Position numbers and translations under genes: made by a program. The notes under the pieces are model-generated. The model had not been told where the DNA came from, ran no database searches, and saw only the letters and a list, made by a program, of their open reading frames with translations. DNA of 64,000 bases from Brumimicrobium glaciale (lineage in GTDB: Bacteria > Bacteroidota > Bacteroidia > Flavobacteriales_D > Crocinitomicaceae): contig NZ_SETE01000001.1 of assembly GCF_004152935.1 (NCBI RefSeq), forward strand, positions 496,001-560,000. The letters are read 5' to 3'. This document shows, one piece after another, positions 1 through 64,000 of this stretch. The stretch's first letter is position 1. Each line of letters starts with the position of its first letter.

Positions 1-3000
1 AATGAAGTGTTGGTCGATTTAACTTCGGCTTTTTTAGCTCCTTGGACTTATGACGTTGAAACGGCGTCAGAATCAACGAATTCTCAAATTGAAGATTGTT
101 GGTCGTCAACACCTAATAATACAACTTCTGCTTACCGTTGGGATATAGAAGGAAACGGTGGGGGAACACCTTCATCAAATACAGGTCCTAATGTTCCTAA
201 TAGTGGTAATACTTATTTCTATACAGAGGCATCTTCTGGTGTTACAGGAGCCGTAGCTGAATTAATTACACCACAAATTGATGTGTCTGGATTAACTACT
301 GCATCATTAAAATTCTATTTTCATATGTATGGTGTAGATATTAGTGAGTTGTCAGTTGGTGTTTCTACTGATATGGGGGCAACTTGGACAAGTGCGCTTA
401 CAATTACAGGTGCACAACAAACTGCAAGTACAGACCCTTGGTTAGTTCAATGGGTTGACTTGAGTGCATACACAGGAGTTCTTCAACTTCGTTTTAAAGC
501 AATTAGAGGAGTAGGTTTTGAAGGTGATATGGCTATTGATGACATTTCTGTTATCGAGGCACCATCTTGTATTCCTCCATCGGCTCTTACGTCAGCACTT
601 ACATCAAGTACTTCAGCTGAGTTAGGTTGGACTCAAAGTGGTTCTGCTACAGTTTGGAATATTCAGTATGGAGCTCCAGGATTTACTATAGGATCAGGTA
701 CTCCTGAAAATGCAGTAACTAACCCTTATAATTTGACAGGTTTAACAACTGGTTCGACTTACGAATATTATGTTCAAGCGGATTGTGGAAGTGCTAATTT
801 AAGTACTTGGACAGGTCCTTTTGAGTTTTCTATAGATTACTGTGAAGTTTCTACAACGAGTTTGTTTGAGTACTTAACTTCAATTACATCAAATGGTGCT
901 GTTTCAAATATTTCATATACTGCAAGTTCATTCCCTGCAGGTTCTTATGCGAATGAGACTGCACAGATATTTGAATCTTATGAAACACAAACTTTCGATA
1001 TTTTGACTAACTATTCATCAGGTATTAATGGAGTAAATGTTTGGGTAGATTGGAATAACGATTTGAACTTTGATGCAACGGAATTATTAGCTTCTGCTAC
1101 TGGTGCGACTCAGCATACTTTATCAGTTACTGTTCCAACAGGTACGCCTCAAGGAAATTATAGAATGAGAGTTCGTGGTCAATGGGGCAGTTCTGCAAAT
1201 CCACCAGCGTGTGGACTTGTTAATTATGGGTCAACTGTAGACTTTACTTTAACTATTACTTCGCCTCCATCTTGTTTGTCACCTACTGCCTTGACAGTTG
1301 CTAATTTAAATTATACAACTGCGGATCTTGGTTGGACTGACGTTTCAACAAATTGGGAAATCGAATATGGTGCACAAGGATTTACTATAGGATCTGGAGC
1401 CTCAGCATTTACAAGTGCAAATCCTTATGCTGTCTCTAATTTAACACCAAATACTAATAATAGTTTCTATGTGAGAGCAATTTGTGCTCCAGGAGATACG
1501 AGTACTTGGGCTGGTCCTTATAATTTTTATACAGGACCTTGTACTCCTTCACCTACTTCAGTAGATGGAATCGGTATTACAAATGTTACAATGGGTACTA
1601 TAAATAATACAACTGGTGCTGAACCAAATAACTATGGTAACTACACAGCTCAGTCAACAAGTGTGCCTGCAGGTACTACGTTGCCAATTGATATTACTTT
1701 GGAAACAGGATACACATACAATTTATTTGCTTGGGTAGACTGGAATGGTGATTTAGATTTTGATGATGCCAACGAAGGGTATTATTTAGGAGAATCTACT
1801 AATGCAAACCCAACAACTTTTAATGCTTCTATCTTAATCCCGGCTGGTGCCGTTTTAGGTAACTATAGTATTAGAATTGGTGGTGCTGATAATGCTTTAG
1901 GTTCTACACTACCTTCTGATCCATGTTATACAGGAGCGTATGCTACATTTGAAGAATATACATTGACAATTACTGCTGCTCCGCCTTGTGCAGATCCATC
2001 AGCGTTAACAGCTTCAAATTTCACTACTAACACAGCTGATTTAGCTTGGACGGAAAATGGAACTGCAACGACATGGAATATTGAATATGGTCCTGCAGGA
2101 TTTGGCCAAGGTACTGGGACTGCATTAGCAGCAGTTACCTCAAATCCTCATACTTTAACAGGATTAATGCCGTGTATGAACTATGATTATTATGTTCAGG
2201 CAGATTGTGGTGGTGGAAATTTAAGTGCTTGGGTAGGTCCATTGGCATTTACAACATTTGCTGCTCCTGCTACTGGAACAGATACTCAAGTTGCTTGTGA
2301 TACATATACTTGGATGGATGGAAACACTTACACTTCATCAAACAATACAGCTACATTTACAATTGTAGGTGGTGGCTCTAGTGCTTGTGGAAATGATTCA
2401 ATTGTAACGTTAGATTTAACAATCAATACTTCTGCAACTGGAACAGATACGCAAGTTGCTTGCGATACATACACTTGGATTGATGGAAACACTTATACGT
2501 CTTCAAACAATACAGCAACACATACAATTATGGGTGGAGCTGCTAATGGATGTGATTCAATTGTAACGTTAGATTTAACAATCAATACTGCTACAATGGG
2601 AACAGATACTCAAGCTGCTTGTGAGACATTCACTTGGATTGATGGAAACACTTATACGTCTTCAAGCAATACAGTAACATTTACAATAGTAGGAGGTAAC
2701 GCAAACGGTTGTGATTCAATCGTAACGTTAGACTTGACGATTGATATGCCAACAAATGCTGGTGATGATGTGATGAGAACATTCTGTATGAATCAACCAT
2801 TAGGTCTTGATACTTTATTGAGCGCTAATGCTGATGCAGGTGGAACGTGGGTAGATCCTTCAGGTAATGCAATTACAGGAACAATGATTACACTTTCTGG
2901 TCAGCCAGATGTGTATATCTATACTTATGTAACGGCTGCTAACGGAGCTTGTCCTGCTGCAACTGCAAGTATTGAAATAACTGTTGACGGAGGTTGTGAT

Positions 3001-3270
3001 TACTTGTCAATCACTGATGAAGCTATGGTTGATATCTCAGTATATCCAAACCCTGCGACTAGTAACTTGACTATTCTTAACCCATCTAATACTTCATCTT
3101 TAAAAGTAGAGATGTTAGATATGAACGGAAGAATCGTACTTGTTGAAAATAAAGCATTGAATAATGCAACAGAAGCTACTTTAGCAATTGATTACCTTGA
3201 AAGAGGAATTTATACGCTACGTATTTATAATACTGAAGGTCAAAAAACTTTCAAGATTGTAAAACAATAA
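1..3270 (+). CDS. T9SS type A sorting domain protein with Fn3, GEVED and tandem repeats (5'-truncated)
   Basis: Large secreted or cell-surface protein whose N-terminus lies outside the window: the frame is open to base 1, and the GTG at 7 is internal by comparison with the fourth paralog, which has the same jelly-roll segment deep inside. Visible order, counted from base 7: MAM-like jelly roll (about 1-185, ending AIDDISVIE), Fn3 (190-275), GEVED (280-420), Fn3 (420-510), GEVED (511-658), Fn3 (659-753), three tandem 51-56 residue Cys/Trp repeats starting TGTDTQ (754-912), a linker, and a Por-secretion tail (1008-1087, DISVYPNPATS...GIYTLRIYN...FKIVKQ). The tail directs export by the type IX system and is usually removed on the cell surface. 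The role is probably adhesion or extracellular matrix, by family only. No enzymatic domain is seen. Confidence 0.9.
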   Translation, partial: NEVLVDLTSAFLAPWTYDVETASESTNSQIEDCWSSTPNNTTSAYRWDIEGNGGGTPSSNTGPNVPNSGNTYFYTEASSGVTGAVAELITPQIDVSGLTTASLKFYFHMYGVDISELSVGVSTDMGATWTSALTITGAQQTASTDPWLVQWVDLSAYTGVLQLRFKAIRGVGFEGDMAIDDISVIEAPSCIPPSALTSALTSSTSAELGWTQSGSATVWNIQYGAPGFTIGSGTPENAVTNPYNLTGLTTGSTYEYYVQADCGSANLSTWTGPFEFSIDYCEVSTTSLFEYLTSITSNGAVSNISYTASSFPAGSYANETAQIFESYETQTFDILTNYSSGINGVNVWVDWNNDLNFDATELLASATGATQHTLSVTVPTGTPQGNYRMRVRGQWGSSANPPACGLVNYGSTVDFTLTITSPPSCLSPTALTVANLNYTTADLGWTDVSTNWEIEYGAQGFTIGSGASAFTSANPYAVSNLTPNTNNSFYVRAICAPGDTSTWAGPYNFYTGPCTPSPTSVDGIGITNVTMGTINNTTGAEPNNYGNYTAQSTSVPAGTTLPIDITLETGYTYNLFAWVDWNGDLDFDDANEGYYLGESTNANPTTFNASILIPAGAVLGNYSIRIGGADNALGSTLPSDPCYTGAYATFEEYTLTITAAPPCADPSALTASNFTTNTADLAWTENGTATTWNIEYGPAGFGQGTGTALAAVTSNPHTLTGLMPCMNYDYYVQADCGGGNLSAWVGPLAFTTFAAPATGTDTQVACDTYTWMDGNTYTSSNNTATFTIVGGGSSACGNDSIVTLDLTINTSATGTDTQVACDTYTWIDGNTYTSSNNTATHTIMGGAANGCDSIVTLDLTINTATMGTDTQAACETFTWIDGNTYTSSSNTVTFTIVGGNANGCDSIVTLDLTIDMPTNAGDDVMRTFCMNQPLGLDTLLSANADAGGTWVDPSGNAITGTMITLSGQPDVYIYTYVTAANGACPAATASIEITVDGGCDYLSITDEAMVDISVYPNPATSNLTILNPSNTSSLKVEMLDMNGRIVLVENKALNNATEATLAIDYLERGIYTLRIYNTEGQKTFKIVKQ

Positions 3271-3294
3271 GGTAGATTTTTAAATTAAATATTA

Positions 3295-3326
3295 AAGCGT
3301 CTTTCTTCGGAAAGGCGCTTTTTTTT
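3295..3326 (+). terminator. Rho-independent terminator after first T9SS gene
   Basis: An 11-bp stem (AAGCGTCTTTC with GAAAGGCGCTT, one G-T pair) closed by a TTCG tetraloop and followed by a T run, 25 nt after the stop codon. The same hairpin recurs unchanged after the second T9SS gene at 7220-7253. Confidence 0.9.
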
Positions 3327-3521
3327 GTGCTCTATTTTTTTGAAGAAGAAATTAGTATTTTCATTTCTTAGTCTTTGTATAACAGCTTTAATAATAAATT
3401 GATTTAAATTATCACACCAATCATTGAAAAACATTTTATTAGATTGCTAGAAACTAGTTTCTCATCAAATATATAATTGTAAACCCCAGTAACTTCAGAA
3501 AAAGTGAATCCTCGGTGTTTT

Positions 3522-3606
3522 AATTCTTGGTAAGAATTAAAGCTTTCCCCGAGTTATAAATTCAACCTTTGTCATTCATTTCAGAGCAAAGCGACGAGGA
3601 ATCTCT
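3522..3606. repeat. Degenerate repeat unit A (hairpin plus GAGGAATCTCT box)
   Basis: Starts with the palindrome AATTCTTGGTAAGAATT (3522-3538) and ends about 70 bp later with CGACGAGGAATCTCT (3592-3606). A related unit lies 245 bp downstream, with AATTCTTTAGTAAGAATT at 3766-3783 and TCGAGGAATCTCT at 4202-4214, split by the MITE. The GAGGAATCTCT box looks like a dispersed intergenic repeat common in flavobacterial genomes. It is non-coding. Confidence 0.5.
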
Positions 3607-3783
3607 TTTAATTCATATAAGTATAACTGTTTCTAAAACAAATGGATAACTAAAAAAAAAGTATATTTGATTAAGTAAATTGAGTTTACTGGTAACTTTA
3701 ATTGGAATCAATTAAATTAAACTACCCGCTAGTAGTGAATTTTGAAAAAGCTTCCTAAGCATTTCAATTCTTTAGTAAGAATT

Positions 3784-4158
3784 GGTTCTACCACTATTTT
3801 AATGGGAACTCATACAATATGGATTCTAAAATATTTATCAATAATTATTCATTCTTCAAATAACAAGCTCCAGAGGAGCGACATATTAATAGCCAAGTAC
3901 ACTAGTGTACTTGGTTATTAATAAACAAAAAACAAACTCACCGAAATCGGCATAATTGCATGCAATTATACCGATTTCGGTGAGTTTGTATAGAGATGGA
4001 TTACATTCATATCTACTAATATGTCGTTCCTCTGGAACTGAAAATATTAAACCCATGTATTGCAGTTATTTGAACGTAAAAATCGAAACATCTATATAAA
4101 ACCAGTTTTGATAAAATGGAAAGGTTAATGGTTTAACCATTAAAATAGTGGTAGAACC
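3784..4158. mobile_element. MITE copy 1 (375 bp, terminal inverted repeats, 8-bp TSD)
   Basis: Non-coding element with 22-bp perfect terminal inverted repeats beginning GGTTCTACCACTATTTTAAT and ending with their reverse complement. It is flanked by the direct repeat TAAGAATT (3776-3783 and 4159-4166), an 8-bp target-site duplication. A second 375-bp copy at 58649-59023 differs at only two positions by eye (3983 and 4060) and has a different 8-bp duplication. Internal symmetry: paired 19-mers 3870-3888 and 4017-4035, palindromes at 3893-3914, 3933-3988 and 4126-4142. No transposase is encoded, so it must move in trans. An 8-bp duplication is compatible with families such as ISL3, IS66 or IS1595, but the parent is not identified here. 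Confidence 0.93.
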
Positions 4159-4309
4159 TAAGAATTAAAACTTAACTTCTGTCACCCTACAAAACACTGT
4201 GTCGAGGAATCTCTCCTTTTTTTTATTATACGTAATATCAGTTTTGTCAATTACACCTATTTATAAAAATGATTCATAAGCTTTAACTAGTTGAAAATTA
4301 AGTGTGCCT

Positions 4310-4323
4310 ATTAAAATAGTGGT
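4310..4323. repeat. Solo MITE-end-like sequence
   Basis: ATTAAAATAGTGGT matches 14 consecutive bases of the MITE right terminal repeat, and the flanking bases (TTGAAAC against AGAACC) are degenerate. It lies 152 bp beyond the right end of MITE copy 1. It may be a relic end of another copy or a chance match. No corresponding left end was found nearby. Confidence 0.4.
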
Positions 4324-4405
4324 TGAAACAAGAAAAGAGATGGGTTGGTATATATTTTTAAAAATAAAACATAATAAATTTAACTTTTATTTATGAATAA
4401 CAATT

Positions 4406-4421
4406 ATTTGTTTTATATTTG
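4406..4421 (+). promoter_or_regulatory. Promoter box of second T9SS gene
   Basis: Contains TATATTTG (4414-4421), a match to the Bacteroidota -7 consensus TAnnTTTG, 30 bp before the ATG. The 16-mer ATTTGTTTTATATTTG is repeated exactly at 7564-7579 upstream of the third T9SS gene, which supports a shared functional promoter. A -33 TTTG at standard spacing is not evident. Confidence 0.6.
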
Positions 4422-4451
4422 ATAATTAACACAGAACTAAAAATTAAACTT

Positions 4452-7196
4452 ATGAAAACATTTTTACTAAAAGGTATGCTTTTTATAGCTGCTTTTGCAT
4501 TTGGCTCAAATCTAAATGCTCAAAGCTATTGTGCCTATACAACGACTAATACAGGAAACTATATTACCTCCTTCTCCACTACTGGAGGGTTTCCTGATAT
4601 TGTAAACAACAATACCGGACAAGGTCCTAATGGATATTCTGATTATACAACAATGATTGTTGGAGGTTATGAAACCCAGCAAATTACCTTTACAATTACT
4701 GCAACTGGTGGTACTTATGGTTATTCTGTTTTCATAGACTGGGATAATGACTTTGCTTTTAGTGCCGCTGAAAAAGTTTATGGTACATCAAGCTATTCTC
4801 CTACACCTAATACAGCTTCATTTATAGTTCCTACGGGTCAATCTTTAGGGAACTATAGAATGCGTGTTATTGCAGATTGGTTGAATGGTGCTCCTGGCCC
4901 TTGTACAGGTTCTTATGCTGAAGCAGAAGATTATACATTTCAGGTGATTACACCGCCAACTTGTTTGCCTGCTCAAAACTTAAACGTAAGTGGTGTAACT
5001 GCAACTACGCTCAATTTTGGTTGGACTGAGATAAATACAGCTACTGAATGGCAAGTAGAGTATGGACCAATTGGTTTTGTTCAAGGGAGTGCTGCAGGGA
5101 ATCTTCAATCAAATGTGGTTGCAAATCCATATACTGCTACGATCGTTCAAGGAAATGAATATGATTTCTATGTACGTTCAGTATGTTCTATAGGAGATAC
5201 AAGTGTATGGGCTGGACCATATGAATTTAAATATTGTGAGGTTTCTGCACAAAATACTTTCTATTACACAAGTGCTATTACTTCAACTAACGCTTTAGTG
5301 AACGTTAATTATTCTGCAGCTGGAATCCCACCTGGTTCTTACGCTAATGAAACAGCGCAAACGTTTGAATCATTTGAATCACAGTCTTTTAATGTTAATA
5401 CAACTTATTCTTCGGCATCAAACTATACGAATGTTTGGGTAGATTGGAATAGAGATATGGTTTTCGATGCATCTGAATTGATGGCTGGATCAGGAAGTGC
5501 AATTGCTTCTCAATCATTATCTATTGTTGTTCCTGCTGCTACTCCTCAAGGCGATTACAGAATGAGAGTTCGAAGTGATTATGGAAATACTTCCAATCCA
5601 TCAGCTTGTGGAAGTGCTGCTTATGGTTCTACTGTCGATTTTAATTTAACTATTGTTGCTCCACCTTCATGTTTACCAGTAAATAATATTATTGTAAACA
5701 ACGTTTCAGAAACAACTGTAGCTCTAGGATGGACATCAAGTGGTACAGCTACAACTTGGAATATCGAATATGGTCCAGCTGGTTTTGCCCCAGGAACAGG
5801 GTTTCCTTTAACGGCAACAACTAATCCTTTTACAATAACTAATTTAACTGGAAATACTAATTATGATTTCTATATTCAAGCAGATTGTGGTGGTGGTGAT
5901 CTAAGTTATTGGTCTTCAGTATTTGGTCCTGTCGTTACAGATTGTGGCCCTTACCTTGCAAACGGTTTGTGTGAAGGATTTGACATTAACTTATCTTCTA
6001 CAATTGGATGTTGGAGAGTAAGAGATGAAAATAATGATGGAGATGCATGGGGTATGAGTACAAGTATACCAAATACTGGTGCTTATTCTGCAGTTTTCTA
6101 TTCTGATTTGAACGCAGGTAATAACGATGATTATTTAATTTCTCCTCAATTGGTGATGACTGGAATTGAAGCAATGAAGTTTTCTTTTAGAGTGCAAAGT
6201 GCTAATGAGCCAAATGACTTCCAAGTATTACTTTCTACTACAGGAACTAACGTAGCTGACTTTACAGATACAATTATGGATCTTGCAGAGTATGCGAACA
6301 TTGTTTATCAAGACACAGTTATTGATTTAACTTCTTACACTGGTCCAGTTTATATTGCATTTCATATTCCTCCTGGAGGAGTAGATGGATGGAACTTATT
6401 TATCGATGATGTGTGTTTTGGAGAATGTATTCCAACGCCTGGTCAAGATGGATCTGTTGATGTTTGTGTTTTAGAAAATTCTGTTGATTTATCAGATAAC
6501 ATTGTTTCGCATAACAATTCTTACGGACGTTGGGAATTTCCTGCAAACCAAGCATTAATTGTAGATGATACTATGTTTAATGTAGGTATGATGGCTGAAG
6601 GTTCTCATGAGGTAATGTATATTGTTGAAGGTCTTTGTCAAGAAGATACAACAATTGCTACAATCAATGTCTATAAAGCTTCTTCTGCTGGTATTGACGG
6701 TGTGATGGAAGTTTGTAAAAACACTCCATCAAACTTGTTCTCAGCATTGTCTGGTAATATAGATTTCGGAGGAACTTGGTATGATCCAGCAAACGTTGCT
6801 TTGCCAAATTCTCAACCAAATGCGCCAAGTATCCCAGGTATGTATCAATATACTTATATCACAAATAACGGACATTGTCCAGGTGATACATCTATTGTTA
6901 CAATTACAGTTGACGGAGGATGTGATAATTTATCACTAGGTAATGATATCTTAACTGATGTCTCTGTTTACCCGAACCCAGCAACAAGCATTCTTACAAT
7001 TGTTAATCCTTCTAACGCAACTTCTTTAAAAGTTGAAATGTTAGATATGAATGGTAGAATTGTTCTAGTAGAAAACAAAGCATTGAATAATGCTTCAGAA
7101 GCTACCTTGACAATTGATTATTTAGAAAAAGGAATCTATACTTTAAGAGTATTCAACACTGAAGGTCAAAAAACTTTCAAGGTTGTAAAACAATAA
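4452..7196 (+). CDS. T9SS type A sorting domain protein (GEVED, Fn3, choice-of-anchor)
   Basis: About 914 residues. The ATG at 4452 is preferred over an upstream in-frame TTG because it opens a clean signal peptide (MKTFLLKGMLF...NLNAQ, cleavage near residue 24). Domains: GEVED (about 25-165), Fn3 (170-262), second GEVED (263-400), Fn3 (405-490), a cleaved-adhesin/choice-of-anchor jelly roll (about 500-660, from CEGFDINL to FIDDVCFGEC), a linker with paired Cys, and a Por-secretion tail (about 835-914) nearly identical to that of the upstream paralog. Exported by Sec, then type IX. It probably binds surfaces or glycans. It sits alone between its own promoter box and terminator, so it is likely monocistronic. 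Confidence 0.92.
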   Translation: MKTFLLKGMLFIAAFAFGSNLNAQSYCAYTTTNTGNYITSFSTTGGFPDIVNNNTGQGPNGYSDYTTMIVGGYETQQITFTITATGGTYGYSVFIDWDNDFAFSAAEKVYGTSSYSPTPNTASFIVPTGQSLGNYRMRVIADWLNGAPGPCTGSYAEAEDYTFQVITPPTCLPAQNLNVSGVTATTLNFGWTEINTATEWQVEYGPIGFVQGSAAGNLQSNVVANPYTATIVQGNEYDFYVRSVCSIGDTSVWAGPYEFKYCEVSAQNTFYYTSAITSTNALVNVNYSAAGIPPGSYANETAQTFESFESQSFNVNTTYSSASNYTNVWVDWNRDMVFDASELMAGSGSAIASQSLSIVVPAATPQGDYRMRVRSDYGNTSNPSACGSAAYGSTVDFNLTIVAPPSCLPVNNIIVNNVSETTVALGWTSSGTATTWNIEYGPAGFAPGTGFPLTATTNPFTITNLTGNTNYDFYIQADCGGGDLSYWSSVFGPVVTDCGPYLANGLCEGFDINLSSTIGCWRVRDENNDGDAWGMSTSIPNTGAYSAVFYSDLNAGNNDDYLISPQLVMTGIEAMKFSFRVQSANEPNDFQVLLSTTGTNVADFTDTIMDLAEYANIVYQDTVIDLTSYTGPVYIAFHIPPGGVDGWNLFIDDVCFGECIPTPGQDGSVDVCVLENSVDLSDNIVSHNNSYGRWEFPANQALIVDDTMFNVGMMAEGSHEVMYIVEGLCQEDTTIATINVYKASSAGIDGVMEVCKNTPSNLFSALSGNIDFGGTWYDPANVALPNSQPNAPSIPGMYQYTYITNNGHCPGDTSIVTITVDGGCDNLSLGNDILTDVSVYPNPATSILTIVNPSNATSLKVEMLDMNGRIVLVENKALNNASEATLTIDYLEKGIYTLRVFNTEGQKTFKVVKQ

Positions 7197-7219
7197 GGTA
7201 GATTTTAAGTTAAATATTA

Positions 7220-7253
7220 AAGCGTCTTTCTTCGGAAAGGCGCTTTTTTTTTT
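7220..7253 (+). terminator. Rho-independent terminator after second T9SS gene
   Basis: Stem AAGCGTCTTTC with GAAAGGCGCTT, TTCG loop and nine Ts. Identical in stem and loop to 3295-3320, and the bases between stop codon and stem are also almost the same, so the 3' flank was duplicated together with the gene. Confidence 0.9.
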
Positions 7254-7608
7254 GATATTTACCCGCTATAGTATTTTAAAATCTAAATAATACTCCTAGA
7301 TACCTTGGTTTAAATATCTCTGCTACCAATAGGTTTTCAAATACCAAAAAAAAATCTAAGAATATCAATAGCTACGGTTCTATTTTTTTTAAGAAATGGG
7401 AGAGAAAAAGAAACCGATGCTCTGCTATATTGAAGAGATATTTTGGCATTAATAGTAGCTCTCTATTAAAACGATAATTTTCTAAGCTAAATTGAAGATC
7501 ATGAAATCATCTAGTTTTCAATAATCTTGATGAATAATATTAATATCTATTCAATTAACAAATATTTGTTTTATATTTGGGTTATAACTCAAAAATAATA
7601 TTACGCTT
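7254..7608. other. Intergenic, 355 bp
   Basis: AT-rich leader region of the third T9SS gene. Apart from the promoter box at 7564-7579 I see no gene, RNA or repeat in it. Confidence 0.6.
7564..7579 (+). promoter_or_regulatory. Promoter box of third T9SS gene
   Basis: ATTTGTTTTATATTTG, the same 16 bases as 4406-4421, containing the TAnnTTTG box TATATTTG (7572-7579) 29 bp before the ATG. Conservation of both sequence and distance to the start codon argues that it is functional. Confidence 0.6.
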
Positions 7609-10600
7609 ATGAAAAAGAAATTACAATTACTCATGCTTACCTTCCTTTTAGCAGGGTTTCATGTTAGCTCACAAGTTCTCATGAATGAGGATTTTAACTC
7701 TTCAATCCCACCAGGATGGAATGCAGGGACTTATTCGCAAACGACATCTGATGCTTGTGATATTGGTTCAATTAGACATAACTTATATAGTTTTAGCGCT
7801 ACAACCAATACTTCTAGTTATACACAGGTTGCAACAGGAAATGATATTGTGGTTTCATTAGACTACAAGGTTGTTGATTGGTCTGGTGGAGCAGGTACTT
7901 TAGGTAACTTTGGTACTATGAATTTGCAATACACTATAAATGGAGGAACGAGTTGGATAAATTATGATGTTATAGATAATTCAAATCATGTTGTTTCTAA
8001 TCAGTGTGCTACAAGAACGTTTACAATTCCTGCAGCTAGTGTTCCAACTGGATCTAGTTTTGCTTGGAAATTAAATGGTACTTGGAATGCAGGAGATTAC
8101 TATTTTTATATAGATAACTTCTCTGCTGTAGAACAAGTATCTTGTATGCCGCCTTCTGCATTAAATGTTACCAATGTTACTGCAACTACTTTAGATTTCG
8201 GTTGGACAGAAAACAATGGATCTGGTCAGTGGGATTTTGAATATGGGGCTATTGGTTTTGCTCTTGGTACTGGTACTCAATCCTTCATATCGGCTAATCC
8301 TCATAATGTTGCCATTACACAAGGAAGTGAATATGATTTTTATGTACGTTCAGTTTGTTCTGTAGGCGATACAAGTGCTTGGTCAGGCCCTTACCAATTC
8401 AAATATTGTGATGTTTCATCGCAATATACTTTCGATTATATTACTGGAATCAATACATTAGGTGCTGTAATAAATGTAAATTATTCTGCAGGTGCAAATC
8501 CTCCTGGTGGTTATGCAAATGAAACAGCGCAATCATTTGAATCGTTTGAAGCACAAACATTCGCTATTAACACTACATATACTTCTGCATACAACGCAGT
8601 AAATGTTTGGGTTGATTGGAATAAAAACATGGTTTTTGAAGCAACTGAATTGATGGCTGGTTCTGGAGCTACAGTAGCAGCTCAAACACACTCTATAACT
8701 GTTCCTACTGGAACTGCACAAGGTGATTATAGAATGAGAGTTCGTGGCGATTATGGAAATACAGCGAATCCACCAGCTTGTGGAAGTTCCACTTATGGTT
8801 CTACTATTGATTTCAACTTAACTATTGTAACTCCTCCAACTTGTTTGTCACCAACAGCTTTAACAGCTTCAAATATTACTGCAACTACTGCAGATTTAAG
8901 TTGGACTGAAAATAACGGATCTTCTTTATGGAATATCGAATATGGAATTACTGGTTTCACTCAAGGAAGTGGATTTATTGACAATGGTATTTCAGCAAAT
9001 CCTTACACAGCTACTATTACAGCTAATACATCTTATGAGTATTACGTTCAAACTGATTGTGGTGGTGGTGATTTAAGTTCATGGGCTGGTCCTTATGCAT
9101 TCTCTAATGTTTACTGCCTCCCGGTTTATACAAGCACAAGTGAATACTTATCTCTAATGGAGACAGTTGGTGCTATTGCAGATGTTTCTCATACAGCATC
9201 TGCCTTCCCTGCGCCAAATGGATATACAGATGAAACAGCTCAAATCTTAGAAGTTTATGAAACGCTTACTTTCGATTTGAATTCTGCTTACAACCCATCA
9301 AATTATTCTTATGTAGTTAGAATGTGGGTTGATTTTAATAACGATTTTGTTTTTGATCACGCTACTGAATTAATCTCTTCTGCTTCAGGTGGACCAGGTT
9401 CTTTTACGCAACAAGTTACAATTCCTGCTGGAACACCAGTTGGTACATACAGAGTTAGGGTGCGTGGTGAATATTCTGCTTCTGCAGATCCATTTCCATG
9501 TAGTAGTGAAACATGGGGTTCAGCAGCTGATTTCACAATGAGTGTAATTACACCTCCAACATGTCTTCCAGTAATGGATATTGATACAGTAAGTGTTTCT
9601 ACAACTTCTATTGAATTAAGCTGGACTGAATTAAACTCAGCTACTTCTTGGACTATCGAATACGGTCTTGCTGGATTTACGCAAGGAAACGGAATGTTTG
9701 CAACTGCGAATACAAATCTTGGGTTTACAATTTTAGGATTAAATCCAAGTGCTCAATACGATTTCTACATTCAAGCTGATTGTGGTGGTGGTGACCTAGC
9801 AGCATGGAGAGGTCCATTCTCAATGTACACTGATTGTGGTATTGCTGTAGCTCCTTTTTATGAAGGATTTAGTAATGCTGTTCAACCACAATGTTGGGAG
9901 AATTTATCTTCAAATACAAGTACTAGTGTAAATAATTTCTGGAAATTTAATGGTCAAGCGGGTTATGCTGCGGCTAATAATGGTAGAACACCAGGTACAT
10001 TTGCATGGGTAGATGGAGACTTCCCTTATGGTGATAGTGTAATATTGATTTCTCCGCAAATTGATATTTCACAATTAGCAACTCCATATTTATCTTTTGA
10101 GTGGTTCAGTAACAATACGAATACTCCTGGAGATAATGTTCCTTTAATTATTGAAGTAAATGATGGAACGTCTTGGACGTTATTGGATACTTTGAGAGGA
10201 GATAGTCCAAACTGGGAATTTGTAAATTATGATTTAAGCGCTTTCACAGGTAATGTTATTCAAGTGCGTTTTATGGTTAACAAATCAGTTACTACAGGTT
10301 TATCTTATTACAATGATATTTTATTAGATGAGTTTAGAGTTGCCGACTGTATCAGTCTTGGTGGACAAGATGGAATGTTTGATGTGTGTCGTTTAGACAG
10401 TACTGTAAATCTTGAAGCAAACATTATTGTGAAGCCAAATGGTGGAGGTATGTGGTCTTTCCCAGGTCAACCTGCTTATGTAGTGGATGACACAGTGTTC
10501 AATGTTCAATTTTTACCAGTTGGTTCTTATGAAGTTTATTATGTAGAAAGATACGTATGTTATGATACGACTACTGCAACAATAAACGTGTTTGGACCTT

Positions 10601-11115
10601 CAAGCGCTGGAATGGATGGTACAACTACTGTGTGTAAAAATGAGCCAATTGATTTATTCTCTGCATTGTCAGGTAATATTGATATGGGGGGAGAATGGTA
10701 CGATTTCAATAATGCTATGTTAGCAAATGCACAACCTAAGGCGGAACCGATTCCGGGTCAATACAATTTTAACTATATAGTTACAAATGGTGTTTGTCCA
10801 GCAGATACTGCTGTGGTTGAGGTTTCTGTTAAAGCAGATTGTGATTGGTTATCTTTAGGAGAAGAGTTATTTACTGATATTTCAGTATATCCAAACCCTG
10901 CGACAAGTCAATTGATTATCTCAAATCCTTCAAACGCTACATCTTTAAAAGTAGAGATGTTGGATATGAATGGAAGAATTGTTTTGGTAGAAAACAAAGC
11001 ATTAAACAATGCAACTGAGACTACGTTAGCGATAGGAAACCTTGAAAGAGGTATTTATACACTGCGTATTTATAATAATGAAGGACAGAAAACTTTCAAA
11101 ATTGTGAAACAGTAG
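7609..11115 (+). CDS. T9SS type A sorting domain protein (Fn3/GEVED, two jelly rolls)
   Basis: 1168 residues with a signal peptide (1-22, ...FHVSSQ). Order: choice-of-anchor/MAM-like jelly roll (about 23-178, ending FYIDNFSAVEQ), Fn3, GEVED (about 265-405), Fn3, second GEVED (about 500-645), Fn3 (about 650-742), a second jelly roll (about 745-925, ending LLDEFRVADC), a linker, and a Por-secretion tail (about 1088-1168). From 9163 to about 10499 the DNA is nearly identical to 12961-14297 in the next gene, whereas sequence on the 5' side diverges at once. This points to recent gene conversion or duplication. No catalytic domain is visible; surface adhesion is the family-level guess. Confidence 0.92.
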   Translation: MKKKLQLLMLTFLLAGFHVSSQVLMNEDFNSSIPPGWNAGTYSQTTSDACDIGSIRHNLYSFSATTNTSSYTQVATGNDIVVSLDYKVVDWSGGAGTLGNFGTMNLQYTINGGTSWINYDVIDNSNHVVSNQCATRTFTIPAASVPTGSSFAWKLNGTWNAGDYYFYIDNFSAVEQVSCMPPSALNVTNVTATTLDFGWTENNGSGQWDFEYGAIGFALGTGTQSFISANPHNVAITQGSEYDFYVRSVCSVGDTSAWSGPYQFKYCDVSSQYTFDYITGINTLGAVINVNYSAGANPPGGYANETAQSFESFEAQTFAINTTYTSAYNAVNVWVDWNKNMVFEATELMAGSGATVAAQTHSITVPTGTAQGDYRMRVRGDYGNTANPPACGSSTYGSTIDFNLTIVTPPTCLSPTALTASNITATTADLSWTENNGSSLWNIEYGITGFTQGSGFIDNGISANPYTATITANTSYEYYVQTDCGGGDLSSWAGPYAFSNVYCLPVYTSTSEYLSLMETVGAIADVSHTASAFPAPNGYTDETAQILEVYETLTFDLNSAYNPSNYSYVVRMWVDFNNDFVFDHATELISSASGGPGSFTQQVTIPAGTPVGTYRVRVRGEYSASADPFPCSSETWGSAADFTMSVITPPTCLPVMDIDTVSVSTTSIELSWTELNSATSWTIEYGLAGFTQGNGMFATANTNLGFTILGLNPSAQYDFYIQADCGGGDLAAWRGPFSMYTDCGIAVAPFYEGFSNAVQPQCWENLSSNTSTSVNNFWKFNGQAGYAAANNGRTPGTFAWVDGDFPYGDSVILISPQIDISQLATPYLSFEWFSNNTNTPGDNVPLIIEVNDGTSWTLLDTLRGDSPNWEFVNYDLSAFTGNVIQVRFMVNKSVTTGLSYYNDILLDEFRVADCISLGGQDGMFDVCRLDSTVNLEANIIVKPNGGGMWSFPGQPAYVVDDTVFNVQFLPVGSYEVYYVERYVCYDTTTATINVFGPSSAGMDGTTTVCKNEPIDLFSALSGNIDMGGEWYDFNNAMLANAQPKAEPIPGQYNFNYIVTNGVCPADTAVVEVSVKADCDWLSLGEELFTDISVYPNPATSQLIISNPSNATSLKVEMLDMNGRIVLVENKALNNATETTLAIGNLERGIYTLRIYNNEGQKTFKIVKQ

Positions 11116-11150
11116 TTTTTGGTTAAAAACAGATTAATAGTTTTAATAGA

Positions 11151-11180
11151 AGCGCCTCTCATTGGGAGAGGCGCTTTTTT
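11151..11180 (+). terminator. Terminator after third T9SS gene
   Basis: Perfect 10-bp stem AGCGCCTCTC with GAGAGGCGCT, a 5-nt loop and a T6 run, 35 nt after the stop codon. Confidence 0.9.
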
Positions 11181-11232
11181 AGTGCCTAAATATTTAGTTT
11201 ACACTGTTTACTAAATGTTCATTATCAGTGGG

Positions 11233-11263
11233 TTGTATTGAAAAAAAGCTTCCTGTAATTTTG
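11233..11263 (+). promoter_or_regulatory. Candidate promoter of fourth T9SS gene
   Basis: TTG at 11233-11235, a 20-nt spacer, then TAATTTTG at 11256-11263, matching the Bacteroidota TTTG/TAnnTTTG layout. It is 56 nt upstream of the start codon and does not share the 16-mer found before the two preceding paralogs. Confidence 0.45.
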
Positions 11264-11319
11264 TTGAGTAAACTGATTTAATTATTTTTATGGAATAATT
11301 AATTCAAAAAAACACTTTT

Positions 11320-14300
11320 ATGAACAAATTTTACAAAAAGCTTAGGAATCTTGGGCTGGCTTTCTTGGTCGCCGGTTCCTTTGCCAATTATACTTCCGCA
11401 CAATTTGGTTGTGCCACTGGAGTTGCAATAACAAATGGATATACAGCAACAGCAATAACAACTCCAGGGACAGGAGGTGTTGAAGATTGGAATATTAATC
11501 CTCCTGGATCTATTATTCCGGGATATTGGTGGGATGACGATGTGTATATGTTTGAGTATACTGCAGGAGCAACAGCAGAGGAAATTACAATGACTATTTT
11601 CACAAGAAAAACGTATACAGGTATAGGTGTTTTCTCAACTTGTACTGGAACACAATTTTCAAATCAACTGGATGCGGTAGGCGACTTTGCTGCGAATGCT
11701 CCAAAAACAGTAAGTGCAATTATTTCTCCAGCTCAAACAGTTTATATAGCTGTTGGTCAATGGGGAACTCCAAACGATTTGGATTTTGATGTAACTAATT
11801 TTTCTGTTACAACAATAACTTGTCCAGATCCAACAAATTTACTTTCTTCAGCAATTACTTCTGGAGGAGCAACAGTTGATTGGACAGAAAATGGTACAGC
11901 AACCACATGGAATATTGAATGGGGTCTAGCTGGATATACACCAGGGTCAATGGCAGCAATTGGTTCTGACATGGGGAATACAAGTCAAACATCAGTCATT
12001 ACAGGATTGAATCCGGCAACTACTTATGATGTATATGTGCAGTCAGATTGTGGTGGTGGAGATTTAAGTGCTTGGGTAGGTCCTTTGACATTTTTCACAA
12101 CTTGTCTTGCGGAAACTACACCTTGGTTTTATGACGTAGAAGCGTCTATAAATACGACTAGTTCACAAATTGGAAACTGTTGGTCATCATCACCTAACAA
12201 TACAACTTCTGCTTACCGTTGGGATGTTGGCGGTTCAACTAGTTCAACTGCTACTGGGCCAAATAGTGCATATAGTGGAAGTAAATTCTTTTATACAGAA
12301 GCTTCTTCAGGTGTGAATGGTGCTACAGCGTATTTATACACTCCACTTATTGACTTGTCAGGTTTAACAGTTCCTCAATTAGGATTCTATTATCATATGT
12401 ATGGTTCAGATATAAATGTACTAAATGTTCAAGTTTCAACAGATAATGGAGTGACCTGGACAACTGAAGGAACAATTACAGGACAACAACAAATTTCTGG
12501 TAATGATCCTTGGATAGAAGAATTAGTTCTATTAAATAGTTATTCTGGAATTATCTCGCTTAGGTTTGAAGGAATTAGAGGTGGTAGTTTTAATGGTGAT
12601 ATTTCACTTGATGATATCTCTGTTAAGGAAGCACCTACTTGTATTAAGCCATCTAATTTAGCTGTAACTAATGTTACCTCTACTTCGGTTGATTTATCTT
12701 GGACTGAAAACAATGGATCTTCGTTATGGAACCTTGAGTACGGTGTTGCTGGTTTTTCGCAAGGCGCTGGTACACAAGCGAATGCAATCACTACGAATCC
12801 TTATGCAATTACAATCACACCAAATACAGCTTATGAATTTTATATTCAAACTGATTGTGGAGGTGGAGACTTAAGTGAATGGGCTGGTCCTTTTGCATTC
12901 TCTAATGTGTATTGTTTGCCTGTTTATACAAGCACGTCAGAATATTTACCATTAATCGAAACAGTTGGTGCTATTGCAGATGTTTCTCATACAGCATCTG
13001 CCTTCCCTGCACCAAATGGATATACAGATGAAACAGCTCAAATCTTAGAAGTTTATGAAACGCTTACTTTCGATTTGAATTCTGCTTACAACCCATCAAA
13101 TTATTCTTATGTAGTTAGAATGTGGGTTGATTTTAATAACGATTTTGTTTTTGATCACGCTACTGAATTAATCTCTTCTGCTTCAGGTGGACCAGGTTCT
13201 TTTACGCAACAAGTTACAATTCCTGCTGGAACACCAGTTGGAACGTACAGAGTTAGGGTGCGTGGTGAATATTCTGCTTCTGCAGATCCATTTCCATGTA
13301 GTAGTGAAACATGGGGTTCAGCAGCTGATTTCACAATGAGTGTAATTACACCTCCAACATGTCTTCCAGTAATGGATATTGATACAGTAAGTGTTTCTAC
13401 AACTTCTATTGAATTAAGCTGGACTGAATTAAATACAGCTACTTCTTGGACTATCGAATACGGTCTTGCTGGATTTACGCAAGGAAACGGAATGTTTGCT
13501 ACTGCAAATACAAATCTTGGATTTACAATTTCAGGATTAAATCCAAGTGCTCAATACGATTTCTACATTCAAGCTGATTGTGGTGGTGGTGACTTAGCAG
13601 CATGGAGAGGTCCATTCTCAATGTATACTGATTGTGGTATTGCTGTAGCTCCCTTTTATGAAGGATTTAGTAATGCTGTTCAACCACAATGTTGGGAGAA
13701 TTTATCTTCAAATACAAGTACTAGTGTAAATAATTTCTGGAAATTTAATGGTCAAGCTGGTTATGCTGCGGCTAATAATGGTAGAACACCAGGTACATTT
13801 GCATGGGTAGATGGAGACTTTCCTTATGGTGATAGTGTAATATTGATTTCTCCGCAAATTGATATTTCACAATTAGCAACTCCATATTTATCTTTTGAGT
13901 GGTTCAGTAACAATACGAATACCCCTGGAGATAATGTTCCTTTAATTATTGAAGTAAATGATGGAACGTCTTGGACGTTATTGGATACTTTGAGAGGAGA
14001 TAGTCCAAACTGGGAATTTGTAAATTATGATTTAAGCGCTTTCACAGGTAATGTTATTCAAGTGCGTTTTATGGTTAACAAATCAGTTACTACAGGTTTA
14101 TCTTATTACAATGATATTTTATTGGATGAGTTTAGAGTTGCCGACTGTATCAGTCTTGGTGGACAAGATGGAATGTTTGATGTGTGTCGTTTAGACAGTA
14201 CTGTAAATCTTGAAGCAAACATTATTGTGAAGCCAAATGGTGGAGGTATGTGGTCTTTCCCAGGTCAACCTGCTTATGTAGTGGATGACACAGTGTTTAA

Positions 14301-14913
14301 CGTTCAATTCTTACCAGCTGGTGCTTATGAAGTTTATTATGTAGAAAGGTACGTATGTTATGATACTACTACTGCAACAATAAACGTGTTTGGACCATCT
14401 TCTGCTGGAATTGACGGAACGATTAATGTGTGTAAAAATGAGCCAGTAAACCTTTATGGTGTGTTAGGTGGAAATGTTGATATAGGAGGAGTTTGGTATG
14501 ATTTCACCAATTCAGCACTTCCAAACTCACAACCAAAAGCAGAACCGATTCCTGGACAGTACAATTATACTTATGTTGTAACAAATGGCGTTTGTCCTGC
14601 TGATACATCAATAGTAGAAGTTGGTGTTCTAGATTCATGTGATTTCTTAGCAATAGGTGCGGAGTTATTTACTGATATTTCAGTATATCCAAATCCAACT
14701 ATGAATATCTTGAATATCGTAAATCCATCAAATACTTCTTCTTTGAAATTAGAAATGTTTGATATGAACGGTAGACTAGTATTGGTTGAAAATAAAGCAT
14801 TATCAAATGCTACTGAAGCTACGATAGCAATTGATCACCTTGAAAAAGGAATCTACACGCTACGTGTTTACAATGATAATGGTCAAAAGACCTTTAAAAT
14901 TGTTAAGCAGTAA
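11320..14913 (+). CDS. T9SS type A sorting domain protein with N-terminal PPC-like domain
   Basis: 1197 residues. Signal peptide 1-27 (...SFANYTSAQ). An N-terminal beta domain (about 30-165) resembles a bacterial pre-peptidase (PPC-like) fold. Then Fn3 (about 167-262), a MAM-like jelly roll (about 265-430) homologous to the start of the first gene in the window, Fn3, GEVED (about 530-680), Fn3, a choice-of-anchor jelly roll, and the Por-secretion tail (about 1117-1197). The region 12961-14297 is almost identical in DNA to the preceding gene. The protein is thus a mosaic, with its 5' half related to gene one, its 3' half to gene three, and a unique N-terminus. A surface or secreted role is inferred. 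Confidence 0.92.
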   Translation: MNKFYKKLRNLGLAFLVAGSFANYTSAQFGCATGVAITNGYTATAITTPGTGGVEDWNINPPGSIIPGYWWDDDVYMFEYTAGATAEEITMTIFTRKTYTGIGVFSTCTGTQFSNQLDAVGDFAANAPKTVSAIISPAQTVYIAVGQWGTPNDLDFDVTNFSVTTITCPDPTNLLSSAITSGGATVDWTENGTATTWNIEWGLAGYTPGSMAAIGSDMGNTSQTSVITGLNPATTYDVYVQSDCGGGDLSAWVGPLTFFTTCLAETTPWFYDVEASINTTSSQIGNCWSSSPNNTTSAYRWDVGGSTSSTATGPNSAYSGSKFFYTEASSGVNGATAYLYTPLIDLSGLTVPQLGFYYHMYGSDINVLNVQVSTDNGVTWTTEGTITGQQQISGNDPWIEELVLLNSYSGIISLRFEGIRGGSFNGDISLDDISVKEAPTCIKPSNLAVTNVTSTSVDLSWTENNGSSLWNLEYGVAGFSQGAGTQANAITTNPYAITITPNTAYEFYIQTDCGGGDLSEWAGPFAFSNVYCLPVYTSTSEYLPLIETVGAIADVSHTASAFPAPNGYTDETAQILEVYETLTFDLNSAYNPSNYSYVVRMWVDFNNDFVFDHATELISSASGGPGSFTQQVTIPAGTPVGTYRVRVRGEYSASADPFPCSSETWGSAADFTMSVITPPTCLPVMDIDTVSVSTTSIELSWTELNTATSWTIEYGLAGFTQGNGMFATANTNLGFTISGLNPSAQYDFYIQADCGGGDLAAWRGPFSMYTDCGIAVAPFYEGFSNAVQPQCWENLSSNTSTSVNNFWKFNGQAGYAAANNGRTPGTFAWVDGDFPYGDSVILISPQIDISQLATPYLSFEWFSNNTNTPGDNVPLIIEVNDGTSWTLLDTLRGDSPNWEFVNYDLSAFTGNVIQVRFMVNKSVTTGLSYYNDILLDEFRVADCISLGGQDGMFDVCRLDSTVNLEANIIVKPNGGGMWSFPGQPAYVVDDTVFNVQFLPAGAYEVYYVERYVCYDTTTATINVFGPSSAGIDGTINVCKNEPVNLYGVLGGNVDIGGVWYDFTNSALPNSQPKAEPIPGQYNYTYVVTNGVCPADTSIVEVGVLDSCDFLAIGAELFTDISVYPNPTMNILNIVNPSNTSSLKLEMFDMNGRLVLVENKALSNATEATIAIDHLEKGIYTLRVYNDNGQKTFKIVKQ

Positions 14914-14935
14914 TAGCTTTTAAAATACTTTTATG

Positions 14936-14969
14936 AAAAGCGTTTCTCTTCGGGGAAACGCTTTTTTTT
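14936..14969 (+). terminator. Terminator after fourth T9SS gene
   Basis: Stem AAAAGCGTTTCTC with GGGAAACGCTTTT around a TTCG tetraloop, running into eight Ts. Confidence 0.9.
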
Positions 14970-15250
14970 GTGGGTTAGACAATAGTGTTCCTATTGAATT
15001 CGAGAAATCTTTCGGCTTTTTTGTAGGCTATTAATTTTTGAGGATCAAACATGAGATTTGGATTTAGTGTGGTCATGCTATCGAAGACACAAAAAAAATA
15101 GATCAAAGTAATAACGAATGCTTTTGTTTTTCTGGATTCCCCTTAATTTGAGTGAGAAAGAGTGACAGAAATGAAGAGTAAAGAGCTTAGTTTTTCCGTT
15201 TTCGGAGACTAGAAAATTTAGAATAAAATTAGAAGAGAAGGGTGTAAAAG
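14970..15250. other. Intergenic, no gene seen
   Basis: About 280 bp between the T9SS cluster and the terminator of tRNA-Leu. I see no reading frame with family resemblance and no clear structure. Confidence 0.5.
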
Positions 15251-15302
15251 AAAAAAGCAGAGTAGAAATTTTGCTTTCGCTCTGTTTCTCACTCTGCTTT
15301 TT
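15251..15302 (-). terminator. Terminator downstream of tRNA-Leu
   Basis: Long hairpin with arms AAAAGCAGAGT and ACTCTGCTTTT and a partly paired interior. Read on the minus strand it ends in a T run, directly after the tRNA-Leu 3' end. Confidence 0.75.
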
Positions 15303-15303
15303 G

Positions 15304-15385
15304 TACCCGGGGCGGGAATCGAACCCGCACTCCCGAAAGAACTGGATTTTGAATCCAGCGCGTCTACCAATTCCGCCACCCGGGC
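15304..15385 (-). tRNA. tRNA-Leu (anticodon CAA)
   Basis: Read on the minus strand, 82 nt: acceptor GCCCGGG paired with CCCGGGT (terminal G-U), a D arm with GGTAGACG, anticodon stem-loop with CAA in a TTCAAAA loop, an extended class II variable arm built on TTCTTTCGGGAG, T arm GGTTCGATTCC and discriminator A. CCA is not encoded. The long variable arm and A73 fit leucine. Confidence 0.95.
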
Positions 15386-15491
15386 ATATATTCGGATTGC
15401 AAATTTAAGTAAATTAATTTCAAAGACAACAAAATAAAATTGTTTTTGATTTTTATTTCGTAATCATTCTATAAATCAGGATATACCTAAT

Positions 15492-15524
15492 AAAAAAACG
15501 GGAAATCTTTCGAAATCCCGTTTT
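15492..15524 (-). terminator. Terminator of outer-membrane barrel gene
   Basis: Hairpin with ACGGGA/TCCCGT stem. On the minus strand it runs into seven Ts, about 50 nt after the stop codon of the barrel gene. Confidence 0.7.
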
Positions 15525-15573
15525 AATATCTATTTGAATCTAACAATTATTAGTTGTTAGCATATTTACAATC

Positions 15574-16200
15574 CTAGAAGAATCTATATCCAATAGTCAA
15601 CTGTCCCCATGTGTTCTTGTATCTTGGAGTATCAGAAGTTCCGTCACCTTTATTGTTCTGGAAGTCGAATCCAACACGTCCACCTACAGTTACGTGGTTG
15701 AAGTTTAAATTAACTCCTCCAACAAAACCTAAAATGTTTTTACGGATATTGTCGTTTTCGAATTGCTGTTCTTGATCGATTCCGATACCAGCATCGAATT
15801 CATTTCTTTCACTCAATAAGTAAGCGAATTGTGGCCCAGCAACGATTGAGAAGAACTCAGATGGTTTTAAAGCTACCAAAATTGGAACTTCTAAAAATGT
15901 AGTAGTTTTCTTATAGCTGTAACCTGCACCCAAGAAGCTTCCACTACCTTTAAATCCTTTTTGAGTTATAAGTACTTCAGGATGAATTCCTAAGTAAGTT
16001 CCAATTGGAATATCTATTCCTGCTCCAACTGTATAACCTAATCGCATGTTTGCATCGAACTCTTCTCCTTCAGAATCATAAACATTGGATGCAGTAGCTC
16101 CACCTTTAACTACAAATTTAAATTCTTCTCTGGCATCTTGTGCGAAAGAAAATAAAGCTGCTGTTGTAAAAAGGGTAGTTAATAGTATTACTTTTTTCAT
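15574..16200 (-). CDS. Outer-membrane beta-barrel protein (PorT-like family)
   Basis: 208 residues with a signal peptide (1-21, ...LFSFAQ). The rest alternates short amphipathic beta strands and turns, with FVVKGGATASN near the start and a C-terminal strand ending in aromatic residues (LTIGYRFF), the usual outer-membrane assembly signature. Length and strand pattern fit the outer membrane protein beta-barrel family (PF13568-like, 8 strands) that is abundant in Bacteroidota. The ligand and function are unknown. It has its own terminator and is likely monocistronic. Confidence 0.8.
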   Translation of the reverse strand: MKKVILLTTLFTTAALFSFAQDAREEFKFVVKGGATASNVYDSEGEEFDANMRLGYTVGAGIDIPIGTYLGIHPEVLITQKGFKGSGSFLGAGYSYKKTTTFLEVPILVALKPSEFFSIVAGPQFAYLLSERNEFDAGIGIDQEQQFENDNIRKNILGFVGGVNLNFNHVTVGGRVGFDFQNNKGDGTSDTPRYKNTWGQLTIGYRFF

Positions 16201-16508
16201 AATGTAAATTTTAAATAATTGTTAGTATTGTTGTCTGAAGTTTATTCCTTGAATTCCTTTTCGACAACTGAAATAAAGGTAGGTCAATTAAATATTATTT
16301 GTTAATCCTATTAACAGTAATTATCTTAAATAATCAAAAAACTGACTTTAATCACTAAAATTCGATGATTTATGGCGTTTTTCTTTAAATATTGTTGTTT
16401 TTTACGAAAAAAAGAAAAAATGAAGTTTCTATAAAACAATGTGGTTTTTTGATAAATAAATCAATAATTGACATGAAGTGGATAAGTGATTTGGGTATAA
16501 AAAAGCAT
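16201..16508. other. Intergenic, 308 bp
   Basis: AT-rich region between two minus-strand genes. It must contain the promoter of the barrel gene, but I could not fix a convincing TAnnTTTG/TTTG pair. No gene is seen. Confidence 0.4.
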
Positions 16509-17930
16509 TTATTTCCCATTGGTTAAACCTCTCAACATACCTTTAAAAATTAATCCATGAAAAGGCAAAACAGCATACCAATATAATCTTCCCGCTAAAC
16601 CTAAAGGACGAAAAGTAGCTGTTTGTTTTAATTTCCCATCCACAATTTTAAACTCTAACCAAGCTTCTCCCGGAAGTTTCATTTCAGCAATAAGCAAAAG
16701 TCTACCTTCTTCTTTGTTTGCGTAAATCACACGCCAAAAATCTAATGCATCACCAACATCAATTGAATCCGTATTTGTTCTCCCACGTCTCAGGCCAACA
16801 CCACCGACCAATTTATCCATAAAGCCACGAGTTTTCCACAGAAAATCTCCAAAATACCAGCCATTTTCTCCTCCAATACTCCAAACTTTTTCAATGCATT
16901 TTTCTCGGTCTTTATATTCCATTTCTCTTTCGTCTCTAAAACAACCATAAGTTGGAACTTGAATAAAGTCAGATATATGTCCTTTTAAACCGCTACTTGC
17001 ATAAGCATCTTTCCAGCTTGAAACTATTTCATTACTTTCAATTTTCGCAAATGCTTTATTTAATGCTTCAATATATGTTATTGGTTCAATATCTAAAATT
17101 TCATCTATTTCATGATCTCTACAAACAACTTCGATTTTCATACTATTGACAAGCGCTGAAGCCAAACGAAAAGAAGTTGATGTTACAAAATACAACCAAT
17201 AACTCGATAGTTTTGGTGTCATGATAGGAACCGTATGAATTGTTCTTTTTAACCCACGCACTTTTGCAAAATCCAAAAGCATTTCTTTATAGGTTAGAAT
17301 GTCTGGACCTCCAATGTCAAAATTACGGTTGTATGTTTCTTCCTTGAATAAAGTTTCGGATAAGAATTTTAAAACGTCGGATATCCCTATCGGTTGACAA
17401 CGGGTGTTCAACCATTTTGGCGTAATCATATAAGGCAATTTCTCCACCAAGTCACGGATGATTTCAAATGAAGCGCTTCCAGATCCGATAATTATTCCAG
17501 CACGTAAAGTGGTATTGTTATATTTTCCTTTGTCTAATTCAAGTTCTACAGCTTTTCTTGATGAAAGATGTTTCGATAATTCGTCCTCGTTTATAATTCC
17601 ACTTAGATATACAACATGTTGAACGCTGGTTTTGTCCATGGCTTCACGGAAATTCGCCGCAGAATCTTGTTCTAATTTTGCATAATCCGCAGAAGCAGAC
17701 ATAGAGTGAACTAAATAATAAGCACCATCGATGTCTTTTGGGATATTCTCCAAACTTGCTTTATCTAAAAGATCAACCTCGATGACCTCGATTTTTTCAA
17801 GCAAAGATTTAGGTGGATTGAACCTGGCTTTATCGCGCACAGAGCAAACAACAAGATGACCTTGTTCCACTAAAAGAGGAAGTAGCCTTTTACCAATATA
17901 ACCTGTTGCACCTGTAAGTAGAATTTTCAT
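16509..17930 (-). CDS. SDR-family NAD(P)-binding oxidoreductase with DUF2867 domain
   Basis: 473 residues. The N-terminal Rossmann domain begins MKILLTGATGYIGKRLLPLL, with the dinucleotide-binding GATGYIG at 7-13, and resembles NmrA/YbjT-type atypical short-chain dehydrogenases (about 1-300). YLVHSM and VVYLSGI follow the usual strand order. The C-terminal 140 residues (GDALDFWRV... to the end) fit the DUF2867 domain, which often follows this fold. The substrate is unknown; relatives are annotated as quinone- or flavin-related reductases. The ATG directly before the first beta strand is the natural start. No operon partner is apparent. Confidence 0.85.
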   Translation of the reverse strand: MKILLTGATGYIGKRLLPLLVEQGHLVVCSVRDKARFNPPKSLLEKIEVIEVDLLDKASLENIPKDIDGAYYLVHSMSASADYAKLEQDSAANFREAMDKTSVQHVVYLSGIINEDELSKHLSSRKAVELELDKGKYNNTTLRAGIIIGSGSASFEIIRDLVEKLPYMITPKWLNTRCQPIGISDVLKFLSETLFKEETYNRNFDIGGPDILTYKEMLLDFAKVRGLKRTIHTVPIMTPKLSSYWLYFVTSTSFRLASALVNSMKIEVVCRDHEIDEILDIEPITYIEALNKAFAKIESNEIVSSWKDAYASSGLKGHISDFIQVPTYGCFRDEREMEYKDREKCIEKVWSIGGENGWYFGDFLWKTRGFMDKLVGGVGLRRGRTNTDSIDVGDALDFWRVIYANKEEGRLLLIAEMKLPGEAWLEFKIVDGKLKQTATFRPLGLAGRLYWYAVLPFHGLIFKGMLRGLTNGK

Positions 17931-18531
17931 AATGTAATAATAACAAAGTTATTTGGGATATTGTTTTAGGAGGAATAAATATAGTTTCTTAGACTGGTTT
18001 TGGAATGAATTTCATTTCTCTAGACCGAATCTGGTTTTTAAATTGGTTTTCCTGATAAAATCGGTATTACATAATTGGCAACCACCTTTGACTCGTTTGA
18101 TTTAATAAATTGAAAATACTTTTATTGGGTTATCGAGATAGGTCATTGATGGAAGCACATCTTTGTTTCGCCACAGACCCTTAGCCCAAAGAGTGGGTGA
18201 CCTGTTAATAAAAAACGCATTACGTTTTAAAAAAAAGCCACAGAGAGTGGTTACGCGTTATGCATAAATCGCCAGCATTCTTTTGGACCAGGGTGTAGAA
18301 TACTCACATGTCGCCACGCTGTGGCTTTATCCCATCGCCGTGTAGCTAAAGCTACTAACGTTTCAACACTCTGTGGCGTTTAAATTGTTAAAGCATGCTT
18401 TTAAAATAAATACTATTACTGGAGATTTTTAGTCGGTGACGATAAGTTTTCTATTAATAAATTATGGAATTTTAGATAACGACTTATCTTAGTAACACAA
18501 CAAATTAAAATAAATTAACTCTTTTTCAATA
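17931..18531. other. Non-coding, structured stretch
   Basis: About 600 bp between divergently transcribed genes. It contains the repeat-like element 18169-18378. No reading frame in it resembles a protein, and the remainder is AT-rich. Confidence 0.5.
18169..18378. repeat. 210-bp palindrome-rich intergenic element
   Basis: Bounded by the inverted 9-mers CGCCACAGA (18169-18177) and TCTGTGGCG (18370-18378). Inside are GCCACAGAGAGTGG, CCACGCTGTGGC and the palindrome GTAGCTAAAGCTAC. Its richness in G+C and symmetric words contrasts with its flanks. It looks like a dispersed repeat unit, but there is only one full copy in this window. Confidence 0.5.
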
Positions 18532-18551
18532 TTAGTTTGATATCTAACTAA
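18532..18551. promoter_or_regulatory. MarR operator O1
   Basis: TTAGTTTGATATCTAACTAA is a 20-bp palindrome with one mismatched pair. It overlaps the TTTG -33 box of the marR promoter, the standard position for autorepression. Its 16-bp core recurs at 19033-19048 before the tolC-like gene. Confidence 0.75.
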
Positions 18552-18567
18552 TGTTTATTTAACTTTG
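18536..18567 (+). promoter_or_regulatory. Promoter of marR-efflux locus
   Basis: TTTG (18536-18539), a 20-nt spacer and TAACTTTG (18560-18567), an exact fit to the Bacteroidota -33/-7 layout, 22 nt before the ATG. The -33 box is embedded in operator O1. Confidence 0.8.
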
Positions 18568-18589
18568 CAGCAGATTAAAGAATAATGAG

Positions 18590-19015
18590 ATGCAAAATAT
18601 TAAAAGCTTACTAGAGAATATTCAAGCCTTAAGTGTAAATGTAAGACATTATATGCACAAGCAAATCGCTATTTTGGATTTAGATATTACTTATGAAATG
18701 GTGAAAGTTCTATTTCTTCTGAACGATAACGAATCAATGAATCAGCAGCAAATAGCAGATCTTAGCTTGAAAAACAAAGCGAGTTTAACTTCTTTAATCG
18801 ACAATATGCAGAAAAGAGATTTAGTGAATAGAACTGAAGATTCTGCAGACAGAAGAAATAAAATTATCACATTAACAAGCAACGGTAAGGAGACTTTGAA
18901 AACGGTAAGACCGGTACTTAAAAAACTTTTCGAAGATTTGTACCAAGATATTTCAAGCGAAGAAATCGAAATAATGAACAAAGCAATGCTTAAAATGAGT
19001 AAAGTAATAGAGTAG
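18590..19015 (+). CDS. MarR-family transcriptional regulator
   Basis: 141 residues, a typical MarR length. The winged helix lies at about 35-100, with a recognition-helix region around QQQIADLSLKNKASLTSLID and the diagnostic wing DSADRRNKIITLT (84-96). MarR proteins bind palindromes as dimers and usually release DNA when small phenolic or toxic ligands bind. The gene leads a plus-strand cluster encoding TolC, EmrA-like and EmrB-like proteins, and two near-identical palindromes flank it. I infer that it represses itself and the pump. Start ATG follows AGAATAATGAG. Confidence 0.92.
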   Translation: MQNIKSLLENIQALSVNVRHYMHKQIAILDLDITYEMVKVLFLLNDNESMNQQQIADLSLKNKASLTSLIDNMQKRDLVNRTEDSADRRNKIITLTSNGKETLKTVRPVLKKLFEDLYQDISSEEIEIMNKAMLKMSKVIE

Positions 19016-19032
19016 TGTTTTTTTATATTAAT

Positions 19033-19048
19033 AGTTAGAAATCTAACT
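19033..19048. promoter_or_regulatory. MarR operator O2
   Basis: AGTTAGAAATCTAACT differs at two positions from the core AGTTTGATATCTAACT of O1 and is palindromic except for its centre. It lies 45 bp upstream of the tolC-like start codon. I could not find a good TAnnTTTG promoter beside it, so it may act as an auxiliary site or road-block. Confidence 0.65.
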
Positions 19049-19092
19049 GTTAATAGTCAAACGGATTTTAAAAGAATAAAATAAATAAACAA

Positions 19093-20406
19093 ATGAGAAA
19101 TATAAAATGGTTCATATTAACAATGTGCATAGCAGGTTTCGGAATTTCTGGAAATGCACAGGAACCAATCGAGAGAGAGTTGAAATTGAGTGAAGCGATC
19201 CAATTAGGATTAGAGAATCACCAATTGTTAAAAATAGCGCAATCGAAAGTAGCGTTGTATGAACAACAAACCAGTGTAGTAAAACAACAAAGATTACCAA
19301 TGGCAACACTTTCAGCAAATGCTTTTTATTTGGGTGATGCGCGAATTTATAATACTGATTTATCTCACGTTCAAACCGTAGATATGCCAAACTTTGGAAA
19401 CACCTATGGAGTTCAAGCTTCACAATTATTATACAAAGGAGGTGTGATCAAAAAGTCTATTGAAATGTCGGAGCTACAAACGCAAATTGCCACGCTAGAT
19501 TTAAGACAAAATGAGCAAGATATTAAATTCTTGATTACTTCAAATTACTTGGACATTTATAAGATCCTAAATCAAATTCAGGTATTGGAGCAAAACAAAG
19601 CCTTGTCTGAAGATCGATTAGAAAATATAAATGATTTGTACGCACAAGAAATGGTGACAAGAAATGAAGTGATTAGAGCTGAATTATTAATCAAAAATTT
19701 AGAACAATCCATTCTTACAATGAAAAATAATCATGCGGTTATTAGTAATCAAATGAGTTATGCGCTGGGATTACCGAAAGAGGTTTTAATTATTCCAACT
19801 GAAAAAGTAGAAGAGAAGCTGGTTTCAAATTTAGATTATTATATCGATTTAGCACATGGACAAAATCCAATTTTGAAAAGCGCCAAAATGAATATCGCAG
19901 TAGCTGACAAGAACATTAGTTTAACAAAAACAGATTGGTTTCCGGCACTGGCAGCTTTTGGTGGCTACAATATGCAGAGACCTTTAACGACAAGTATTCC
20001 AGTTTTAGATTTATACAACAATACGTATCAAGCAGGAATCAGCTTGACTTATAACCTTGATAATTTGTACAAAACGAAGAGAAAAATTCAATTAGGAGAA
20101 ATACAAAAAGAAGTAACCCAAGAAGCTTTTACTTATGTTAACCAAAATATTGAAATAGGAGTTAACGCTGCTTTTGTGAAATACAAAGAATCCATTTTGC
20201 AAGCTGAATTGATGGAAGAATCAAAAATGTTGGCAACAGAAAACTACAATATTATTGAATCGAAATATTTGAATCAATTGGCAATTACTGCAGAAATGAC
20301 AGATGCAACAAATGCAAAATTAGAAGCGGATTTACAATATGCGAATGCTTCGTTAAATGTGCTTTTCCAATATTACAATCTGTTAAAAAGTACTGGAACA
20401 CTTTAG
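19093..20406 (+). CDS. TolC-family outer-membrane efflux protein
   Basis: 437 residues with a signal peptide (MRNIKWF...ISGNAQ, about 1-23). The body is long helical hairpins with the internal duplication expected for outer-membrane efflux proteins (OEP). ALEQNKALSEDRLENINDLY and related stretches form coiled coils, and short beta segments (AFGGYNMQRP, YQAGISLTYNL) match the membrane barrel strands. It would be the outer-membrane exit duct of a tripartite pump whose adaptor and inner-membrane transporter are the next two genes. It is preceded by MarR operator O2. Confidence 0.9.
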   Translation: MRNIKWFILTMCIAGFGISGNAQEPIERELKLSEAIQLGLENHQLLKIAQSKVALYEQQTSVVKQQRLPMATLSANAFYLGDARIYNTDLSHVQTVDMPNFGNTYGVQASQLLYKGGVIKKSIEMSELQTQIATLDLRQNEQDIKFLITSNYLDIYKILNQIQVLEQNKALSEDRLENINDLYAQEMVTRNEVIRAELLIKNLEQSILTMKNNHAVISNQMSYALGLPKEVLIIPTEKVEEKLVSNLDYYIDLAHGQNPILKSAKMNIAVADKNISLTKTDWFPALAAFGGYNMQRPLTTSIPVLDLYNNTYQAGISLTYNLDNLYKTKRKIQLGEIQKEVTQEAFTYVNQNIEIGVNAAFVKYKESILQAELMEESKMLATENYNIIESKYLNQLAITAEMTDATNAKLEADLQYANASLNVLFQYYNLLKSTGTL

Positions 20407-20439
20407 TTTTTGTCTATAAAGTCCGCTGGCTGCGTTCCA

Positions 20440-20519
20440 CTCACTTTTTAAAACAGTTCCTTCGACGGGCTCAGGACATCGCATTGACATTTGTCAACTC
20501 CCTGATTTTAAAAAATGAG
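20440..20519. repeat. Inverted-repeat element inside the efflux operon
   Basis: Arms CTCACTTTTTAAAA (20440-20453) and TTTTAAAAAATGAG (20506-20519) enclose CTTCGACGGGCTCAGG, a dispersed-repeat word also seen near 52530, and the palindrome TTGACATTTGTCAA. It lies between the outer-membrane and adaptor genes and could attenuate or process the transcript. Confidence 0.5.
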
Positions 20520-20610
20520 CGCGCCTAATCAGCAAACTCTCTAGTTCAAAAACTTACTTCGATGATGAAGATTTAAAAATAGAATAATCAACAGTATAAC
20601 ATTAAATAAA

Positions 20611-21747
20611 ATGGCTCAAAAAGAAAATATAAAAAACGAAAACGAACTCTCTGTATCTGAAAAAGATTTAGCGATGGAGTGTGCGAATGAAAAGATTCAA
20701 GCGAAGAAAAAGAAAACCAGAGCGAAAACATTATTCGCAAACATCATGGTTTTTGTAATTATCGCAGGTGGATTTTTCTGGTTGGTGAGGGGTTATTTCC
20801 ATATAGGTGATAAAAACTTCACGAATGCAGCGCAAGTGGAGGAGTTTATAAATCCGCTAAATTCAAGAGTATCGGCTTATATTCAAGAAATTCGTTTTAT
20901 CGAACATGATCATGTTCAAAAAGGAGATACTTTAATCATTTTGGACAACAGAGAAATATTGACTCAAGTGGCACAAGCTGAAGCTGCTTATGAAAATGCT
21001 TTAGCAGCAAAAGGAGTGACTTCTTCTACTGTAAATACTGTTTCGAATAGTGTAAATGTAACTTCATCAAATATTGCCGGAGCAAAAGCAAGAATGGAAA
21101 ATGCACAAAAGAATTTAGACCGATATGAAAACTTGGTGGAATCTCAAGCGGTGACACGTTTTCAATATGACCAAGTGAAAACAGAGTTTGATATGGCACA
21201 AGCTGGATATAATTCTCTGATTAGTCAAAAGGAATCTGCTGGACTTTCTGTAACTGAAGTGAAAGGTCGTTTATCATTGAATGATGCTGAAATTCAAAGA
21301 GCAAAAGCAGCTTTAGATATGGCGAATTTGAATCTTTCCTATACAATAATTACCGCGCCTTATGATGGGATTATGGGGAGAAGAACGATTCAAGAAGGTC
21401 AGTTATTACAGCAACCAGGAATGCCAGTTGGGTCAATTATTAAGAAAGATAATAAATGGGTTACAGCGAATTTCTTAGAAACGCAAATGCCAAATATTGA
21501 AGTAGGTCAGAAAATGAAAATGACAGCTGATGCAATTGGTGATAATGAATTTGAAGGTGTCGTGACTGCAATTTCTGGAGCAACAGGTTCTCGTTATTCA
21601 ATGGTTCCAACAGACAATAGTTCAGGAAACTTTGTGAAAGTTCAACAACGTATTCCAGTGAGAATAGAGTTTACAGAAGATAACGATGTTTCTTTATTGG
21701 ACAAATTGAAAGCGGGAATGAACTTGAACGTTTATTTAAAACTATAG
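20611..21747 (+). CDS. HlyD/EmrA-family membrane fusion (adaptor) protein
   Basis: 378 residues. A charged cytoplasmic N-terminus, a single membrane helix (about 41-60, LFANIMVFVIIAGGFFWLVR), then a biotinyl-lipoyl half motif, a long coiled-coil hairpin (about 125-235), the second lipoyl half (SYTIITAPYDGIMGRR) and a beta-barrel domain (KWVTANFLETQMPNIEVGQ). This is the EmrA/HlyD plan for linking an inner-membrane pump to TolC. The gene lies between the TolC-like gene and an MFS pump gene on the same strand. Substrates are probably hydrophobic toxic compounds, by analogy with EmrAB. Confidence 0.9.
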   Translation: MAQKENIKNENELSVSEKDLAMECANEKIQAKKKKTRAKTLFANIMVFVIIAGGFFWLVRGYFHIGDKNFTNAAQVEEFINPLNSRVSAYIQEIRFIEHDHVQKGDTLIILDNREILTQVAQAEAAYENALAAKGVTSSTVNTVSNSVNVTSSNIAGAKARMENAQKNLDRYENLVESQAVTRFQYDQVKTEFDMAQAGYNSLISQKESAGLSVTEVKGRLSLNDAEIQRAKAALDMANLNLSYTIITAPYDGIMGRRTIQEGQLLQQPGMPVGSIIKKDNKWVTANFLETQMPNIEVGQKMKMTADAIGDNEFEGVVTAISGATGSRYSMVPTDNSSGNFVKVQQRIPVRIEFTEDNDVSLLDKLKAGMNLNVYLKL

Positions 21748-21817
21748 GAAACAAAATGATAATAGCCTGTTGAATCTCGGTGGGTTGAACAGAATAAAAA
21801 ACACTTAATAAAACAAT

Positions 21818-23380
21818 ATGTACAATCAAGGATTATTTAAAAGTTGGGTTCCGAAATTAGGAATGCTTTTATTGATCTTACTATTGTTGGTCGTCATTTT
21901 GCTCGCGAATCCTGTTTATACGGGAAACATAGGTCAGATGGTCAGCAGTACAGGATTAATGTCCGAACATTTTTTGTGGGCAAATTACGCAGGAACAATC
22001 GGAATGTCGGTGGCAATTCCATTAGTCATGCGATTAAAGTCACGCTTTCGTTCTAAAGAATTGATGATAGCATCTTTATTAATTATGGCACTCGGGACTT
22101 TTGTTATTGCAACAACGCAAGTCGCAGAGGTTGTTATTGCTGCAGGGTTTTTATTCGGAGCAGCAAAAATGGTGGCCATGATTGAAGTAATTATCCCAAC
22201 AATGTTCATCATTAGTCCAACAGGAGACCGCGGTAAATTTTACCCAATTTTCTATCCACTTGTTATTATTTTAGCACAATTGGGTGGGATATTGGCATCG
22301 AATTTATCCTTAGTCATGACATGGCAAATGATTCATATATATTCTGCAGGAATTCTAATGCTGGTGGCAATGCTTTGCGTTATTGTAATGCATAATCAAC
22401 GTTTTGCTAGAAAAATGCCATTCTACCAAATTGATTGGTTAAGTATTGGACTATTCACGACTTCATTGATGAGTTTGGCTTATGTTTTAACTTTCGGAAA
22501 GCAACAAGCATGGTTTGTTTCAGATAAAATTTCTTACTCTTTAGTTCTTTCTGTTTTAACAATGGGATGGTTGGTTTTTCGCCAAAGTGGAAAGAAACGC
22601 CCTTACATTTCATTCAAATTATTTAGACAAGGAAATGTTCAAGCAGGAATGATTTTATTAACAGCATTAGGAATGTTTATGGCTGCTGGATCGGTAGTAT
22701 CAATTTACACGAATGCCGTTCTAGGTTACAACTGGATGATTAACGCCTCACTTGGATTAATGTCAATTCCCGGAATGATAGTCGGTGGATTTGTAGCTTT
22801 TGCATGGATGAAACATAAGTTACCTCTTAAAATGTACATTTTCTCAGGTTTCGGAGCGTATATTCTTTATTTAGTTGTGTTGTATTTCATGATGGTTCCA
22901 GGCTTAAATATTGAGAGCTTTTATTTGCCTCAGTTATTGAACGGTTATGGAATGAGCACACTATTTATCTCTGTTTGGATTTTCACTTTAGACAAAATTC
23001 CAATGAAAGATATGCTGCCATCCGTTGGGTTGGTAATGGTGTTCAGAAGTTTTGTTGCAACAGCTTTGTTTGGTGCAATCTTCAGTTGGTTGCACTACAA
23101 ATTACAATGGCAAAGTGTAAATAACCTAGCAGTATATTTTGATGCTAATTTAATGAGCAGTAATCCTGGTTTAGGAAATTACAGAGGTGTTCAATTGAGC
23201 GCAATTTTAGCAGCCAATAAAACATTGTTGGGTTATATAATTATCACAGGAATTGGTGTGTTAGGTTTCATACTGTTCCACCAGTTCGGTTCTTTGAAAT
23301 ATAAAGTAGCACGATATAATTTTCACCGTTCGGAAAGGATTATTAAAAAAGAAAAGAAAAAGGTTTTGGAAATTCGGTAA
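21818..23380 (+). CDS. MFS transporter, EmrB/DHA2-like
   Basis: 520 residues with about 14 predicted membrane helices, the size and count of the DHA2 (14-TMS) drug:H+ antiporters that pair with EmrA adaptors. Visible features include the inter-helix loop MRLKSRFRSKELMIAS in the A-motif position and a Lys-rich C-terminal tail (SERIIKKEKKK). It lies 70 nt after the adaptor gene and ends just before a 50-bp palindrome. It is predicted to drive extrusion through the adaptor and TolC-like partners. Confidence 0.88.
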   Translation: MYNQGLFKSWVPKLGMLLLILLLLVVILLANPVYTGNIGQMVSSTGLMSEHFLWANYAGTIGMSVAIPLVMRLKSRFRSKELMIASLLIMALGTFVIATTQVAEVVIAAGFLFGAAKMVAMIEVIIPTMFIISPTGDRGKFYPIFYPLVIILAQLGGILASNLSLVMTWQMIHIYSAGILMLVAMLCVIVMHNQRFARKMPFYQIDWLSIGLFTTSLMSLAYVLTFGKQQAWFVSDKISYSLVLSVLTMGWLVFRQSGKKRPYISFKLFRQGNVQAGMILLTALGMFMAAGSVVSIYTNAVLGYNWMINASLGLMSIPGMIVGGFVAFAWMKHKLPLKMYIFSGFGAYILYLVVLYFMMVPGLNIESFYLPQLLNGYGMSTLFISVWIFTLDKIPMKDMLPSVGLVMVFRSFVATALFGAIFSWLHYKLQWQSVNNLAVYFDANLMSSNPGLGNYRGVQLSAILAANKTLLGYIIITGIGVLGFILFHQFGSLKYKVARYNFHRSERIIKKEKKKVLEIR

Positions 23381-23416
23381 TGGATTTTAATGTGGTGGCG
23401 CAATGCCATGTGGTGG

Positions 23417-23466
23417 TGCAATGCCATGTGGAGGCGCAATGCATTGCGCCTCTACATGGCATTGCA
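23417..23466. terminator. 50-bp palindrome, convergent terminator or dispersed repeat
   Basis: A 25-bp stem with no unpaired loop (one G-U pair), centred on GCAATG/CATTGC, between two convergent genes. Upstream are two direct partial copies of GGCGCAATGCCATGTGG. The core GCGCAATGCATTGCGC belongs to the same family as GAGACGCAATGCATTGCGTC at 39587-39618. It probably ends transcription from both sides, although it lacks a classic T run on the plus strand. Confidence 0.65.
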
Positions 23467-23469
23467 TTT

Positions 23470-24486
23470 TTATTTTGCTGCATTAAAATACCTAGCCACA
23501 CCTTTTCTATCCCAATCTTTAATCGCTTGCAATGGGTCCGACTGTCTCAAAATATGTTTTTTTACACTCCAACTAAAAATCTTCGCTGCGAATTTTTTCA
23601 TTGGGGACACAGATTCCTTAACACTTTCGAAATACGTTGTAATTGTATCTTGTCTGAAATGTAAAATCTCTTCCAAATCATCTCCGTCTGCATAATATCC
23701 ACAATGGAAATTATGATTTGCAAAGGCATTTTTTGGGAAATCTAATTCACCTAATCCAAATATTTTGAAAGATCTTGAAAGGAAATCGTGGTAACTGATT
23801 CTGCACTCTTCTCCACCACCAAGATTAAATATTTGCTTCGACAATTCATCTCTTTTTTCTACAGCATTTGCAAATGCTCTTCCTGTATCTTTTGGCGTTG
23901 TGATTTCCATTGAAGTTGCCAAAGGCATGTGGAACATCAATCCTGAAATCTTGTGATTGTCGGCTCCCATAATTGCTGATAATCGGAAAATACTCCAATC
24001 CAACTGACTATTTTGTAAAGCATTTTCGGCTTGAATTTTTGTTTTTGCATATTCATCTCCAACGCTTGGTTGAAGTGGATCGCCCACTTTAATCATTGGA
24101 TTCTCCAATCTATCTCCATAAACAGAAACGGATGAAGCATACAAGAAAAATGCATTTTTAGAATGTTCCTCTAATACTGAGATGAGGTTTTTTGTTCCTT
24201 CCACATTCACTTTAAAGGCCAATTCAGGCATTTCATCTGCTAAGGGTGGAATAATCGCTGCCAAGTGAATTACAAAATCCACATCTTTGGCCATTCCAAT
24301 TAAATCTTCTCTTTTCGAAATATCGCCATAATGGACCGTGACTTTATCTGAATAAGCTTCATAGAATTTTTCTGTTCGTTTGTTCTTTTGATCAAAAGCA
24401 ACGATTTCTAAATCCTTATTTTCGCATAATTTGTTAAGCACGTTTTGTCCAACAGCTCCTGAGCCACCTGTTAATATGATTTTCAT
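23470..24486 (-). CDS. NAD-dependent epimerase/dehydratase
   Basis: 338 residues, extended SDR fold. The nucleotide-binding GGSGAVG lies at 7-13, the Asp at the end of strand 2 (VAFDQKNK) suggests NAD, and DISKRED and HLAAIIPP follow in the expected places. The catalytic Ser/Thr is in YASSVSVYG, and the Tyr-x3-Lys is in EYAKTKIQAEN. The substrate is probably a nucleotide sugar or similar and cannot be named. It ends 4 bp from the 50-bp palindrome and appears monocistronic. Confidence 0.85.
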   Translation of the reverse strand: MKIILTGGSGAVGQNVLNKLCENKDLEIVAFDQKNKRTEKFYEAYSDKVTVHYGDISKREDLIGMAKDVDFVIHLAAIIPPLADEMPELAFKVNVEGTKNLISVLEEHSKNAFFLYASSVSVYGDRLENPMIKVGDPLQPSVGDEYAKTKIQAENALQNSQLDWSIFRLSAIMGADNHKISGLMFHMPLATSMEITTPKDTGRAFANAVEKRDELSKQIFNLGGGEECRISYHDFLSRSFKIFGLGELDFPKNAFANHNFHCGYYADGDDLEEILHFRQDTITTYFESVKESVSPMKKFAAKIFSWSVKKHILRQSDPLQAIKDWDRKGVARYFNAAK

Positions 24487-24647
24487 GTTTTAATATTTTT
24501 AAACCGAAATAAATCGGTGTGATTTTAATTTTTAATTAAAGTTCAATTAAGATAGAATTTAATACGGTTGTTGGGTTCGTTGATAAGATTTTTTAACAAG
24601 TAAGCAAGGTTTCTTTTTTGATTGAACTTAAGTAAAAAGCGTTATTT

Positions 24648-25397
24648 TTATTCACCTTGGAATACTTGAATGGCATAAATGATTCCAGAATCTTTTCTTA
24701 TGGTAACAGCAAAACCAAAATATTTATAACTCATGTTCTGCATGTTTTCACGGTGTCCTTTTGATGCTTTCCAGGATTCAAACATTTCCGAAGCAAGTTC
24801 ATTTAAATATTCTGAATTCTTTGTTTTATCAAAATCGATATAGGTATAAGTGGCATTTTCACCAACAATATACTGAGCTTTATAATTCCCTGTTTTAATC
24901 ATTGAAACTCTTCTCACTGGAGTGCTGTAAGGAATGTTATTTGACTGAAGATGGCTTAAATCGTTTATAGCAGCATTATAATCTGATTGCAATTTAGCTG
25001 CTTGATCAAGTTCCTGGTCTGATTTAAGTTCACTTCTTTTAGTTATTTTATTTCGGAATTTGTTGACCAAGTCAAGCATTTCTACATTGAGGAACTCCTC
25101 TTGTTCTTTGCTCAATTGTCCGGTTATTGGAACGTAAACCAATAATGAACAAGTTTCCATTGTTTTGGGTAGATATTTAACAGATTTCTCTGCTTTTCTT
25201 AATGAAGAAAACTTGTGTGAAACCTTATCAAATAAGCAATCGATAACTTTTTTGTCATTTTCAGATTTCTGTTGATAATTGTATTTATTGTAAAATTCTT
25301 CCTTTGCTTTTTCTAACCAAGGCTTAGAATTACTTGAAGATTGTCCTAAAGAAATAAACGGAAATAAGATCAATATTAAAATAAGATTGCGAATCAT
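24648..25397 (-). CDS. Secreted CAP (SCP/PR1-like) domain protein
   Basis: 249 residues. A signal peptide (MIRNLILILILFPFISLGQ) precedes a helical region with many charged residues, then a CAP domain in the C-terminal half (from about LNVEMLDLVNKFR). The CAP landmarks are GEN (in VGENATY), the SWKASKGHRENM segment with its conserved His and Glu, and YFGFAVTI. In bacteria these domains occur in secreted proteins with lipid-binding, protease-like or unknown roles. The N-terminal extension is not a recognised domain. It is flanked by genes of unrelated function. Confidence 0.82.
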   Translation of the reverse strand: MIRNLILILILFPFISLGQSSSNSKPWLEKAKEEFYNKYNYQQKSENDKKVIDCLFDKVSHKFSSLRKAEKSVKYLPKTMETCSLLVYVPITGQLSKEQEEFLNVEMLDLVNKFRNKITKRSELKSDQELDQAAKLQSDYNAAINDLSHLQSNNIPYSTPVRRVSMIKTGNYKAQYIVGENATYTYIDFDKTKNSEYLNELASEMFESWKASKGHRENMQNMSYKYFGFAVTIRKDSGIIYAIQVFQGE

Positions 25398-25479
25398 AAC
25401 AGTTCCTTTATGAGTGAATAGAAATTATAAACAGGGATTCATTTTCAATCAAATATCGATAAAATTTTAGAGAATTAAT

Positions 25480-26316
25480 TTATTTCTCCATAAATTCTAA
25501 AATCTCATCATAACGATTATTGAAAGACCAAAAATACTGAAGCACCATTGGAATATGTCTTTTATTAATGATGTCCAGTTTCACATCGGGTTGAAATTTA
25601 TTTAATTCTTCCAAAAATTTCCTTACCGAAACATCAATCGATTTATAAGTTTTACTTCCCAAGTAAATCTTGAACTTTGGACTTTTATCAGTTAAGAAAT
25701 AGATTGGTGAAGCGGCTTTCCAGTTCTCTGGATTATCTGTCCAAGTGGCGAGGTAATCATTCTCAACGGTTGGTGGATAATTTAATAAATAATTATGCAT
25801 GTCCAAACCTGCAGCATCATTCAATATGATTCCGGCGATACTTTCTTCGTCAATTCCATATTTTGGATTTAGTGTTGCCAAGGCGATTAAATGACCACCA
25901 GCTGAATGTCCAGTTAAATAAATCTGAGAGACATCACCACCATATTGATCTATGTTTTCTTGAACCCATGTAATAGCTTCTGCAATTTGCTTGGTCATGG
26001 TTTCATAATTAGCGTTTGGACTAAGCGTGTAACCTGGAATTACGGTCACAACATCTTCACGCGCAAAATTCTTTCCGAAAAATCCATACGTTTCTTTCTT
26101 GCCAGAATTCCAGTTTCCACCATGAACAAAAATTAAAACTGGATTCTTTTTTTCCGTCTTGTTTTTGGGTTGATAAATATTCATTGTCGGAGTTTCAACA
26201 CCAGCGACTATATTTTCTGAGTCAGCTGATAAATAGGAGATATCCTTGTGTTTTGTTATCGAACAACTGAATAAAATTGGTATAAAAAACAGGGAAATTA
26301 TGGTCTTTTTCAGCAT
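25480..26316 (-). CDS. Alpha/beta hydrolase lipoprotein (esterase/lipase, BD-FAE-like)
   Basis: 278 residues. The N-terminus is a lipoprotein signal with lipobox LFSC (Cys about 18). The oxyanion HGG lies in FVHGGNWNSGKK, the nucleophile elbow is GHSAGGH, and a late His (in NKRHIPMV) is the likely catalytic partner. This matches the kynurenine-formamidase/carbohydrate-esterase-like group of alpha/beta hydrolases. It is expected at the cell envelope facing the periplasm or surface. The substrate is unknown. It is separated by 82 nt from the CAP gene on the same strand, so cotranscription is possible. Confidence 0.82.
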   Translation of the reverse strand: MLKKTIISLFFIPILFSCSITKHKDISYLSADSENIVAGVETPTMNIYQPKNKTEKKNPVLIFVHGGNWNSGKKETYGFFGKNFAREDVVTVIPGYTLSPNANYETMTKQIAEAITWVQENIDQYGGDVSQIYLTGHSAGGHLIALATLNPKYGIDEESIAGIILNDAAGLDMHNYLLNYPPTVENDYLATWTDNPENWKAASPIYFLTDKSPKFKIYLGSKTYKSIDVSVRKFLEELNKFQPDVKLDIINKRHIPMVLQYFWSFNNRYDEILEFMEK

Positions 26317-26607
26317 TTAAATTTGAGATTAATTAATCTTTAGATTTGTAAGTCAAGCGAATATAATCAGATAAAAAACAATTAAAATTGAATCTTGTTC
26401 AAGAATCATACGCAATAAACTTTTATTTCTGTGTCAAAATAAAACATGTTATTCAGTCTATAAATAAAATTTCAATGTGGTAATTTCCTACAAATCTTAA
26501 GCAATTGATTTAAAAACACCTTCTAAAAATAGAATTTCCAATCTAATTAGTGTCCGCAAGAAAACTAATCATTTTTAAGTCTTTGATAAGAAAACTTCAA
26601 AGACTAT

Positions 26608-27321
26608 TTAATCATTCATAATCCCATTATCAATCCATTGTTTAACCTGATTCACATTACAGTCACTTAATTTTGAACCTAAATACGGCATAGCAACATA
26701 ACCAGGGTCATGATTGATGGTACCATATAATCCGCCAGAAGCCGCGAAAGGTAAAATTTCATTGTAAGTTGTTAGTGGAATTCCAGCAGAAGGAGCGGAG
26801 CCACTGTGACAACCCAAACAATTATCTTGAATAATAGGAAATACAGCACCTGAAAAAGTAAAATTGGTTTCGTCACAGTCAGCACAAAAATTGTTTGCTG
26901 CTCCTTGTTTAATCCATTTTTCAATGATGGCTATATCGGCATTTGATAACGGAGAATTTGGAGGTTCAGGCATAATTTTATTGGGATCTGTTTCTGTAAT
27001 AACAGCGTACAGATTAGAATTTGCTGGATCAAATGGATCAACACCCGCAGTATTTATTATGCTTTGGTAAGAAGTTAAATCTACACCACCTTTTGAACTT
27101 CCGCCACCATGACAACCGGTAACAGAACAGTTTAACTGAATAATTGGCATTACATCTCTATTGAAATAAGCCGTATCGGGACTACATCCTTCTGGGTTAT
27201 TGCCAGTAGTATCTGTAACAGTTTCCATTGGTTTAAAGGGCTGAATAGGTTCATGTCGACAAGATGAAGTGATACCTATTAAAAAAGGGATGAGGACTAA
27301 TAAATAGTTATGTTTTTTCAT
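26608..27321 (-). CDS. Di-haem cytochrome c-like lipoprotein
   Basis: 237 residues with lipobox ITSSC (Cys about 21). Two repeats of a cytochrome-c-like (Planctomycete-type) domain: the first carries CSVTGCH, a CX4CH haem motif instead of CXXCH; the second carries a normal CLGCH. Each repeat has Met-containing segments that could be the distal ligand (NKIMPEP, YVAMPYLG) and ends with KQWI or KWI. Last gene of a five-gene operon: its ATG shares one base (TAATG) with the stop of the barrel gene. Probably an envelope electron-transfer or redox-sensing protein; the partner is unknown. Confidence 0.82.
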   Translation of the reverse strand: MKKHNYLLVLIPFLIGITSSCRHEPIQPFKPMETVTDTTGNNPEGCSPDTAYFNRDVMPIIQLNCSVTGCHGGGSSKGGVDLTSYQSIINTAGVDPFDPANSNLYAVITETDPNKIMPEPPNSPLSNADIAIIEKWIKQGAANNFCADCDETNFTFSGAVFPIIQDNCLGCHSGSAPSAGIPLTTYNEILPFAASGGLYGTINHDPGYVAMPYLGSKLSDCNVNQVKQWIDNGIMND

Positions 27322-28229
27322 TATTTAAATTCTTTAGGTTTTTTTACAGTAAAAACACGGCTTACATTGAATCCAAAATGAATGTCTCCTTTAAACCAAT
27401 TACCTGTTGTTTCTCCAACTAAATAGCGTTCGGTCATTCCTCGACTATTGGTAAGGTGCAATTGGAAAACGTGACCTCCAGTTTCAAGATCAACTCCGAT
27501 AGAAAATGAATTTTGCACATCTTCTCCACCAATTTTACTAGCGATTTGTCCTGGCGGGATATAATGATACTCAGCATTTAAACGGAGTGAGCCTGACAAT
27601 CGAAATGATGTTCCAAGCCCTATTGCATAAATAGTGTTTTTATCTTCTGCCGTTTTTACAAGATTTCGGTGAATAACTGTTGGCATGAGTTGCAATGAAA
27701 AGAAATCTCCAAATTTTCGAGCTATTAAAAGTGAATGATTGAAGTTTAATCTAGACGAAAAATAGTTTATACGATCAGGATTCGCCCATTCGCGAGAATC
27801 AGCGTAAATATTTGAAACAATAGTAGCTGTAAATGGGAAGTTTTTAGCACCAGATTTTTGACGTAGAAACTTCCATTTTACCGTACCATCATAAGTTTTT
27901 TGAAATGAAGAACGACCAATACCGATATTTATATTGTCCGTTAAACCATATTCAAACCCCATTCGAATGGTAGCATTATCGATTCCAAATAAATCTCGCC
28001 AACCCGAATTTAATCTTCCAAATCTATGTCCGATTAAATATTGAAGAACTCCCTCCCCGTTGGTTTCTACAGAATGGCCACTTACCAAGCGAGTTGATTT
28101 AAAAGTCGCAATTGTATAATTTGTAACTGGTTCTTCTGTTTCTTCGAGCATGTCCAGCAAGTCATCTTGAGCTTGTAAAGTGCTTGTACTTATGCATAAG
28201 ATGCAGACAATTTTAATCCATTTTTTCAT
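27321..28229 (-). CDS. DUF5777 family outer-membrane beta-barrel protein
   Basis: 302 residues. A signal peptide (...STLQAQ) precedes an acidic stretch (DDLLDMLEETEE), then a barrel of alternating strands with the family's early segment TFKSTRLVSGHSVETNGEG. The whole profile fits DUF5777 proteins, which in Bacteroidota are found beside YceI and cytochrome-type lipoproteins. It overlaps the YceI gene by 17 nt upstream and the cytochrome gene by one base downstream, so the three are translationally coupled. It is likely the outer-membrane part of the system. Transport of a small molecule is possible but unproven. Confidence 0.8.
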   Translation of the reverse strand: MKKWIKIVCILCISTSTLQAQDDLLDMLEETEEPVTNYTIATFKSTRLVSGHSVETNGEGVLQYLIGHRFGRLNSGWRDLFGIDNATIRMGFEYGLTDNINIGIGRSSFQKTYDGTVKWKFLRQKSGAKNFPFTATIVSNIYADSREWANPDRINYFSSRLNFNHSLLIARKFGDFFSLQLMPTVIHRNLVKTAEDKNTIYAIGLGTSFRLSGSLRLNAEYHYIPPGQIASKIGGEDVQNSFSIGVDLETGGHVFQLHLTNSRGMTERYLVGETTGNWFKGDIHFGFNVSRVFTVKKPKEFK

Positions 28230-28761
28230 AATCCATTTTTACCTTAATCTCAATTGTTTTGGAAATATTTCCACGCACAATTGATGGGATCTTAATTTCA
28301 TAGTCCTCAGGAATGGCTATAAAAGTGGATGTTCCAATTATGTGATTTGAATTCGTTTTTGATAATGAAATTTTCTCTTCAATTTCTTTCGTCACTCCGT
28401 GAATGGTTAAACTACCTTTAATTGTGTATTCTTTTGGGTTTTCAGATAGTTCAGCGCTAGAAAAGTTAATTATCTTTCCTTTGAATTTTGCTTTGGGAAA
28501 TTTTTCACTTTCTACATACTTCTCATTGAAATGTTCTTGCATCAATGCTTTTTCAAATGTAAATGCTTTCATTAATAGAGAAAATGCGATTTCTCCATTT
28601 TCTGCGTCTATTACACTTGAAACTTGATTGTTAATTGCTTCAATATTCTCTATATCTGTTTCAGAGAAAAACTGAATTGTACCTGTCCGAGTTATGTGTT
28701 TTTGTCCGAAGATTCCAAAACTGAAGCATAATAATGCTGTAATTAATGTTACTTTTTTCAT
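28213..28761 (-). CDS. YceI family periplasmic protein
   Basis: 182 residues, signal peptide MKKVTLITALLCFSFGIFGQ. The YceI lipocalin-like fold is recognisable from GTIQFFSET, FSLLMKAFTFEKALMQEHFNE, SEKFPKAKFKGKI and GSLTIHGVTKEIEE. YceI proteins bind polyisoprenoids or amphiphilic molecules in the periplasm. The gene is 8 nt downstream of a cytochrome-like gene and overlaps the barrel gene. Within this operon it might carry a quinone-like or isoprenoid ligand, which is inference. Confidence 0.9.
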   Translation of the reverse strand: MKKVTLITALLCFSFGIFGQKHITRTGTIQFFSETDIENIEAINNQVSSVIDAENGEIAFSLLMKAFTFEKALMQEHFNEKYVESEKFPKAKFKGKIINFSSAELSENPKEYTIKGSLTIHGVTKEIEEKISLSKTNSNHIIGTSTFIAIPEDYEIKIPSIVRGNISKTIEIKVKMDYEKMD

Positions 28762-28769
28762 GTTGTTTT

Positions 28770-29123
28770 TTAGTTATTAGGAGCTCCGTCATCGAGCCAC
28801 TTTGTTATGTGTAAAATTTGACAATCTGATAATGGAACGCCAGGAGGCATGTCTTTAGAAATGAGAACCCGATTTTTAAATTCTCCATCATCAACTTTTG
28901 CTTTTATCTGATTGTAATTCTCAAAAGTACCAGGTGCAGTTCCTCCAGCTGTATGACAGCCAGTAACAGTACAATTCATATCAATAATTGGAAAGATATC
29001 TTTGTTAAAACTAACAGTAGTTGTATCGCAATCAACCTCTCCATAGAGATACTCTTCGTTATCTTTATAGCAGCTTGATAGCACTAATGCCATCGTTAAA
29101 TAAACAATTGATTTATATTTCAT
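28770..29123 (-). CDS. Cytochrome c-like lipoprotein, single CX4CH motif
   Basis: 117 residues with lipobox VLSSC (Cys about 18). One cytochrome domain with CTVTGCH (CX4CH), a MPPG segment that could give the Met ligand, and C-terminal KWLDDGAPNN, paralogous to the first half of the di-haem protein three genes downstream. It is 2 nt downstream of the OB-fold gene. The CX4CH spacing is seen in some Bacteroidota cytochrome-like proteins. Whether haem is attached cannot be told from sequence. Confidence 0.75.
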   Translation of the reverse strand: MKYKSIVYLTMALVLSSCYKDNEEYLYGEVDCDTTTVSFNKDIFPIIDMNCTVTGCHTAGGTAPGTFENYNQIKAKVDDGEFKNRVLISKDMPPGVPLSDCQILHITKWLDDGAPNN

Positions 29124-29125
29124 AT

Positions 29126-29542
29126 CTATTTTATTAACTGGGAGTTATTGAGAACGACATCCATTAAAAAGCCTTGACATTGCCCTTTTATAGTGACAAT
29201 TGAACCTTTTGTAATTTCTTCATCTTGTTTGTATTTAAAAGAACAATTCACTCCGCCAGCCATTGCCATATCTGCTTCTAGAATAATATTTGAATCATTG
29301 TCATTGTTTTTGACACTGATCACTTTTCCTGTTACTTCAATAATTTTATTTTCATATTTTTTGAGTGCTTCTGATTCATTATTTTCAAATTCATTAAATA
29401 AATCATTAGCACCAATAACATAATCGGAGGTTGTATTTTCAAGTGTAGGTACTTTCTTGTTGAACATATAATACCCAATACCACCACCAACGATAATAAG
29501 GGATAAAATTCCTAATAGAATATATTTTTTCATTGATTTCAT
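29126..29542 (-). CDS. Membrane-anchored OB-fold protein (tRNA_anti-like)
   Basis: 138 residues. One membrane helix (about 5-26, ILLGILSLIIVGGGIGYYMF), then an OB-fold of the tRNA_anti-like family: ALKKYENKIIEVTGKVISV, a central strand with SFKYKQDEEITKGSIVTIKGQCQGF and a final VVLNNSQL. A second ATG at 29533 (MKKYILLG) is an equally good start. First gene of the five-gene operon with the cytochromes, YceI and DUF5777. Small anchored OB-fold proteins of this type have no known biochemical role. Confidence 0.8.
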   Translation of the reverse strand: MKSMKKYILLGILSLIIVGGGIGYYMFNKKVPTLENTTSDYVIGANDLFNEFENNESEALKKYENKIIEVTGKVISVKNNDNDSNIILEADMAMAGGVNCSFKYKQDEEITKGSIVTIKGQCQGFLMDVVLNNSQLIK

Positions 29543-29683
29543 TTTATTTAATATTTAATTCAACTAATAATTGAATAGATCACATAATATATACGAAAAA
29601 AACAAGCGTTTGGATTTATTGTGTTGCTTTTAAATTGAAATTAATTCATTTTCAGACGAATAGGTGGTGATATTTGTGCCGAG

Positions 29684-30430
29684 TTATCTCACGTTGTGTC
29701 GACCTGAACTTAAAAATCCAACTGAAAATAATAGGTTTGTCTCATTAAATAAATCATATCCAATTTTAAGATCCTTCCATAAGTTAGTTTTGTCAGGATC
29801 TCTGGCGTACTTTTTATTCAGTTCTGCAAGTTTTTCATCTGTCAATTTCGCTGGGAAGATCGTAACTGGAATTGTTTTTTGACCATTGTTTCTCGCTTCA
29901 ACTGACAGAATAAAAATTTCTTTAATGAGGTCGTTTGTCATTGGGAGACAGCCAATTGTTACGCATTCACCATGAATAAAGATGTCTCCGCCAAGTTTTC
30001 CTTTTATTCCTAAAATTCGATCTGACTTGTTGGGGTAATTAATTCCTAATGAAAGATGATATGTGCTCGATGGATTGAATCTATTGATATGATAAAATCC
30101 TTCAGGAACTTGTAAATCTCCTTGTTTTCTTTTTGGTCCTAGAACTCCAGAATTTCTGCAAACATCATATTTCTTAATCAATTGGAACTTCGCATCTGTT
30201 GAATTCTTTCCCCAGATTTCGACTTCCTTTTCGCTTTTAAATGCACGAATGTAGATTTGTAGTTTGCTGCGGTCTATTTCTTTGGTTTTCAATAAATTTA
30301 AAATCGTAGCTTCTTTGGCTTGATATGCTTCTCTAACACGTGGATATTTGAGTTGTTCTTGTTTGAAATTATCTGCGCTAAAAGCAAAAAATACAAAGCC
30401 CAAGAGTATAAGTATAAATCGATTGTACAT
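29684..30430 (-). CDS. L,D-transpeptidase, YafK-like
   Basis: 248 residues with an N-terminal signal or anchor (MYNRFILILLGFVFFAFSA). The YkuD catalytic signature is IHGECVTIGCLPM, containing the essential His and Cys (HGx...SxGC-type, with T before IGC), preceded by GPKRKQGDLQVPEGFY, the usual substrate-loop region. YafK-type enzymes remodel or uncouple peptidoglycan-lipoprotein links in the periplasm. Bacteroidota roles are less clear. It is separated from the OB-fold operon by 141 nt. Confidence 0.88.
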   Translation of the reverse strand: MYNRFILILLGFVFFAFSADNFKQEQLKYPRVREAYQAKEATILNLLKTKEIDRSKLQIYIRAFKSEKEVEIWGKNSTDAKFQLIKKYDVCRNSGVLGPKRKQGDLQVPEGFYHINRFNPSSTYHLSLGINYPNKSDRILGIKGKLGGDIFIHGECVTIGCLPMTNDLIKEIFILSVEARNNGQKTIPVTIFPAKLTDEKLAELNKKYARDPDKTNLWKDLKIGYDLFNETNLLFSVGFLSSGRHNVR

Positions 30431-30635
30431 GTTTGGTTTTTATTGGTTAACGAAAGGATGATAAAAAAGTTATAAAACCGACTCATATACGCTAGTAATT
30501 ATTTTAAAAGTGTTACTGCGTTATTTAAAACTTTATGAATTTTGAAAAATATCTTGGAAGCTATGTACAGTGCTATTCTTAGCGTCAATTTTCAATCTAT
30601 CACAAAATAAAAACTTTATTCTTAATGCCATGATT

Positions 30636-31724
30636 ATGAAAAAATCAGTACTCATATTTCTATTTTTAATTGGAGCTGTAGCTTCTCAAGCCCAAAATAT
30701 AAGAATTGCAGACAGCCGAGATTTTCTTTACTCCGACTTTTTTGTAGCTATTGTTGCTGGAGTGCTGTTGGCATTAATTTTCCAAATTGTATTGACAGCT
30801 TTATCTGTAGCAATGGGAATTACCATGATTGGGAATGTTAAAAAGAAATATGCCAGAAATAAAGCCAAATTGGATAGTGCGAGAGGTTCAAATGAATTTA
30901 CTTTGGCTGATGATGATGATGATGAGGAAGGATTATCAGGAGTGAAATTCAGTTCTGCCTTTGGGATATGGAGTTTAATAACCACAGCAATTTCATTGTT
31001 TGGTGCTTGTGCTTTGGCCCTTAATTTGAGTTTTTTCGGAACTTTAGCTTCTAATTTAACGATTGCCTTAGTGATTTGGGCCTTGTTCTTTATGATTTTA
31101 TTTTACTTAGAAACGAAGATTGTTCACACTTTAATTGGAGGTTTGGTAACTACTGCAACTGCCGGATTAAAATCTTCTGCGGGAATAGTGAAAGACTTGT
31201 TTAAGATTGCGCCTTCAAATAAAAAGGAGTCTGTGATTGAAAAAACAATGGATAAAGTAAGGCGAGATTTTGACGTGAATTTGAGCACAGATAAAATCAC
31301 TAGAATATTAGATGATTTCCTTGAAGAAATGGAACAAGAGGAATTAAATTTTGAAGATTTAAAAGCCGATTTGACCAAGGTTATTGACAATCCCAAGGAA
31401 TCTTTGTCAATAATTAAATCCAGGATCAATAAACTTGATGAAGGAGCCATTAAAGATTTAGTCACTAATAATAGATTCATCAATGAAAATGATATTGAAA
31501 AAATAACATCGGAAATTAATGAAGCTGTTGAAAATGTTAAGGTCAAAATTGATAAAATTGAAAGAAAAGTATTTGAGCAAATAGAATTAGCAAAGCGAAA
31601 AGCAGTTATTCAAGCTGAACATGCTAGAAAAACAGCAGCTTCTGCAGCTAGGTGGTTGGTATTAACTGTTGTTTTTTCTGGTGGAGCAGCAATGTTAGGA
31701 GCTTATTTAGAATTGCTGAAATAA
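30636..31724 (+). CDS. Unknown inner-membrane protein with C-terminal coiled coil
   Basis: About 362 residues if the ATG at 30636 is used. It opens a signal-like segment (MKKSVLIFLFLIGAVASQAQ); another ATG lies 6 nt upstream. Two to three hydrophobic segments (about FFVAIVAGVLLALIFQ, LITTAISLFGACALAL, LTIALVIWALFFMILFYL) flank an acidic loop (ADDDDDEE). Then comes a roughly 180-residue charged helical region with several Glu/Lys heptad-like stretches, and a last membrane helix (LVLTVVFSGGAAMLGAYLELL). I do not recognise the family. The topology suggests an envelope scaffold or mechanosensing-like protein, but that is speculation. An AraC gene follows by 72 nt. Confidence 0.7.
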   Translation: MKKSVLIFLFLIGAVASQAQNIRIADSRDFLYSDFFVAIVAGVLLALIFQIVLTALSVAMGITMIGNVKKKYARNKAKLDSARGSNEFTLADDDDDEEGLSGVKFSSAFGIWSLITTAISLFGACALALNLSFFGTLASNLTIALVIWALFFMILFYLETKIVHTLIGGLVTTATAGLKSSAGIVKDLFKIAPSNKKESVIEKTMDKVRRDFDVNLSTDKITRILDDFLEEMEQEELNFEDLKADLTKVIDNPKESLSIIKSRINKLDEGAIKDLVTNNRFINENDIEKITSEINEAVENVKVKIDKIERKVFEQIELAKRKAVIQAEHARKTAASAARWLVLTVVFSGGAAMLGAYLELLK

Positions 31725-31796
31725 AATTATATTTACTATTTTTAAGGCTCAAAAGGACGATTAAATAAAGCAGTCTATTGATTTTTAACTGATATC

Positions 31797-32810
31797 ATGA
31801 GAGAATTTAAAGTTAATTCATTACCATTAAAGGACGTAATAGAAAGCTTATCCAGGTCTTTTAATGTTCCTTTCAAAGAAAATTGTGACGAGTTTTCATT
31901 GGCCATTCCTTCGCGTTTAGGAATAGGGCAAATTCGAGGAGTTAATTTTGACAATGGTTTAGGTATTATCACTTATGACTGTCAATTTTATGAAGATATT
32001 CGAATCAAATTTACTGTTGATGAAGTGCATCCCATAAAATATCTTTATTCTGCTCAAGGTTCAATTAAACATTCTTTTGCTAATGAATCTGAGGTTCATA
32101 AAATTGATCAATTCAAATGCGCTATTGTTGCCAGTGAAAAAAGTATTGGACATATTTTAACTTTCGCTAAAAATGAAAATCACAAGATCTTAAGTTTGGA
32201 AATAGACCGAGAGAAATTTTCAAAGAATGCAAAATGTGAAATTAACAGTCTCGGCTCCAAATTGAAAGCACTTTTTAAAGATACATTGGCAGAAAAAACG
32301 TTTTATCATGAAGGATTTTACGGTTTAGAATTCAAGGATATTTTTACGGAAATATTGAAGTACGAAGATAAAATGCTTATTAGGAAATACCACATGGAAA
32401 GTATTGCTTTGCGAATTTTTGTAAATCAAATTATTCAATATGAAGACGATTTAAGCGGAGAAGATAAAAGCTCAATAATAAGAGTGAATGAATTGAATAA
32501 AGTGGATGAGTTAAACAAATATATTCAATTAAATTTAGACAAGGATTTGACCATTTTAAGTTTATCTCAACAATCGGGCTTAAATCCTAATAAACTTCAA
32601 TTCGCATTTAAACACATGTTTAAAGCAACTGTTAATGAGTATGTAACACATCATAGATTAGAAGAATCAAAACGTTTACTTCAAAATAAAAATCTGAATA
32701 TCTCAGAAGTTTTAGGTAAAGTAGGATTTGAAAGTAATAGCTATTTCTCGAAGATTTTTAAACGAGAATTTGACATGAGTCCAAGTGAATATAGGAAATT
32801 GGTAGAGTAG
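31797..32810 (+). CDS. AraC-family transcriptional regulator
   Basis: 337 residues. The N-terminal 230 residues are a ligand or dimer domain without a recognised family. The C-terminal 100 carry the double helix-turn-helix of AraC/XylS: LTILSLSQQSGLNPNKLQFAFK for the first motif, and ISEVLGKVGFESNSYFSKIFK with the family signature FKREFDMSPSEYRK for the second. A short lead after the membrane-protein gene suggests possible cotranscription. The DNA target is unknown. Confidence 0.92.
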   Translation: MREFKVNSLPLKDVIESLSRSFNVPFKENCDEFSLAIPSRLGIGQIRGVNFDNGLGIITYDCQFYEDIRIKFTVDEVHPIKYLYSAQGSIKHSFANESEVHKIDQFKCAIVASEKSIGHILTFAKNENHKILSLEIDREKFSKNAKCEINSLGSKLKALFKDTLAEKTFYHEGFYGLEFKDIFTEILKYEDKMLIRKYHMESIALRIFVNQIIQYEDDLSGEDKSSIIRVNELNKVDELNKYIQLNLDKDLTILSLSQQSGLNPNKLQFAFKHMFKATVNEYVTHHRLEESKRLLQNKNLNISEVLGKVGFESNSYFSKIFKREFDMSPSEYRKLVE

Positions 32811-32829
32811 GGTTTTTGATTCAAATTCT

Positions 32830-34248
32830 TTAAAATAACTTCCCTTGAATACTAACTGAATTCTTAATCAAATTCATCGCTCGGGTCCATTTAGAAAAAA
32901 CTTCAATTGGAACTGGATAATCTAAATCTTTTAATTCTTCTTTGAAAATCCATGGAGCGAGAATCTTATTGTCATCAATGTGGCGCAATTCAGGAATCCA
33001 TTTTGCGATATATTCGTTTGCTTTATATTTCAAACCTTGATTTACTGGATTCGTATAATAGATTTCAAAAGCTTGAACATGCCAATTCAACCAATTTGCA
33101 CTTACGTCGTAATCAATTAATTTCGATTCAAAATAAGCTGCTCCCCAAGTCCAATCGATTTTTAAATCATGAACGAAATAGCTTGCACAATTCACACGAC
33201 CTCGATTACTCATGTATCCGGTTTCGTTCAATTGTCGCATGTGCGCATCAATAAATGGAATTCCAGTTTTTCCATCTTGCCAACGTTTAAACTTTTCTGA
33301 GTCATTTTCAAAAGCGACATCTTTATTTTTAAAACCTTTGGTATGGAATATTTTATTGCCAAATTTCATTCCTTTAAAGGTGAAATAATCTCTCCAAACC
33401 AATTCAAAAACGAGCCACCAAGTACTTTGGTTTTTCTTGATTTCAGTTTCATATTTCTTTACTGTTTCATAAATCGTTCGCGCCGAAATACATCCCAAAG
33501 CGAGATAAGGTGAAAACTTCGAACTGTAATCCATTCCCAAAGACTTATTTCTTGACCAACGGTAACCTGTTAAATTTTCAGATTCAAAAGTATAATGTTG
33601 CAGTCTTTCAAGCGCTTTTTCTTCTCCTCCTTTTAGATAAGGTTGAGCAGCGTTGTATTCTTCCTCAGTAAATCCATATTTCGTGAAAGTTGGGAATTCT
33701 GTAGAAACTGCATTGGGATGACTTTTAAATTCTTTAGGAGTTTCAAACGTTGTTCTAGGATCACTTTCTTTAGCCGCTGGAATACGATAAGCTTTACTCG
33801 TTAAAGGAATTTTGTCAATTGTAAAAGGAATATCGTCAATGTGATAAAGCGTTTTTCCCCAATAAAAATTGAATTCAACCTCAGGCAATTTATCTTGCAC
33901 TTGTTTTACCAAATTCAATTCTTCTGACGCATATTCGGTTTCTCCATAAACAGAAGAAATAGCGTATTCTTGAATTAATCTTGGAATGATTTCAACGGCG
34001 CTTTTATCGCTTACAATTAAATGGCCTCCATTATTTTCTAGCTTTTCCTTTAATGCATTAGCGGATTGCTCTAAAAATTTGAATCGATTAATATCTGATT
34101 TACGAAATCCTAATTTTAGATTTTCAAAGAGATGAGGTTCGACATAAAAGAAAAATACCAATTGTTCGCATTGTTCCACAGCTCTAGTTAAGGCTTCATT
34201 GTCATGAATTCTTAAGTCATTTTTAAACCAGACTAATCCTGTTTTCAT
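32830..34248 (-). CDS. Cryptochrome DASH / photolyase family protein
   Basis: 472 residues. The N-terminal photolyase alpha/beta domain opens MKTGLVWFKNDLRIHDNEAL. The FAD domain has GYRWSRNKSLGMDYSSKFSP followed by LALGCIS, ELVWRDYF, DAHMRQLNETGYMSNRGRV and DYDVSANWLNWHVQAF. The SRNKSLGMDYSSKFSPY and ARTIYE signatures are those of the DASH class, which repairs cyclobutane dimers in single-stranded DNA and binds MTHF and FAD. The start is the first ATG, 3 nt after the DUF421 stop, so the two genes are cotranscribed. Confidence 0.93.
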   Translation of the reverse strand: MKTGLVWFKNDLRIHDNEALTRAVEQCEQLVFFFYVEPHLFENLKLGFRKSDINRFKFLEQSANALKEKLENNGGHLIVSDKSAVEIIPRLIQEYAISSVYGETEYASEELNLVKQVQDKLPEVEFNFYWGKTLYHIDDIPFTIDKIPLTSKAYRIPAAKESDPRTTFETPKEFKSHPNAVSTEFPTFTKYGFTEEEYNAAQPYLKGGEEKALERLQHYTFESENLTGYRWSRNKSLGMDYSSKFSPYLALGCISARTIYETVKKYETEIKKNQSTWWLVFELVWRDYFTFKGMKFGNKIFHTKGFKNKDVAFENDSEKFKRWQDGKTGIPFIDAHMRQLNETGYMSNRGRVNCASYFVHDLKIDWTWGAAYFESKLIDYDVSANWLNWHVQAFEIYYTNPVNQGLKYKANEYIAKWIPELRHIDDNKILAPWIFKEELKDLDYPVPIEVFSKWTRAMNLIKNSVSIQGKLF

Positions 34249-34251
34249 GTG

Positions 34252-34770
34252 CTATTTCTTAAAATTATTCATTTTTACATCACTCAACATTTGATCTGCA
34301 ACATCTTTGTTTTCGTTATTATGAAGGACAGAAATATCTCCTGTACTTTCAAATATAACCGCTTTCACTTCACTAAATTCATGCACATTGGCTTCTCTTA
34401 ACTTTGCAATTAAATCACTTTCTCCAACATTACATTTTTTCAATGCATCATAAATAATTTCTCCTTGCCACATAATTAATTGCGGTTTATTGGTGAAAAG
34501 TTGCTTAAAGGCATCCACTTTTCTAACTAAAAATGAAAATAACGTTTGAAAAGCGATAATTGTAACCAAAGCAATTCCACCTTTCAGAAGTGACTGATCA
34601 CTATTTAAAATAATGGAAGCCAAAACAGAACCGACTGCGATAGTTGAAGCGAAATCAAAACTCGACATCTTTGCAAATGTTCTTAATCCGAAAATGCGTG
34701 TGATAATTATGATAATAGTAAAGATTCCTAAAACGGAGAGAATCAACATAAGTGCGTCTTGTAATGTCAT
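34252..34770 (-). CDS. DUF421 (YetF-like) membrane protein
   Basis: 172 residues. Two or three membrane helices in the first 85 residues (LMLILSVLGIFTIIIIITRI, FASTIAVGSVLASIIL, GGIALVTIIAFQTLFSF), with the family's conserved KMSSFDFASTIAVGS. The C-terminal soluble domain has LIMWQGEIIYDALKKCNV and VKAVIFESTGDISV. DUF421 proteins are found widely and have no settled function. It sits 3 nt upstream of the DASH photolyase and is likely in the same transcript. Confidence 0.88.
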   Translation of the reverse strand: MTLQDALMLILSVLGIFTIIIIITRIFGLRTFAKMSSFDFASTIAVGSVLASIILNSDQSLLKGGIALVTIIAFQTLFSFLVRKVDAFKQLFTNKPQLIMWQGEIIYDALKKCNVGESDLIAKLREANVHEFSEVKAVIFESTGDISVLHNNENKDVADQMLSDVKMNNFKK

Positions 34771-35029
34771 GAGTCGTTGTTTTATAGTATAGTTTCGATA
34801 ATGAATTAAATATAATAAATGTTGAAGGTCTAAAGGAAATTATTTTAGGATTTTTGTGAATATTGAGATGGATTTTGCTGGTTTGTTTTCGAAAATGCTA
34901 CAATTGAAATATGCCGTAGACACGTTCTGTTAGAAGGTGTTGATAAACGGCGAAGTAATTTGATAGCATTAAGAGGGATTAATTTTATTGATAGCATTCC
35001 GAGGAATCCTTTGTTAGTATAAAAACCAA

Positions 35030-35110
35030 ACATCGCTAAAAAAGCGATGTAGTTTTTTCATTCCTATAAATCACTTTCAAGACGAAAAAGTCTTGAGCGA
35101 TTTATAGGAA
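35030..35110. terminator. Two tandem A-loop hairpins
   Basis: Hairpin 1: ACATCGCT with AGCGATGT, A-rich loop (35030-35050), then a T run on plus. Hairpin 2: TTCCTATAAATC (35061-35072) with GATTTATAGGAA (35099-35110), inner stem CAAGAC/GTCTTG around a GAAAAA loop. Together with the next hairpin they make three in a row before the DUF421/DASH genes. They are probably transcription barriers. Confidence 0.65.
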
Positions 35111-35111
35111 T

Positions 35112-35145
35112 AAAAAAACCCGTAGCTAAAAAAGCTACGGGTTTT
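35112..35145 (-). terminator. Terminator of tRNA-Ser
   Basis: A 13-bp perfect stem AAAACCCGTAGCT with AGCTACGGGTTTT around an A5 loop. Minus-strand reading gives a U tract of at least seven bases right after the tRNA-Ser 3' end. It can also work on the plus strand. Confidence 0.9.
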
Positions 35146-35151
35146 CTTTGG

Positions 35152-35236
35152 CGGAGAAAGAGGGATTCGAACCCCCGGTACCCTGCGGTACGCTAGTTTT
35201 CAAGACTAGTGCATTCAACCGCTCTGCCATTTCTCC
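35152..35236 (-). tRNA. tRNA-Ser (anticodon TGA)
   Basis: 85 nt read on the minus strand: acceptor GGAGAAA paired with TTTCTCC, discriminator G, D arm GGCAGAGCGGTTGAATGC, anticodon loop CTTGAAA with TGA, a long class II variable arm (CGTACCGCAGGGTACC), T arm GGGTTCGAATCCC. CCA is not encoded. Confidence 0.96.
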
Positions 35237-35403
35237 GGGGCAAAGATACTCACATATATTTTTCCGGCAAGTGGAAAATGAAGATAATTTCAAACTATTT
35301 TATTTAACGCTGATTTTCAATAGCTAAGGATTGAATTATTTTTCTGTTTCCTCGATAAAAGTTACATTATAGTCAACAATCTTTATTTTTTTGCTGAAAA
35401 CCT

Positions 35404-35411
35404 TAAATTTG
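35404..35411 (+). promoter_or_regulatory. -7 box of GWxTD gene
   Basis: TAAATTTG, a TAnnTTTG match, 32 nt before the ATG. No TTTG box lies at the usual 19-21 nt spacing. Confidence 0.45.
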
Positions 35412-35443
35412 CATAGCTTTATGCTTTATTTCAATTCGAAAAT

Positions 35444-36901
35444 ATGAAGAATATAATTTTGATGCTTTTTGCTGTTTTATTCATTGGTGTAACAGCGTTT
35501 GGACAAGATAAAAACCTAAAAGCTTTTTTGAGTGAAGGCCAATTCTATGCTCCAGAGGCAGGGAACTACATTGAAATTCAATTGAATTTTGTGGGATATA
35601 GTTTAGAATACATTGATAGGGCAGAGGAGAAATTTGCTGAAGTGGAAATTAGTCAAGTGTTTTCACAAAACGATACTGTGGTTGTAGCAGATAAATATTT
35701 GTTGAAAAGTCCATTGGTTATAGATAGCTTGGTGGAAGATTTTCATGATATTCAGAAATATTTATTGGCTCCAGGGAAATATAGATACGATTTAGTGATC
35801 AGAGATATCAATTCAAAAGAAAAACCCACTTCTGTTACAAAGACAATAAAAATTAAAGATATGACTGATGAATTGGCGTTTTCGTCTTTCATTGCTGCAG
35901 AGTCAATCAGATCAAATCCACAATTGCAATCTATTTTCACGAAATTGGGCTATGATGTTGTGCCAATGGTGGGAGATTATTATCCAACTGAAATTCAAAA
36001 TTTACTTTATTATATAGAAGCGTATAATACTGATGCTACAATTGAAGATTCTGTTTACGTGGTGGAACAAAAAGTTATTGGAAGAGATGTGCGTTTAGAT
36101 TTAGAGGAATACACACGTTATTTTAGATATAAAAATTCACCAATTCAATCCATAGCAAAAGTGATTGATATTAGTATGCTGCCAACTGGAGCTTATACTT
36201 TAGAGCTGAATTTGTTGAGTCGAGATAAGCAAATTTTAGCACGTTCTGCATTTGATTTTGATAGAAATAATACCGAAGAAGTAAATGATTTGTCGTTCCA
36301 ATCTACAGTTTTAGATCCTGCTTTTGAACAGAGTGTTCCTGAAGATTCATTAGGATATTATGTAGCGAGTTTAATTCCAATCTCTCGTCAAGGTGAAGTA
36401 AAAAACATCATTCGTATATTAAAAGAGAAAGATAAGGAGCAGAATATGCGTTATTTACAAGCTTTTTGGCAACAAACTAGTCCTGAAAAACCTTATGAAG
36501 GTTGGGTGAAATATAAAGCACAAGTTGACAAAGTAGAAGCTTTATTTGCGACAAATTTCCAAGTTGGATTTGAAACTGATCGCGGTCGTGTTTTTCTGCA
36601 ATATGGTGCTCCAAATACCGTTATTGAGCAACCTTCTTCACCAGCAGAATATCCTTATGAAGTTTGGCAATACGATAAAATTAAGCAGTATTCTAACAGA
36701 AGATTTATTTTCTATAGTCAAACTAACTTGAATAAGGATTACACTTTATTGCACAGTGATATGGTTGGCGAGCTTCAAAATTACAGATGGAAATACGCCT
36801 TAAATAAAAGAAGTACGCCAGATTCGAATTTAGATGATCCAACTGGTGGTGCAAATCCTCATTTTGGTGGAAATTCTTCGAGATATTACAATAGTTACTG
36901 A
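35444..36901 (+). CDS. GWxTD domain-containing protein
   Basis: 485 residues with a signal peptide (...IGVTAFGQ, about 1-20). The C-terminal third is the GWxTD domain: YLQAFWQQTSPEKP then VGFETDRGRVFLQYGAPNTV (the W of the name is F here, about residue 375), PYEVWQYD and RRFIFYS. The N-terminal part has beta-rich repeats typical of the family. GWxTD proteins are exported and of unknown function. The gene is followed within 6 nt by a GT2 gene. Confidence 0.88.
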   Translation: MKNIILMLFAVLFIGVTAFGQDKNLKAFLSEGQFYAPEAGNYIEIQLNFVGYSLEYIDRAEEKFAEVEISQVFSQNDTVVVADKYLLKSPLVIDSLVEDFHDIQKYLLAPGKYRYDLVIRDINSKEKPTSVTKTIKIKDMTDELAFSSFIAAESIRSNPQLQSIFTKLGYDVVPMVGDYYPTEIQNLLYYIEAYNTDATIEDSVYVVEQKVIGRDVRLDLEEYTRYFRYKNSPIQSIAKVIDISMLPTGAYTLELNLLSRDKQILARSAFDFDRNNTEEVNDLSFQSTVLDPAFEQSVPEDSLGYYVASLIPISRQGEVKNIIRILKEKDKEQNMRYLQAFWQQTSPEKPYEGWVKYKAQVDKVEALFATNFQVGFETDRGRVFLQYGAPNTVIEQPSSPAEYPYEVWQYDKIKQYSNRRFIFYSQTNLNKDYTLLHSDMVGELQNYRWKYALNKRSTPDSNLDDPTGGANPHFGGNSSRYYNSY

Positions 36902-36907
36902 TAAAAT

Positions 36908-37948
36908 TTGTCGCATTTGAAAACTGCTGTTGTTATTCTCAATTGGAATGGATTGTCCTTTTTGAAACAATTCCTACCCACTTTAATTCAAAATACTTCG
37001 GAAGCTGCTATTGTTGTGGTGGACAATCAATCGACGGATGAAAGTATGGCTTATGTCAAAGAAAGTCATCCTGAAGTTGAAGTAATTGTAAATACAAGTA
37101 ACGGTGGATTTGCCAAAGGATACAACGATGGTTTGAATCAGTTGAAAGGTCGATTTGAATATTATGTATTGATAAATTCAGATATTGAGGTGACGCCAAA
37201 TTGGTTAGCTCCTTTGGTTGCAAAACTAGAGAATAACCCTAATATAGCTGGAGTTCAACCGAAAGTTTTGGCTTTTCACAAGAAAACACATTTCGAACAC
37301 GCTGGTGCAAGTGGAGGATTTATGGATAAAAATTATTATCCATTTTGTCGAGGTAGAATTTTTGATGAAGTAGAGGAGGATCTTAATCAATACGATAACG
37401 ACAAAGAAGTTTTCTGGACTACAGGAGCATGTATGGTTATTCGTTCAAAAGTTTACCACAAGCTCGGAGGGCTAGACGAAGATTTCTTTGCTCACATGGA
37501 GGAAATCGATTTTTGTTGGCGTGCGAAAAAGCAAAATCATTCATTTTATGTTGTGCCAGCTTCAAAAGTATATCATGTTGGCGGCGGAACATTGAATTAC
37601 GAAAATCCAAGAAAAACATTTTTAAATTTTAGAAATAGCTTGTACACGATTCATAAGAATCATGTAGGATGGCTTTTTGGAAAGATTTTCTACCGGTTAA
37701 TTTTGGATGGAATTGCAGCTGCGAAATACTTAGTAGGATTTCAATTCAAACATATTTTTGCGATTCTTAAAGCGCATGGTGCCTATTATTCGAATATTTC
37801 ATATTTGAATAGAAAACGCAAGCAAATTCAGAATGAAAGTACAGAATACAATAAAGCTGGGTTGTATAAAGCTTCATTATTGTGGGCTTATTTCTTTAAA
37901 AGAATTAAGAAATTTGAAGGATTGAATAAACGATTTTTCGTGGAGTAG
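36908..37948 (+). CDS. Family 2 glycosyltransferase (rhamnosyltransferase-like)
   Basis: About 346 residues. Start is TTG at 36908 or, more like homologs, TTG at 36917 (giving LKTAVVILNWNG); no in-frame ATG precedes the fold. GT-A landmarks: VVILNWNG, VVVDNQSTDES, the metal-binding Asp region INSDIEV, WTTGACMVIRS, and the acceptor-site FFAHMEEIDFCWR. The C-terminal part contains amphipathic or hydrophobic stretches near the membrane. It would add a sugar to a cell-surface polymer. It shares a transcript with the GWxTD gene (6-nt gap). Confidence 0.88.
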   Translation: MSHLKTAVVILNWNGLSFLKQFLPTLIQNTSEAAIVVVDNQSTDESMAYVKESHPEVEVIVNTSNGGFAKGYNDGLNQLKGRFEYYVLINSDIEVTPNWLAPLVAKLENNPNIAGVQPKVLAFHKKTHFEHAGASGGFMDKNYYPFCRGRIFDEVEEDLNQYDNDKEVFWTTGACMVIRSKVYHKLGGLDEDFFAHMEEIDFCWRAKKQNHSFYVVPASKVYHVGGGTLNYENPRKTFLNFRNSLYTIHKNHVGWLFGKIFYRLILDGIAAAKYLVGFQFKHIFAILKAHGAYYSNISYLNRKRKQIQNESTEYNKAGLYKASLLWAYFFKRIKKFEGLNKRFFVE

Positions 37949-37966
37949 ATTGGTTATGCTAAGAAA

Positions 37967-38380
37967 TTACTTCTTCAATTTCAAGAAATAATCCAAAGCT
38001 AATTCATATCCAGTCATTCCAAAACCAAAAATGCAACCTACTGCAACTGGACTAATTAAACTCTCGTGTCTGAAAGATTCTCTTGCCGAAATATTCGAAA
38101 TATGAACCTCAACTACAGGGATTTCGATTGCAGCAACAGCATCACGAATTGCAACAGAAGTATGTGTATATCCACCAGCGTTTAAAATGATTCCATCTGC
38201 TTTTGCATCATGTAAAGTATTGATTATTTCTCCCTCAACATTACTTTGATAAACAGAAACATGAACTCCTTCTTTTTGGATTTCGTGAATATATTCATCA
38301 AAACTTTTATCTCCATAAATAGAAGGTTGGCGTTTTCCAAGAAGATTCAAATTTGGGCCGTTGATGATTAGAATTCTCAT
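37967..38380 (-). CDS. aroQ: 3-dehydroquinate dehydratase, type II
   Basis: 137 residues, the normal length for the type II enzyme. It converts 3-dehydroquinate to 3-dehydroshikimate (shikimate pathway). N-terminal INGPNLNLLGKRQPSIYG carries the catalytic Tyr22. LNAGGYTHTSVAIRDA is the substrate-binding Asn region, and VEVHISNISARESFRHES supplies the catalytic His and Arg. Monocistronic, divergent from the Xer recombinase gene and convergent with the GT2 gene. Confidence 0.97.
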   Translation of the reverse strand: MRILIINGPNLNLLGKRQPSIYGDKSFDEYIHEIQKEGVHVSVYQSNVEGEIINTLHDAKADGIILNAGGYTHTSVAIRDAVAAIEIPVVEVHISNISARESFRHESLISPVAVGCIFGFGMTGYELALDYFLKLKK

Positions 38381-38683
38381 ATTGCTTTTATTTTCATTTA
38401 GTTATTCTGAATGTGAATTTAGAATATTTTCAAGTCAAACGAGTTGTTTTTGATTAACATCCATAAAATCAACATCGGTATTAAACTTTGGAGTGATTTT
38501 AAATTATTGAGTTCTCAAATCAATTCGTTTTACAATATTAATAAAATTACGTCAATACTCATATAATCCTTAAGGGATAACATGTGTTAACCTAAGACGT
38601 AAGTTCTAGGTTAACGTAATTAATACGTTACAAAGTGCTGGAAGCACGACACCATTTCTCTTTAATTTCATTAAATTCAACCC
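38381..38683. promoter_or_regulatory. Divergent intergenic region with inverted repeats
   Basis: 303 bp between divergent aroQ and the recombinase gene. It contains GTTAACCTA...TAGGTTAAC (38586-38615) and the perfect inverted repeat TAACGTA-ATTAA-TACGTTA (38612-38630), which overlap by four bases. They could be operators or a switchable hairpin. No gene is seen. Confidence 0.5.
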
Positions 38684-39586
38684 GTGGATCAATGGAAAAT
38701 ATACAATCGTGATTTTGTGAACTACCTAAAAATCGAAAGAGGATTGGCAGAGAATTCAATTTTTGCCTATCAGCGAGATTTAGAAAAACTCAGTGACTTC
38801 TGCTCTGATCGTTCCATTGAACCCAAAAAAGTAAGTTTAGAAGTGCTCAAAAACTTCATTGCTGATTTATATGATTTAGGATTGTCAGCTCGTTCTCAAG
38901 CAAGAGTAATTAGCGGAATAAAACAATTTTTCGATTTTATGGTTTTAGAAGGAATTCGAGATGAAGACCCGAGCAGTTTACTCGAATTACCTAAAATAGG
39001 AATGAAATTACCTGTATTTTTGAGTATAGCCGAAATTGATGAGATGATTGGAGCGATTGATTTAAGTAAGCCCGAAGGTCACCGCAATAAAGCAATGCTA
39101 GAAACTTTATACAGCTGTGGATTGCGTGTAAGTGAATTAATTAATTTAAAATTTTCCAATATTTTCTTCAAACAAGGTTTTATTCGCGTAATTGGAAAAG
39201 GAAATAAAGAACGTTTGGTTCCTGTGAGTCCATCTGTGGAAAAGGAAATCGGAATTTATGTTTCTGGAACACGGAACCACATGCATATTCACAAAGGTCA
39301 TGAAGATTTTGTGTTTTTAAATCGCCGAGGAAGGCAATTGACACGTGTTATGATTTTTACAATTGTGAAGAATTTAGCATTAACGATCGGACTCAAGAAA
39401 AAAGTAAGTCCGCATACATTCCGTCATTCATTTGCAACGCATTTAATTGAAGGAGGCGCGAATTTACGAGCCATTCAAGAAATGTTGGGACATGAATCTA
39501 TAACCACAACCGAGATTTATACGCATTTAGATCAGTCATTTATTCGAGAGGCGATAATTAGTTTTCATCCGAGGAATAAAAAATAA
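38684..39586 (+). CDS. Site-specific tyrosine recombinase (XerC/XerD family)
   Basis: 300 residues. The N-terminal core-binding domain (about 1-95, with YQRDLEKLSDF and SGIKQFFDFMV) is followed by the catalytic domain: Arg in YSCGLRVSELINL, Lys in IGKGNKERLVPV, HTFRHSFATHLIEGG (His-x2-Arg), GHESITTTEIYTH with the nucleophilic Tyr. This fits XerD-type enzymes that resolve chromosome dimers at dif; no dif site is seen here. Start is GTG at 38684 (GTG GAT CAA TGG), whose N-terminus aligns with other Xer proteins. Confidence 0.92.
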   Translation: MDQWKIYNRDFVNYLKIERGLAENSIFAYQRDLEKLSDFCSDRSIEPKKVSLEVLKNFIADLYDLGLSARSQARVISGIKQFFDFMVLEGIRDEDPSSLLELPKIGMKLPVFLSIAEIDEMIGAIDLSKPEGHRNKAMLETLYSCGLRVSELINLKFSNIFFKQGFIRVIGKGNKERLVPVSPSVEKEIGIYVSGTRNHMHIHKGHEDFVFLNRRGRQLTRVMIFTIVKNLALTIGLKKKVSPHTFRHSFATHLIEGGANLRAIQEMLGHESITTTEIYTHLDQSFIREAIISFHPRNKK

Positions 39587-39662
39587 TGGTAGAGACGCAA
39601 TGCATTGCGTCTCCACCATAGCGCATTGCATCTCCACCATACCGCATTGCGTCTCCACCATT
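39587..39662. repeat. Palindrome plus three 21-bp direct repeats
   Basis: 32-bp inverted repeat 39587-39618 with core GAGACGCAATGCATTGCGTC, then two further partial repeats of GCATTGCGTCTCCACCAT (units about 21 bp at 39601, 39622 and 39643). The core is a known style of Bacteroidota dispersed repeat and related to 23417-23466. It lies right after the recombinase stop and probably serves as its terminator. Confidence 0.65.
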
Positions 39663-39769
39663 ATAAAATCAAATCGTCCGCACATATCATTTTTAATATG
39701 AAATCCCATATGTCATTTTTTATTCGCAGTTGTCCTTGATATTTGTTATTTTTGATGAAAAATATAACT

Positions 39770-41323
39770 ATGGGATGTTCAAGTTGTGGATCTGGAGGAG
39801 GAATTCCTACCGGATGCAAGAGTAACGGGACCTGTAGCTCTGGAGGATGCAATAAACTTGGCGTTTTCGATTGGCTTGCAAATATGCAATTACCAAGCGG
39901 AAAAAGTCAATTTGATATAGTTGAAATACGATTTAAAAACAGTCGAAAATCTTTTTTTAGAAATTTAAAAGGATTTGAATTGAATGTTGGCGACGTTGTT
40001 GTCGTTGAAGCAAGCCCGGGCTATGATGTCGGGGTTATTTCAGTTGTAGGAGAACTTTCCAGAATACAGCTTCAAAAAAAAGCACCAAACTTTAAGGCTC
40101 ACGAAGCACGAAAAATTATTCGTCATGCTTCACAGGAGGATATTGATAAATGGGTGGCTTCGCGTAAAAACGAAGAAAGCGTGATGCACAAAGCGCGTGA
40201 AATGGCGATTCATCTGAAACTCGATATGAAAATATCTGATGTTGAATATCAGGGTGATGGTTCAAAAGCGACGTTTTATTATACGGCAAATGGTCGTGTA
40301 GACTTTCGTCAGTTGATTAAAGATATGGCGGATAATTTCCGTGTACGTATTGAAATGCGACAAATTGGTGCAAGACAAGAATCTGCTCGTTTGGGTGGAA
40401 TTGGATCTTGTGGACGTGAGTTGTGTTGTTCAACTTGGTTGACAGACTTCCGTTCTGTAAGTACAAGTGCAGCAAGGTATCAGCAACTTTCATTGAATCC
40501 GCAAAAGCTTGCGGGACAATGTGGTAAGCTAAAATGTTGTTTGAATTACGAATTGGATATGTATATTGATGAACTGAAAAGTTTTCCATCTACAGAAATC
40601 AAATTGTATTCAAAAAAAGGATCTGGAATTCACATTAAAACCGATGTTTTCAAACGATTAATGTGGTATTTACATCAAACAGATGATAAGTCAGGACCTG
40701 CATTGGTAGCTCTTTCACCAGAACGCGCAAAAGAAATTATTGCGATGAACAAGGAGAAGGAAAAACCAGAGGATTTAAAAGACTTTGACCAAGCAACGTT
40801 TGATACGAAAGCACCAAAAGCACCAGATTATTCCAATGTCGTTGGACAAGATGATTTGAATCGTTTTGATAAAAAATTCACCAAGAAGAAAAAACGTAAG
40901 GGAGGTAAGAAAAAACCTACTGGAAATGCTGGAGGTGATGTTAAAACTGCTGACTCAAAAACTCCAAAGGCAATTGATAACAGTAAATCAAATGATGTGA
41001 AATCTGCGGACAATAGGCCAAAACCGAAAGGAAAAAGACCTGTTAAGAAGAATCCGAACGCAAAAGTAAATCCGAACGATAATAAGCCGGATGATAAAAA
41101 GCCAGCAGGGAAAAAACCTGTGAAACGCAATCCAGACGATAAAGCAAAACCAGTTGATAAAACTAAGTCTGCTGAGAATGGTAAGCCGGTAGAAAATAAA
41201 TCTGCAGATAAAAAACCAAATACCAATAAACCAAGGCCTGCTAAAAAACGTCCGCCACGTAAACCGGGAGACGAAAGTAAGCCAACGAATAAAGGAAATA
41301 ACGATAATGAAAAAAGCAGTTAA
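39770..41323 (+). CDS. PSP1 domain protein (RicT/YaaT-like)
   Basis: About 517 residues from the ATG at 39770 (an in-frame ATG 27 nt upstream is less like homologs, which begin Met-x-Cys-Ser-Ser-Cys). Cys-rich N-terminus (CSSCGSGGG...CKSNGTCSSGGC), then the PSP1 domain with GSCGRELCCSTWL and GQCGKLKCCLNYELD, the Cys motifs that in RicT bind Fe-S clusters. The last 150 residues are a Lys/Pro/Asn/Asp low-complexity tail, probably disordered. RicT homologs control mRNA processing in Firmicutes. In Bacteroidota the gene is next to gldH. Overlaps gldH by 17 nt. Confidence 0.88.
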   Translation: MGCSSCGSGGGIPTGCKSNGTCSSGGCNKLGVFDWLANMQLPSGKSQFDIVEIRFKNSRKSFFRNLKGFELNVGDVVVVEASPGYDVGVISVVGELSRIQLQKKAPNFKAHEARKIIRHASQEDIDKWVASRKNEESVMHKAREMAIHLKLDMKISDVEYQGDGSKATFYYTANGRVDFRQLIKDMADNFRVRIEMRQIGARQESARLGGIGSCGRELCCSTWLTDFRSVSTSAARYQQLSLNPQKLAGQCGKLKCCLNYELDMYIDELKSFPSTEIKLYSKKGSGIHIKTDVFKRLMWYLHQTDDKSGPALVALSPERAKEIIAMNKEKEKPEDLKDFDQATFDTKAPKAPDYSNVVGQDDLNRFDKKFTKKKKRKGGKKKPTGNAGGDVKTADSKTPKAIDNSKSNDVKSADNRPKPKGKRPVKKNPNAKVNPNDNKPDDKKPAGKKPVKRNPDDKAKPVDKTKSAENGKPVENKSADKKPNTNKPRPAKKRPPRKPGDESKPTNKGNNDNEKSS

Positions 41324-41774
41324 AACACTTTCTTTTATTACGGTTTTAGGACTGTTTACATTCTTGCAAAGCTGTGGTGAACAGCCCTACTTTGATCAAG
41401 TGCATAACTTTGATGATAAATCATGGGACAAAAAGGACACTGCTATTTTTATAGTAGATGTCCAAGATTCCTTGACCAATCATGATTTCATTATTTCGTT
41501 GAGAACAACAACGGACTATATGTACAGCAATTTGTGGATTTATGTTTGGGTTACTGCGCCAGATGGATCGACTTCAAAAGTTGCACAGAAAATTCCAATG
41601 GCAAGACCTGATGGTTCTTGGGTTGGAAGAGTTTCTGGATCATTGGTTGAAAGTAGATTGCGTTTTGATTCTAAGCCTTTCCCAATTAAAGGAGAGTATG
41701 TTTTCAAAATGGTGAATGCAACACAAGAAAAATCGATTACAGATGTGATGGATATTGGTTTAAGGATTGAATAA
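41307..41774 (+). CDS. gldH: Gliding motility lipoprotein GldH
   Basis: 155 residues. Lipobox FLQSC (Cys about 23). Length and the sequence FDQVHNFDDKSWDKKDTA, SNLWIYVWVTAPDG, and PIKGEYVFKMVNATQEKSI...DVMDIGLRIE match GldH, a lipoprotein required for gliding and for T9SS-dependent secretion in Flavobacterium. It starts inside the 3' end of the PSP1 gene (17-nt overlap), a conserved pairing as far as I know. It supports T9SS function for the four secreted proteins at the left of the window. Confidence 0.9.
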   Translation: MKKAVKTLSFITVLGLFTFLQSCGEQPYFDQVHNFDDKSWDKKDTAIFIVDVQDSLTNHDFIISLRTTTDYMYSNLWIYVWVTAPDGSTSKVAQKIPMARPDGSWVGRVSGSLVESRLRFDSKPFPIKGEYVFKMVNATQEKSITDVMDIGLRIE

Positions 41775-41828
41775 GATTTAAATGCTATTTAAAATGGTTT
41801 TAAAAACTGTTTAAACGAATAAAATTAC

Positions 41829-41865
41829 AAACGACTGACTCATTGGGTTGGTCGTTTTTTTTTTT
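41829..41865 (+). terminator. Terminator after gldH
   Basis: AACGACTGAC with GTTGGTCGTT (two G-T pairs) followed by eleven Ts. Confidence 0.85.
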
Positions 41866-41934
41866 GAGATGGATGTTTTGAAACGATAGCCAAAAAGATG
41901 TTTTGTAAATACTTTGATTTGTAAATTTTGTGTA

Positions 41935-42780
41935 CTAATGAACTAATAAGTTTTCTTTAAACCTTGTCCAATTTAGCCTTTGTTTAATTCCGATTCCGAT
42001 GTAGGAAAAGTGAGTAGTAATAGTTTCTGAATCTACAATATAGTCTGCATAATGTGTTTCATAAGTTGCATAAGAACTTACAGTTGTAGTATTATCCCCA
42101 GTCGTTGTTTTAGCAACTCTAAAACTAAAATATTCATTAAAATTTCTGTTCATCTGGAACTGAACTAAAAAATCTAAATGATCATTAATTTTATAAGAAA
42201 GACCCATAAAATATCTAAATAAAATAATAGGATTATTTTCAACCTTGTATTGCTCCTTTTTATTTTTAAACTGTACAGAGTAAGAAACACTGCTGTTTTC
42301 AGAAAACACAAGAGCTTCATCATTCTCAAATTCCTTTGTGTAATCCTTGTAAATACGAGGAGCCCAATCGATACCAAAACTAATTTGCATATTTTCACCC
42401 AAGTTAATTCTTTTCTCTAAGCCTAAACTCGGTAAAAATCTGTAATTGTAAATAGAATGAAAACTTTCATTTAATTTTTGATTACCTCCTATTGGGTAGC
42501 GCAACTCGTAAAAAGTCTGCCCAAACCCAAATCCTAAATTCAAAAATATTTTCCTTTTTTGATTTAAGGACTGACTAAACTTAAACATGTATTCGGTATC
42601 GAAAGATGCATTAGGTTTTCTTTCTTTATTTGAAAAGAGATCAAAATACTTATCAGGATGGGTTCCAGAACCAAAGTAACCATTGTTTGGTGTGCCGATT
42701 GAAACAGTATATTTCAATTCTGTTTGGCCTAATGCCATGTTTGTAAAAAAAATAAATGATAAAAAATAAAAATACCTCAT
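41935..42780 (-). CDS. Predicted outer-membrane beta-barrel protein, unknown
   Basis: 281 residues, signal peptide (MRYFYFLSFIFFTNMALGQ). The rest is rich in aromatic-flanked beta strands (FLNLGFGFGQTFYELRY, YFMGLSYKINDHLDFLVQFQ, FSYIGIGIKQRL), typical of small barrels. No family is recognised. Its ATG overlaps the stop codon of the next upstream gene by 4 nt (ATGA), so the two are coupled. Confidence 0.6.
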   Translation of the reverse strand: MRYFYFLSFIFFTNMALGQTELKYTVSIGTPNNGYFGSGTHPDKYFDLFSNKERKPNASFDTEYMFKFSQSLNQKRKIFLNLGFGFGQTFYELRYPIGGNQKLNESFHSIYNYRFLPSLGLEKRINLGENMQISFGIDWAPRIYKDYTKEFENDEALVFSENSSVSYSVQFKNKKEQYKVENNPIILFRYFMGLSYKINDHLDFLVQFQMNRNFNEYFSFRVAKTTTGDNTTTVSSYATYETHYADYIVDSETITTHFSYIGIGIKQRLNWTRFKENLLVH

Positions 42781-43541
42781 AATGAATATATTAATCTAAA
42801 CCCCAAGTTAAATCGGCTAATTTTAATTAAAGTGTTGTTTAAAGGGTTTCGTGTGAATCCAATTCCATTGGGCGCTGTTGGTATGAATGAATATCTTGTA
42901 GTTGTAATATAATCATCCCTAATAACCAATTGACAATATGTTCTCAGTAAAATCTTTTCTGATATCTTAACTTTAGAACCAATATTAAAATAAGGAGTAA
43001 GAGCGCTAATGATTTTGTTTGAGTTATTTAATTTTATGAAATTGCTATACAATATGTTATTGAGCTGCGGAATGAGTAACTCATTAGTATTTTCAACTTG
43101 GAATGTTTTTCCTATTAGATAATCAGGAGAAAAACCACATTCGAAATAAACGGATGAATTTGTTTGTTTCATTATTTTCTCTATTCCTATCCCTATCTGA
43201 ATCTTCAATTCAAGAGTAGAAAAGTTATAGAAACCTAATGATTTTCCTCCAGCCTCAAATTCTTGTTTAAATCTATTTTGTTGATAACCAGATCCAACAT
43301 TATAGTAAAGTAAATTAAAAATTTTTTTTGATTCAAAACCAACCAGTAAGCTATTTGCAGTTCTGCTTTCTAAAGGATTAATGTTAAAAGGTTCTTCAAC
43401 GTCAAAATTAATTGACGTTGAAAAACTAAAACTATTTTCATAATATATGCTTTGTGCAAGTGTCGTGTCAATTGAAACTAGACAAATTATTAAACCAAAA
43501 TAGGTTCTTACTGACTTGACCAAAGATTTATACTTGCACAT
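42777..43541 (-). CDS. Predicted outer-membrane or secreted beta protein, unknown
   Basis: 254 residues. N-terminal hydrophobic signal (LIICLVSIDTTLAQ, preceded by an unusually long cytoplasmic N-part; a shorter start is possible). Beta-rich with aromatic strands and a terminal strand FNLGFRLIYSL, as in outer-membrane barrels. Similar in size and style to its partner downstream, with which it overlaps by 4 nt. Both are probably co-assembled or paralogous. No family recognised. Confidence 0.6.
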   Translation of the reverse strand: MCKYKSLVKSVRTYFGLIICLVSIDTTLAQSIYYENSFSFSTSINFDVEEPFNINPLESRTANSLLVGFESKKIFNLLYYNVGSGYQQNRFKQEFEAGGKSLGFYNFSTLELKIQIGIGIEKIMKQTNSSVYFECGFSPDYLIGKTFQVENTNELLIPQLNNILYSNFIKLNNSNKIISALTPYFNIGSKVKISEKILLRTYCQLVIRDDYITTTRYSFIPTAPNGIGFTRNPLNNTLIKISRFNLGFRLIYSL

Positions 43542-44006
43542 ACTTCAGTGGTTTTAGTAATTCATTTTTCATAATTTTAGTAATAGGGTTACCAGTATAG
43601 GTTGCAAGTTAATAATAATGTTTAACTATTTTATCATTACAACAACTAATCGTATAATTCAATTTTCCTTTAAAATTGATTACTCTTAAAAAAGGAAAAA
43701 AGGATTCATCCGGTGCTCACCCAACGCTCGAAAATTCTGTCACTCCGATGACTTGCAACTACTGAGGAATACCTTTTGAAAGAATTGAGACTTAGCTAGG
43801 TAATCCAATTTAGTAAAAGATATGGAATTTGAAAACTGAATAACTCTTATACTAAAACGTCCCTACGCAAAAAAAAACGGCCACTACATTTCGTAGAAAG
43901 CCGTTCCAATATTTTTTATCAAACTCTTCTCGTGTCTTTTTTTTCTCTGCGTATCTCTGCGAAAACTTCGCGAATCTTTGCGTAATTCTTTTCACCGCAG
44001 GTGACT
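43542..44006. other. Intergenic, 465 bp, with one terminator
   Basis: No gene. Contains the hairpin at 43869-43905 and a run reading CTCTGCGTATCTCTGCG followed by GCGAATCTTTGCG, a recurrent intergenic word style in Bacteroidota genomes. Confidence 0.5.
43869..43905 (-). terminator. Terminator of CoA-transferase beta gene
   Basis: Minus-strand stem AACGGC...CTACG and GTAG..GCCGTT with a long A run on plus (poly-U on minus), about 100 nt beyond the stop codon. Confidence 0.7.
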
Positions 44007-44666
44007 CTACCCTAATTTCATCTCGGGAACATTATCCGGAACAACCAACTTCCCTTCAGTAGCCTTTTGAATCTCTTCAACAGTAACTCCAGGCGCACGC
44101 TCAATTAAATGAAAAGCTCCGTCTTTTACTTCAATGTAAGCCAAGTTCGTTACGATTTTCGTTACACAGTTTACTCCTGTCAATGGCAAAGAACATTCCT
44201 TCAAAAGTTTAGATTCTCCTCTTTTATTGGTGTGCATCATTGCAACGATAATGTTTTCAGCAGAACCTACTAAATCCATTGCTCCACCCATTCCTTTTAC
44301 CATTTTCCCTGGAATTTTCCAGTTGGCAATATCACCGTTTGCAGCAACTTCCATTGCTCCAAGTACAGTTAACTGAACATGATTTCCTCTGATCATTCCA
44401 AAAGAAAGTGATGAATCGAAAAATGCCGCTCCAGGTTTTGCGGTAATGGTTTGTTTTCCTGCGTTAATTAAATCTGCATCTTCTTCTCCTTCATAAGGGA
44501 AATTCCCCATTCCAAGCACTCCGTTTTCTGATTGAAACTCAACCTCGATTCCTTCTGGAACGTAATTAGCAACCAAAGTTGGAATACCAATTCCTAAATT
44601 CACATAAAAGCCATCTTCTAATTCCTGCGCAATTCGTTTTGCAATCCCAATCTTATCAAGTGCCAT
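44007..44666 (-). CDS. scoB: 3-oxoacid CoA-transferase subunit B
   Basis: 219 residues, the usual beta-subunit length. NLGIGIPTLVANY, the active-site segment FQSENGVLGMG (catalytic Glu), PGAAFFDSSLSFGMIRG, GAMEV...GDIANWKIPGKMVKGMGGAMDLV and the C-terminal GVTVEEIQKATEGKL are hallmarks of ScoB/AtoA. It transfers CoA between succinyl-CoA and acetoacetate (ketone-body use). The alpha subunit is normally adjacent, upstream; here neither neighbour encodes it. Confidence 0.93.
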   Translation of the reverse strand: MALDKIGIAKRIAQELEDGFYVNLGIGIPTLVANYVPEGIEVEFQSENGVLGMGNFPYEGEEDADLINAGKQTITAKPGAAFFDSSLSFGMIRGNHVQLTVLGAMEVAANGDIANWKIPGKMVKGMGGAMDLVGSAENIIVAMMHTNKRGESKLLKECSLPLTGVNCVTKIVTNLAYIEVKDGAFHLIERAPGVTVEEIQKATEGKLVVPDNVPEMKLG

Positions 44667-44864
44667 ATTATATTCTGTTTTGATCTTAATTTAACAAAAT
44701 CAAATATAAGTGATTTCTTTTGTTTTAGGATAGTTTTTGATAAAAACTCTTTTTTGAAGATGTGTTTTGATAAGGAATGTAATTTGATACATTAAAGTTT
44801 TTATTATTAGTTTGGAAACGTTAAGTTTAGGTAGTGTAAAAGAATTCATCTAAACTGAAGTGAT

Positions 44865-45407
44865 ATGACATTAAAAGATCTTATACAATCAAACTCATGG
44901 TTAAGTATTGAAACTATTTTGTTGAAATTATATCCAGGTGAAGAAGTAAATAGATTTGCTTATTTGGATGTTTTTGAAGAACTTTTGTACATGAATCCTG
45001 AAGACGCAGAGATTGAAATTGTGGTAGCAAATCAAACAGATGATTTTGACGGAGAGGAATATGTAGACGTTTCTGGCAGTTATAAAAACCCAAAAAACGA
45101 AGAAGAAGAGTTTTCGCAAGCACTTGAGTTTACTCCTTGGAATGAGTGGTTGGGAATGGAGATTAGTCAAGAAAGTTTACATCACTTTACTGAATTAGAA
45201 GTTATAGCACATTGTCTATTCGAAATGACTTTTATAGGTTTTGAAGAAGAGGTCATACAAGAAGAGATGGAATCCATTCAAAGTAGTATGGAAGATTATT
45301 TAAATATGCCAGAAGAGGAAAAGGAAGAAAATACGATTTCTTTCGAAGATATTTTTAAGGACTTGGATGATGAAGAGGAAACTGAAGAAGGTGAAAGCAA
45401 AGAATAG
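44865..45407 (+). CDS. Acidic cytoplasmic protein of unknown function (DUF6557-like)
   Basis: 180 residues, strongly acidic, with a roughly 80-residue Glu/Asp-rich tail (EEKEEN, DDEEETEE). N-terminal TLKDLIQSNSW then LYPGEEVNRFAYLDVFEELLYM resembles a small DUF family (possibly DUF6557) often found near toxin-like loci; I cannot assert it. No membrane segments. A broken piece of the same 3' region lies at 48142-48213, so this locus was duplicated once. Confidence 0.6.
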   Translation: MTLKDLIQSNSWLSIETILLKLYPGEEVNRFAYLDVFEELLYMNPEDAEIEIVVANQTDDFDGEEYVDVSGSYKNPKNEEEEFSQALEFTPWNEWLGMEISQESLHHFTELEVIAHCLFEMTFIGFEEEVIQEEMESIQSSMEDYLNMPEEEKEENTISFEDIFKDLDDEEETEEGESKE

Positions 45408-45525
45408 CTTTAATTGAAAAGGCTGTTTTAAGCTGAATTTGGTATTAGAAATATTTATGCATTTTAAAAAGTGTTGGAAGTGTCAAGTTTGAACCCCGTA
45501 ATTTCCTAATTCGGTTACGAAAAGA

Positions 45526-45533
45526 TATATTTG
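45526..45533 (+). promoter_or_regulatory. -7 box of serine hydrolase gene
   Basis: TATATTTG matches TAnnTTTG, 41 nt upstream of the ATG. No -33 TTTG at the usual spacing. Confidence 0.4.
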
Positions 45534-45574
45534 CCGCATCCAACATCAATAGATTTAAATATCAAATTACAAAG

Positions 45575-46792
45575 ATGAATATCCAAAAACTCAAGATTCC
45601 CGCTATTATTTTATTCGCTATTATAATTGTGATAGGAATAAGTTGTAGCACAAAGACAGAAGAACTCAAGGATTTTAAGGAAGTAATGAAGTTGGAAAAT
45701 ATTGAATATACTTTCATTAATATGGATGAATATTTTCCTTCTAAGAAAGTTAAAAAAGCGGATCAAGCCTTTGTTTTCCCTCAAATAAAGAACATTCAAC
45801 TTCCTGAAAGTTTCAATTCTAAAGAAGTTAATTACAATACGCAGAAATTTATTGACTCCTCTTATACCCAAGGTTTAATTTTTATACAAAATGATACCAT
45901 TCTGTATGAGGATTATTGGAGAGGTCAAACAGGAAGTGTAAAACATATTTCTTGGTCTATGTCTAAATCTTACGTTTCTGCATTGTTTGGAATTGCCATG
46001 GAAGAAGGTTACATCAAGAGTGTTGAACAAACAGTGGGTGAATATTTACCCGAATTAAAGGGCTCTGGTTATGAGGGTGTGAAAATAAAAGATGTTTTGC
46101 AGATGTCAACAGGAGTGGGGTTTGACGAAACATATAGTGATCCGAATGCAGATATTAATCGATATTGGGATGATTTTGGAAATGGAAAGTCTCAAGACAA
46201 ATTTGCTGCATCTTTAAAAAATGAAATAACACCAGGAACGTTCAATCAATATGTGAGTATTAACACGCATGTGTTGGGCATGATCATCGTGAAAGCTACG
46301 GGGAAAAGTTTAACAGAATATTTACAAGAAAAAATTTGGAAGCCCATTGGAGCCGAGTTCGATGCGTATTGGATTGCGGATGGAGAAGGAATGGAAATGG
46401 CACTCGGAGGATTAAATGCTGCTTTAAGAGATTATGCAAAATTAGGTAGACTTTATCTCAATAAAGGAAATTGGAACGGTAATCAAATTATACCTCAAAG
46501 CTGGGTTGAAGCATCAACGCATTCAACGGAAGAACATTTGCAAGCCAATAGCGAAAACTCATCCAGTCCAACTTTTGGTTATGGATATCAATGGTGGATT
46601 CCCGATGGTGACCAAGGAGAAATAATGGCTATCGGAGTATTTAATCAGTATATTTATATCAACCCAACAACGCATACTGTTATTGTTAAAAACTCAGCGA
46701 ATAAGAATTATTATGATGGAAGTAATCTTTATGCTTCAACTACAACTCATTTGGAGTTTTTTAGGGCATTGGCTGGGGTGAAACGGAAATAA
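45575..46792 (+). CDS. Serine hydrolase, class C beta-lactamase family
   Basis: 405 residues, lipoprotein-like N-terminus (VIGISCSTK, Cys about 24). The SxxK nucleophile is in WSMSKSYVSALFGIAMEEG. YVSINTHVLG occupies the YxN region, but a clear KTG is not seen (HTVIVKNSANKN stands there). The family includes esterases, D-aminopeptidases and beta-lactamase-like proteins. Probably acts in the periplasm. Substrate unknown. Confidence 0.85.
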   Translation: MNIQKLKIPAIILFAIIIVIGISCSTKTEELKDFKEVMKLENIEYTFINMDEYFPSKKVKKADQAFVFPQIKNIQLPESFNSKEVNYNTQKFIDSSYTQGLIFIQNDTILYEDYWRGQTGSVKHISWSMSKSYVSALFGIAMEEGYIKSVEQTVGEYLPELKGSGYEGVKIKDVLQMSTGVGFDETYSDPNADINRYWDDFGNGKSQDKFAASLKNEITPGTFNQYVSINTHVLGMIIVKATGKSLTEYLQEKIWKPIGAEFDAYWIADGEGMEMALGGLNAALRDYAKLGRLYLNKGNWNGNQIIPQSWVEASTHSTEEHLQANSENSSSPTFGYGYQWWIPDGDQGEIMAIGVFNQYIYINPTTHTVIVKNSANKNYYDGSNLYASTTTHLEFFRALAGVKRK

Positions 46793-46836
46793 TTGAGAAT
46801 GGAAAGAAGTGTTTTTTTGAAAGCTAAGTGTGATAG

Positions 46837-47271
46837 GTGAAACAATCATTAAAATACCTAAGTATCACAAATATAATTGGATTTTCAATTGTCTCTCTTG
46901 CGCTTATAATTCATTATCTCGTAAAACCATTTGTATGGGGGGATTGGTTAATTGTTATAAATCTTCTGACGAGTACACCATTCATCATAGCTGGAGTAAT
47001 GACTTTGAAAATGATTAAAAATCCTAATGAACGTCATATTCAAAATATGTTAGTCATAGTTTTTTTAATTATTTGGTTGCCAAGTTTAGGACTTCCTTTG
47101 GCATTCGAATATGGTGGTCTTTTAATCTGCTTATCGATTCTTTTAGTGGGTCTTTTGGGGTTACTTAAAGTTAAAGAACCAATGAATAAATTGATTTTTA
47201 TTAATTTGGTGAGTACATTGTTTTTACTGCTTAATACTTTAATTGTTGTAGGGGTTATAATCGAAAAATGA
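46837..47271 (+). CDS. Small integral membrane protein, unknown
   Basis: 144 residues, starting at GTG (46837). Four hydrophobic helices (IIGFSIVSLALIIHYLV, WLIVINLLTSTPFIIAGV, MLVIVFLIIWLPSLGLPLAF with GGLLICLSILLVGLLGLL, LVSTLFLLLNTLIVVGVII). No motif is recognised. It follows the serine hydrolase by 44 nt and may be cotranscribed. Confidence 0.6.
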   Translation: MKQSLKYLSITNIIGFSIVSLALIIHYLVKPFVWGDWLIVINLLTSTPFIIAGVMTLKMIKNPNERHIQNMLVIVFLIIWLPSLGLPLAFEYGGLLICLSILLVGLLGLLKVKEPMNKLIFINLVSTLFLLLNTLIVVGVIIEK

Positions 47272-47363
47272 TTTCGGTTACAAAGTTTCTTAACATTGTT
47301 GATAATAGAAATTAAAACACAGAACAATTTTTAAATACCGCCGAAATTTCGTAAATTGGTATT

Positions 47364-47891
47364 ATGAACGAAGTCTCTAAAATAGAATTAGATTTTATAA
47401 TCGACAAATTGACTAACTCTATTGAGAATGTGAAAACTGGAGATAGTTTTCCTACAGAAATTTCGTTATTAAATTCTGTGGAATTAAAGTTGATAATTAA
47501 AAAGAATGGTTGGAATTTTAATTGGAATAAAGAATTTCAACAACCAGAAAAAGATGTTTACAAGCTAACAATAGTTGGTAATCCGAACATAATACAAGGA
47601 CTTATATGTTTAGAGGTTAAGAAAGATCACGTATATATGCATTTAATTGAAAGTGCGCCATTTAATGTTGGGAAGTCGAAAGTTTATTTAGGTATTCCAG
47701 GTAATTTGGTGGCCTTCGCTTGTAAATTATCCTTTCAAAGAGGAGGTGAAGGTTATATATCATTTATAGCGAAAACTAAATTAATTGACCACTATATAGA
47801 TACTTTAGATGCAATTCATTTTGGTGGCCATTTAATGGTGATAACAACTGAATCCGCATTGAAATTAATAGGTAAATACTTTAAAACATAA
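47364..47891 (+). CDS. GNAT-like protein, possible toxin of a two-gene module
   Basis: 175 residues. The C-terminal half (VYLGIPGNLVAFACKLSFQRGGEGYISFIAKTKLIDHY..., ...AIHFGGHLMVI) matches the conserved core of a Bacteroidota GNAT-fold family known only as hypothetical. A small basic protein gene follows by 4 nt. The pair is organised like toxin-antitoxin modules and lies in a stretch with TA relics, but toxicity is inference. Confidence 0.6.
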   Translation: MNEVSKIELDFIIDKLTNSIENVKTGDSFPTEISLLNSVELKLIIKKNGWNFNWNKEFQQPEKDVYKLTIVGNPNIIQGLICLEVKKDHVYMHLIESAPFNVGKSKVYLGIPGNLVAFACKLSFQRGGEGYISFIAKTKLIDHYIDTLDAIHFGGHLMVITTESALKLIGKYFKT

Positions 47892-47895
47892 ATAT

Positions 47896-48069
47896 ATGAC
47901 ACTAATAAAAGAACCTTTGGATGTAGACTTCGAAGTTGATCCAAGGCCATTAACTAAAAAAGAGGAAAAGGCCATTAGCGATTTTATAGAAGCTGACAAA
48001 GAAAAGCGCTTAGCTAAAATAAAACGAATGAATAAAAGAAAGGCTAAAGCGACTGAAAAAGCAGACTAA
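47896..48069 (+). CDS. Small basic 57-residue protein, partner of the GNAT-like gene
   Basis: 57 codons plus stop. The predicted protein starts MTLIKEPLDVDFEVDPRPLT, followed by a Lys/Arg-rich helical region (KEEKAISDFIEADKEK, LAKIKRMNKRKAKATEK). The KEPxxVDFxVDPRPLTxxE opening recurs in small Bacteroidota proteins next to such GNAT genes, as far as I recall. It could be the antitoxin. The 4-nt gap implies coupling. Confidence 0.65.
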   Translation: MTLIKEPLDVDFEVDPRPLTKKEEKAISDFIEADKEKRLAKIKRMNKRKAKATEKAD

Positions 48070-48141
48070 TTACTGAGTAATTGGTAGCACTTTGTTTAAC
48101 TTACTCTAAGTATTGAAGCTTTATCACCACAATTTTATTCA

Positions 48142-48213
48142 AATGAAGATAAGAGTGAAAATACGATTTCTCTAGAAGATTTTCTGTAAAAATTGGATAA
48201 TGAAGAGGAGTGA
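48142..48213 (+). pseudogene. Broken copy of the 3' end of the acidic-protein gene
   Basis: Reads (with an in-frame stop) N-E-D-K-S-E-N-T-I-S-L-E-D-F-L-stop-K-L-D-N-E-E-E, matching EENTISFEDIFKDLDDEEE of the gene at 44865-45407. DNA words GAAAATACGATTTCT and GAAGAGGA are retained. Only about 70 bp remain and no start is present. It is a remnant of a second copy, now fused upstream of the parD-like gene. Confidence 0.65.
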
Positions 48214-48272
48214 AGAAAGCTGTAGCTCATATTGATTGTTTTATCCAGCAAACTCAAATCAAAATTATTATT

Positions 48273-48500
48273 ATGCCAAGACAAAGTATTTCATTTACAG
48301 AACCAAATGATGAGTGGTTAAAGGCCCAAGTTGAGAACAAAGAGTATTCTAGTAAAAGTGAACTGGTTAATGATTTAATTAGAAAAGCTAGAAAACAGCA
48401 AAACGAGATTGATTGGATAAGAACAAAATTAGATAAGGCTGAAAAGAGTGGTTTTACTAATGATAGTAAAGAGCAGATACTAGCCGAATCAAAATCATAA
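48273..48500 (+). CDS. ParD-like antitoxin (orphan)
   Basis: About 75 residues from ATG 48273. MPRQSISFTEPNDEWLKAQV...NKEYSSKSELVNDLIRKARKQQ is the ribbon-helix-helix N-terminus and central helix of the ParD family, followed by an acidic toxin-binding tail. ParD normally precedes parE. Here no parE follows: 6 bp after the stop comes a fragment of higB. An in-frame upstream start at 48210 is less likely, as the family begins near MPRQ. Confidence 0.82.
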   Translation: MPRQSISFTEPNDEWLKAQVENKEYSSKSELVNDLIRKARKQQNEIDWIRTKLDKAEKSGFTNDSKEQILAESKS

Positions 48501-48506
48501 TATGAT

Positions 48507-48551
48507 GGCACTCACCCTGAATATGACAAAATAGATGCTGACACAATTTAA
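48507..48551 (+). pseudogene. C-terminal remnant of a HigB toxin gene
   Basis: Reads GTHPEYDKIDADTI then stop, which is the conserved C-terminus of HigB-family mRNA interferases (usual GTHKEYDKID...). The preceding residues needed for the fold and active site are missing. It follows the ParD stop in the same frame and is followed by higA, so a deletion joined parD to the tail of higB. Confidence 0.75.
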
Positions 48552-48561
48552 AATTAAAGCT

Positions 48562-48933
48562 ATGAACATTAAGCCCATTAAAATCGATATTGATTACCGA
48601 AATGCACTTGAGCGTTTAGAAGTGATTTTCGATGCAGCAGTTGACACAAAAGAAGGTGATGAAGCTGAAATTCTATCACTATTGATTGAGAATTATGAAA
48701 ATGAGCACTATCCTATCGAAGCGCCCGACCCTATTGAAGCAACAAAAATCCGAATAGAAGAATTAAATTTACGTCAAAAGGATTTGGTTGGAATAATTGG
48801 TGGTAAAAGCAGAGTATCCGAAATTCTTAACAGAAAAAAACGATTGACTGTGGATATGATTCGTGAATTAGAAGTAATTCTTAAAATTTCCGCCTCTGTT
48901 TTGGTGAATGACTATCAAATTGTGAAAAAATAG
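48562..48933 (+). CDS. higA: HigA-family antitoxin (XRE), partner toxin deleted
   Basis: 123 residues from ATG 48562 (10 nt after the higB-remnant stop; the in-frame upstream start is less natural). The C-terminal HTH reads IEELNLRQKDLVGIIGGKSRVSEILNRKKRLTVDMIREL, the XRE domain with the KSRVSEILN recognition signature of the HigA family (HTH in the second half, long N-part). It would repress its own operon. Without higB it is an orphan. Confidence 0.85.
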   Translation: MNIKPIKIDIDYRNALERLEVIFDAAVDTKEGDEAEILSLLIENYENEHYPIEAPDPIEATKIRIEELNLRQKDLVGIIGGKSRVSEILNRKKRLTVDMIRELEVILKISASVLVNDYQIVKK

Positions 48934-49084
48934 GATAATATGCTTACCAGGTACTCTGCTAGTAAGTCTAGATTTATGTTCTAACTCTTTAACAGCACTC
49001 TTTGCTTTCTGATGAAAATAAGTATGATTTTACCTAATTGAAAGATAGGCAATATTTATTATTAATGATCTCAAGCAATCCGCG

Positions 49085-49190
49085 TTTATCCGAGAATTCA
49101 CCGTAAGTGAAAAATCCGCGCGCATCCGCGTTGCTAAAACGGTGACTGAGCATGTCGAAGGCCCGCGTCATCCGCGTTCCATTACAGCGC
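49085..49190. repeat. Dispersed CCGCGTT / CTTGTCGAAGG intergenic repeat
   Basis: Contains CATCCGCGTTGC, GGTGACTGAGCATGTCGAAG and CATCCGCGTTCCATTAC. Related words recur at 52530-52590 (CTTCGACAGGCTCAG, GACTGAGCTTGTCGAAGG) and 54400-54480 (GAGCTTGTCG, TCATCCGCGTTCCATTG). A common repeat style in this phylum, non-coding. Confidence 0.6.
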
Positions 49191-49208
49191 AAACAAAAAC
49201 CAATCCTC

Positions 49209-50471
49209 CTACAAAATAAACCCAACCCCAGCAGTAGTATTACTCTTCGTGTCAACCAAAATAAAAGCTCCATTTCCCTTGTTTTCATCATAAGCATCAA
49301 AATGAATTGGTTGTGCCAACTGAATCTCCACTAATCCTAAATCATTCATGTTGAGTTGACTCACTTTTTCAGTTGCACCAGTTGTATCGGTGCTTATTTT
49401 ATGATTTATTGATTTCACTTTTGACTTCACCAATTTTACTCCGTGTTGTAAAAAATAAGTCGAAGCTGCTTCCAAAGGTTTGTTGTCCATCCAGCAAATC
49501 TTCGCCATAATACTTTTCGATTCTTTTGGAAGTTCTTCTGATTTCACAATTAAATCTCCTCGTGAAACATTGACATCATCCATCAAAGTAATCGTGATCG
49601 ATGAACCTTTACTTGCGCTTAAATATTGCTGATCGAAAAATGAAATGGATTTAATTTGTGATTTTCTACCTGATGGAAGTACAGTAACGTCATCTCCAAC
49701 TTTCAATTCTCCGCCTTTTAATTTACCTGCATAACCTCTGAAATCATGAAATTCTTCCGTTTTTGGTCGAATAACTGTTTGAACCTGAAAACGTGCTTTG
49801 GCTTCTTCTTGAATATCTTCCAAACGAATGTTTTCTAAATGCTCCATCATCGTTTCGCCTTTAAACCAAGCCAAGTTTTCAGATTTATCCACAACATTGT
49901 CTCCGTGTAAAGCACTCACTGGAATAAATGTAATATTTTGATCTTGGTAATCTGAACCTGAAATCAAGCTTTGGAAATCTTCAACAATTGCATTGTATTT
50001 TTCTTGATTGAAATCGATGAGGTCCATTTTATTCACGGCCACAACTATCTCTTTTGTACGCAATAAATTATTGATAAAAAAGTGACGTTTGGTTTGCTCA
50101 ATTACTCCTTTTCGTGCATCAATTAAAATGATGGAAACTTGAGAAGTAGAGGTTCCTGTAACCATATTCCTTGTGTATTCAACATGTCCAGGAGTATCTG
50201 CAATAATGTAAGAACGGTTGGGTGTAGAGAAATAAATATGCGCCACATCAATTGTAATTCCTTGTTCTCTTTCTGCAACTAATCCATCAGTTGCTAAAGA
50301 GAAATCTAGATAATCGTAGCCTTTTTGTTTGCTGCTGCGTTCAATTGCTTCTAATTTATCGTCGGTTAAAGAATGTGTATCATATAAAATGCGACCAATC
50401 AATGTTGATTTTCCATCGTCTACACTTCCAGCCGTGCTCAACTTTAAAACTTTGTTTTTATTTCCTACCAT
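49209..50471 (-). CDS. cysN: Sulfate adenylyltransferase subunit 1 (CysN)
   Basis: 420 residues. GTP-binding motifs: GSVDDGKSTLIGR (P-loop, about 14), the DTPGHVEY switch, NKMDLI for base recognition. This is CysN length without an APS-kinase (CysC) fusion. It hydrolyses GTP to help CysD make APS from ATP and sulfate. Last gene of DUF2061-cysH-cysD-cysN. No CysC is present, so APS itself is probably the CysH substrate. Confidence 0.96.
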   Translation of the reverse strand: MVGNKNKVLKLSTAGSVDDGKSTLIGRILYDTHSLTDDKLEAIERSSKQKGYDYLDFSLATDGLVAEREQGITIDVAHIYFSTPNRSYIIADTPGHVEYTRNMVTGTSTSQVSIILIDARKGVIEQTKRHFFINNLLRTKEIVVAVNKMDLIDFNQEKYNAIVEDFQSLISGSDYQDQNITFIPVSALHGDNVVDKSENLAWFKGETMMEHLENIRLEDIQEEAKARFQVQTVIRPKTEEFHDFRGYAGKLKGGELKVGDDVTVLPSGRKSQIKSISFFDQQYLSASKGSSITITLMDDVNVSRGDLIVKSEELPKESKSIMAKICWMDNKPLEAASTYFLQHGVKLVKSKVKSINHKISTDTTGATEKVSQLNMNDLGLVEIQLAQPIHFDAYDENKGNGAFILVDTKSNTTAGVGFIL

Positions 50472-50519
50472 TTTGAATGCTTTTACTGATTTTCGCTTTT
50501 CTATTTTCCTGATGTAATC

Positions 50520-51422
50520 CTAGAAATAGCCTTGTTGTTTTCTTTTTTCCATGGCTGCTTCCGAACGTTTATCGTCGATTCTTGCGCCTCTTTCGGAAAT
50601 AGAAGATGCTGCAATTTCTTCCACTACTTTATCAATATCGAATGCTAAAGATTCAACGGCAGCAGTGCAACTCATGTCGCCAACAGTTCTGAATCGGACA
50701 ATTTTTTCCACAACGAGTTCATCGTCTTCACGGAAAACATATTCATCATGTGCCGACCAAATCATTCCGTCACGTTCGAATACTTTTCTTTTGTGAGCGA
50801 AATAAATCGAAGGAATTTCCATCTTTTCTTTTTGGATATAGCTCCAAACGTCTAATTCTGTCCAGTTTGAAATGGGGAATACACGCACATTTTGTCCAAA
50901 ATCTATTCTTCCATTCAACATGTCAAAAACTTCAGGTCTTTGGTTTTTTTCGTCCCATTGTCCGAAGTCATCACGAACAGAAAACACACGTTCTTTTGCC
51001 CTTGCCTTTTCTTCATCTCTTCTTGCACCGCCAATACAAGCATCAAATCCATGTTTTTCTATCGCTTGCAATAAAGAATCAGTTTGCAACATATTTCGAC
51101 TGGCATATTTTCCACTTTCTTCTTGTACATTTCCAGCGTCGATATTGTCTTGCACATAATGCACATGCAATTCTAAATCTAATTCTTCCACCAATTGATC
51201 ACGAAATGCTATCGTTTCTGGAAAATTATGTCCTGTATCAATATGTAAAAGTGGAAAAGGAATTTTAGCAGGATAAAAAGCTTTTTGCGCTAATCTTACG
51301 AGTGTAATTGAATCTTTTCCACCTGAAAATAGAATTACAGGCTTATCAAATTGACCAGCAACTTCTCTGAAAATATAAATTGCTTCGTCTTCTAATGGAT
51401 TGTTAATTACTTTTTCATTCAT
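50520..51422 (-). CDS. cysD: Sulfate adenylyltransferase subunit 2 (CysD)
   Basis: 300 residues. PP-loop FSGGKDSITLVRLAQKAF (about 33) activates ATP; HIDTGHNFPET, GGARRDEEKARAKER and the C-terminal TVGDMSCTAAVES are CysD signatures. Forms the heterodimer with CysN. The start ATG is 23 nt after the cysH stop, in the same operon. Confidence 0.97.
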   Translation of the reverse strand: MNEKVINNPLEDEAIYIFREVAGQFDKPVILFSGGKDSITLVRLAQKAFYPAKIPFPLLHIDTGHNFPETIAFRDQLVEELDLELHVHYVQDNIDAGNVQEESGKYASRNMLQTDSLLQAIEKHGFDACIGGARRDEEKARAKERVFSVRDDFGQWDEKNQRPEVFDMLNGRIDFGQNVRVFPISNWTELDVWSYIQKEKMEIPSIYFAHKRKVFERDGMIWSAHDEYVFREDDELVVEKIVRFRTVGDMSCTAAVESLAFDIDKVVEEIAASSISERGARIDDKRSEAAMEKRKQQGYF

Positions 51423-51445
51423 AATTTAATGTTTTTCTATTCGAA

Positions 51446-52054
51446 TTACTGATGAATTCCACATTCTCTATTTTCCAAAACTTTTGTAGGATCGTAATAG
51501 TTATTTTCGTTGGGTAAATGATGTTCTGCCAAGTATTCATCCAGCTCTTCATCTGAATAATTATAGAACGGACTTACTTTCAATACACCATCTTTTCCTT
51601 GAGAAACGATATCTATTCCATCACGAAAAGCAGTTTGACCTTTTCTTAAATTGGTAAACCAAACATCTGGAGAATGAATTTTCATGGCTCTTTGGAAAGG
51701 TTCTAATTTTACTTGATCGCTGAATGTTTTATGTTCTGGGGTATCTACTTCTGGAATTCCCAAAACAACATTTCTAAATCCAACAGATTGTTGAGGAACA
51801 TAAATGTGAATATTCAAATGGAGTGTATCAATCAACTCTTTCGCATGACGATAAGTTGCAGATGTGTTGTACCCCGTATCGCACCAAACAACTTCTAGCG
51901 TTGGCGAAACTTGAGTTGTCAGATGTAGAATAGCACTTTCATAAGGTCTGAAATTCGTTGTGATAACTGGCTTGCTTGCATGTCGAATTGCCCATTGTAC
52001 AATTTCTACTGGACTTTTATCTAACAATGATGCGTTAATTCCTTTTATATCCAT
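51446..52054 (-). CDS. cysH: APS/PAPS reductase (CysH)
   Basis: 202 residues. A modified PP-loop region (TTNFRPYESAILHL), VVWCDTGYNTSATYRHA, WFTNLRKGQTAFRDG and the C-terminal redox-active ECGIHQ. The CC...CxxC cluster cysteines of Fe-S-type APS reductases are absent, so it resembles the thioredoxin-dependent cluster-free type. That sits oddly with the missing CysC (PAPS maker) in this operon. Confidence 0.9.
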   Translation of the reverse strand: MDIKGINASLLDKSPVEIVQWAIRHASKPVITTNFRPYESAILHLTTQVSPTLEVVWCDTGYNTSATYRHAKELIDTLHLNIHIYVPQQSVGFRNVVLGIPEVDTPEHKTFSDQVKLEPFQRAMKIHSPDVWFTNLRKGQTAFRDGIDIVSQGKDGVLKVSPFYNYSDEELDEYLAEHHLPNENNYYDPTKVLENRECGIHQ

Positions 52055-52057
52055 AAT

Positions 52058-52315
52058 CTATTTATTTCCCCATTTAATACCATTCCACAAGCGTTCATGG
52101 AAATAATAAAGGAGTGTTTTTGTCAATAATTCGAATGTTCCAATTGAAAAGGCTATACTTAAATTGCCCGAAATAAACCAAGAGATAAGAACAGTGTCTA
52201 ATGTGCCTAAAGTCCGCCATGAGATTGCTTTAACAATACTTCTTGAATGTCGTTCTGACTTTCCAGTAGACTTTTGATTCGCTTTTATATTGTTATAAAC
52301 TTGGTCTATTATCAT
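52058..52315 (-). CDS. DUF2061 membrane protein
   Basis: 85 residues. Two hydrophobic helices around SWRTLGTLDTVLISWFISG and IAFSIGTFELLTKTLLYY, with the RSIVKAISWRTLG start typical of DUF2061. Commonly linked to sulfate-assimilation genes; probable role in membrane transport or organisation of sulfur metabolism, unproven. It opens the cys operon; the cysH ATG is 3 nt downstream of its stop. Confidence 0.88.
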   Translation of the reverse strand: MIIDQVYNNIKANQKSTGKSERHSRSIVKAISWRTLGTLDTVLISWFISGNLSIAFSIGTFELLTKTLLYYFHERLWNGIKWGNK

Positions 52316-52352
52316 TTTACTACATTAACCCTATCGACTTGATGGGGAATGG

Positions 52353-52360
52353 CAAAAGTA
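52353..52360 (-). promoter_or_regulatory. Candidate cys operon -7 box
   Basis: Minus-strand TACTTTTG matches TAnnTTTG and lies 37 nt upstream of the first ATG. Between them is the short dyad CCCCATCAAGTCGATAGGG, a possible regulator site. No -33 TTTG seen. Confidence 0.4.
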
Positions 52361-52529
52361 TTTTTAATTTGTATATTAAAATATGATAAAAATCACTTTT
52401 TAGGAATGAGGGATGTTTTTATCTTTTGTTATGCTGCATGGACGATTATAATCTCCGCTGCAGTAGCACTACTGCCTAGTCTTATCTTGAAATACTTACT
52501 TGGAACTTTAGATTGTTACCTTCGATTGT

Positions 52530-52589
52530 TGCCTTCGACAGGCTCAGTCAACGGGATAACTCTTCGGTGACTGAGCTTGTCGAAGGCGG
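52530..52589. repeat. Inverted dispersed repeat (CTTCGACAGGCTCAG / GACTGAGCTTGTCGAAGG)
   Basis: Two arms, CCTTCGACAGGCTCAGTCA and TGACTGAGCTTGTCGAAGG, facing each other across AACGGGATAACTCTTCGG. It lies between the Rrf2 gene and the cys operon, on the transcript side of both. It probably terminates the Rrf2 transcript. Confidence 0.7.
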
Positions 52590-52614
52590 CGAATTCATTG
52601 CTATATCGGATGTT

Positions 52615-53037
52615 CTACTTAGAGCTTTCCATTGTAAGTTGCGCCAAGCTTTTTTGTTTCAAAACTTTTAAAGTACTATCGCGAACTTCCAGCATCAAAC
52701 GATTGATTCCACATGTTTCTTCATCTGGACAATCGTCGCATTTTTCGTAAAAGTTTAGGCTAACACATGGCACCATTGCTATTGGACCACTTAACAAACG
52801 AATGATATCGCTCATAAAAACCTCCTTAGGATCTTTGAGTAAATAATATCCACCACCTTTTCCTTTTTTAGAAGATAGAATTCCTCCTTTTTTTAAGGTG
52901 AGTAGAATTGTTTCAAGAAATTTATGAGAAATATTTTCAGCTTCAGAAATGATGGCAATTGGGATTGCTCCATCACTTTCATGACTACAAATGTAAGTCA
53001 AGGCTTTAATTCCGTATTTCGTTTTTTTAGATAGCAC
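52615..53037 (-). CDS. Rrf2-family transcriptional regulator
   Basis: 140 residues. Winged HTH from KYGIKALTYI through ISEAENISHKFLETILLTLKKGGILSS, wing KKGKGGGYYLLKDP, then a Cys cluster PCVSLNFYEKCDDCPDEETCG, which in Rrf2 proteins (IscR/CymR-like) can ligate an Fe-S cluster. Directly upstream of the cys operon on the same strand, so I infer control of sulfur assimilation, as for CymR. Divergent from hemH. Confidence 0.92.
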   Translation of the reverse strand: MLSKKTKYGIKALTYICSHESDGAIPIAIISEAENISHKFLETILLTLKKGGILSSKKGKGGGYYLLKDPKEVFMSDIIRLLSGPIAMVPCVSLNFYEKCDDCPDEETCGINRLMLEVRDSTLKVLKQKSLAQLTMESSK

Positions 53038-53168
53038 TTTGCAAATTTAAGAAAGTTAAATCAATTTAGGATTTTCATTTGAATCGAACAAAAATTAAGA
53101 AAAAACATGATTATTCTCACATTCTCAATTTAGAATTCTTCAATTTTAGGGTTATTTCAAAACCTTCT

Positions 53169-53176
53169 TATCTTTG
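53169..53176 (+). promoter_or_regulatory. hemH -7 promoter box
   Basis: TATCTTTG (TAnnTTTG) 34 nt before the hemH ATG, in the divergent Rrf2-hemH region. Confidence 0.5.
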
Positions 53177-53210
53177 TCTTGTTAATATTTTAGCAAAGAA
53201 TTATTAGTCA

Positions 53211-54245
53211 ATGGAGATACGTAAAAAGAAAAAAGTTGGAGTTTTATTATTACAACTCGGAACACCAGATAGCCCAAGCGTCAAGGATGTAAAAATATAT
53301 TTAAAAGAATTTTTAAATGATCCAAGAGTAATTGATTATAAATGGCTTCCAAGAACACTTTTAGTGAATGGAATTATTATTCCTTTTCGTGTGAGAGGTT
53401 CTTCCAAAATTTATAAAGAATTATGGGAATTAAGTGGTGGTATTTCTCCACTTGCGAAATACACAGAAAGTAAAAAGAAATTGCTTCAAGAGCGATTCAA
53501 AGATGATGATGTAACGGTTCACATGGCGATGCGTTATCGTGTGCCAACCATGGAATCTGTTTTGGAAGAAATGCGTCTTCAAAATTATGATCATATTATT
53601 GTTTTACCGTTATTCCCTCAGTATGCAAGTGCTTCGGGAGGAACTGCAATTGATAAAGCGGTTAAAATAATTAGTGATTGGTGGGTAATTCCTGAGATTT
53701 CAACTATTTCAGATTTCTATGATCATGAAGCATATATTGACGCAATTGTTGAAAGATCGAAAGAGTTCGATATCAAAAGTTATGACAAAATAATGTTCTC
53801 CTACCACGGCTTACCAGATCGCCATGTCGATAAAGTGTATGACGATGGCTTATGTGAAGATCAGCCGTGTGAAACTGAAATGAACGATAAAAATAGGTTT
53901 TGCTATAAAGCGCAATGTTATGCAACAACACGTTTAATCGCTGAAAAAATTGGTTTAACAGAAGATGATTATACAGTTTCTTTTCAGTCAAGACTTACAA
54001 AAAAATGGTTAACTCCTTTCTCTGATAAAGTGATTGAAGAATGGGCCGAAGAAGGAGCGAAGAGAGTGCTCGCTTTTAGTCCAGCCTTTGTCGCTGATTG
54101 TCTTGAAACATTAGTAGAAATTGGTGTTGAATATGATGAAGACTTCAAGAAAATGGGTGGAGAGATTGTTCAATTGGTACCAAGTACAAATGATCATCCG
54201 AGGTTAATTGATTGTTTGGAAGATTTAGTGAGACAGAAAATGTAA
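53211..54245 (+). CDS. hemH: Ferrochelatase
   Basis: 344 residues. Inserts Fe2+ into protoporphyrin IX, the last step of haem synthesis. VLLLQLGTPDSPSVKDVKIYLKEFL start, LPLFPQYASASGG, the catalytic His in MFSYHGLPDRHV, and the C-terminal SFQSRLTKKWLTPFSDK plus FSPAFVADCLETLVEI (Glu) are conserved. Extra Cys residues (CEDQPC, RFCYKAQCY) lie in the middle, which in many ferrochelatases ligate a [2Fe-2S] cluster or are structural. Confidence 0.96.
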   Translation: MEIRKKKKVGVLLLQLGTPDSPSVKDVKIYLKEFLNDPRVIDYKWLPRTLLVNGIIIPFRVRGSSKIYKELWELSGGISPLAKYTESKKKLLQERFKDDDVTVHMAMRYRVPTMESVLEEMRLQNYDHIIVLPLFPQYASASGGTAIDKAVKIISDWWVIPEISTISDFYDHEAYIDAIVERSKEFDIKSYDKIMFSYHGLPDRHVDKVYDDGLCEDQPCETEMNDKNRFCYKAQCYATTRLIAEKIGLTEDDYTVSFQSRLTKKWLTPFSDKVIEEWAEEGAKRVLAFSPAFVADCLETLVEIGVEYDEDFKKMGGEIVQLVPSTNDHPRLIDCLEDLVRQKM

Positions 54246-54314
54246 TGAGTAGGTTTGGCACAGTAGTGGAACAGCAACGTAACACCGCCTTGTGAAGAGA
54301 GTAAAATATATTTT

Positions 54315-54351
54315 AAATGCCATTTGCTTTTGTGTGAATGGCATTTTTTTG
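54315..54351 (+). terminator. hemH terminator
   Basis: Perfect 10-bp stem AAATGCCATT with AATGGCATTT, 12-nt loop, then a T run. Confidence 0.85.
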
Positions 54352-54399
54352 AGTCAAAAATGTCTTTCTAAATCAGCTGAAATACGAAATCACCACAGT

Positions 54400-54480
54400 T
54401 TAAAATCCGCGATTATTCGCGTTGCATGCAGTTCTGCTGAGCTTGTCGATGCATCCGTGTCATCCGCGTTCCATTGAAGC
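54400..54480. repeat. Second copy of the CCGCGTT/GCTTGTCG dispersed repeat
   Basis: AATCCGCGATTATTCGCGTTGC, TGCTGAGCTTGTCGATGC and TCATCCGCGTTCCATTG parallel 49085-49190. Non-coding. Confidence 0.55.
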
Positions 54481-54503
54481 ACAGTACAAAAAATAGCGTG
54501 AAA

Positions 54504-55352
54504 TTAATCCTTATTAAACCTCCAAGTATAACCCAAAACCAATTCCGAAGCTAAATATCCAAACCTTTGTTTGGCAATCGCACTTTTGTCATCTGGACGA
54601 TTTCTCACTTTTACTTGGTGAACAAAACCTGCTGACAGATTCGTTTGTAGGAAGATGTGATTAAAGAATTCTAGTCTTAAACCCGGATGAACTGAAATTC
54701 CATAACCTGAAACAGAAATTGTTTTTCTATCAAATTGATTGGCGAAATTCAAGTCATTGAAAGACAGAATTAATCCTGTTGAAACTGCTGCTTGGGCACG
54801 AACTCTAAACCAATTATTTTCTCCAACAGATAAGAGATTGAAGTATCTTGCTAATTCAAAACGGATATAATTTAAGCCATCAGAATTTTCGTAATGGATA
54901 TCATCATAATTTGTTGGAGACAATTGGTTGTCATATTGTCCGCTCCATAAATCACTTATTCCCGGTGTAACATATCCATCCAAAATAACATCTTGCGGAT
55001 GATCCATCAAATATTTCATGTGATCATAACCAACAGTTAATGACCAATTGTCTTTGAAAAAGTAACCCAATCTTAGATTAAATTGTGGAATGGTGATTTT
55101 TTTAATGTCCAGATAATTCATTGATAATTTTTCAGGATTATCTGAAGCTGTCATGTCTTTCATCGTAAAATCATAGCCTCGTCCAACTAGCGTTAAATCA
55201 CTTTTTGTGTAAGCGCTTCGATTATATCCCCAATAAAAATAGAATCCACCTTTATCCGTTTGGTTGGTACTTTGCGCTATTGTTGATGAATCGAATGATA
55301 AAATGATTCCAAAAATCAAGAGTAAAAGGGATTTGAATATAGTATGCTTCAT
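54504..55352 (-). CDS. Outer-membrane beta-barrel protein
   Basis: 282 residues if the ATG at 55352 (MKHTIFKSLLLLIFGIILSF...STIAQ signal) is used; the frame extends 57 nt upstream without a better start. Strand pattern with FYFYWGYNRSAYTKSD near the start and ending YLASELVLGYTWRFN, as in barrels of about 10 strands. Family and role unknown; monocistronic. Confidence 0.75.
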   Translation of the reverse strand: MKHTIFKSLLLLIFGIILSFDSSTIAQSTNQTDKGGFYFYWGYNRSAYTKSDLTLVGRGYDFTMKDMTASDNPEKLSMNYLDIKKITIPQFNLRLGYFFKDNWSLTVGYDHMKYLMDHPQDVILDGYVTPGISDLWSGQYDNQLSPTNYDDIHYENSDGLNYIRFELARYFNLLSVGENNWFRVRAQAAVSTGLILSFNDLNFANQFDRKTISVSGYGISVHPGLRLEFFNHIFLQTNLSAGFVHQVKVRNRPDDKSAIAKQRFGYLASELVLGYTWRFNKD

Positions 55353-55725
55353 TGTATTTTCTTTAACTAGTGCAAATTTACACTTTATTTCTGAGAGAGT
55401 TGAAAACAATGAAAAATGAAGAATTAAAAATGGGGTTTACTCATATTCATCGATCAATTATTCTTTGGCTAACACCGTCTATCCCGTTGGGAATTAATTA
55501 AGACAAAACAATCTATATCGGATACTCTCAATGAATTTCACATTAGTCCTTTAAGTATGATATGTAATACGGTAAGAACTCTGGTCCACGCTAATCAATT
55601 TTAAAAAATGAAAAGTTGAGTTCAAAAATTTTTCATTTTTCATTTTTCACTTTTCATTCTAGAACTTTCATTCATCATTTCAATAAAGCCCAATAATGTA
55701 AAACCTTTTCAATATCTTTACGGCT
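55353..55725. other. Intergenic, 373 bp
   Basis: Divergent upstream region of the barrel gene and the SDR gene. Contains low-complexity TTTTTCATTTTTCATTTTTC near 55630. No gene seen. Confidence 0.4.
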
Positions 55726-56520
55726 ATGAAAAGGTTTGCCAATAAAGTAGTTTGGATTACGGGAGCTTCCTCAGGAATAGGGAAGGAGCTCGCGGTGCAA
55801 TTAGCTCAATTAGGAAGTAAATTGATTTTGTCTGCACGAAATGTGGAGGAATTGGAGAAGTTGAAAGCGACTTTGGAAAATTCGAATCAACACATGGTTT
55901 TGCATTTAGACTTAGCTGATAACGGACATTTTTCGGAATTAGCGAAACGAGTAATAGAGAAATATCAACGCATTGATTACCTTTTTAATAGTGGCGGAGT
56001 TTCGCAACGTGCAGAAGCTTCAAAAACTGCTATTGATGTTGATCGCCGAATTATGGAGGTGAATTACTTCGGAAATATTGCCTTAACGAAAGCTGTTTTA
56101 CCCTTTATGCAAAAGCAAAAAAGCGGACATATTATCATTACTTCGAGCATTGCTGGGAAGTTCGGATTTTATCTGCGTTCGGCTTATGCTGCTTCGAAAC
56201 ATGCTTTGCACGGTTATTACGAAAGTGTATTGCTTGAAGAAGCGAAAAACAATATTGCGGTGACAATCGTTTGTCCCGGGAAAATAAATACGCCAATTTC
56301 AACAAGTGCTTTGACCGAAGATGGAACTGCACACGGTGTGATGGATCACAATCAAGAGACGGGAATGTCGGTTGAGGAATGTGTGAATCAAATGTTGAAA
56401 GCCACCTTGAAGAAAAAGAAAGAGGTTTTAATTGGCGGAAAAGAAATTTTAGCGGCTAAGATTAAGCGATTTTCTCCAGCATTGTTTTGGAAGATTATTA
56501 AGAATCAAAGTCCAACATAA
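55726..56520 (+). CDS. SDR-family short-chain dehydrogenase
   Basis: 264 residues, classical SDR. GASSGIG at about 14-20 binds the nucleotide, NSGGVSQRAE is the NxGG region, SSIAGKFGFYLRSAYAASKHAL carries Ser and Tyr-x3-Lys. Arg in SARNVEE suggests NADP. Substrate unknown; similar proteins act on lipids or alcohols. Monocistronic. Confidence 0.9.
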   Translation: MKRFANKVVWITGASSGIGKELAVQLAQLGSKLILSARNVEELEKLKATLENSNQHMVLHLDLADNGHFSELAKRVIEKYQRIDYLFNSGGVSQRAEASKTAIDVDRRIMEVNYFGNIALTKAVLPFMQKQKSGHIIITSSIAGKFGFYLRSAYAASKHALHGYYESVLLEEAKNNIAVTIVCPGKINTPISTSALTEDGTAHGVMDHNQETGMSVEECVNQMLKATLKKKKEVLIGGKEILAAKIKRFSPALFWKIIKNQSPT

Positions 56521-56719
56521 AGAATAGAGTTAACAACTTTGAAAATAAAATTTTAAAGACAAGGCTTGCGAAGATTTTTATTGCAGGCGTTTATATTTAT
56601 AAATACGTCGCCCTGCGAAGTGCAGAGCTTGCCGAGGTAAGCTTGTCGATGGGACTGCCATAAAAAGCTAGCGAAACGCAGTATTTGAGGTCTTATTTTC
56701 AAAGAATAAAAAGGAAATT

Positions 56720-57193
56720 ATGAAAATATTAATGGTATGCTTAGGAAATATTTGTCGTTCACCAATGGCAGATGGATTGATGCGTAAAAAAGTAGCAGAT
56801 CATAAATTGGATGTTGTTGTAGACTCAGCAGGAACGGGAGATTGGCATGTTGGTCATTCACCAGATGAGCGCATGATTGAAACAGCTAAAAGAAATGGTG
56901 TACCGATTGATGAATTGCGAGGGAGACAATTTAAGGTAGAAGATTTTGATGCGTTTGATCGAATTATCGTGATGGATAAGAGCAATTTTCAGAACGTTAG
57001 AAAAGTAGCGAGAGACGAAAAAGATGTTCAGAAAATCGAGATGTTTTTAGATTTAACGCATCCAGGAAAAGATTTAGAAGTTCCAGATCCGTATTTTGGA
57101 GGAGACGAAGGTTTTCAAGATGTATTTGACATGTTGAATGCAGGAACAGATGTGATTTTAAAAGAATTAAAAGAAATTAAAGAAAATGACTAA
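56720..57193 (+). CDS. Low-molecular-weight protein-tyrosine phosphatase
   Basis: 157 residues. P-loop LMVCLGNICRSPMADG (C-x5-R-S) at the N-terminus, VVDSAGTGDWHVG, and the acid loop EVPDPYFGGDEGF with the catalytic Asp. These enzymes regulate exopolysaccharide kinases or act on stress phosphoproteins. The next gene overlaps by 8 nt, so they are cotranscribed. Confidence 0.94.
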   Translation: MKILMVCLGNICRSPMADGLMRKKVADHKLDVVVDSAGTGDWHVGHSPDERMIETAKRNGVPIDELRGRQFKVEDFDAFDRIIVMDKSNFQNVRKVARDEKDVQKIEMFLDLTHPGKDLEVPDPYFGGDEGFQDVFDMLNAGTDVILKELKEIKEND

Positions 57194-57905
57194 AGGTAAA
57201 CTATACCTCATGCCCACGTTATTGGGTTCAGAAACTTGGGATCACGTTATTCCAGCAAAAGTAGCAGAATTGGCTATAAATACACGCTATTTTGCAGTGG
57301 AAGATTTGAAATCTGCTCGTCGTTATTTGCGAAAATTGGACAGGACTTTTCCTATTGATAAATCAACGTTTTTTATCTTAAATAAAAATACACTGCCTAC
57401 AGATTTATCGGCAATGTTGGCTCCTTTAAGAAATGGTCATAATGTAGCAATTATCTCTGAAGCTGGTTGTCCAGGTGTTGCTGATCCCGGTGCTGACTTA
57501 GTTGCTTTGGCGCATCAAAGAGGTGATTTTGTGAGTCCATTAACGGGGCCTTCTTCAATTTTATTGGGGTTAATGGCAAGTGGATTTAATGGTCAATCTT
57601 TTTGTTTTAATGGATACATTCCAAAAGAACGCAAGAAAAGAGTTTTCACATTTAAAGATTATGAACGTGAGGTAAGTAAGACTGGTCAAACACAGATTTT
57701 CATGGAAACACCTTTCCGCAATAATAACTTGTTGGAAGATTTACTGAATGAATGTTTGGACGCTACTTTTCTGTGTATCGCTTGTGATTTGACATTGCCA
57801 ACAGAGCGTGTTCAAACCATGACGGTTGCAGAATGGAGAGAGAAAGCTTTTGATTTGAATAAAAGACCGACTATGTTCTTGATTGGAAAGCCTTTTGCGA
57901 TGTAA
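57186..57905 (+). CDS. RsmI-like SAM-dependent methyltransferase
   Basis: 239 residues, tetrapyrrole-methylase fold. KGKLYLMPTLLGSE start, GHNVAIISEAGCPGVADPGADLVALA and FVSPLTGPSSILLGLMASGF are RsmI hallmarks (RsmI 2'-O-methylates C1402 of 16S rRNA). The N-terminus is shorter and the C-terminus lacks the RsmI tail, as in the second (YraL-type) Bacteroidota group. The true substrate is less certain. Overlaps the phosphatase by 8 nt. Confidence 0.87.
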   Translation: MTKGKLYLMPTLLGSETWDHVIPAKVAELAINTRYFAVEDLKSARRYLRKLDRTFPIDKSTFFILNKNTLPTDLSAMLAPLRNGHNVAIISEAGCPGVADPGADLVALAHQRGDFVSPLTGPSSILLGLMASGFNGQSFCFNGYIPKERKKRVFTFKDYEREVSKTGQTQIFMETPFRNNNLLEDLLNECLDATFLCIACDLTLPTERVQTMTVAEWREKAFDLNKRPTMFLIGKPFAM

Positions 57906-58000
57906 TTAAACGGCCTTAACTTATTGGTCTCACAAATATTAAAACAATGCACTTTAGGGCATCTAGCTTGAGCTTCTAAAGAGTTTTGTGTCCAACAATA

Positions 58001-58051
58001 AAATTTAGATGTTAGGCATTGACAAAAGTCTAACATCTAACATCTAAATTT
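58001..58051 (+). terminator. Hairpin after the RsmI-like gene
   Basis: 15-bp arms AAATTTAGATGTTAG (58001-58015) and CTAACATCTAAATTT (58037-58051) with a short internal duplication, about 100 nt after the stop. T-rich just after; plausible terminator. Confidence 0.55.
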
Positions 58052-58136
58052 TTAGATTGTTATAGAATTTTAATTTCATTTGGACCTATGGTGCTTTTAG
58101 TCCATAGTGCTTCAGTTTAAAACTACACATTTAGTC

Positions 58137-58559
58137 ATGAGAGATATAATGTTAATTCTTCATTTTATTGGCCTTGCCATGGGATTAGGAACCGCTTTTG
58201 CACATGCTTTTTTAGGTTTTTCTGCTTCTAAGTTGTCAAATGATGAAGCGCTAAAACTCAAACTAAACACTCAGATTCTTGGCAGAATGGGAAGTATTGG
58301 ACTTCTTTTATTGCTGGTTTCAGGTGTTTATCTTATTCTTCCTTATTGGAGTTCACTTTTATTGTTGCCTTTATTAGTGATTAAATTGGTGCTTTTTGTT
58401 TTACTGATTGTCCTTTTAGCATTGATAAACTTCTTAGAAATCAAAGCAAAAAAAGCCATTAATCCAGAGACTCTATATAGAAAAATGGAATTGGTGGGGA
58501 AGTTGGCTTTACTCACACCAATAGCAATTGTTGTTTTAGCCGTGGGTGTTTTTCACTAA
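58137..58559 (+). CDS. Small integral membrane protein, unknown
   Basis: About 140 residues from ATG 58137 (the frame has an earlier ATG at 58107, but this start opens directly into the first helix). Four helices (IMLILHFIGLAMGLGTAFAHA, IGLLLLLVSGVYLIL, SLLLLPLLVIKLVLFVLLIVL, LALLTPIAIVVLAVGVFH). Similar proteins in Bacteroidota are uncharacterised; the GLxxGxGTAxA motif in the first helix is conserved in that group, by recall. Confidence 0.6.
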   Translation: MRDIMLILHFIGLAMGLGTAFAHAFLGFSASKLSNDEALKLKLNTQILGRMGSIGLLLLLVSGVYLILPYWSSLLLLPLLVIKLVLFVLLIVLLALINFLEIKAKKAINPETLYRKMELVGKLALLTPIAIVVLAVGVFH

Positions 58560-59142
58560 GAAAGTAAAACGACGGATAGCGTAATTTATCAAATGGTTGG
58601 AAAAGAAAATTTACGAGGGTTTTCAATTATCTTGTCTATCAATTTTATGGTTCTACCACTATTTTAATGGGAACTCATACAATATGGATTCTAAAATATT
58701 TATCAATAATTATTCATTCTTCAAATAACAAGCTCCAGAGGAGCGACATATTAATAGCCAAGTACACTAGTGTACTTGGTTATTAATAAACAAAAAACAA
58801 ACTCACCGAAATCGGCATAATTGCATGCAATTATACCGATTTCGGTGGGTTTGTATAGAGATGGATTACATTCATATCTACTAATATGTCGTTCCTCTGG
58901 AACTGAAAATATTAAACCCATGTACTGCAGTTATTTGAACGTAAAAATCGAAACATCTATATAAAACCAGTTTTGATAAAATGGAAAGGTTAATGGTTTA
59001 ACCATTAAAATAGTGGTAGAACCAATTTTATAAAAGAGCTAAGTCTATTGTTAAGTTTTCCGATAGAATTTGAATAACATTTCAGGAAATCCAACAAGAA
59101 AGGTCTACATTTTCATAGCTTTATATGTTAGACCAAAAACTT
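58560..59142. other. Intergenic, 583 bp, mostly MITE copy 2
   Basis: No gene. Holds the second MITE with its target-site duplication; the short flanks have no visible feature. Confidence 0.7.
58649..59023. mobile_element. MITE copy 2 (375 bp, terminal inverted repeats, 8-bp TSD)
   Basis: Same element as 3784-4158, in the same orientation, flanked by the direct repeat AATTTTAT (58641-58648 and 59024-59031), a target duplication different from that of copy 1. By eye 373 of 375 bases agree; the differences are at 58848 and 58925. All internal palindromes are kept, one with a G-T pair where copy 1 has A-T. It lies between a membrane-protein gene and a lipoprotein gene. Confidence 0.93.
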
Positions 59143-59703
59143 ATGAAAGCGAACTCATTTTTATCCAAGATTACTATTTTATCAATCTTTGTTTTGATGT
59201 TTACTGTTTCTGCGTGTAAAAAGGAAACTTCAAATCCAAATCCAACACCACCGTCAACTTCTAATTGGGATATGGAAGCTAATTTAATTTATGAGGATGG
59301 CAGCGTTGTTGATTTTAAATGCAATTTTGATACAAGTAATCCATTTGTCTATCCACAAGTTTCCCATGAAGATAGCGCTTCCTATTTTTTTCTGCCAGGA
59401 AATTATGGTCAAATCAACTTAATCATTCAAGGGAATATAAATGGACCAGGAAATTACAGCTACACAGATTGGCCTGAAGATGGAGATATTGGAGTCAATA
59501 TCAATGTGATGGGTGTTGGGAGTTCTGGAGAATCTGAATTTTATGCGAATTATGAAAGCTATTCTGGAGCAGCCACTTTCAAAGTAATTTCTTTTGCCAA
59601 TAACCATATAAAAGGAACTTTTTCTGGGAAGCTTTTTCAAGATGCAGGAAGTAAAGTAATCATCATCGAGAATGGTAGAGTGGAAACTGATTTAGTAGAA
59701 TAG
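59143..59703 (+). CDS. Lipoprotein, unknown
   Basis: About 186 residues from ATG 59143 (6 codons inside the longer frame). Signal with lipobox TVSAC (Cys about 25), then a Pro/Asn linker (SNPNPTPPS) and a beta-rich domain of about 150 residues (SNWDMEANLIYEDGS, YGQINLIIQG, GPGNYSYTDWP, GTFSGKLF). No family recognised. Confidence 0.65.
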   Translation: MKANSFLSKITILSIFVLMFTVSACKKETSNPNPTPPSTSNWDMEANLIYEDGSVVDFKCNFDTSNPFVYPQVSHEDSASYFFLPGNYGQINLIIQGNINGPGNYSYTDWPEDGDIGVNINVMGVGSSGESEFYANYESYSGAATFKVISFANNHIKGTFSGKLFQDAGSKVIIIENGRVETDLVE

Positions 59704-59901
59704 AAATTAAATATAACAAATCGTTAGTGAATCTCCTTCCACAACTAATCACTTATTAGTAAATTTGCAGAGCGCATGTTTAGGCATTATTTTGCTGACC
59801 TTAAATATTACCAATAGCGCATATTCAAAAAAAGACTATTGCAGAAGCAATAGAAAAGACATTTGATTTGAAATTTTATGTAATTTAAATACGAGTAAAT
59901 A

Positions 59902-60279
59902 ATGAAACAGATTTTATTAATTAGTGTACTTTTTATGTTTATTGGTTGTGCCTCAAAAACTGAGAAATTAAATTCAGGAATGAAGCCGTTTATGACCAAA
60001 AATTTCCCTGATGCAAATTATGAAGTCATTGTTACTAATGATCTTCATCAATTGGTTATGAATGATGAAGGGAACGTTATGAATCAAGACAATTATGAGC
60101 CAATTGCTGCAAAAACATTCAGTGAAATATATAAGGTTTTTCTGATGTCTTCAGAAAGTGCGAACACAGATTCTAAGTTTGAGATTCTATATGAAAATGA
60201 ATCAATGACTTGGAAATCTGATCGACTTACACTAAATGAATTAAGTGAGATTTATAAGTCAAACTCAAAAGTTGACTAG
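59902..60279 (+). CDS. Small lipoprotein, unknown
   Basis: 125 residues. Lipobox MFIGC (Cys 16). The rest is a soluble domain of about 105 residues without recognised motif. Stands alone, followed by a terminator. Confidence 0.6.
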   Translation: MKQILLISVLFMFIGCASKTEKLNSGMKPFMTKNFPDANYEVIVTNDLHQLVMNDEGNVMNQDNYEPIAAKTFSEIYKVFLMSSESANTDSKFEILYENESMTWKSDRLTLNELSEIYKSNSKVD

Positions 60280-60312
60280 AAAAATCATTGGTTTGTAAAG
60301 AGAATAAGTAAG

Positions 60313-60344
60313 AAACTCGTTGCTAAAAAGTGACGGGTTTTTTT
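60313..60344 (+). terminator. Terminator of small lipoprotein gene
   Basis: AAACTCGTTGC with GTGACGGGTTT (G-T pairs) around TAAAAA, then a T run. Confidence 0.7.
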
Positions 60345-60424
60345 GTGTTTTGGTTCTTGTTTCTTGTGATGTTATTTTCTCTAGATGTCTCTTTTATAAA
60401 TTGTTAAGTTATGATGAGTATTAG

Positions 60425-61000
60425 CTAGTATTTATACTTATTCAATATCAATTCTCGTACTTTAAATCCAATCCATCCAACAATAAATCCAATTAATATT
60501 CCAACGATTAAATCCCCAGGATAATGTTTTCCGACATAAATTCTGCTGTATGAGAAAAGTAGAATCCAAACCGTTAGCGGGAAAACGATATATTTATAGT
60601 AAGGTTTTAATATTAACGCAATTAGTGTAATCATCGCCATGCCGACAGTTGCGTGAGAAGAAACAAATCCAAAATCACCACATTCCTTTCCTTTTGAAGC
60701 CAATGGAAATCGCATTTCAGTTCCAATTTCAAAAATATTACAAGGTCTTGGACGAGCAATTCCATGTTTCATTAAGTAGGAAATTACATAAGCAGTGGCA
60801 ACAGTTCCAAGTATCATAAATCCACTTACGACTGCCGATTTAAAACCAGTTTTCCATAAAACCAATAAAGCGAGCAATCCGTATAATGGAAATGCCAAAT
60901 ATTTGTCAGTAATGAACAACCAGAATCCATCCCATGATTCAGTTCCCAAGTTATTCAGAAAAAGAAATAACTGATCATCAAGTTTTAGTAAATTTCCCAT
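60425..61000 (-). CDS. PAP2-family phosphatase
   Basis: 191 residues, five to six membrane helices. The acid phosphatase signature is complete: KHGIARPRP, SSHATVGM (first His) and SRIYVGKHYPGD (second His and Asp). Likely acts on undecaprenyl or phosphatidyl diphosphates at the outer face. Downstream of uppP on the same strand with a 96-nt gap, so two undecaprenyl-phosphate enzymes may be co-expressed. Confidence 0.9.
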   Translation of the reverse strand: MGNLLKLDDQLFLFLNNLGTESWDGFWLFITDKYLAFPLYGLLALLVLWKTGFKSAVVSGFMILGTVATAYVISYLMKHGIARPRPCNIFEIGTEMRFPLASKGKECGDFGFVSSHATVGMAMITLIALILKPYYKYIVFPLTVWILLFSYSRIYVGKHYPGDLIVGILIGFIVGWIGFKVRELILNKYKY

Positions 61001-61096
61001 GTTGATTGTTTAAAAAGGAGAAACAAATTCTTCAATTTAATAGTTGATTTTTAGAAATAAAACCCTGAAATAAGTAATAATTTTTAATGCTTTTTT

Positions 61097-61888
61097 TTAA
61101 ACTACTGACCAAACAATTGCAATTGTTCCCACTATAAAACAGTAGATAGAGAAATAAGAAAGTTTGCTCTTTTTCACAATTGAAATCATCCAAGTACATG
61201 CGATTAATCCTGTTACAAATGCGGCTACAAATCCTAAGGATAAAGATAGAAAAGGAATATTTTCTCCTGAGAATCCTCCATCTAAAAGGTCTTTTGCTAT
61301 TTTACCAAATATCAATGGAACAACCATTAAGAAAGAAAAACGTGCAGATTTCTCACGGTCAATTCCTAAAAGAACTGAAGTTCCAATCGTAGCTCCAGAG
61401 CGAGAAACCCCTGGGAGAATAGCAATTGCTTGCGCGATTCCAATGATAAATGCATTCTTAAAACTCACATCCTTATTAGTGTTTTTCGCTTTGTCCGCTA
61501 GGAATAGGATGAGGCCTGTAATCAACAACATAAATCCGACCAACAAGATTTGACTATTGAAAAATGAATCGATTACGTCTTCAAAAAAGAATCCAACAAA
61601 AGCAGCTGGAATCATGGATAAAATGATTTTCAAAGAGAACATTAATTCATCATTCTTTTTGAATTGAAATAATCCTTTTAGAATTTCAGCAACGTCTTTT
61701 CTAAAAACGACAAGAGTACTTAAGGCGGTGGCGAAATGTAGCACAACAGTTGTCATCATGCTTAATTCTCCAACATCTTCATTCCCGAAAATAGCTTTCA
61801 CGATTTCAAGATGTCCACTGCTCGAAACTGGAAGAAATTCCGTTAACCCTTGTACAATTCCCAGTATGATTGCTTCTAAGATTCCCAT
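61097..61888 (-). CDS. uppP: Undecaprenyl-diphosphate phosphatase (UppP/BacA)
   Basis: 263 residues. The first conserved motif QGLTEFLPVSSSGHLEI at about 14-30 and the second PGVSRSGATIGTSVLLG are diagnostic. It dephosphorylates undecaprenyl diphosphate so the carrier can be reused for peptidoglycan and O-antigen. Six to eight helices. It follows the his genes on the same strand. Confidence 0.96.
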   Translation of the reverse strand: MGILEAIILGIVQGLTEFLPVSSSGHLEIVKAIFGNEDVGELSMMTTVVLHFATALSTLVVFRKDVAEILKGLFQFKKNDELMFSLKIILSMIPAAFVGFFFEDVIDSFFNSQILLVGFMLLITGLILFLADKAKNTNKDVSFKNAFIIGIAQAIAILPGVSRSGATIGTSVLLGIDREKSARFSFLMVVPLIFGKIAKDLLDGGFSGENIPFLSLSLGFVAAFVTGLIACTWMISIVKKSKLSYFSIYCFIVGTIAIVWSVV

Positions 61889-61974
61889 TTAAATTGTTTT
61901 TTAGAAAGCGCTAAATTAATCATATTTTTCTATGAATTATTTCCCTTTCCAGTTTTTGATGCTTTTGAAATGAA

Positions 61975-62559
61975 TCATTCATTACGCTCCTTCAATACCT
62001 GCTCAATATCCTCTAATTTGAATCCTTTCGCTTTTAACAAAATCAAATAATGATACATCAAATCAGCGGCCTCATTCTTAAATAAATCGGCGTTGTCGTC
62101 TTTGGCTTCAATTACCAATTCGACTGCTTCTTCACCTACTTTTTGAGCCACTTTATTGATTCCTCTTCTGTACAATTGATTGGTGTATGAACTTTCATCA
62201 TTTTCATCAATCCTTTGGTGAATAATAGATTCTAAAGTGTACATAAATCCTTTTGGAGTCTCTTCCTTAAAACAAGAAGTGCTTCCAGTATGGCAAGTTG
62301 GTCCAGCAGGAATTGCTTTAATCAATATACTGTCTTGGTCGCAGTCAATTTGAATGTCTACAACTTCTAAAAAGTTTTCTGAAGTTTCTCCTTTTGTCCA
62401 CAGTCTATTTTTGCTTCGACTAAAAAATGTTACTCTTCGCTCAGCTTTTGTTTTTTCGTAAGCTTCCTCATTCATGTAGCCAAGCATAAGCACTTGTAAA
62501 GTATTGTTGTCCTGAACTACAACTGGAACTAAGCCATCTCCTTTTTTAAAATCTATCAT
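61975..62559 (-). CDS. hisIE: Bifunctional HisIE (PRA-CH / PRA-PH)
   Basis: 194 residues. N-terminal phosphoribosyl-AMP cyclohydrolase ([43 protein letters not shown]) fused to C-terminal phosphoribosyl-ATP pyrophosphatase ([29 protein letters not shown]). Steps 2 and 3 of histidine synthesis. Overlaps hisF by 4 nt (ATGA). Confidence 0.97.
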
Positions 62560-63308
62560 CGTATTGCAATTTTTTGAGTTTTTAAATAATCTTTTAACTG
62601 TGGAATAGGTATTTCACCATAATGGAAAATACTTGCTGCTAAAGCACCTGTAGCACCCGTTTTTTCAAATACATCTTTAAAATGTTCCATTTTCCCTGCA
62701 CCTCCTGATGCAATAATTGGAATATTCACTGCTTCTGAAACCTGTTGCGTAATGTCTAAAGCAAATCCACTTTTCGTTCCATCGTTGTTCATCGAAGTCA
62801 ATAAGATTTCTCCTGCACCTAATGCTTCAACTTCTTTTGCCCAATTCACCGTTTTGAGTGGTGTAGCCGTTCTTCCACCATGAACAAAAACTTTCCATTC
62901 GTTGTTTTCAAATTTTGTGTCAATGGCGACTACTACACATTGACCTCCAAATTCTTGAGCAATTTCTTTGATCAATGTTGGTCGTTTTACAGCCGATGAA
63001 TTAACACTGACTTTATCTGCTCCCGCTTTTATGATTTGACGCACGTCTTCAACCGAATTAATTCCTCCGCCAACGGTAAATGGAATGTTGATTTCTTGTG
63101 CGACTTTTTTCACTAAATCAATCAAAGTTTTACGATTTTCTATGGTCGCGGTAATGTCTAAAAAAACCAATTCATCGGCGCCTTCCAAAACGTACTTTTT
63201 TGCTAATTCGATTGGATCTCCAGCGTCTTTTATGTCAACGAAGTTAATTCCTTTCACCGTTCTTCCATCCTTGATATCCAAACAGGGTATAATTCTCTTT
63301 TTCAGCAT
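62556..63308 (-). CDS. hisF: Imidazole glycerol phosphate synthase subunit HisF
   Basis: 250 residues, TIM barrel. [15 protein letters not shown] carries the catalytic Asp11, and [10 protein letters not shown] contains the second Asp. FTVGGGIN and [12 protein letters not shown] are phosphate-binding loops. Makes IGP and AICAR with HisH (not in the window). Gap to hisA is 2 nt. Confidence 0.97.
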
Positions 63309-63310
63309 GA

Positions 63311-64000
63311 TTAAGCTATTTCGTTTATGAATTCGGTTAGTTGCTTCATTGTGATTTTACCTTCGTAGAAAGCCTTCCCAATGATTGCTCCTTCACAACC
63401 CATTTCATGGAGTAAATACAAATCCTGAATACATGAAACTCCACCGCTGGCAATGAGTTTGACTTTACTTTTCTGAATGATTTCCGAATAGAGTTCGTTA
63501 GAGGTACCGGCTAACATTCCATCTTTTGAAATGTCTGTGCATATCACATAGCTTGCGCCTTCTTTTTCATAATCTAAAATGAAATCTACGACATCAACAT
63601 CAGCACTTTCTGTCCAACCGTTGGTTGCTATTTTTCGGTCTCTGCAATCCGCACCTAAAATAATTTTATCGCTGCCGTATTTTTGAAGCCACCCTTTGAA
63701 TACTTCAGGCTGCTTCACTGCGATACTTCCTCCAGTAATTTGATTGGCGCCACTTTCAAATGCTATTTTTAGGTCTTCATCTGATTTTAATCCGCCTCCA
63801 AAATCTATTTTTAGATTCGTCTTCGAGCAAATTTGTTCAAGAATTTTGTGGTTGATGATTTGCTGTGCTTTTGCTCCATCTAAATCCACAACATGTAAAA
63901 AGTTTATTCCATTGTCTTCAAATGCTTTTGCAATTTCTAATGGATTTTCGCTGTATACTTTTTTTGTGTCATAATCTCCTTTGGAAAGTCTTACACATTT
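63311..64000 (-). CDS. hisA: HisA, ProFAR isomerase (N-terminus cut by window edge)
   Basis: 229 residues visible; the frame is open to the right edge, where it begins [20 protein letters not shown], that is about residue 13 of a normal His[48 protein letters not shown] (catalytic Asp) and [12 protein letters not shown] are conserved. It converts ProFAR to PRFAR in the histidine pathway. First visible gene of the operon hisA-hisF-hisIE. Confidence 0.95.

Follow-up and report, generated by a model that had tools for sequence, protein, structure and literature searches.

The 375-bp repeat that occurs twice in the analysed stretch of the Brumimicrobium glaciale genome is, judged from its sequence, an ISL3-type MITE, and it very probably carries a REPIN-like core that was captured as a passenger, its probable mover being an ISL3 transposase since lost or only briefly present. 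The window, i.e., the whole 64,000-nucleotide stretch that was analysed, corresponds to C1:496001-560000 of a 4.27-Mb draft genome (G000) of 12 contigs, in which one copy of the element is split at contig ends. The two window copies, their terminal inverted repeats (TIRs) and their target site duplications (TSDs) are as follows.

3776..3783, no strand: target duplication, copy 1, left, TAAGAATT
3784..4158, + strand: MITE copy 1, 375 bp
3784..3805, + strand: left TIR, copy 1, ISL3-type end GGTTCTACCACTATTTTAATGG
4137..4158, - strand: right TIR, copy 1, perfect inverted match to the left TIR
4159..4166, no strand: target duplication, copy 1, right, TAAGAATT
58641..58648, no strand: target duplication, copy 2, left, AATTTTAT
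58649..59023, + strand: MITE copy 2, 375 bp
58649..58670, + strand: left TIR, copy 2
59002..59023, - strand: right TIR, copy 2
59024..59031, no strand: target duplication, copy 2, right, AATTTTAT

The two copies are the same at 373 of 375 bases, the mismatches being at element positions 200 and 277, and the match of copy 2 to copy 1 in the genome DNA search (E 1.3e-192) excludes chance likeness. The 22-bp TIR is perfect in both copies, and the duplications are exact but different, TAAGAATT for copy 1 and AATTTTAT for copy 2. No ORF of at least 80 aa, the shortest length in the ORF list, lies inside either copy. The first-pass annotation, which had described two nearly identical 375-bp copies with perfect 22-bp TIRs, different 8-bp duplications and no coding capacity, is borne out on all of these points. 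Its identification of the element as a MITE also stands, given the TIRs, the 8-bp TSDs, the several copies, the constant termini and the complete insertion sequences (ISs) with similar ends found elsewhere; in its description of the element, however, the REP doublet of the interior had been overlooked. Each window copy sits between two + strand ORFs. The neighbours of copy 1 (window 7-3270 and 4419-7196) encode two large proteins with GEVED, fn3 and Por_Secre_tail domains, and those of copy 2 are two ORFs, one with a sub-cut-off CopD match and one with no Pfam match. An Rfam scan of the window yielded two tRNAs only at the gathering score, with no match for the element, and a search of phages and plasmids with the element gave no match at E 1e-5. 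A further dispersed repeat, about 200 bp long, lies at 57918-58117 of the window; it has more than 20 own-genome matches at 68-83% identity and occurs in congeners as well.

A whole-genome search, proposed earlier as a way of counting copies, added two full copies (C2:468801-469175 and C7:147307), a deletion copy of 341 bp (C3:42792-43132) and two half copies at the C8 end and the C7 start. The C2, C7 and C3 copies start and stop at the bases corresponding to the window-copy termini, in agreement with the termini first drawn from the window pair. The perfect 22-bp TIR, in contrast, is peculiar to the two window copies among the own-genome copies with a right end: this end is GGTTCTACCCTGATTTTAAT in the C2, C7 and C3 copies and in the C7-start half, and the window copies share AGT at 364-366, where the other copies with a right end differ at 3 bases. 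Copy 1 differs from the C2 copy at 16/375 positions and from C7:147307 at 21/375, and the latter two differ from each other at 11. The C3 copy and the C8/C7 halves are identical to the C2 copy over their overlaps (0/341, 0/126 and 0/127 differences). The C3 copy is the C2 sequence minus an internal 34 bp, a deletion that looks like slippage between short repeats.

How recently the element moved is harder to read from this identity. The duplication of the C3 copy has one mismatch and that of C7:147307 has two in 8. The C2 copy is flanked by ATAATTGT and TCTTTATT and the C8/C7 halves, reversed, by TCTTTATT and ATAATTGT, and TSDs for these two appear only when a flank swap is allowed. The swapped 8-mers are the product of recombination between copies or of misassembly; conversion may thus add to the identity of the copies, which is no clean clock. 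Accordingly, it could be argued that the insertions are old and that gene conversion or homologous recombination has homogenised them, in which case near-identity would not equal recent movement. The exchanged flanks of the C2 copy and the C8/C7 halves fit this idea, as does the right end (AGT, 364-366) shared by the window copies and absent from the others. It is nevertheless rather unlikely, since both window copies retain exact 8-bp duplications; the C2 and C3 copies and the C8/C7 halves occupy separate sites and yet are identical over their overlaps; and C7:147307, with its 11 differences from the C2 copy, has a duplication mismatched at 2 of 8 bases, as if divergence tracked age. Recent mobility, as claimed initially, is therefore plausible from identical copies at separate sites but not proved, the flank swap permitting conversion.

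A single 8-bp target was predicted for the corresponding empty sites. When the flanks of copy 1 were joined, they aligned over the junction to C2 (L049:1279-1330; 42/52 bases) and to C4 (L051; 38/46 bases), each with a single TAAGAATT, and also to C1 (L052; 39/50), where the site itself is different. Only about 7 aligned bases lie to the right of the junction in these alignments, and a further copy of the same short palindromic repeat, with one TAAGAATT, occurs near 3530 in the left flank of copy 1, so the evidence for an empty site is modest; the short repeats on C2 and C4 may be empty-site equivalents of copy 1. For copy 2, the prediction found no such backing, the flank search having yielded no clean orthologous empty site. 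Brumimicrobium oceani (G002), which alone has both flanks of copy 2, was considered and set aside because their order is swapped.

The right flank of copy 1 is informative in another respect. Its alignment to the C2 element (121/175) extends to 4329, at which point that element ends, and this suggests that copy 1 was probably inserted into an older relative of the same superfamily. The left end of this relative was looked for in the flanks of copy 1 and was not found.

4310..4329, - strand: degenerate right end of an older element of the same superfamily, GTTTCAACCACTATTTTAAT; homology from about 3491

The assignment to ISL3 derives from complete elements in other genomes. The 24-bp ends of the MITE share 17-21 of 24 bases with the ends of complete ISL3 ISs, which occur in Algoriphagus and other Bacteroidota and have 8-bp duplications; agreement reaches 21/24 with the ends that lie 5' of the ISL3 transposase frames of L261, L169 and L103. 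Among three end-adjacent frames scanned, that of L161 matched DDE_Tnp_ISL3 (PF01610) at 3.2e-42, that of L183 had the ISL3 HTH domain above its cut-off, and that of L160 had a zinc ribbon only, below its cut-off. A tblastn search with the L161 frame detected relatives in further loci, and PF01610 is present in 11 of the 15 genomes reached through loci. Eight elements of 1272-1283 bp have both ends around a transposase frame. Their TSDs are exact in L261, L270 and L208, have one mismatch in L277 and two in L262, and are lacking in L260, L283 and L169. The frame of L261 contains an internal TAG, and those of L270, L208 and L169 are open over 409-414 codons. Within the family of the host, Lishizhenia (L103) has a matching end and an ISL3 fragment. 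Thus, the search for a full-length IS with the same ends succeeded in other genomes, with 17-21/24 bases rather than perfect identity, and these similar ends together with the 8-bp duplications of the 1272-1283-bp ISs indicate an ISL3-type MITE.

PF01610, the only transposase profile run on the 12-contig draft of the host, gave no match there. It matched in 48 of 240 family genomes (44 over the cut-off) and in three of nine congeners; neither in these congeners nor in the host was an ISL3 element with MITE-like ends found. A search of the congeneric loci L232 and L242 for pairs starting GG gave no such end pair; L232 has one lone GGTTCTACC, and an end pair in L242 looked like chance and was rejected as a parent end. 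The ISL3 loci L231, L233 and L244 of the family were also rejected as parents, their end pairs being of other types. The expectation of a transposase elsewhere that recognises these ends thus holds as to its kind (ISL3), but the own genome gave no PF01610 match. The element looks orphaned, and since the transposase was not seen in the genome, it is probably immobile at present unless an ISL3 transposase enters. The element might instead be moved by a still-resident DDE transposase from a different family, given that PF01610 is the only transposase profile tested in the own genome and that some non-ISL3 IS families likewise give 8-bp duplications. The agreement of the ends with ISL3 ISs over 17-21/24 bases and the equal duplication length make such a resident mover decidedly improbable.

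Ends of this type are not confined to the 375-bp family. Six more elements in the own genome were found to have such ends and an exact TSD:

C2:777134, 235 bp, element with such ends and exact TSD
C10:103309, 415 bp, element with such ends and exact TSD
C1:609895, 313 bp, element with such ends and exact TSD
C2:849449, 310 bp, element with such ends and exact TSD
C4:233473, 324 bp, element with such ends and exact TSD
C2:162059, 400 bp, element with such ends and exact TSD

At C6:205508, both ends are present and the TSD is absent. Five own-genome end sites were traced for a partner; one gave a partner with a duplication and four did not. Sites of GGTTGTACCGATGATTTAACTGT on C4 were rejected as ends, one lying inside an ORF and the others in the same context. 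With up to one mismatch, GGTTCTACCMYKAWTTTARTGG was detected in 9 of 240 family genomes, the own genome included, and its reversed control in none among the genomes listed. When the element itself was used in a DNA search of 58 relatives and the own genome, three relatives matched, over short stretches only: G023 (REP region), G004 (left end, 1-47) and G050 (positions 32-64). A collection of species genomes contained at least 110 stretches with the end pattern (L119-L228). Among the matches listed, these are mostly from Bacteroidota or Chlorobiota by title, the exceptions being L189 (Gracilibacteria), L198 (Balneolaceae) and L216 (Anaerolineaceae). An end pair with an exact 8-bp TSD was observed, among the matches listed, in 25 of 80 stretches (L119-L198; shuffles 0/80), loci that are not independent since 11 of the 25 come from the MAG BB17 and four from the MAG Dive96_bin1.168, and in 8 of 30 (L199-L228). 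Of the 33 TSD-bearing pairs among the matches listed, 32 span 149-365 bp and one (L208) is the 1274-bp IS.

The interior of the element is of another kind. Its central 177 bp consist of two REP palindromes in inverted orientation that enclose internal hairpins, the borders of this core having been chosen from the alignment.

3866..4042, + strand: REP-doublet (REPIN-like) core with internal hairpins, copy 1; 168.8 bits, a score not independent of the covariance model, this core being one of the 18 rows that built it
3869..3892, + strand: REP, copy 1, 0 mismatches; identical to the REPs beside the C4 Y1 gene
4013..4036, - strand: inverted partner REP, copy 1, 1 mismatch
58731..58907, + strand: REP-doublet core, copy 2; 167.7 bits, likewise not independent, this core also being among the 18 rows
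58734..58757, + strand: REP, copy 2, 0 mismatches
58878..58901, - strand: inverted partner REP, copy 2, 1 mismatch

The fold of the element strand was computed at -146.8 kcal/mol, compared with -62.6 for 100 shuffles (z -15.4). In the alignment of 18 cores, 98.8% of cells pair (93.5 in shuffles; 0/500 shuffles reach this value), and slid controls give 32-50% pairing. Both sides change in 14 of 54 pairs, against 8.0 in shuffles (0/500 reach), although many of the changes split the two MITE families and so represent few events, and arm-to-arm conversion could keep pairs too. Pair types numbered 28, against 28.2 in shuffles, and this was the one of five measures without signal. This covariation shows a kept fold, not its use.

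Searched with up to three mismatches, the REP pattern has 40 matches in the own genome and none in the reversed control. Twenty of them lie at C4:283800-285896, 11 in the 375-bp family and seven in a second MITE family, and the remaining two are in a core without ISL3 ends and at C4:295184; all 12 mismatch-free matches belong to the C4 locus or the 375-bp family. The second family was examined at 32 distinct own-genome loci (L382 and L383 being the same loci as L080 and L082), and both outer ends were found in 27, with a duplication that is exact in 15, has one mismatch in seven and has four or more in five. No end pair was found in L058 and L076, which have single ends, or in L378, L379 and L384. 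Members are mostly about 523 bp long (e.g., L072:509-1031), and in many of them an inner GGTTCTACT-ended element with a REP core is nested at a constant AAATTAAT/AAATTAAC site.

The core also occurs free of these ends. In the own genome, L378 (150 bits), L379 (148 bits) and L384 (143 bits) are full-length cores without an ISL3 end pair, L379 having weak, unpaired end-like matches. The covariance model trained on the 18 own-genome cores matched at E <=0.001 in 11 of 240 family genomes, the own genome included, under strict filters and with at most 10 candidates scored per genome among the genomes listed. Among 15 such loci read in other genomes, L348 alone showed GGTTCTAC-type ends, which are adjacent to the core rather than enclosing it. 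Compared with second-family ends, 13 of these 15 loci yielded one end adjoining the core (L342) and end pairs overlapping the core match (L345 and L357). A cluster of REP-doublet cores, several of them about 0.5 kb apart, lies at G001:C1:217261-224012 of a congener (L343, L361, L364), and no GGTTCTAC-type ends were seen when these three loci were read for them. As copies occur both free of ISL3 ends and within MITEs, the core looks like a module of its own.

Identical 24-mers of one REP lie beside a gene for a Y1 (RAYT-like) transposase. The gene at C4:284330-284779 encodes 149 aa (Y1_Tnp, E 1.9e-26), carries the subclass 1.2 motif, and has on both sides REP 24-mers identical to one of the two REPs of the MITE core, within the direct array of 20 REP matches (<=3 mismatches) at C4:283800-285896 (L054). 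A second Y1 gene, at C3:346845, is 57% identical and is flanked by weak core-like matches, with E 7e-5 on one side and 4e-5 on the other. The survey was extended to 33 Y1 loci, namely 30 homologous loci (the C4 gene among them) and three own-genome paralogues, and the motif Y---Q--HH was present in 31, the assignment to subclass 1.2 being from the motif alone. At least three exact stem-loop copies were found in 14 of the 31 motif-bearing loci, compared with 0/30 shuffled and 0/35 other loci, a rough control composed of ISL3 and end-pattern loci that partly overlap (L042/L091) and include one, L040, overlapping the Y1 locus L319. L308 and L328 have no readable ORF and were counted outside the motif group; one of the two has repeats.

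The inverted REP pair in the core, with one REP identical to those of the Y1 locus, raises the possibility that the resident Y1 (RAYT-like) enzyme moves the whole element as a REPIN. The mobile unit, however, ends at ISL3-type TIRs, which lie 85 and 122 bp outside the REPs, and 8 bp of target are duplicated at these TIRs, which disfavours Y1 movement. Single-strand Y1 transposition is not known to produce target duplications of this sort. Movement of the whole element by the Y1 enzyme is thus highly improbable. Most likely, the element was moved by an ISL3 transposase acting in trans, with the REP doublet riding along; with its REP-doublet interior and with core copies that occur without ISL3 ends, it looks like a chimera of a REPIN-like core on ISL3 ends. 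In the proposed mechanism, a REPIN-like unit would have become enclosed by ISL3 ends and then travelled with them as a passenger. An ISL3 DDE transposase would recognise the GGTTCTACC... ends of the MITE in trans and insert it into a new AT-rich site, giving rise to the 8-bp duplication. This transposase may since have been lost, or may have been present only briefly. A more specific version, which could equally well prove right or wrong, is that the captured unit belonged to a Y1 enzyme with the subclass 1.2 motif; two chemistries (single-strand Y1 and double-strand DDE) could then spread one repeat, and such Y1 genes would be true RAYTs with REPs of their own, contrary to the published table.

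What do these elements add? A MITE family found in many Bacteroidota is now tied to a named transposase family, and its copies lie in a genome in which no matching transposase turned up, with one repeat class riding inside another. The Y1 loci offer a test case for whether subclass 1.2-type Y1 enzymes act on REPs. No description of an ISL3/REP hybrid was found among the papers listed from the literature searched, in which subscription journals are thinly covered. This hybrid seems new, as do the REP arrays beside Y1 genes with a subclass motif that is tabulated without REPs in PMC6006769.

Three known systems bear comparison. MITEs of the ISL3 family are known, for example the ISMac21-related MITE of Methanosarcina acetivorans, for which the table row gives 179 bp, 6 copies, 22-bp inverted repeats and 7-bp direct repeats (PMC3852290). 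Both it and the present element are short and non-coding, with inverted ends related to those of an ISL3 IS; unlike in that entry, the element here has no PF01610 match in its host, a REP-doublet interior, 8-bp duplications and, in copies outside the window pair, unequal ends (PMC3852290). With REPIN/RAYT systems, the present element shares an inverted REP pair forming hairpins and a REP beside a Y1 gene, whereas here the REP pair lies inside DDE-type ends and the doublet encloses further hairpins (PMC3116915, PMC6006769, PMC3733652). A further difference is the motif of the Y1 gene, Y---Q--HH: it marks TnpAY1 subclass 1.2, a group entered with REP 'no' in the table of that classification (PMC6006769). 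Finally, BrickBuilt of Porphyromonas gingivalis is likewise a Bacteroidota MITE with another type of repeat inside, but its cargo is a minisatellite and its duplication length varies between copies (PMC4596501).
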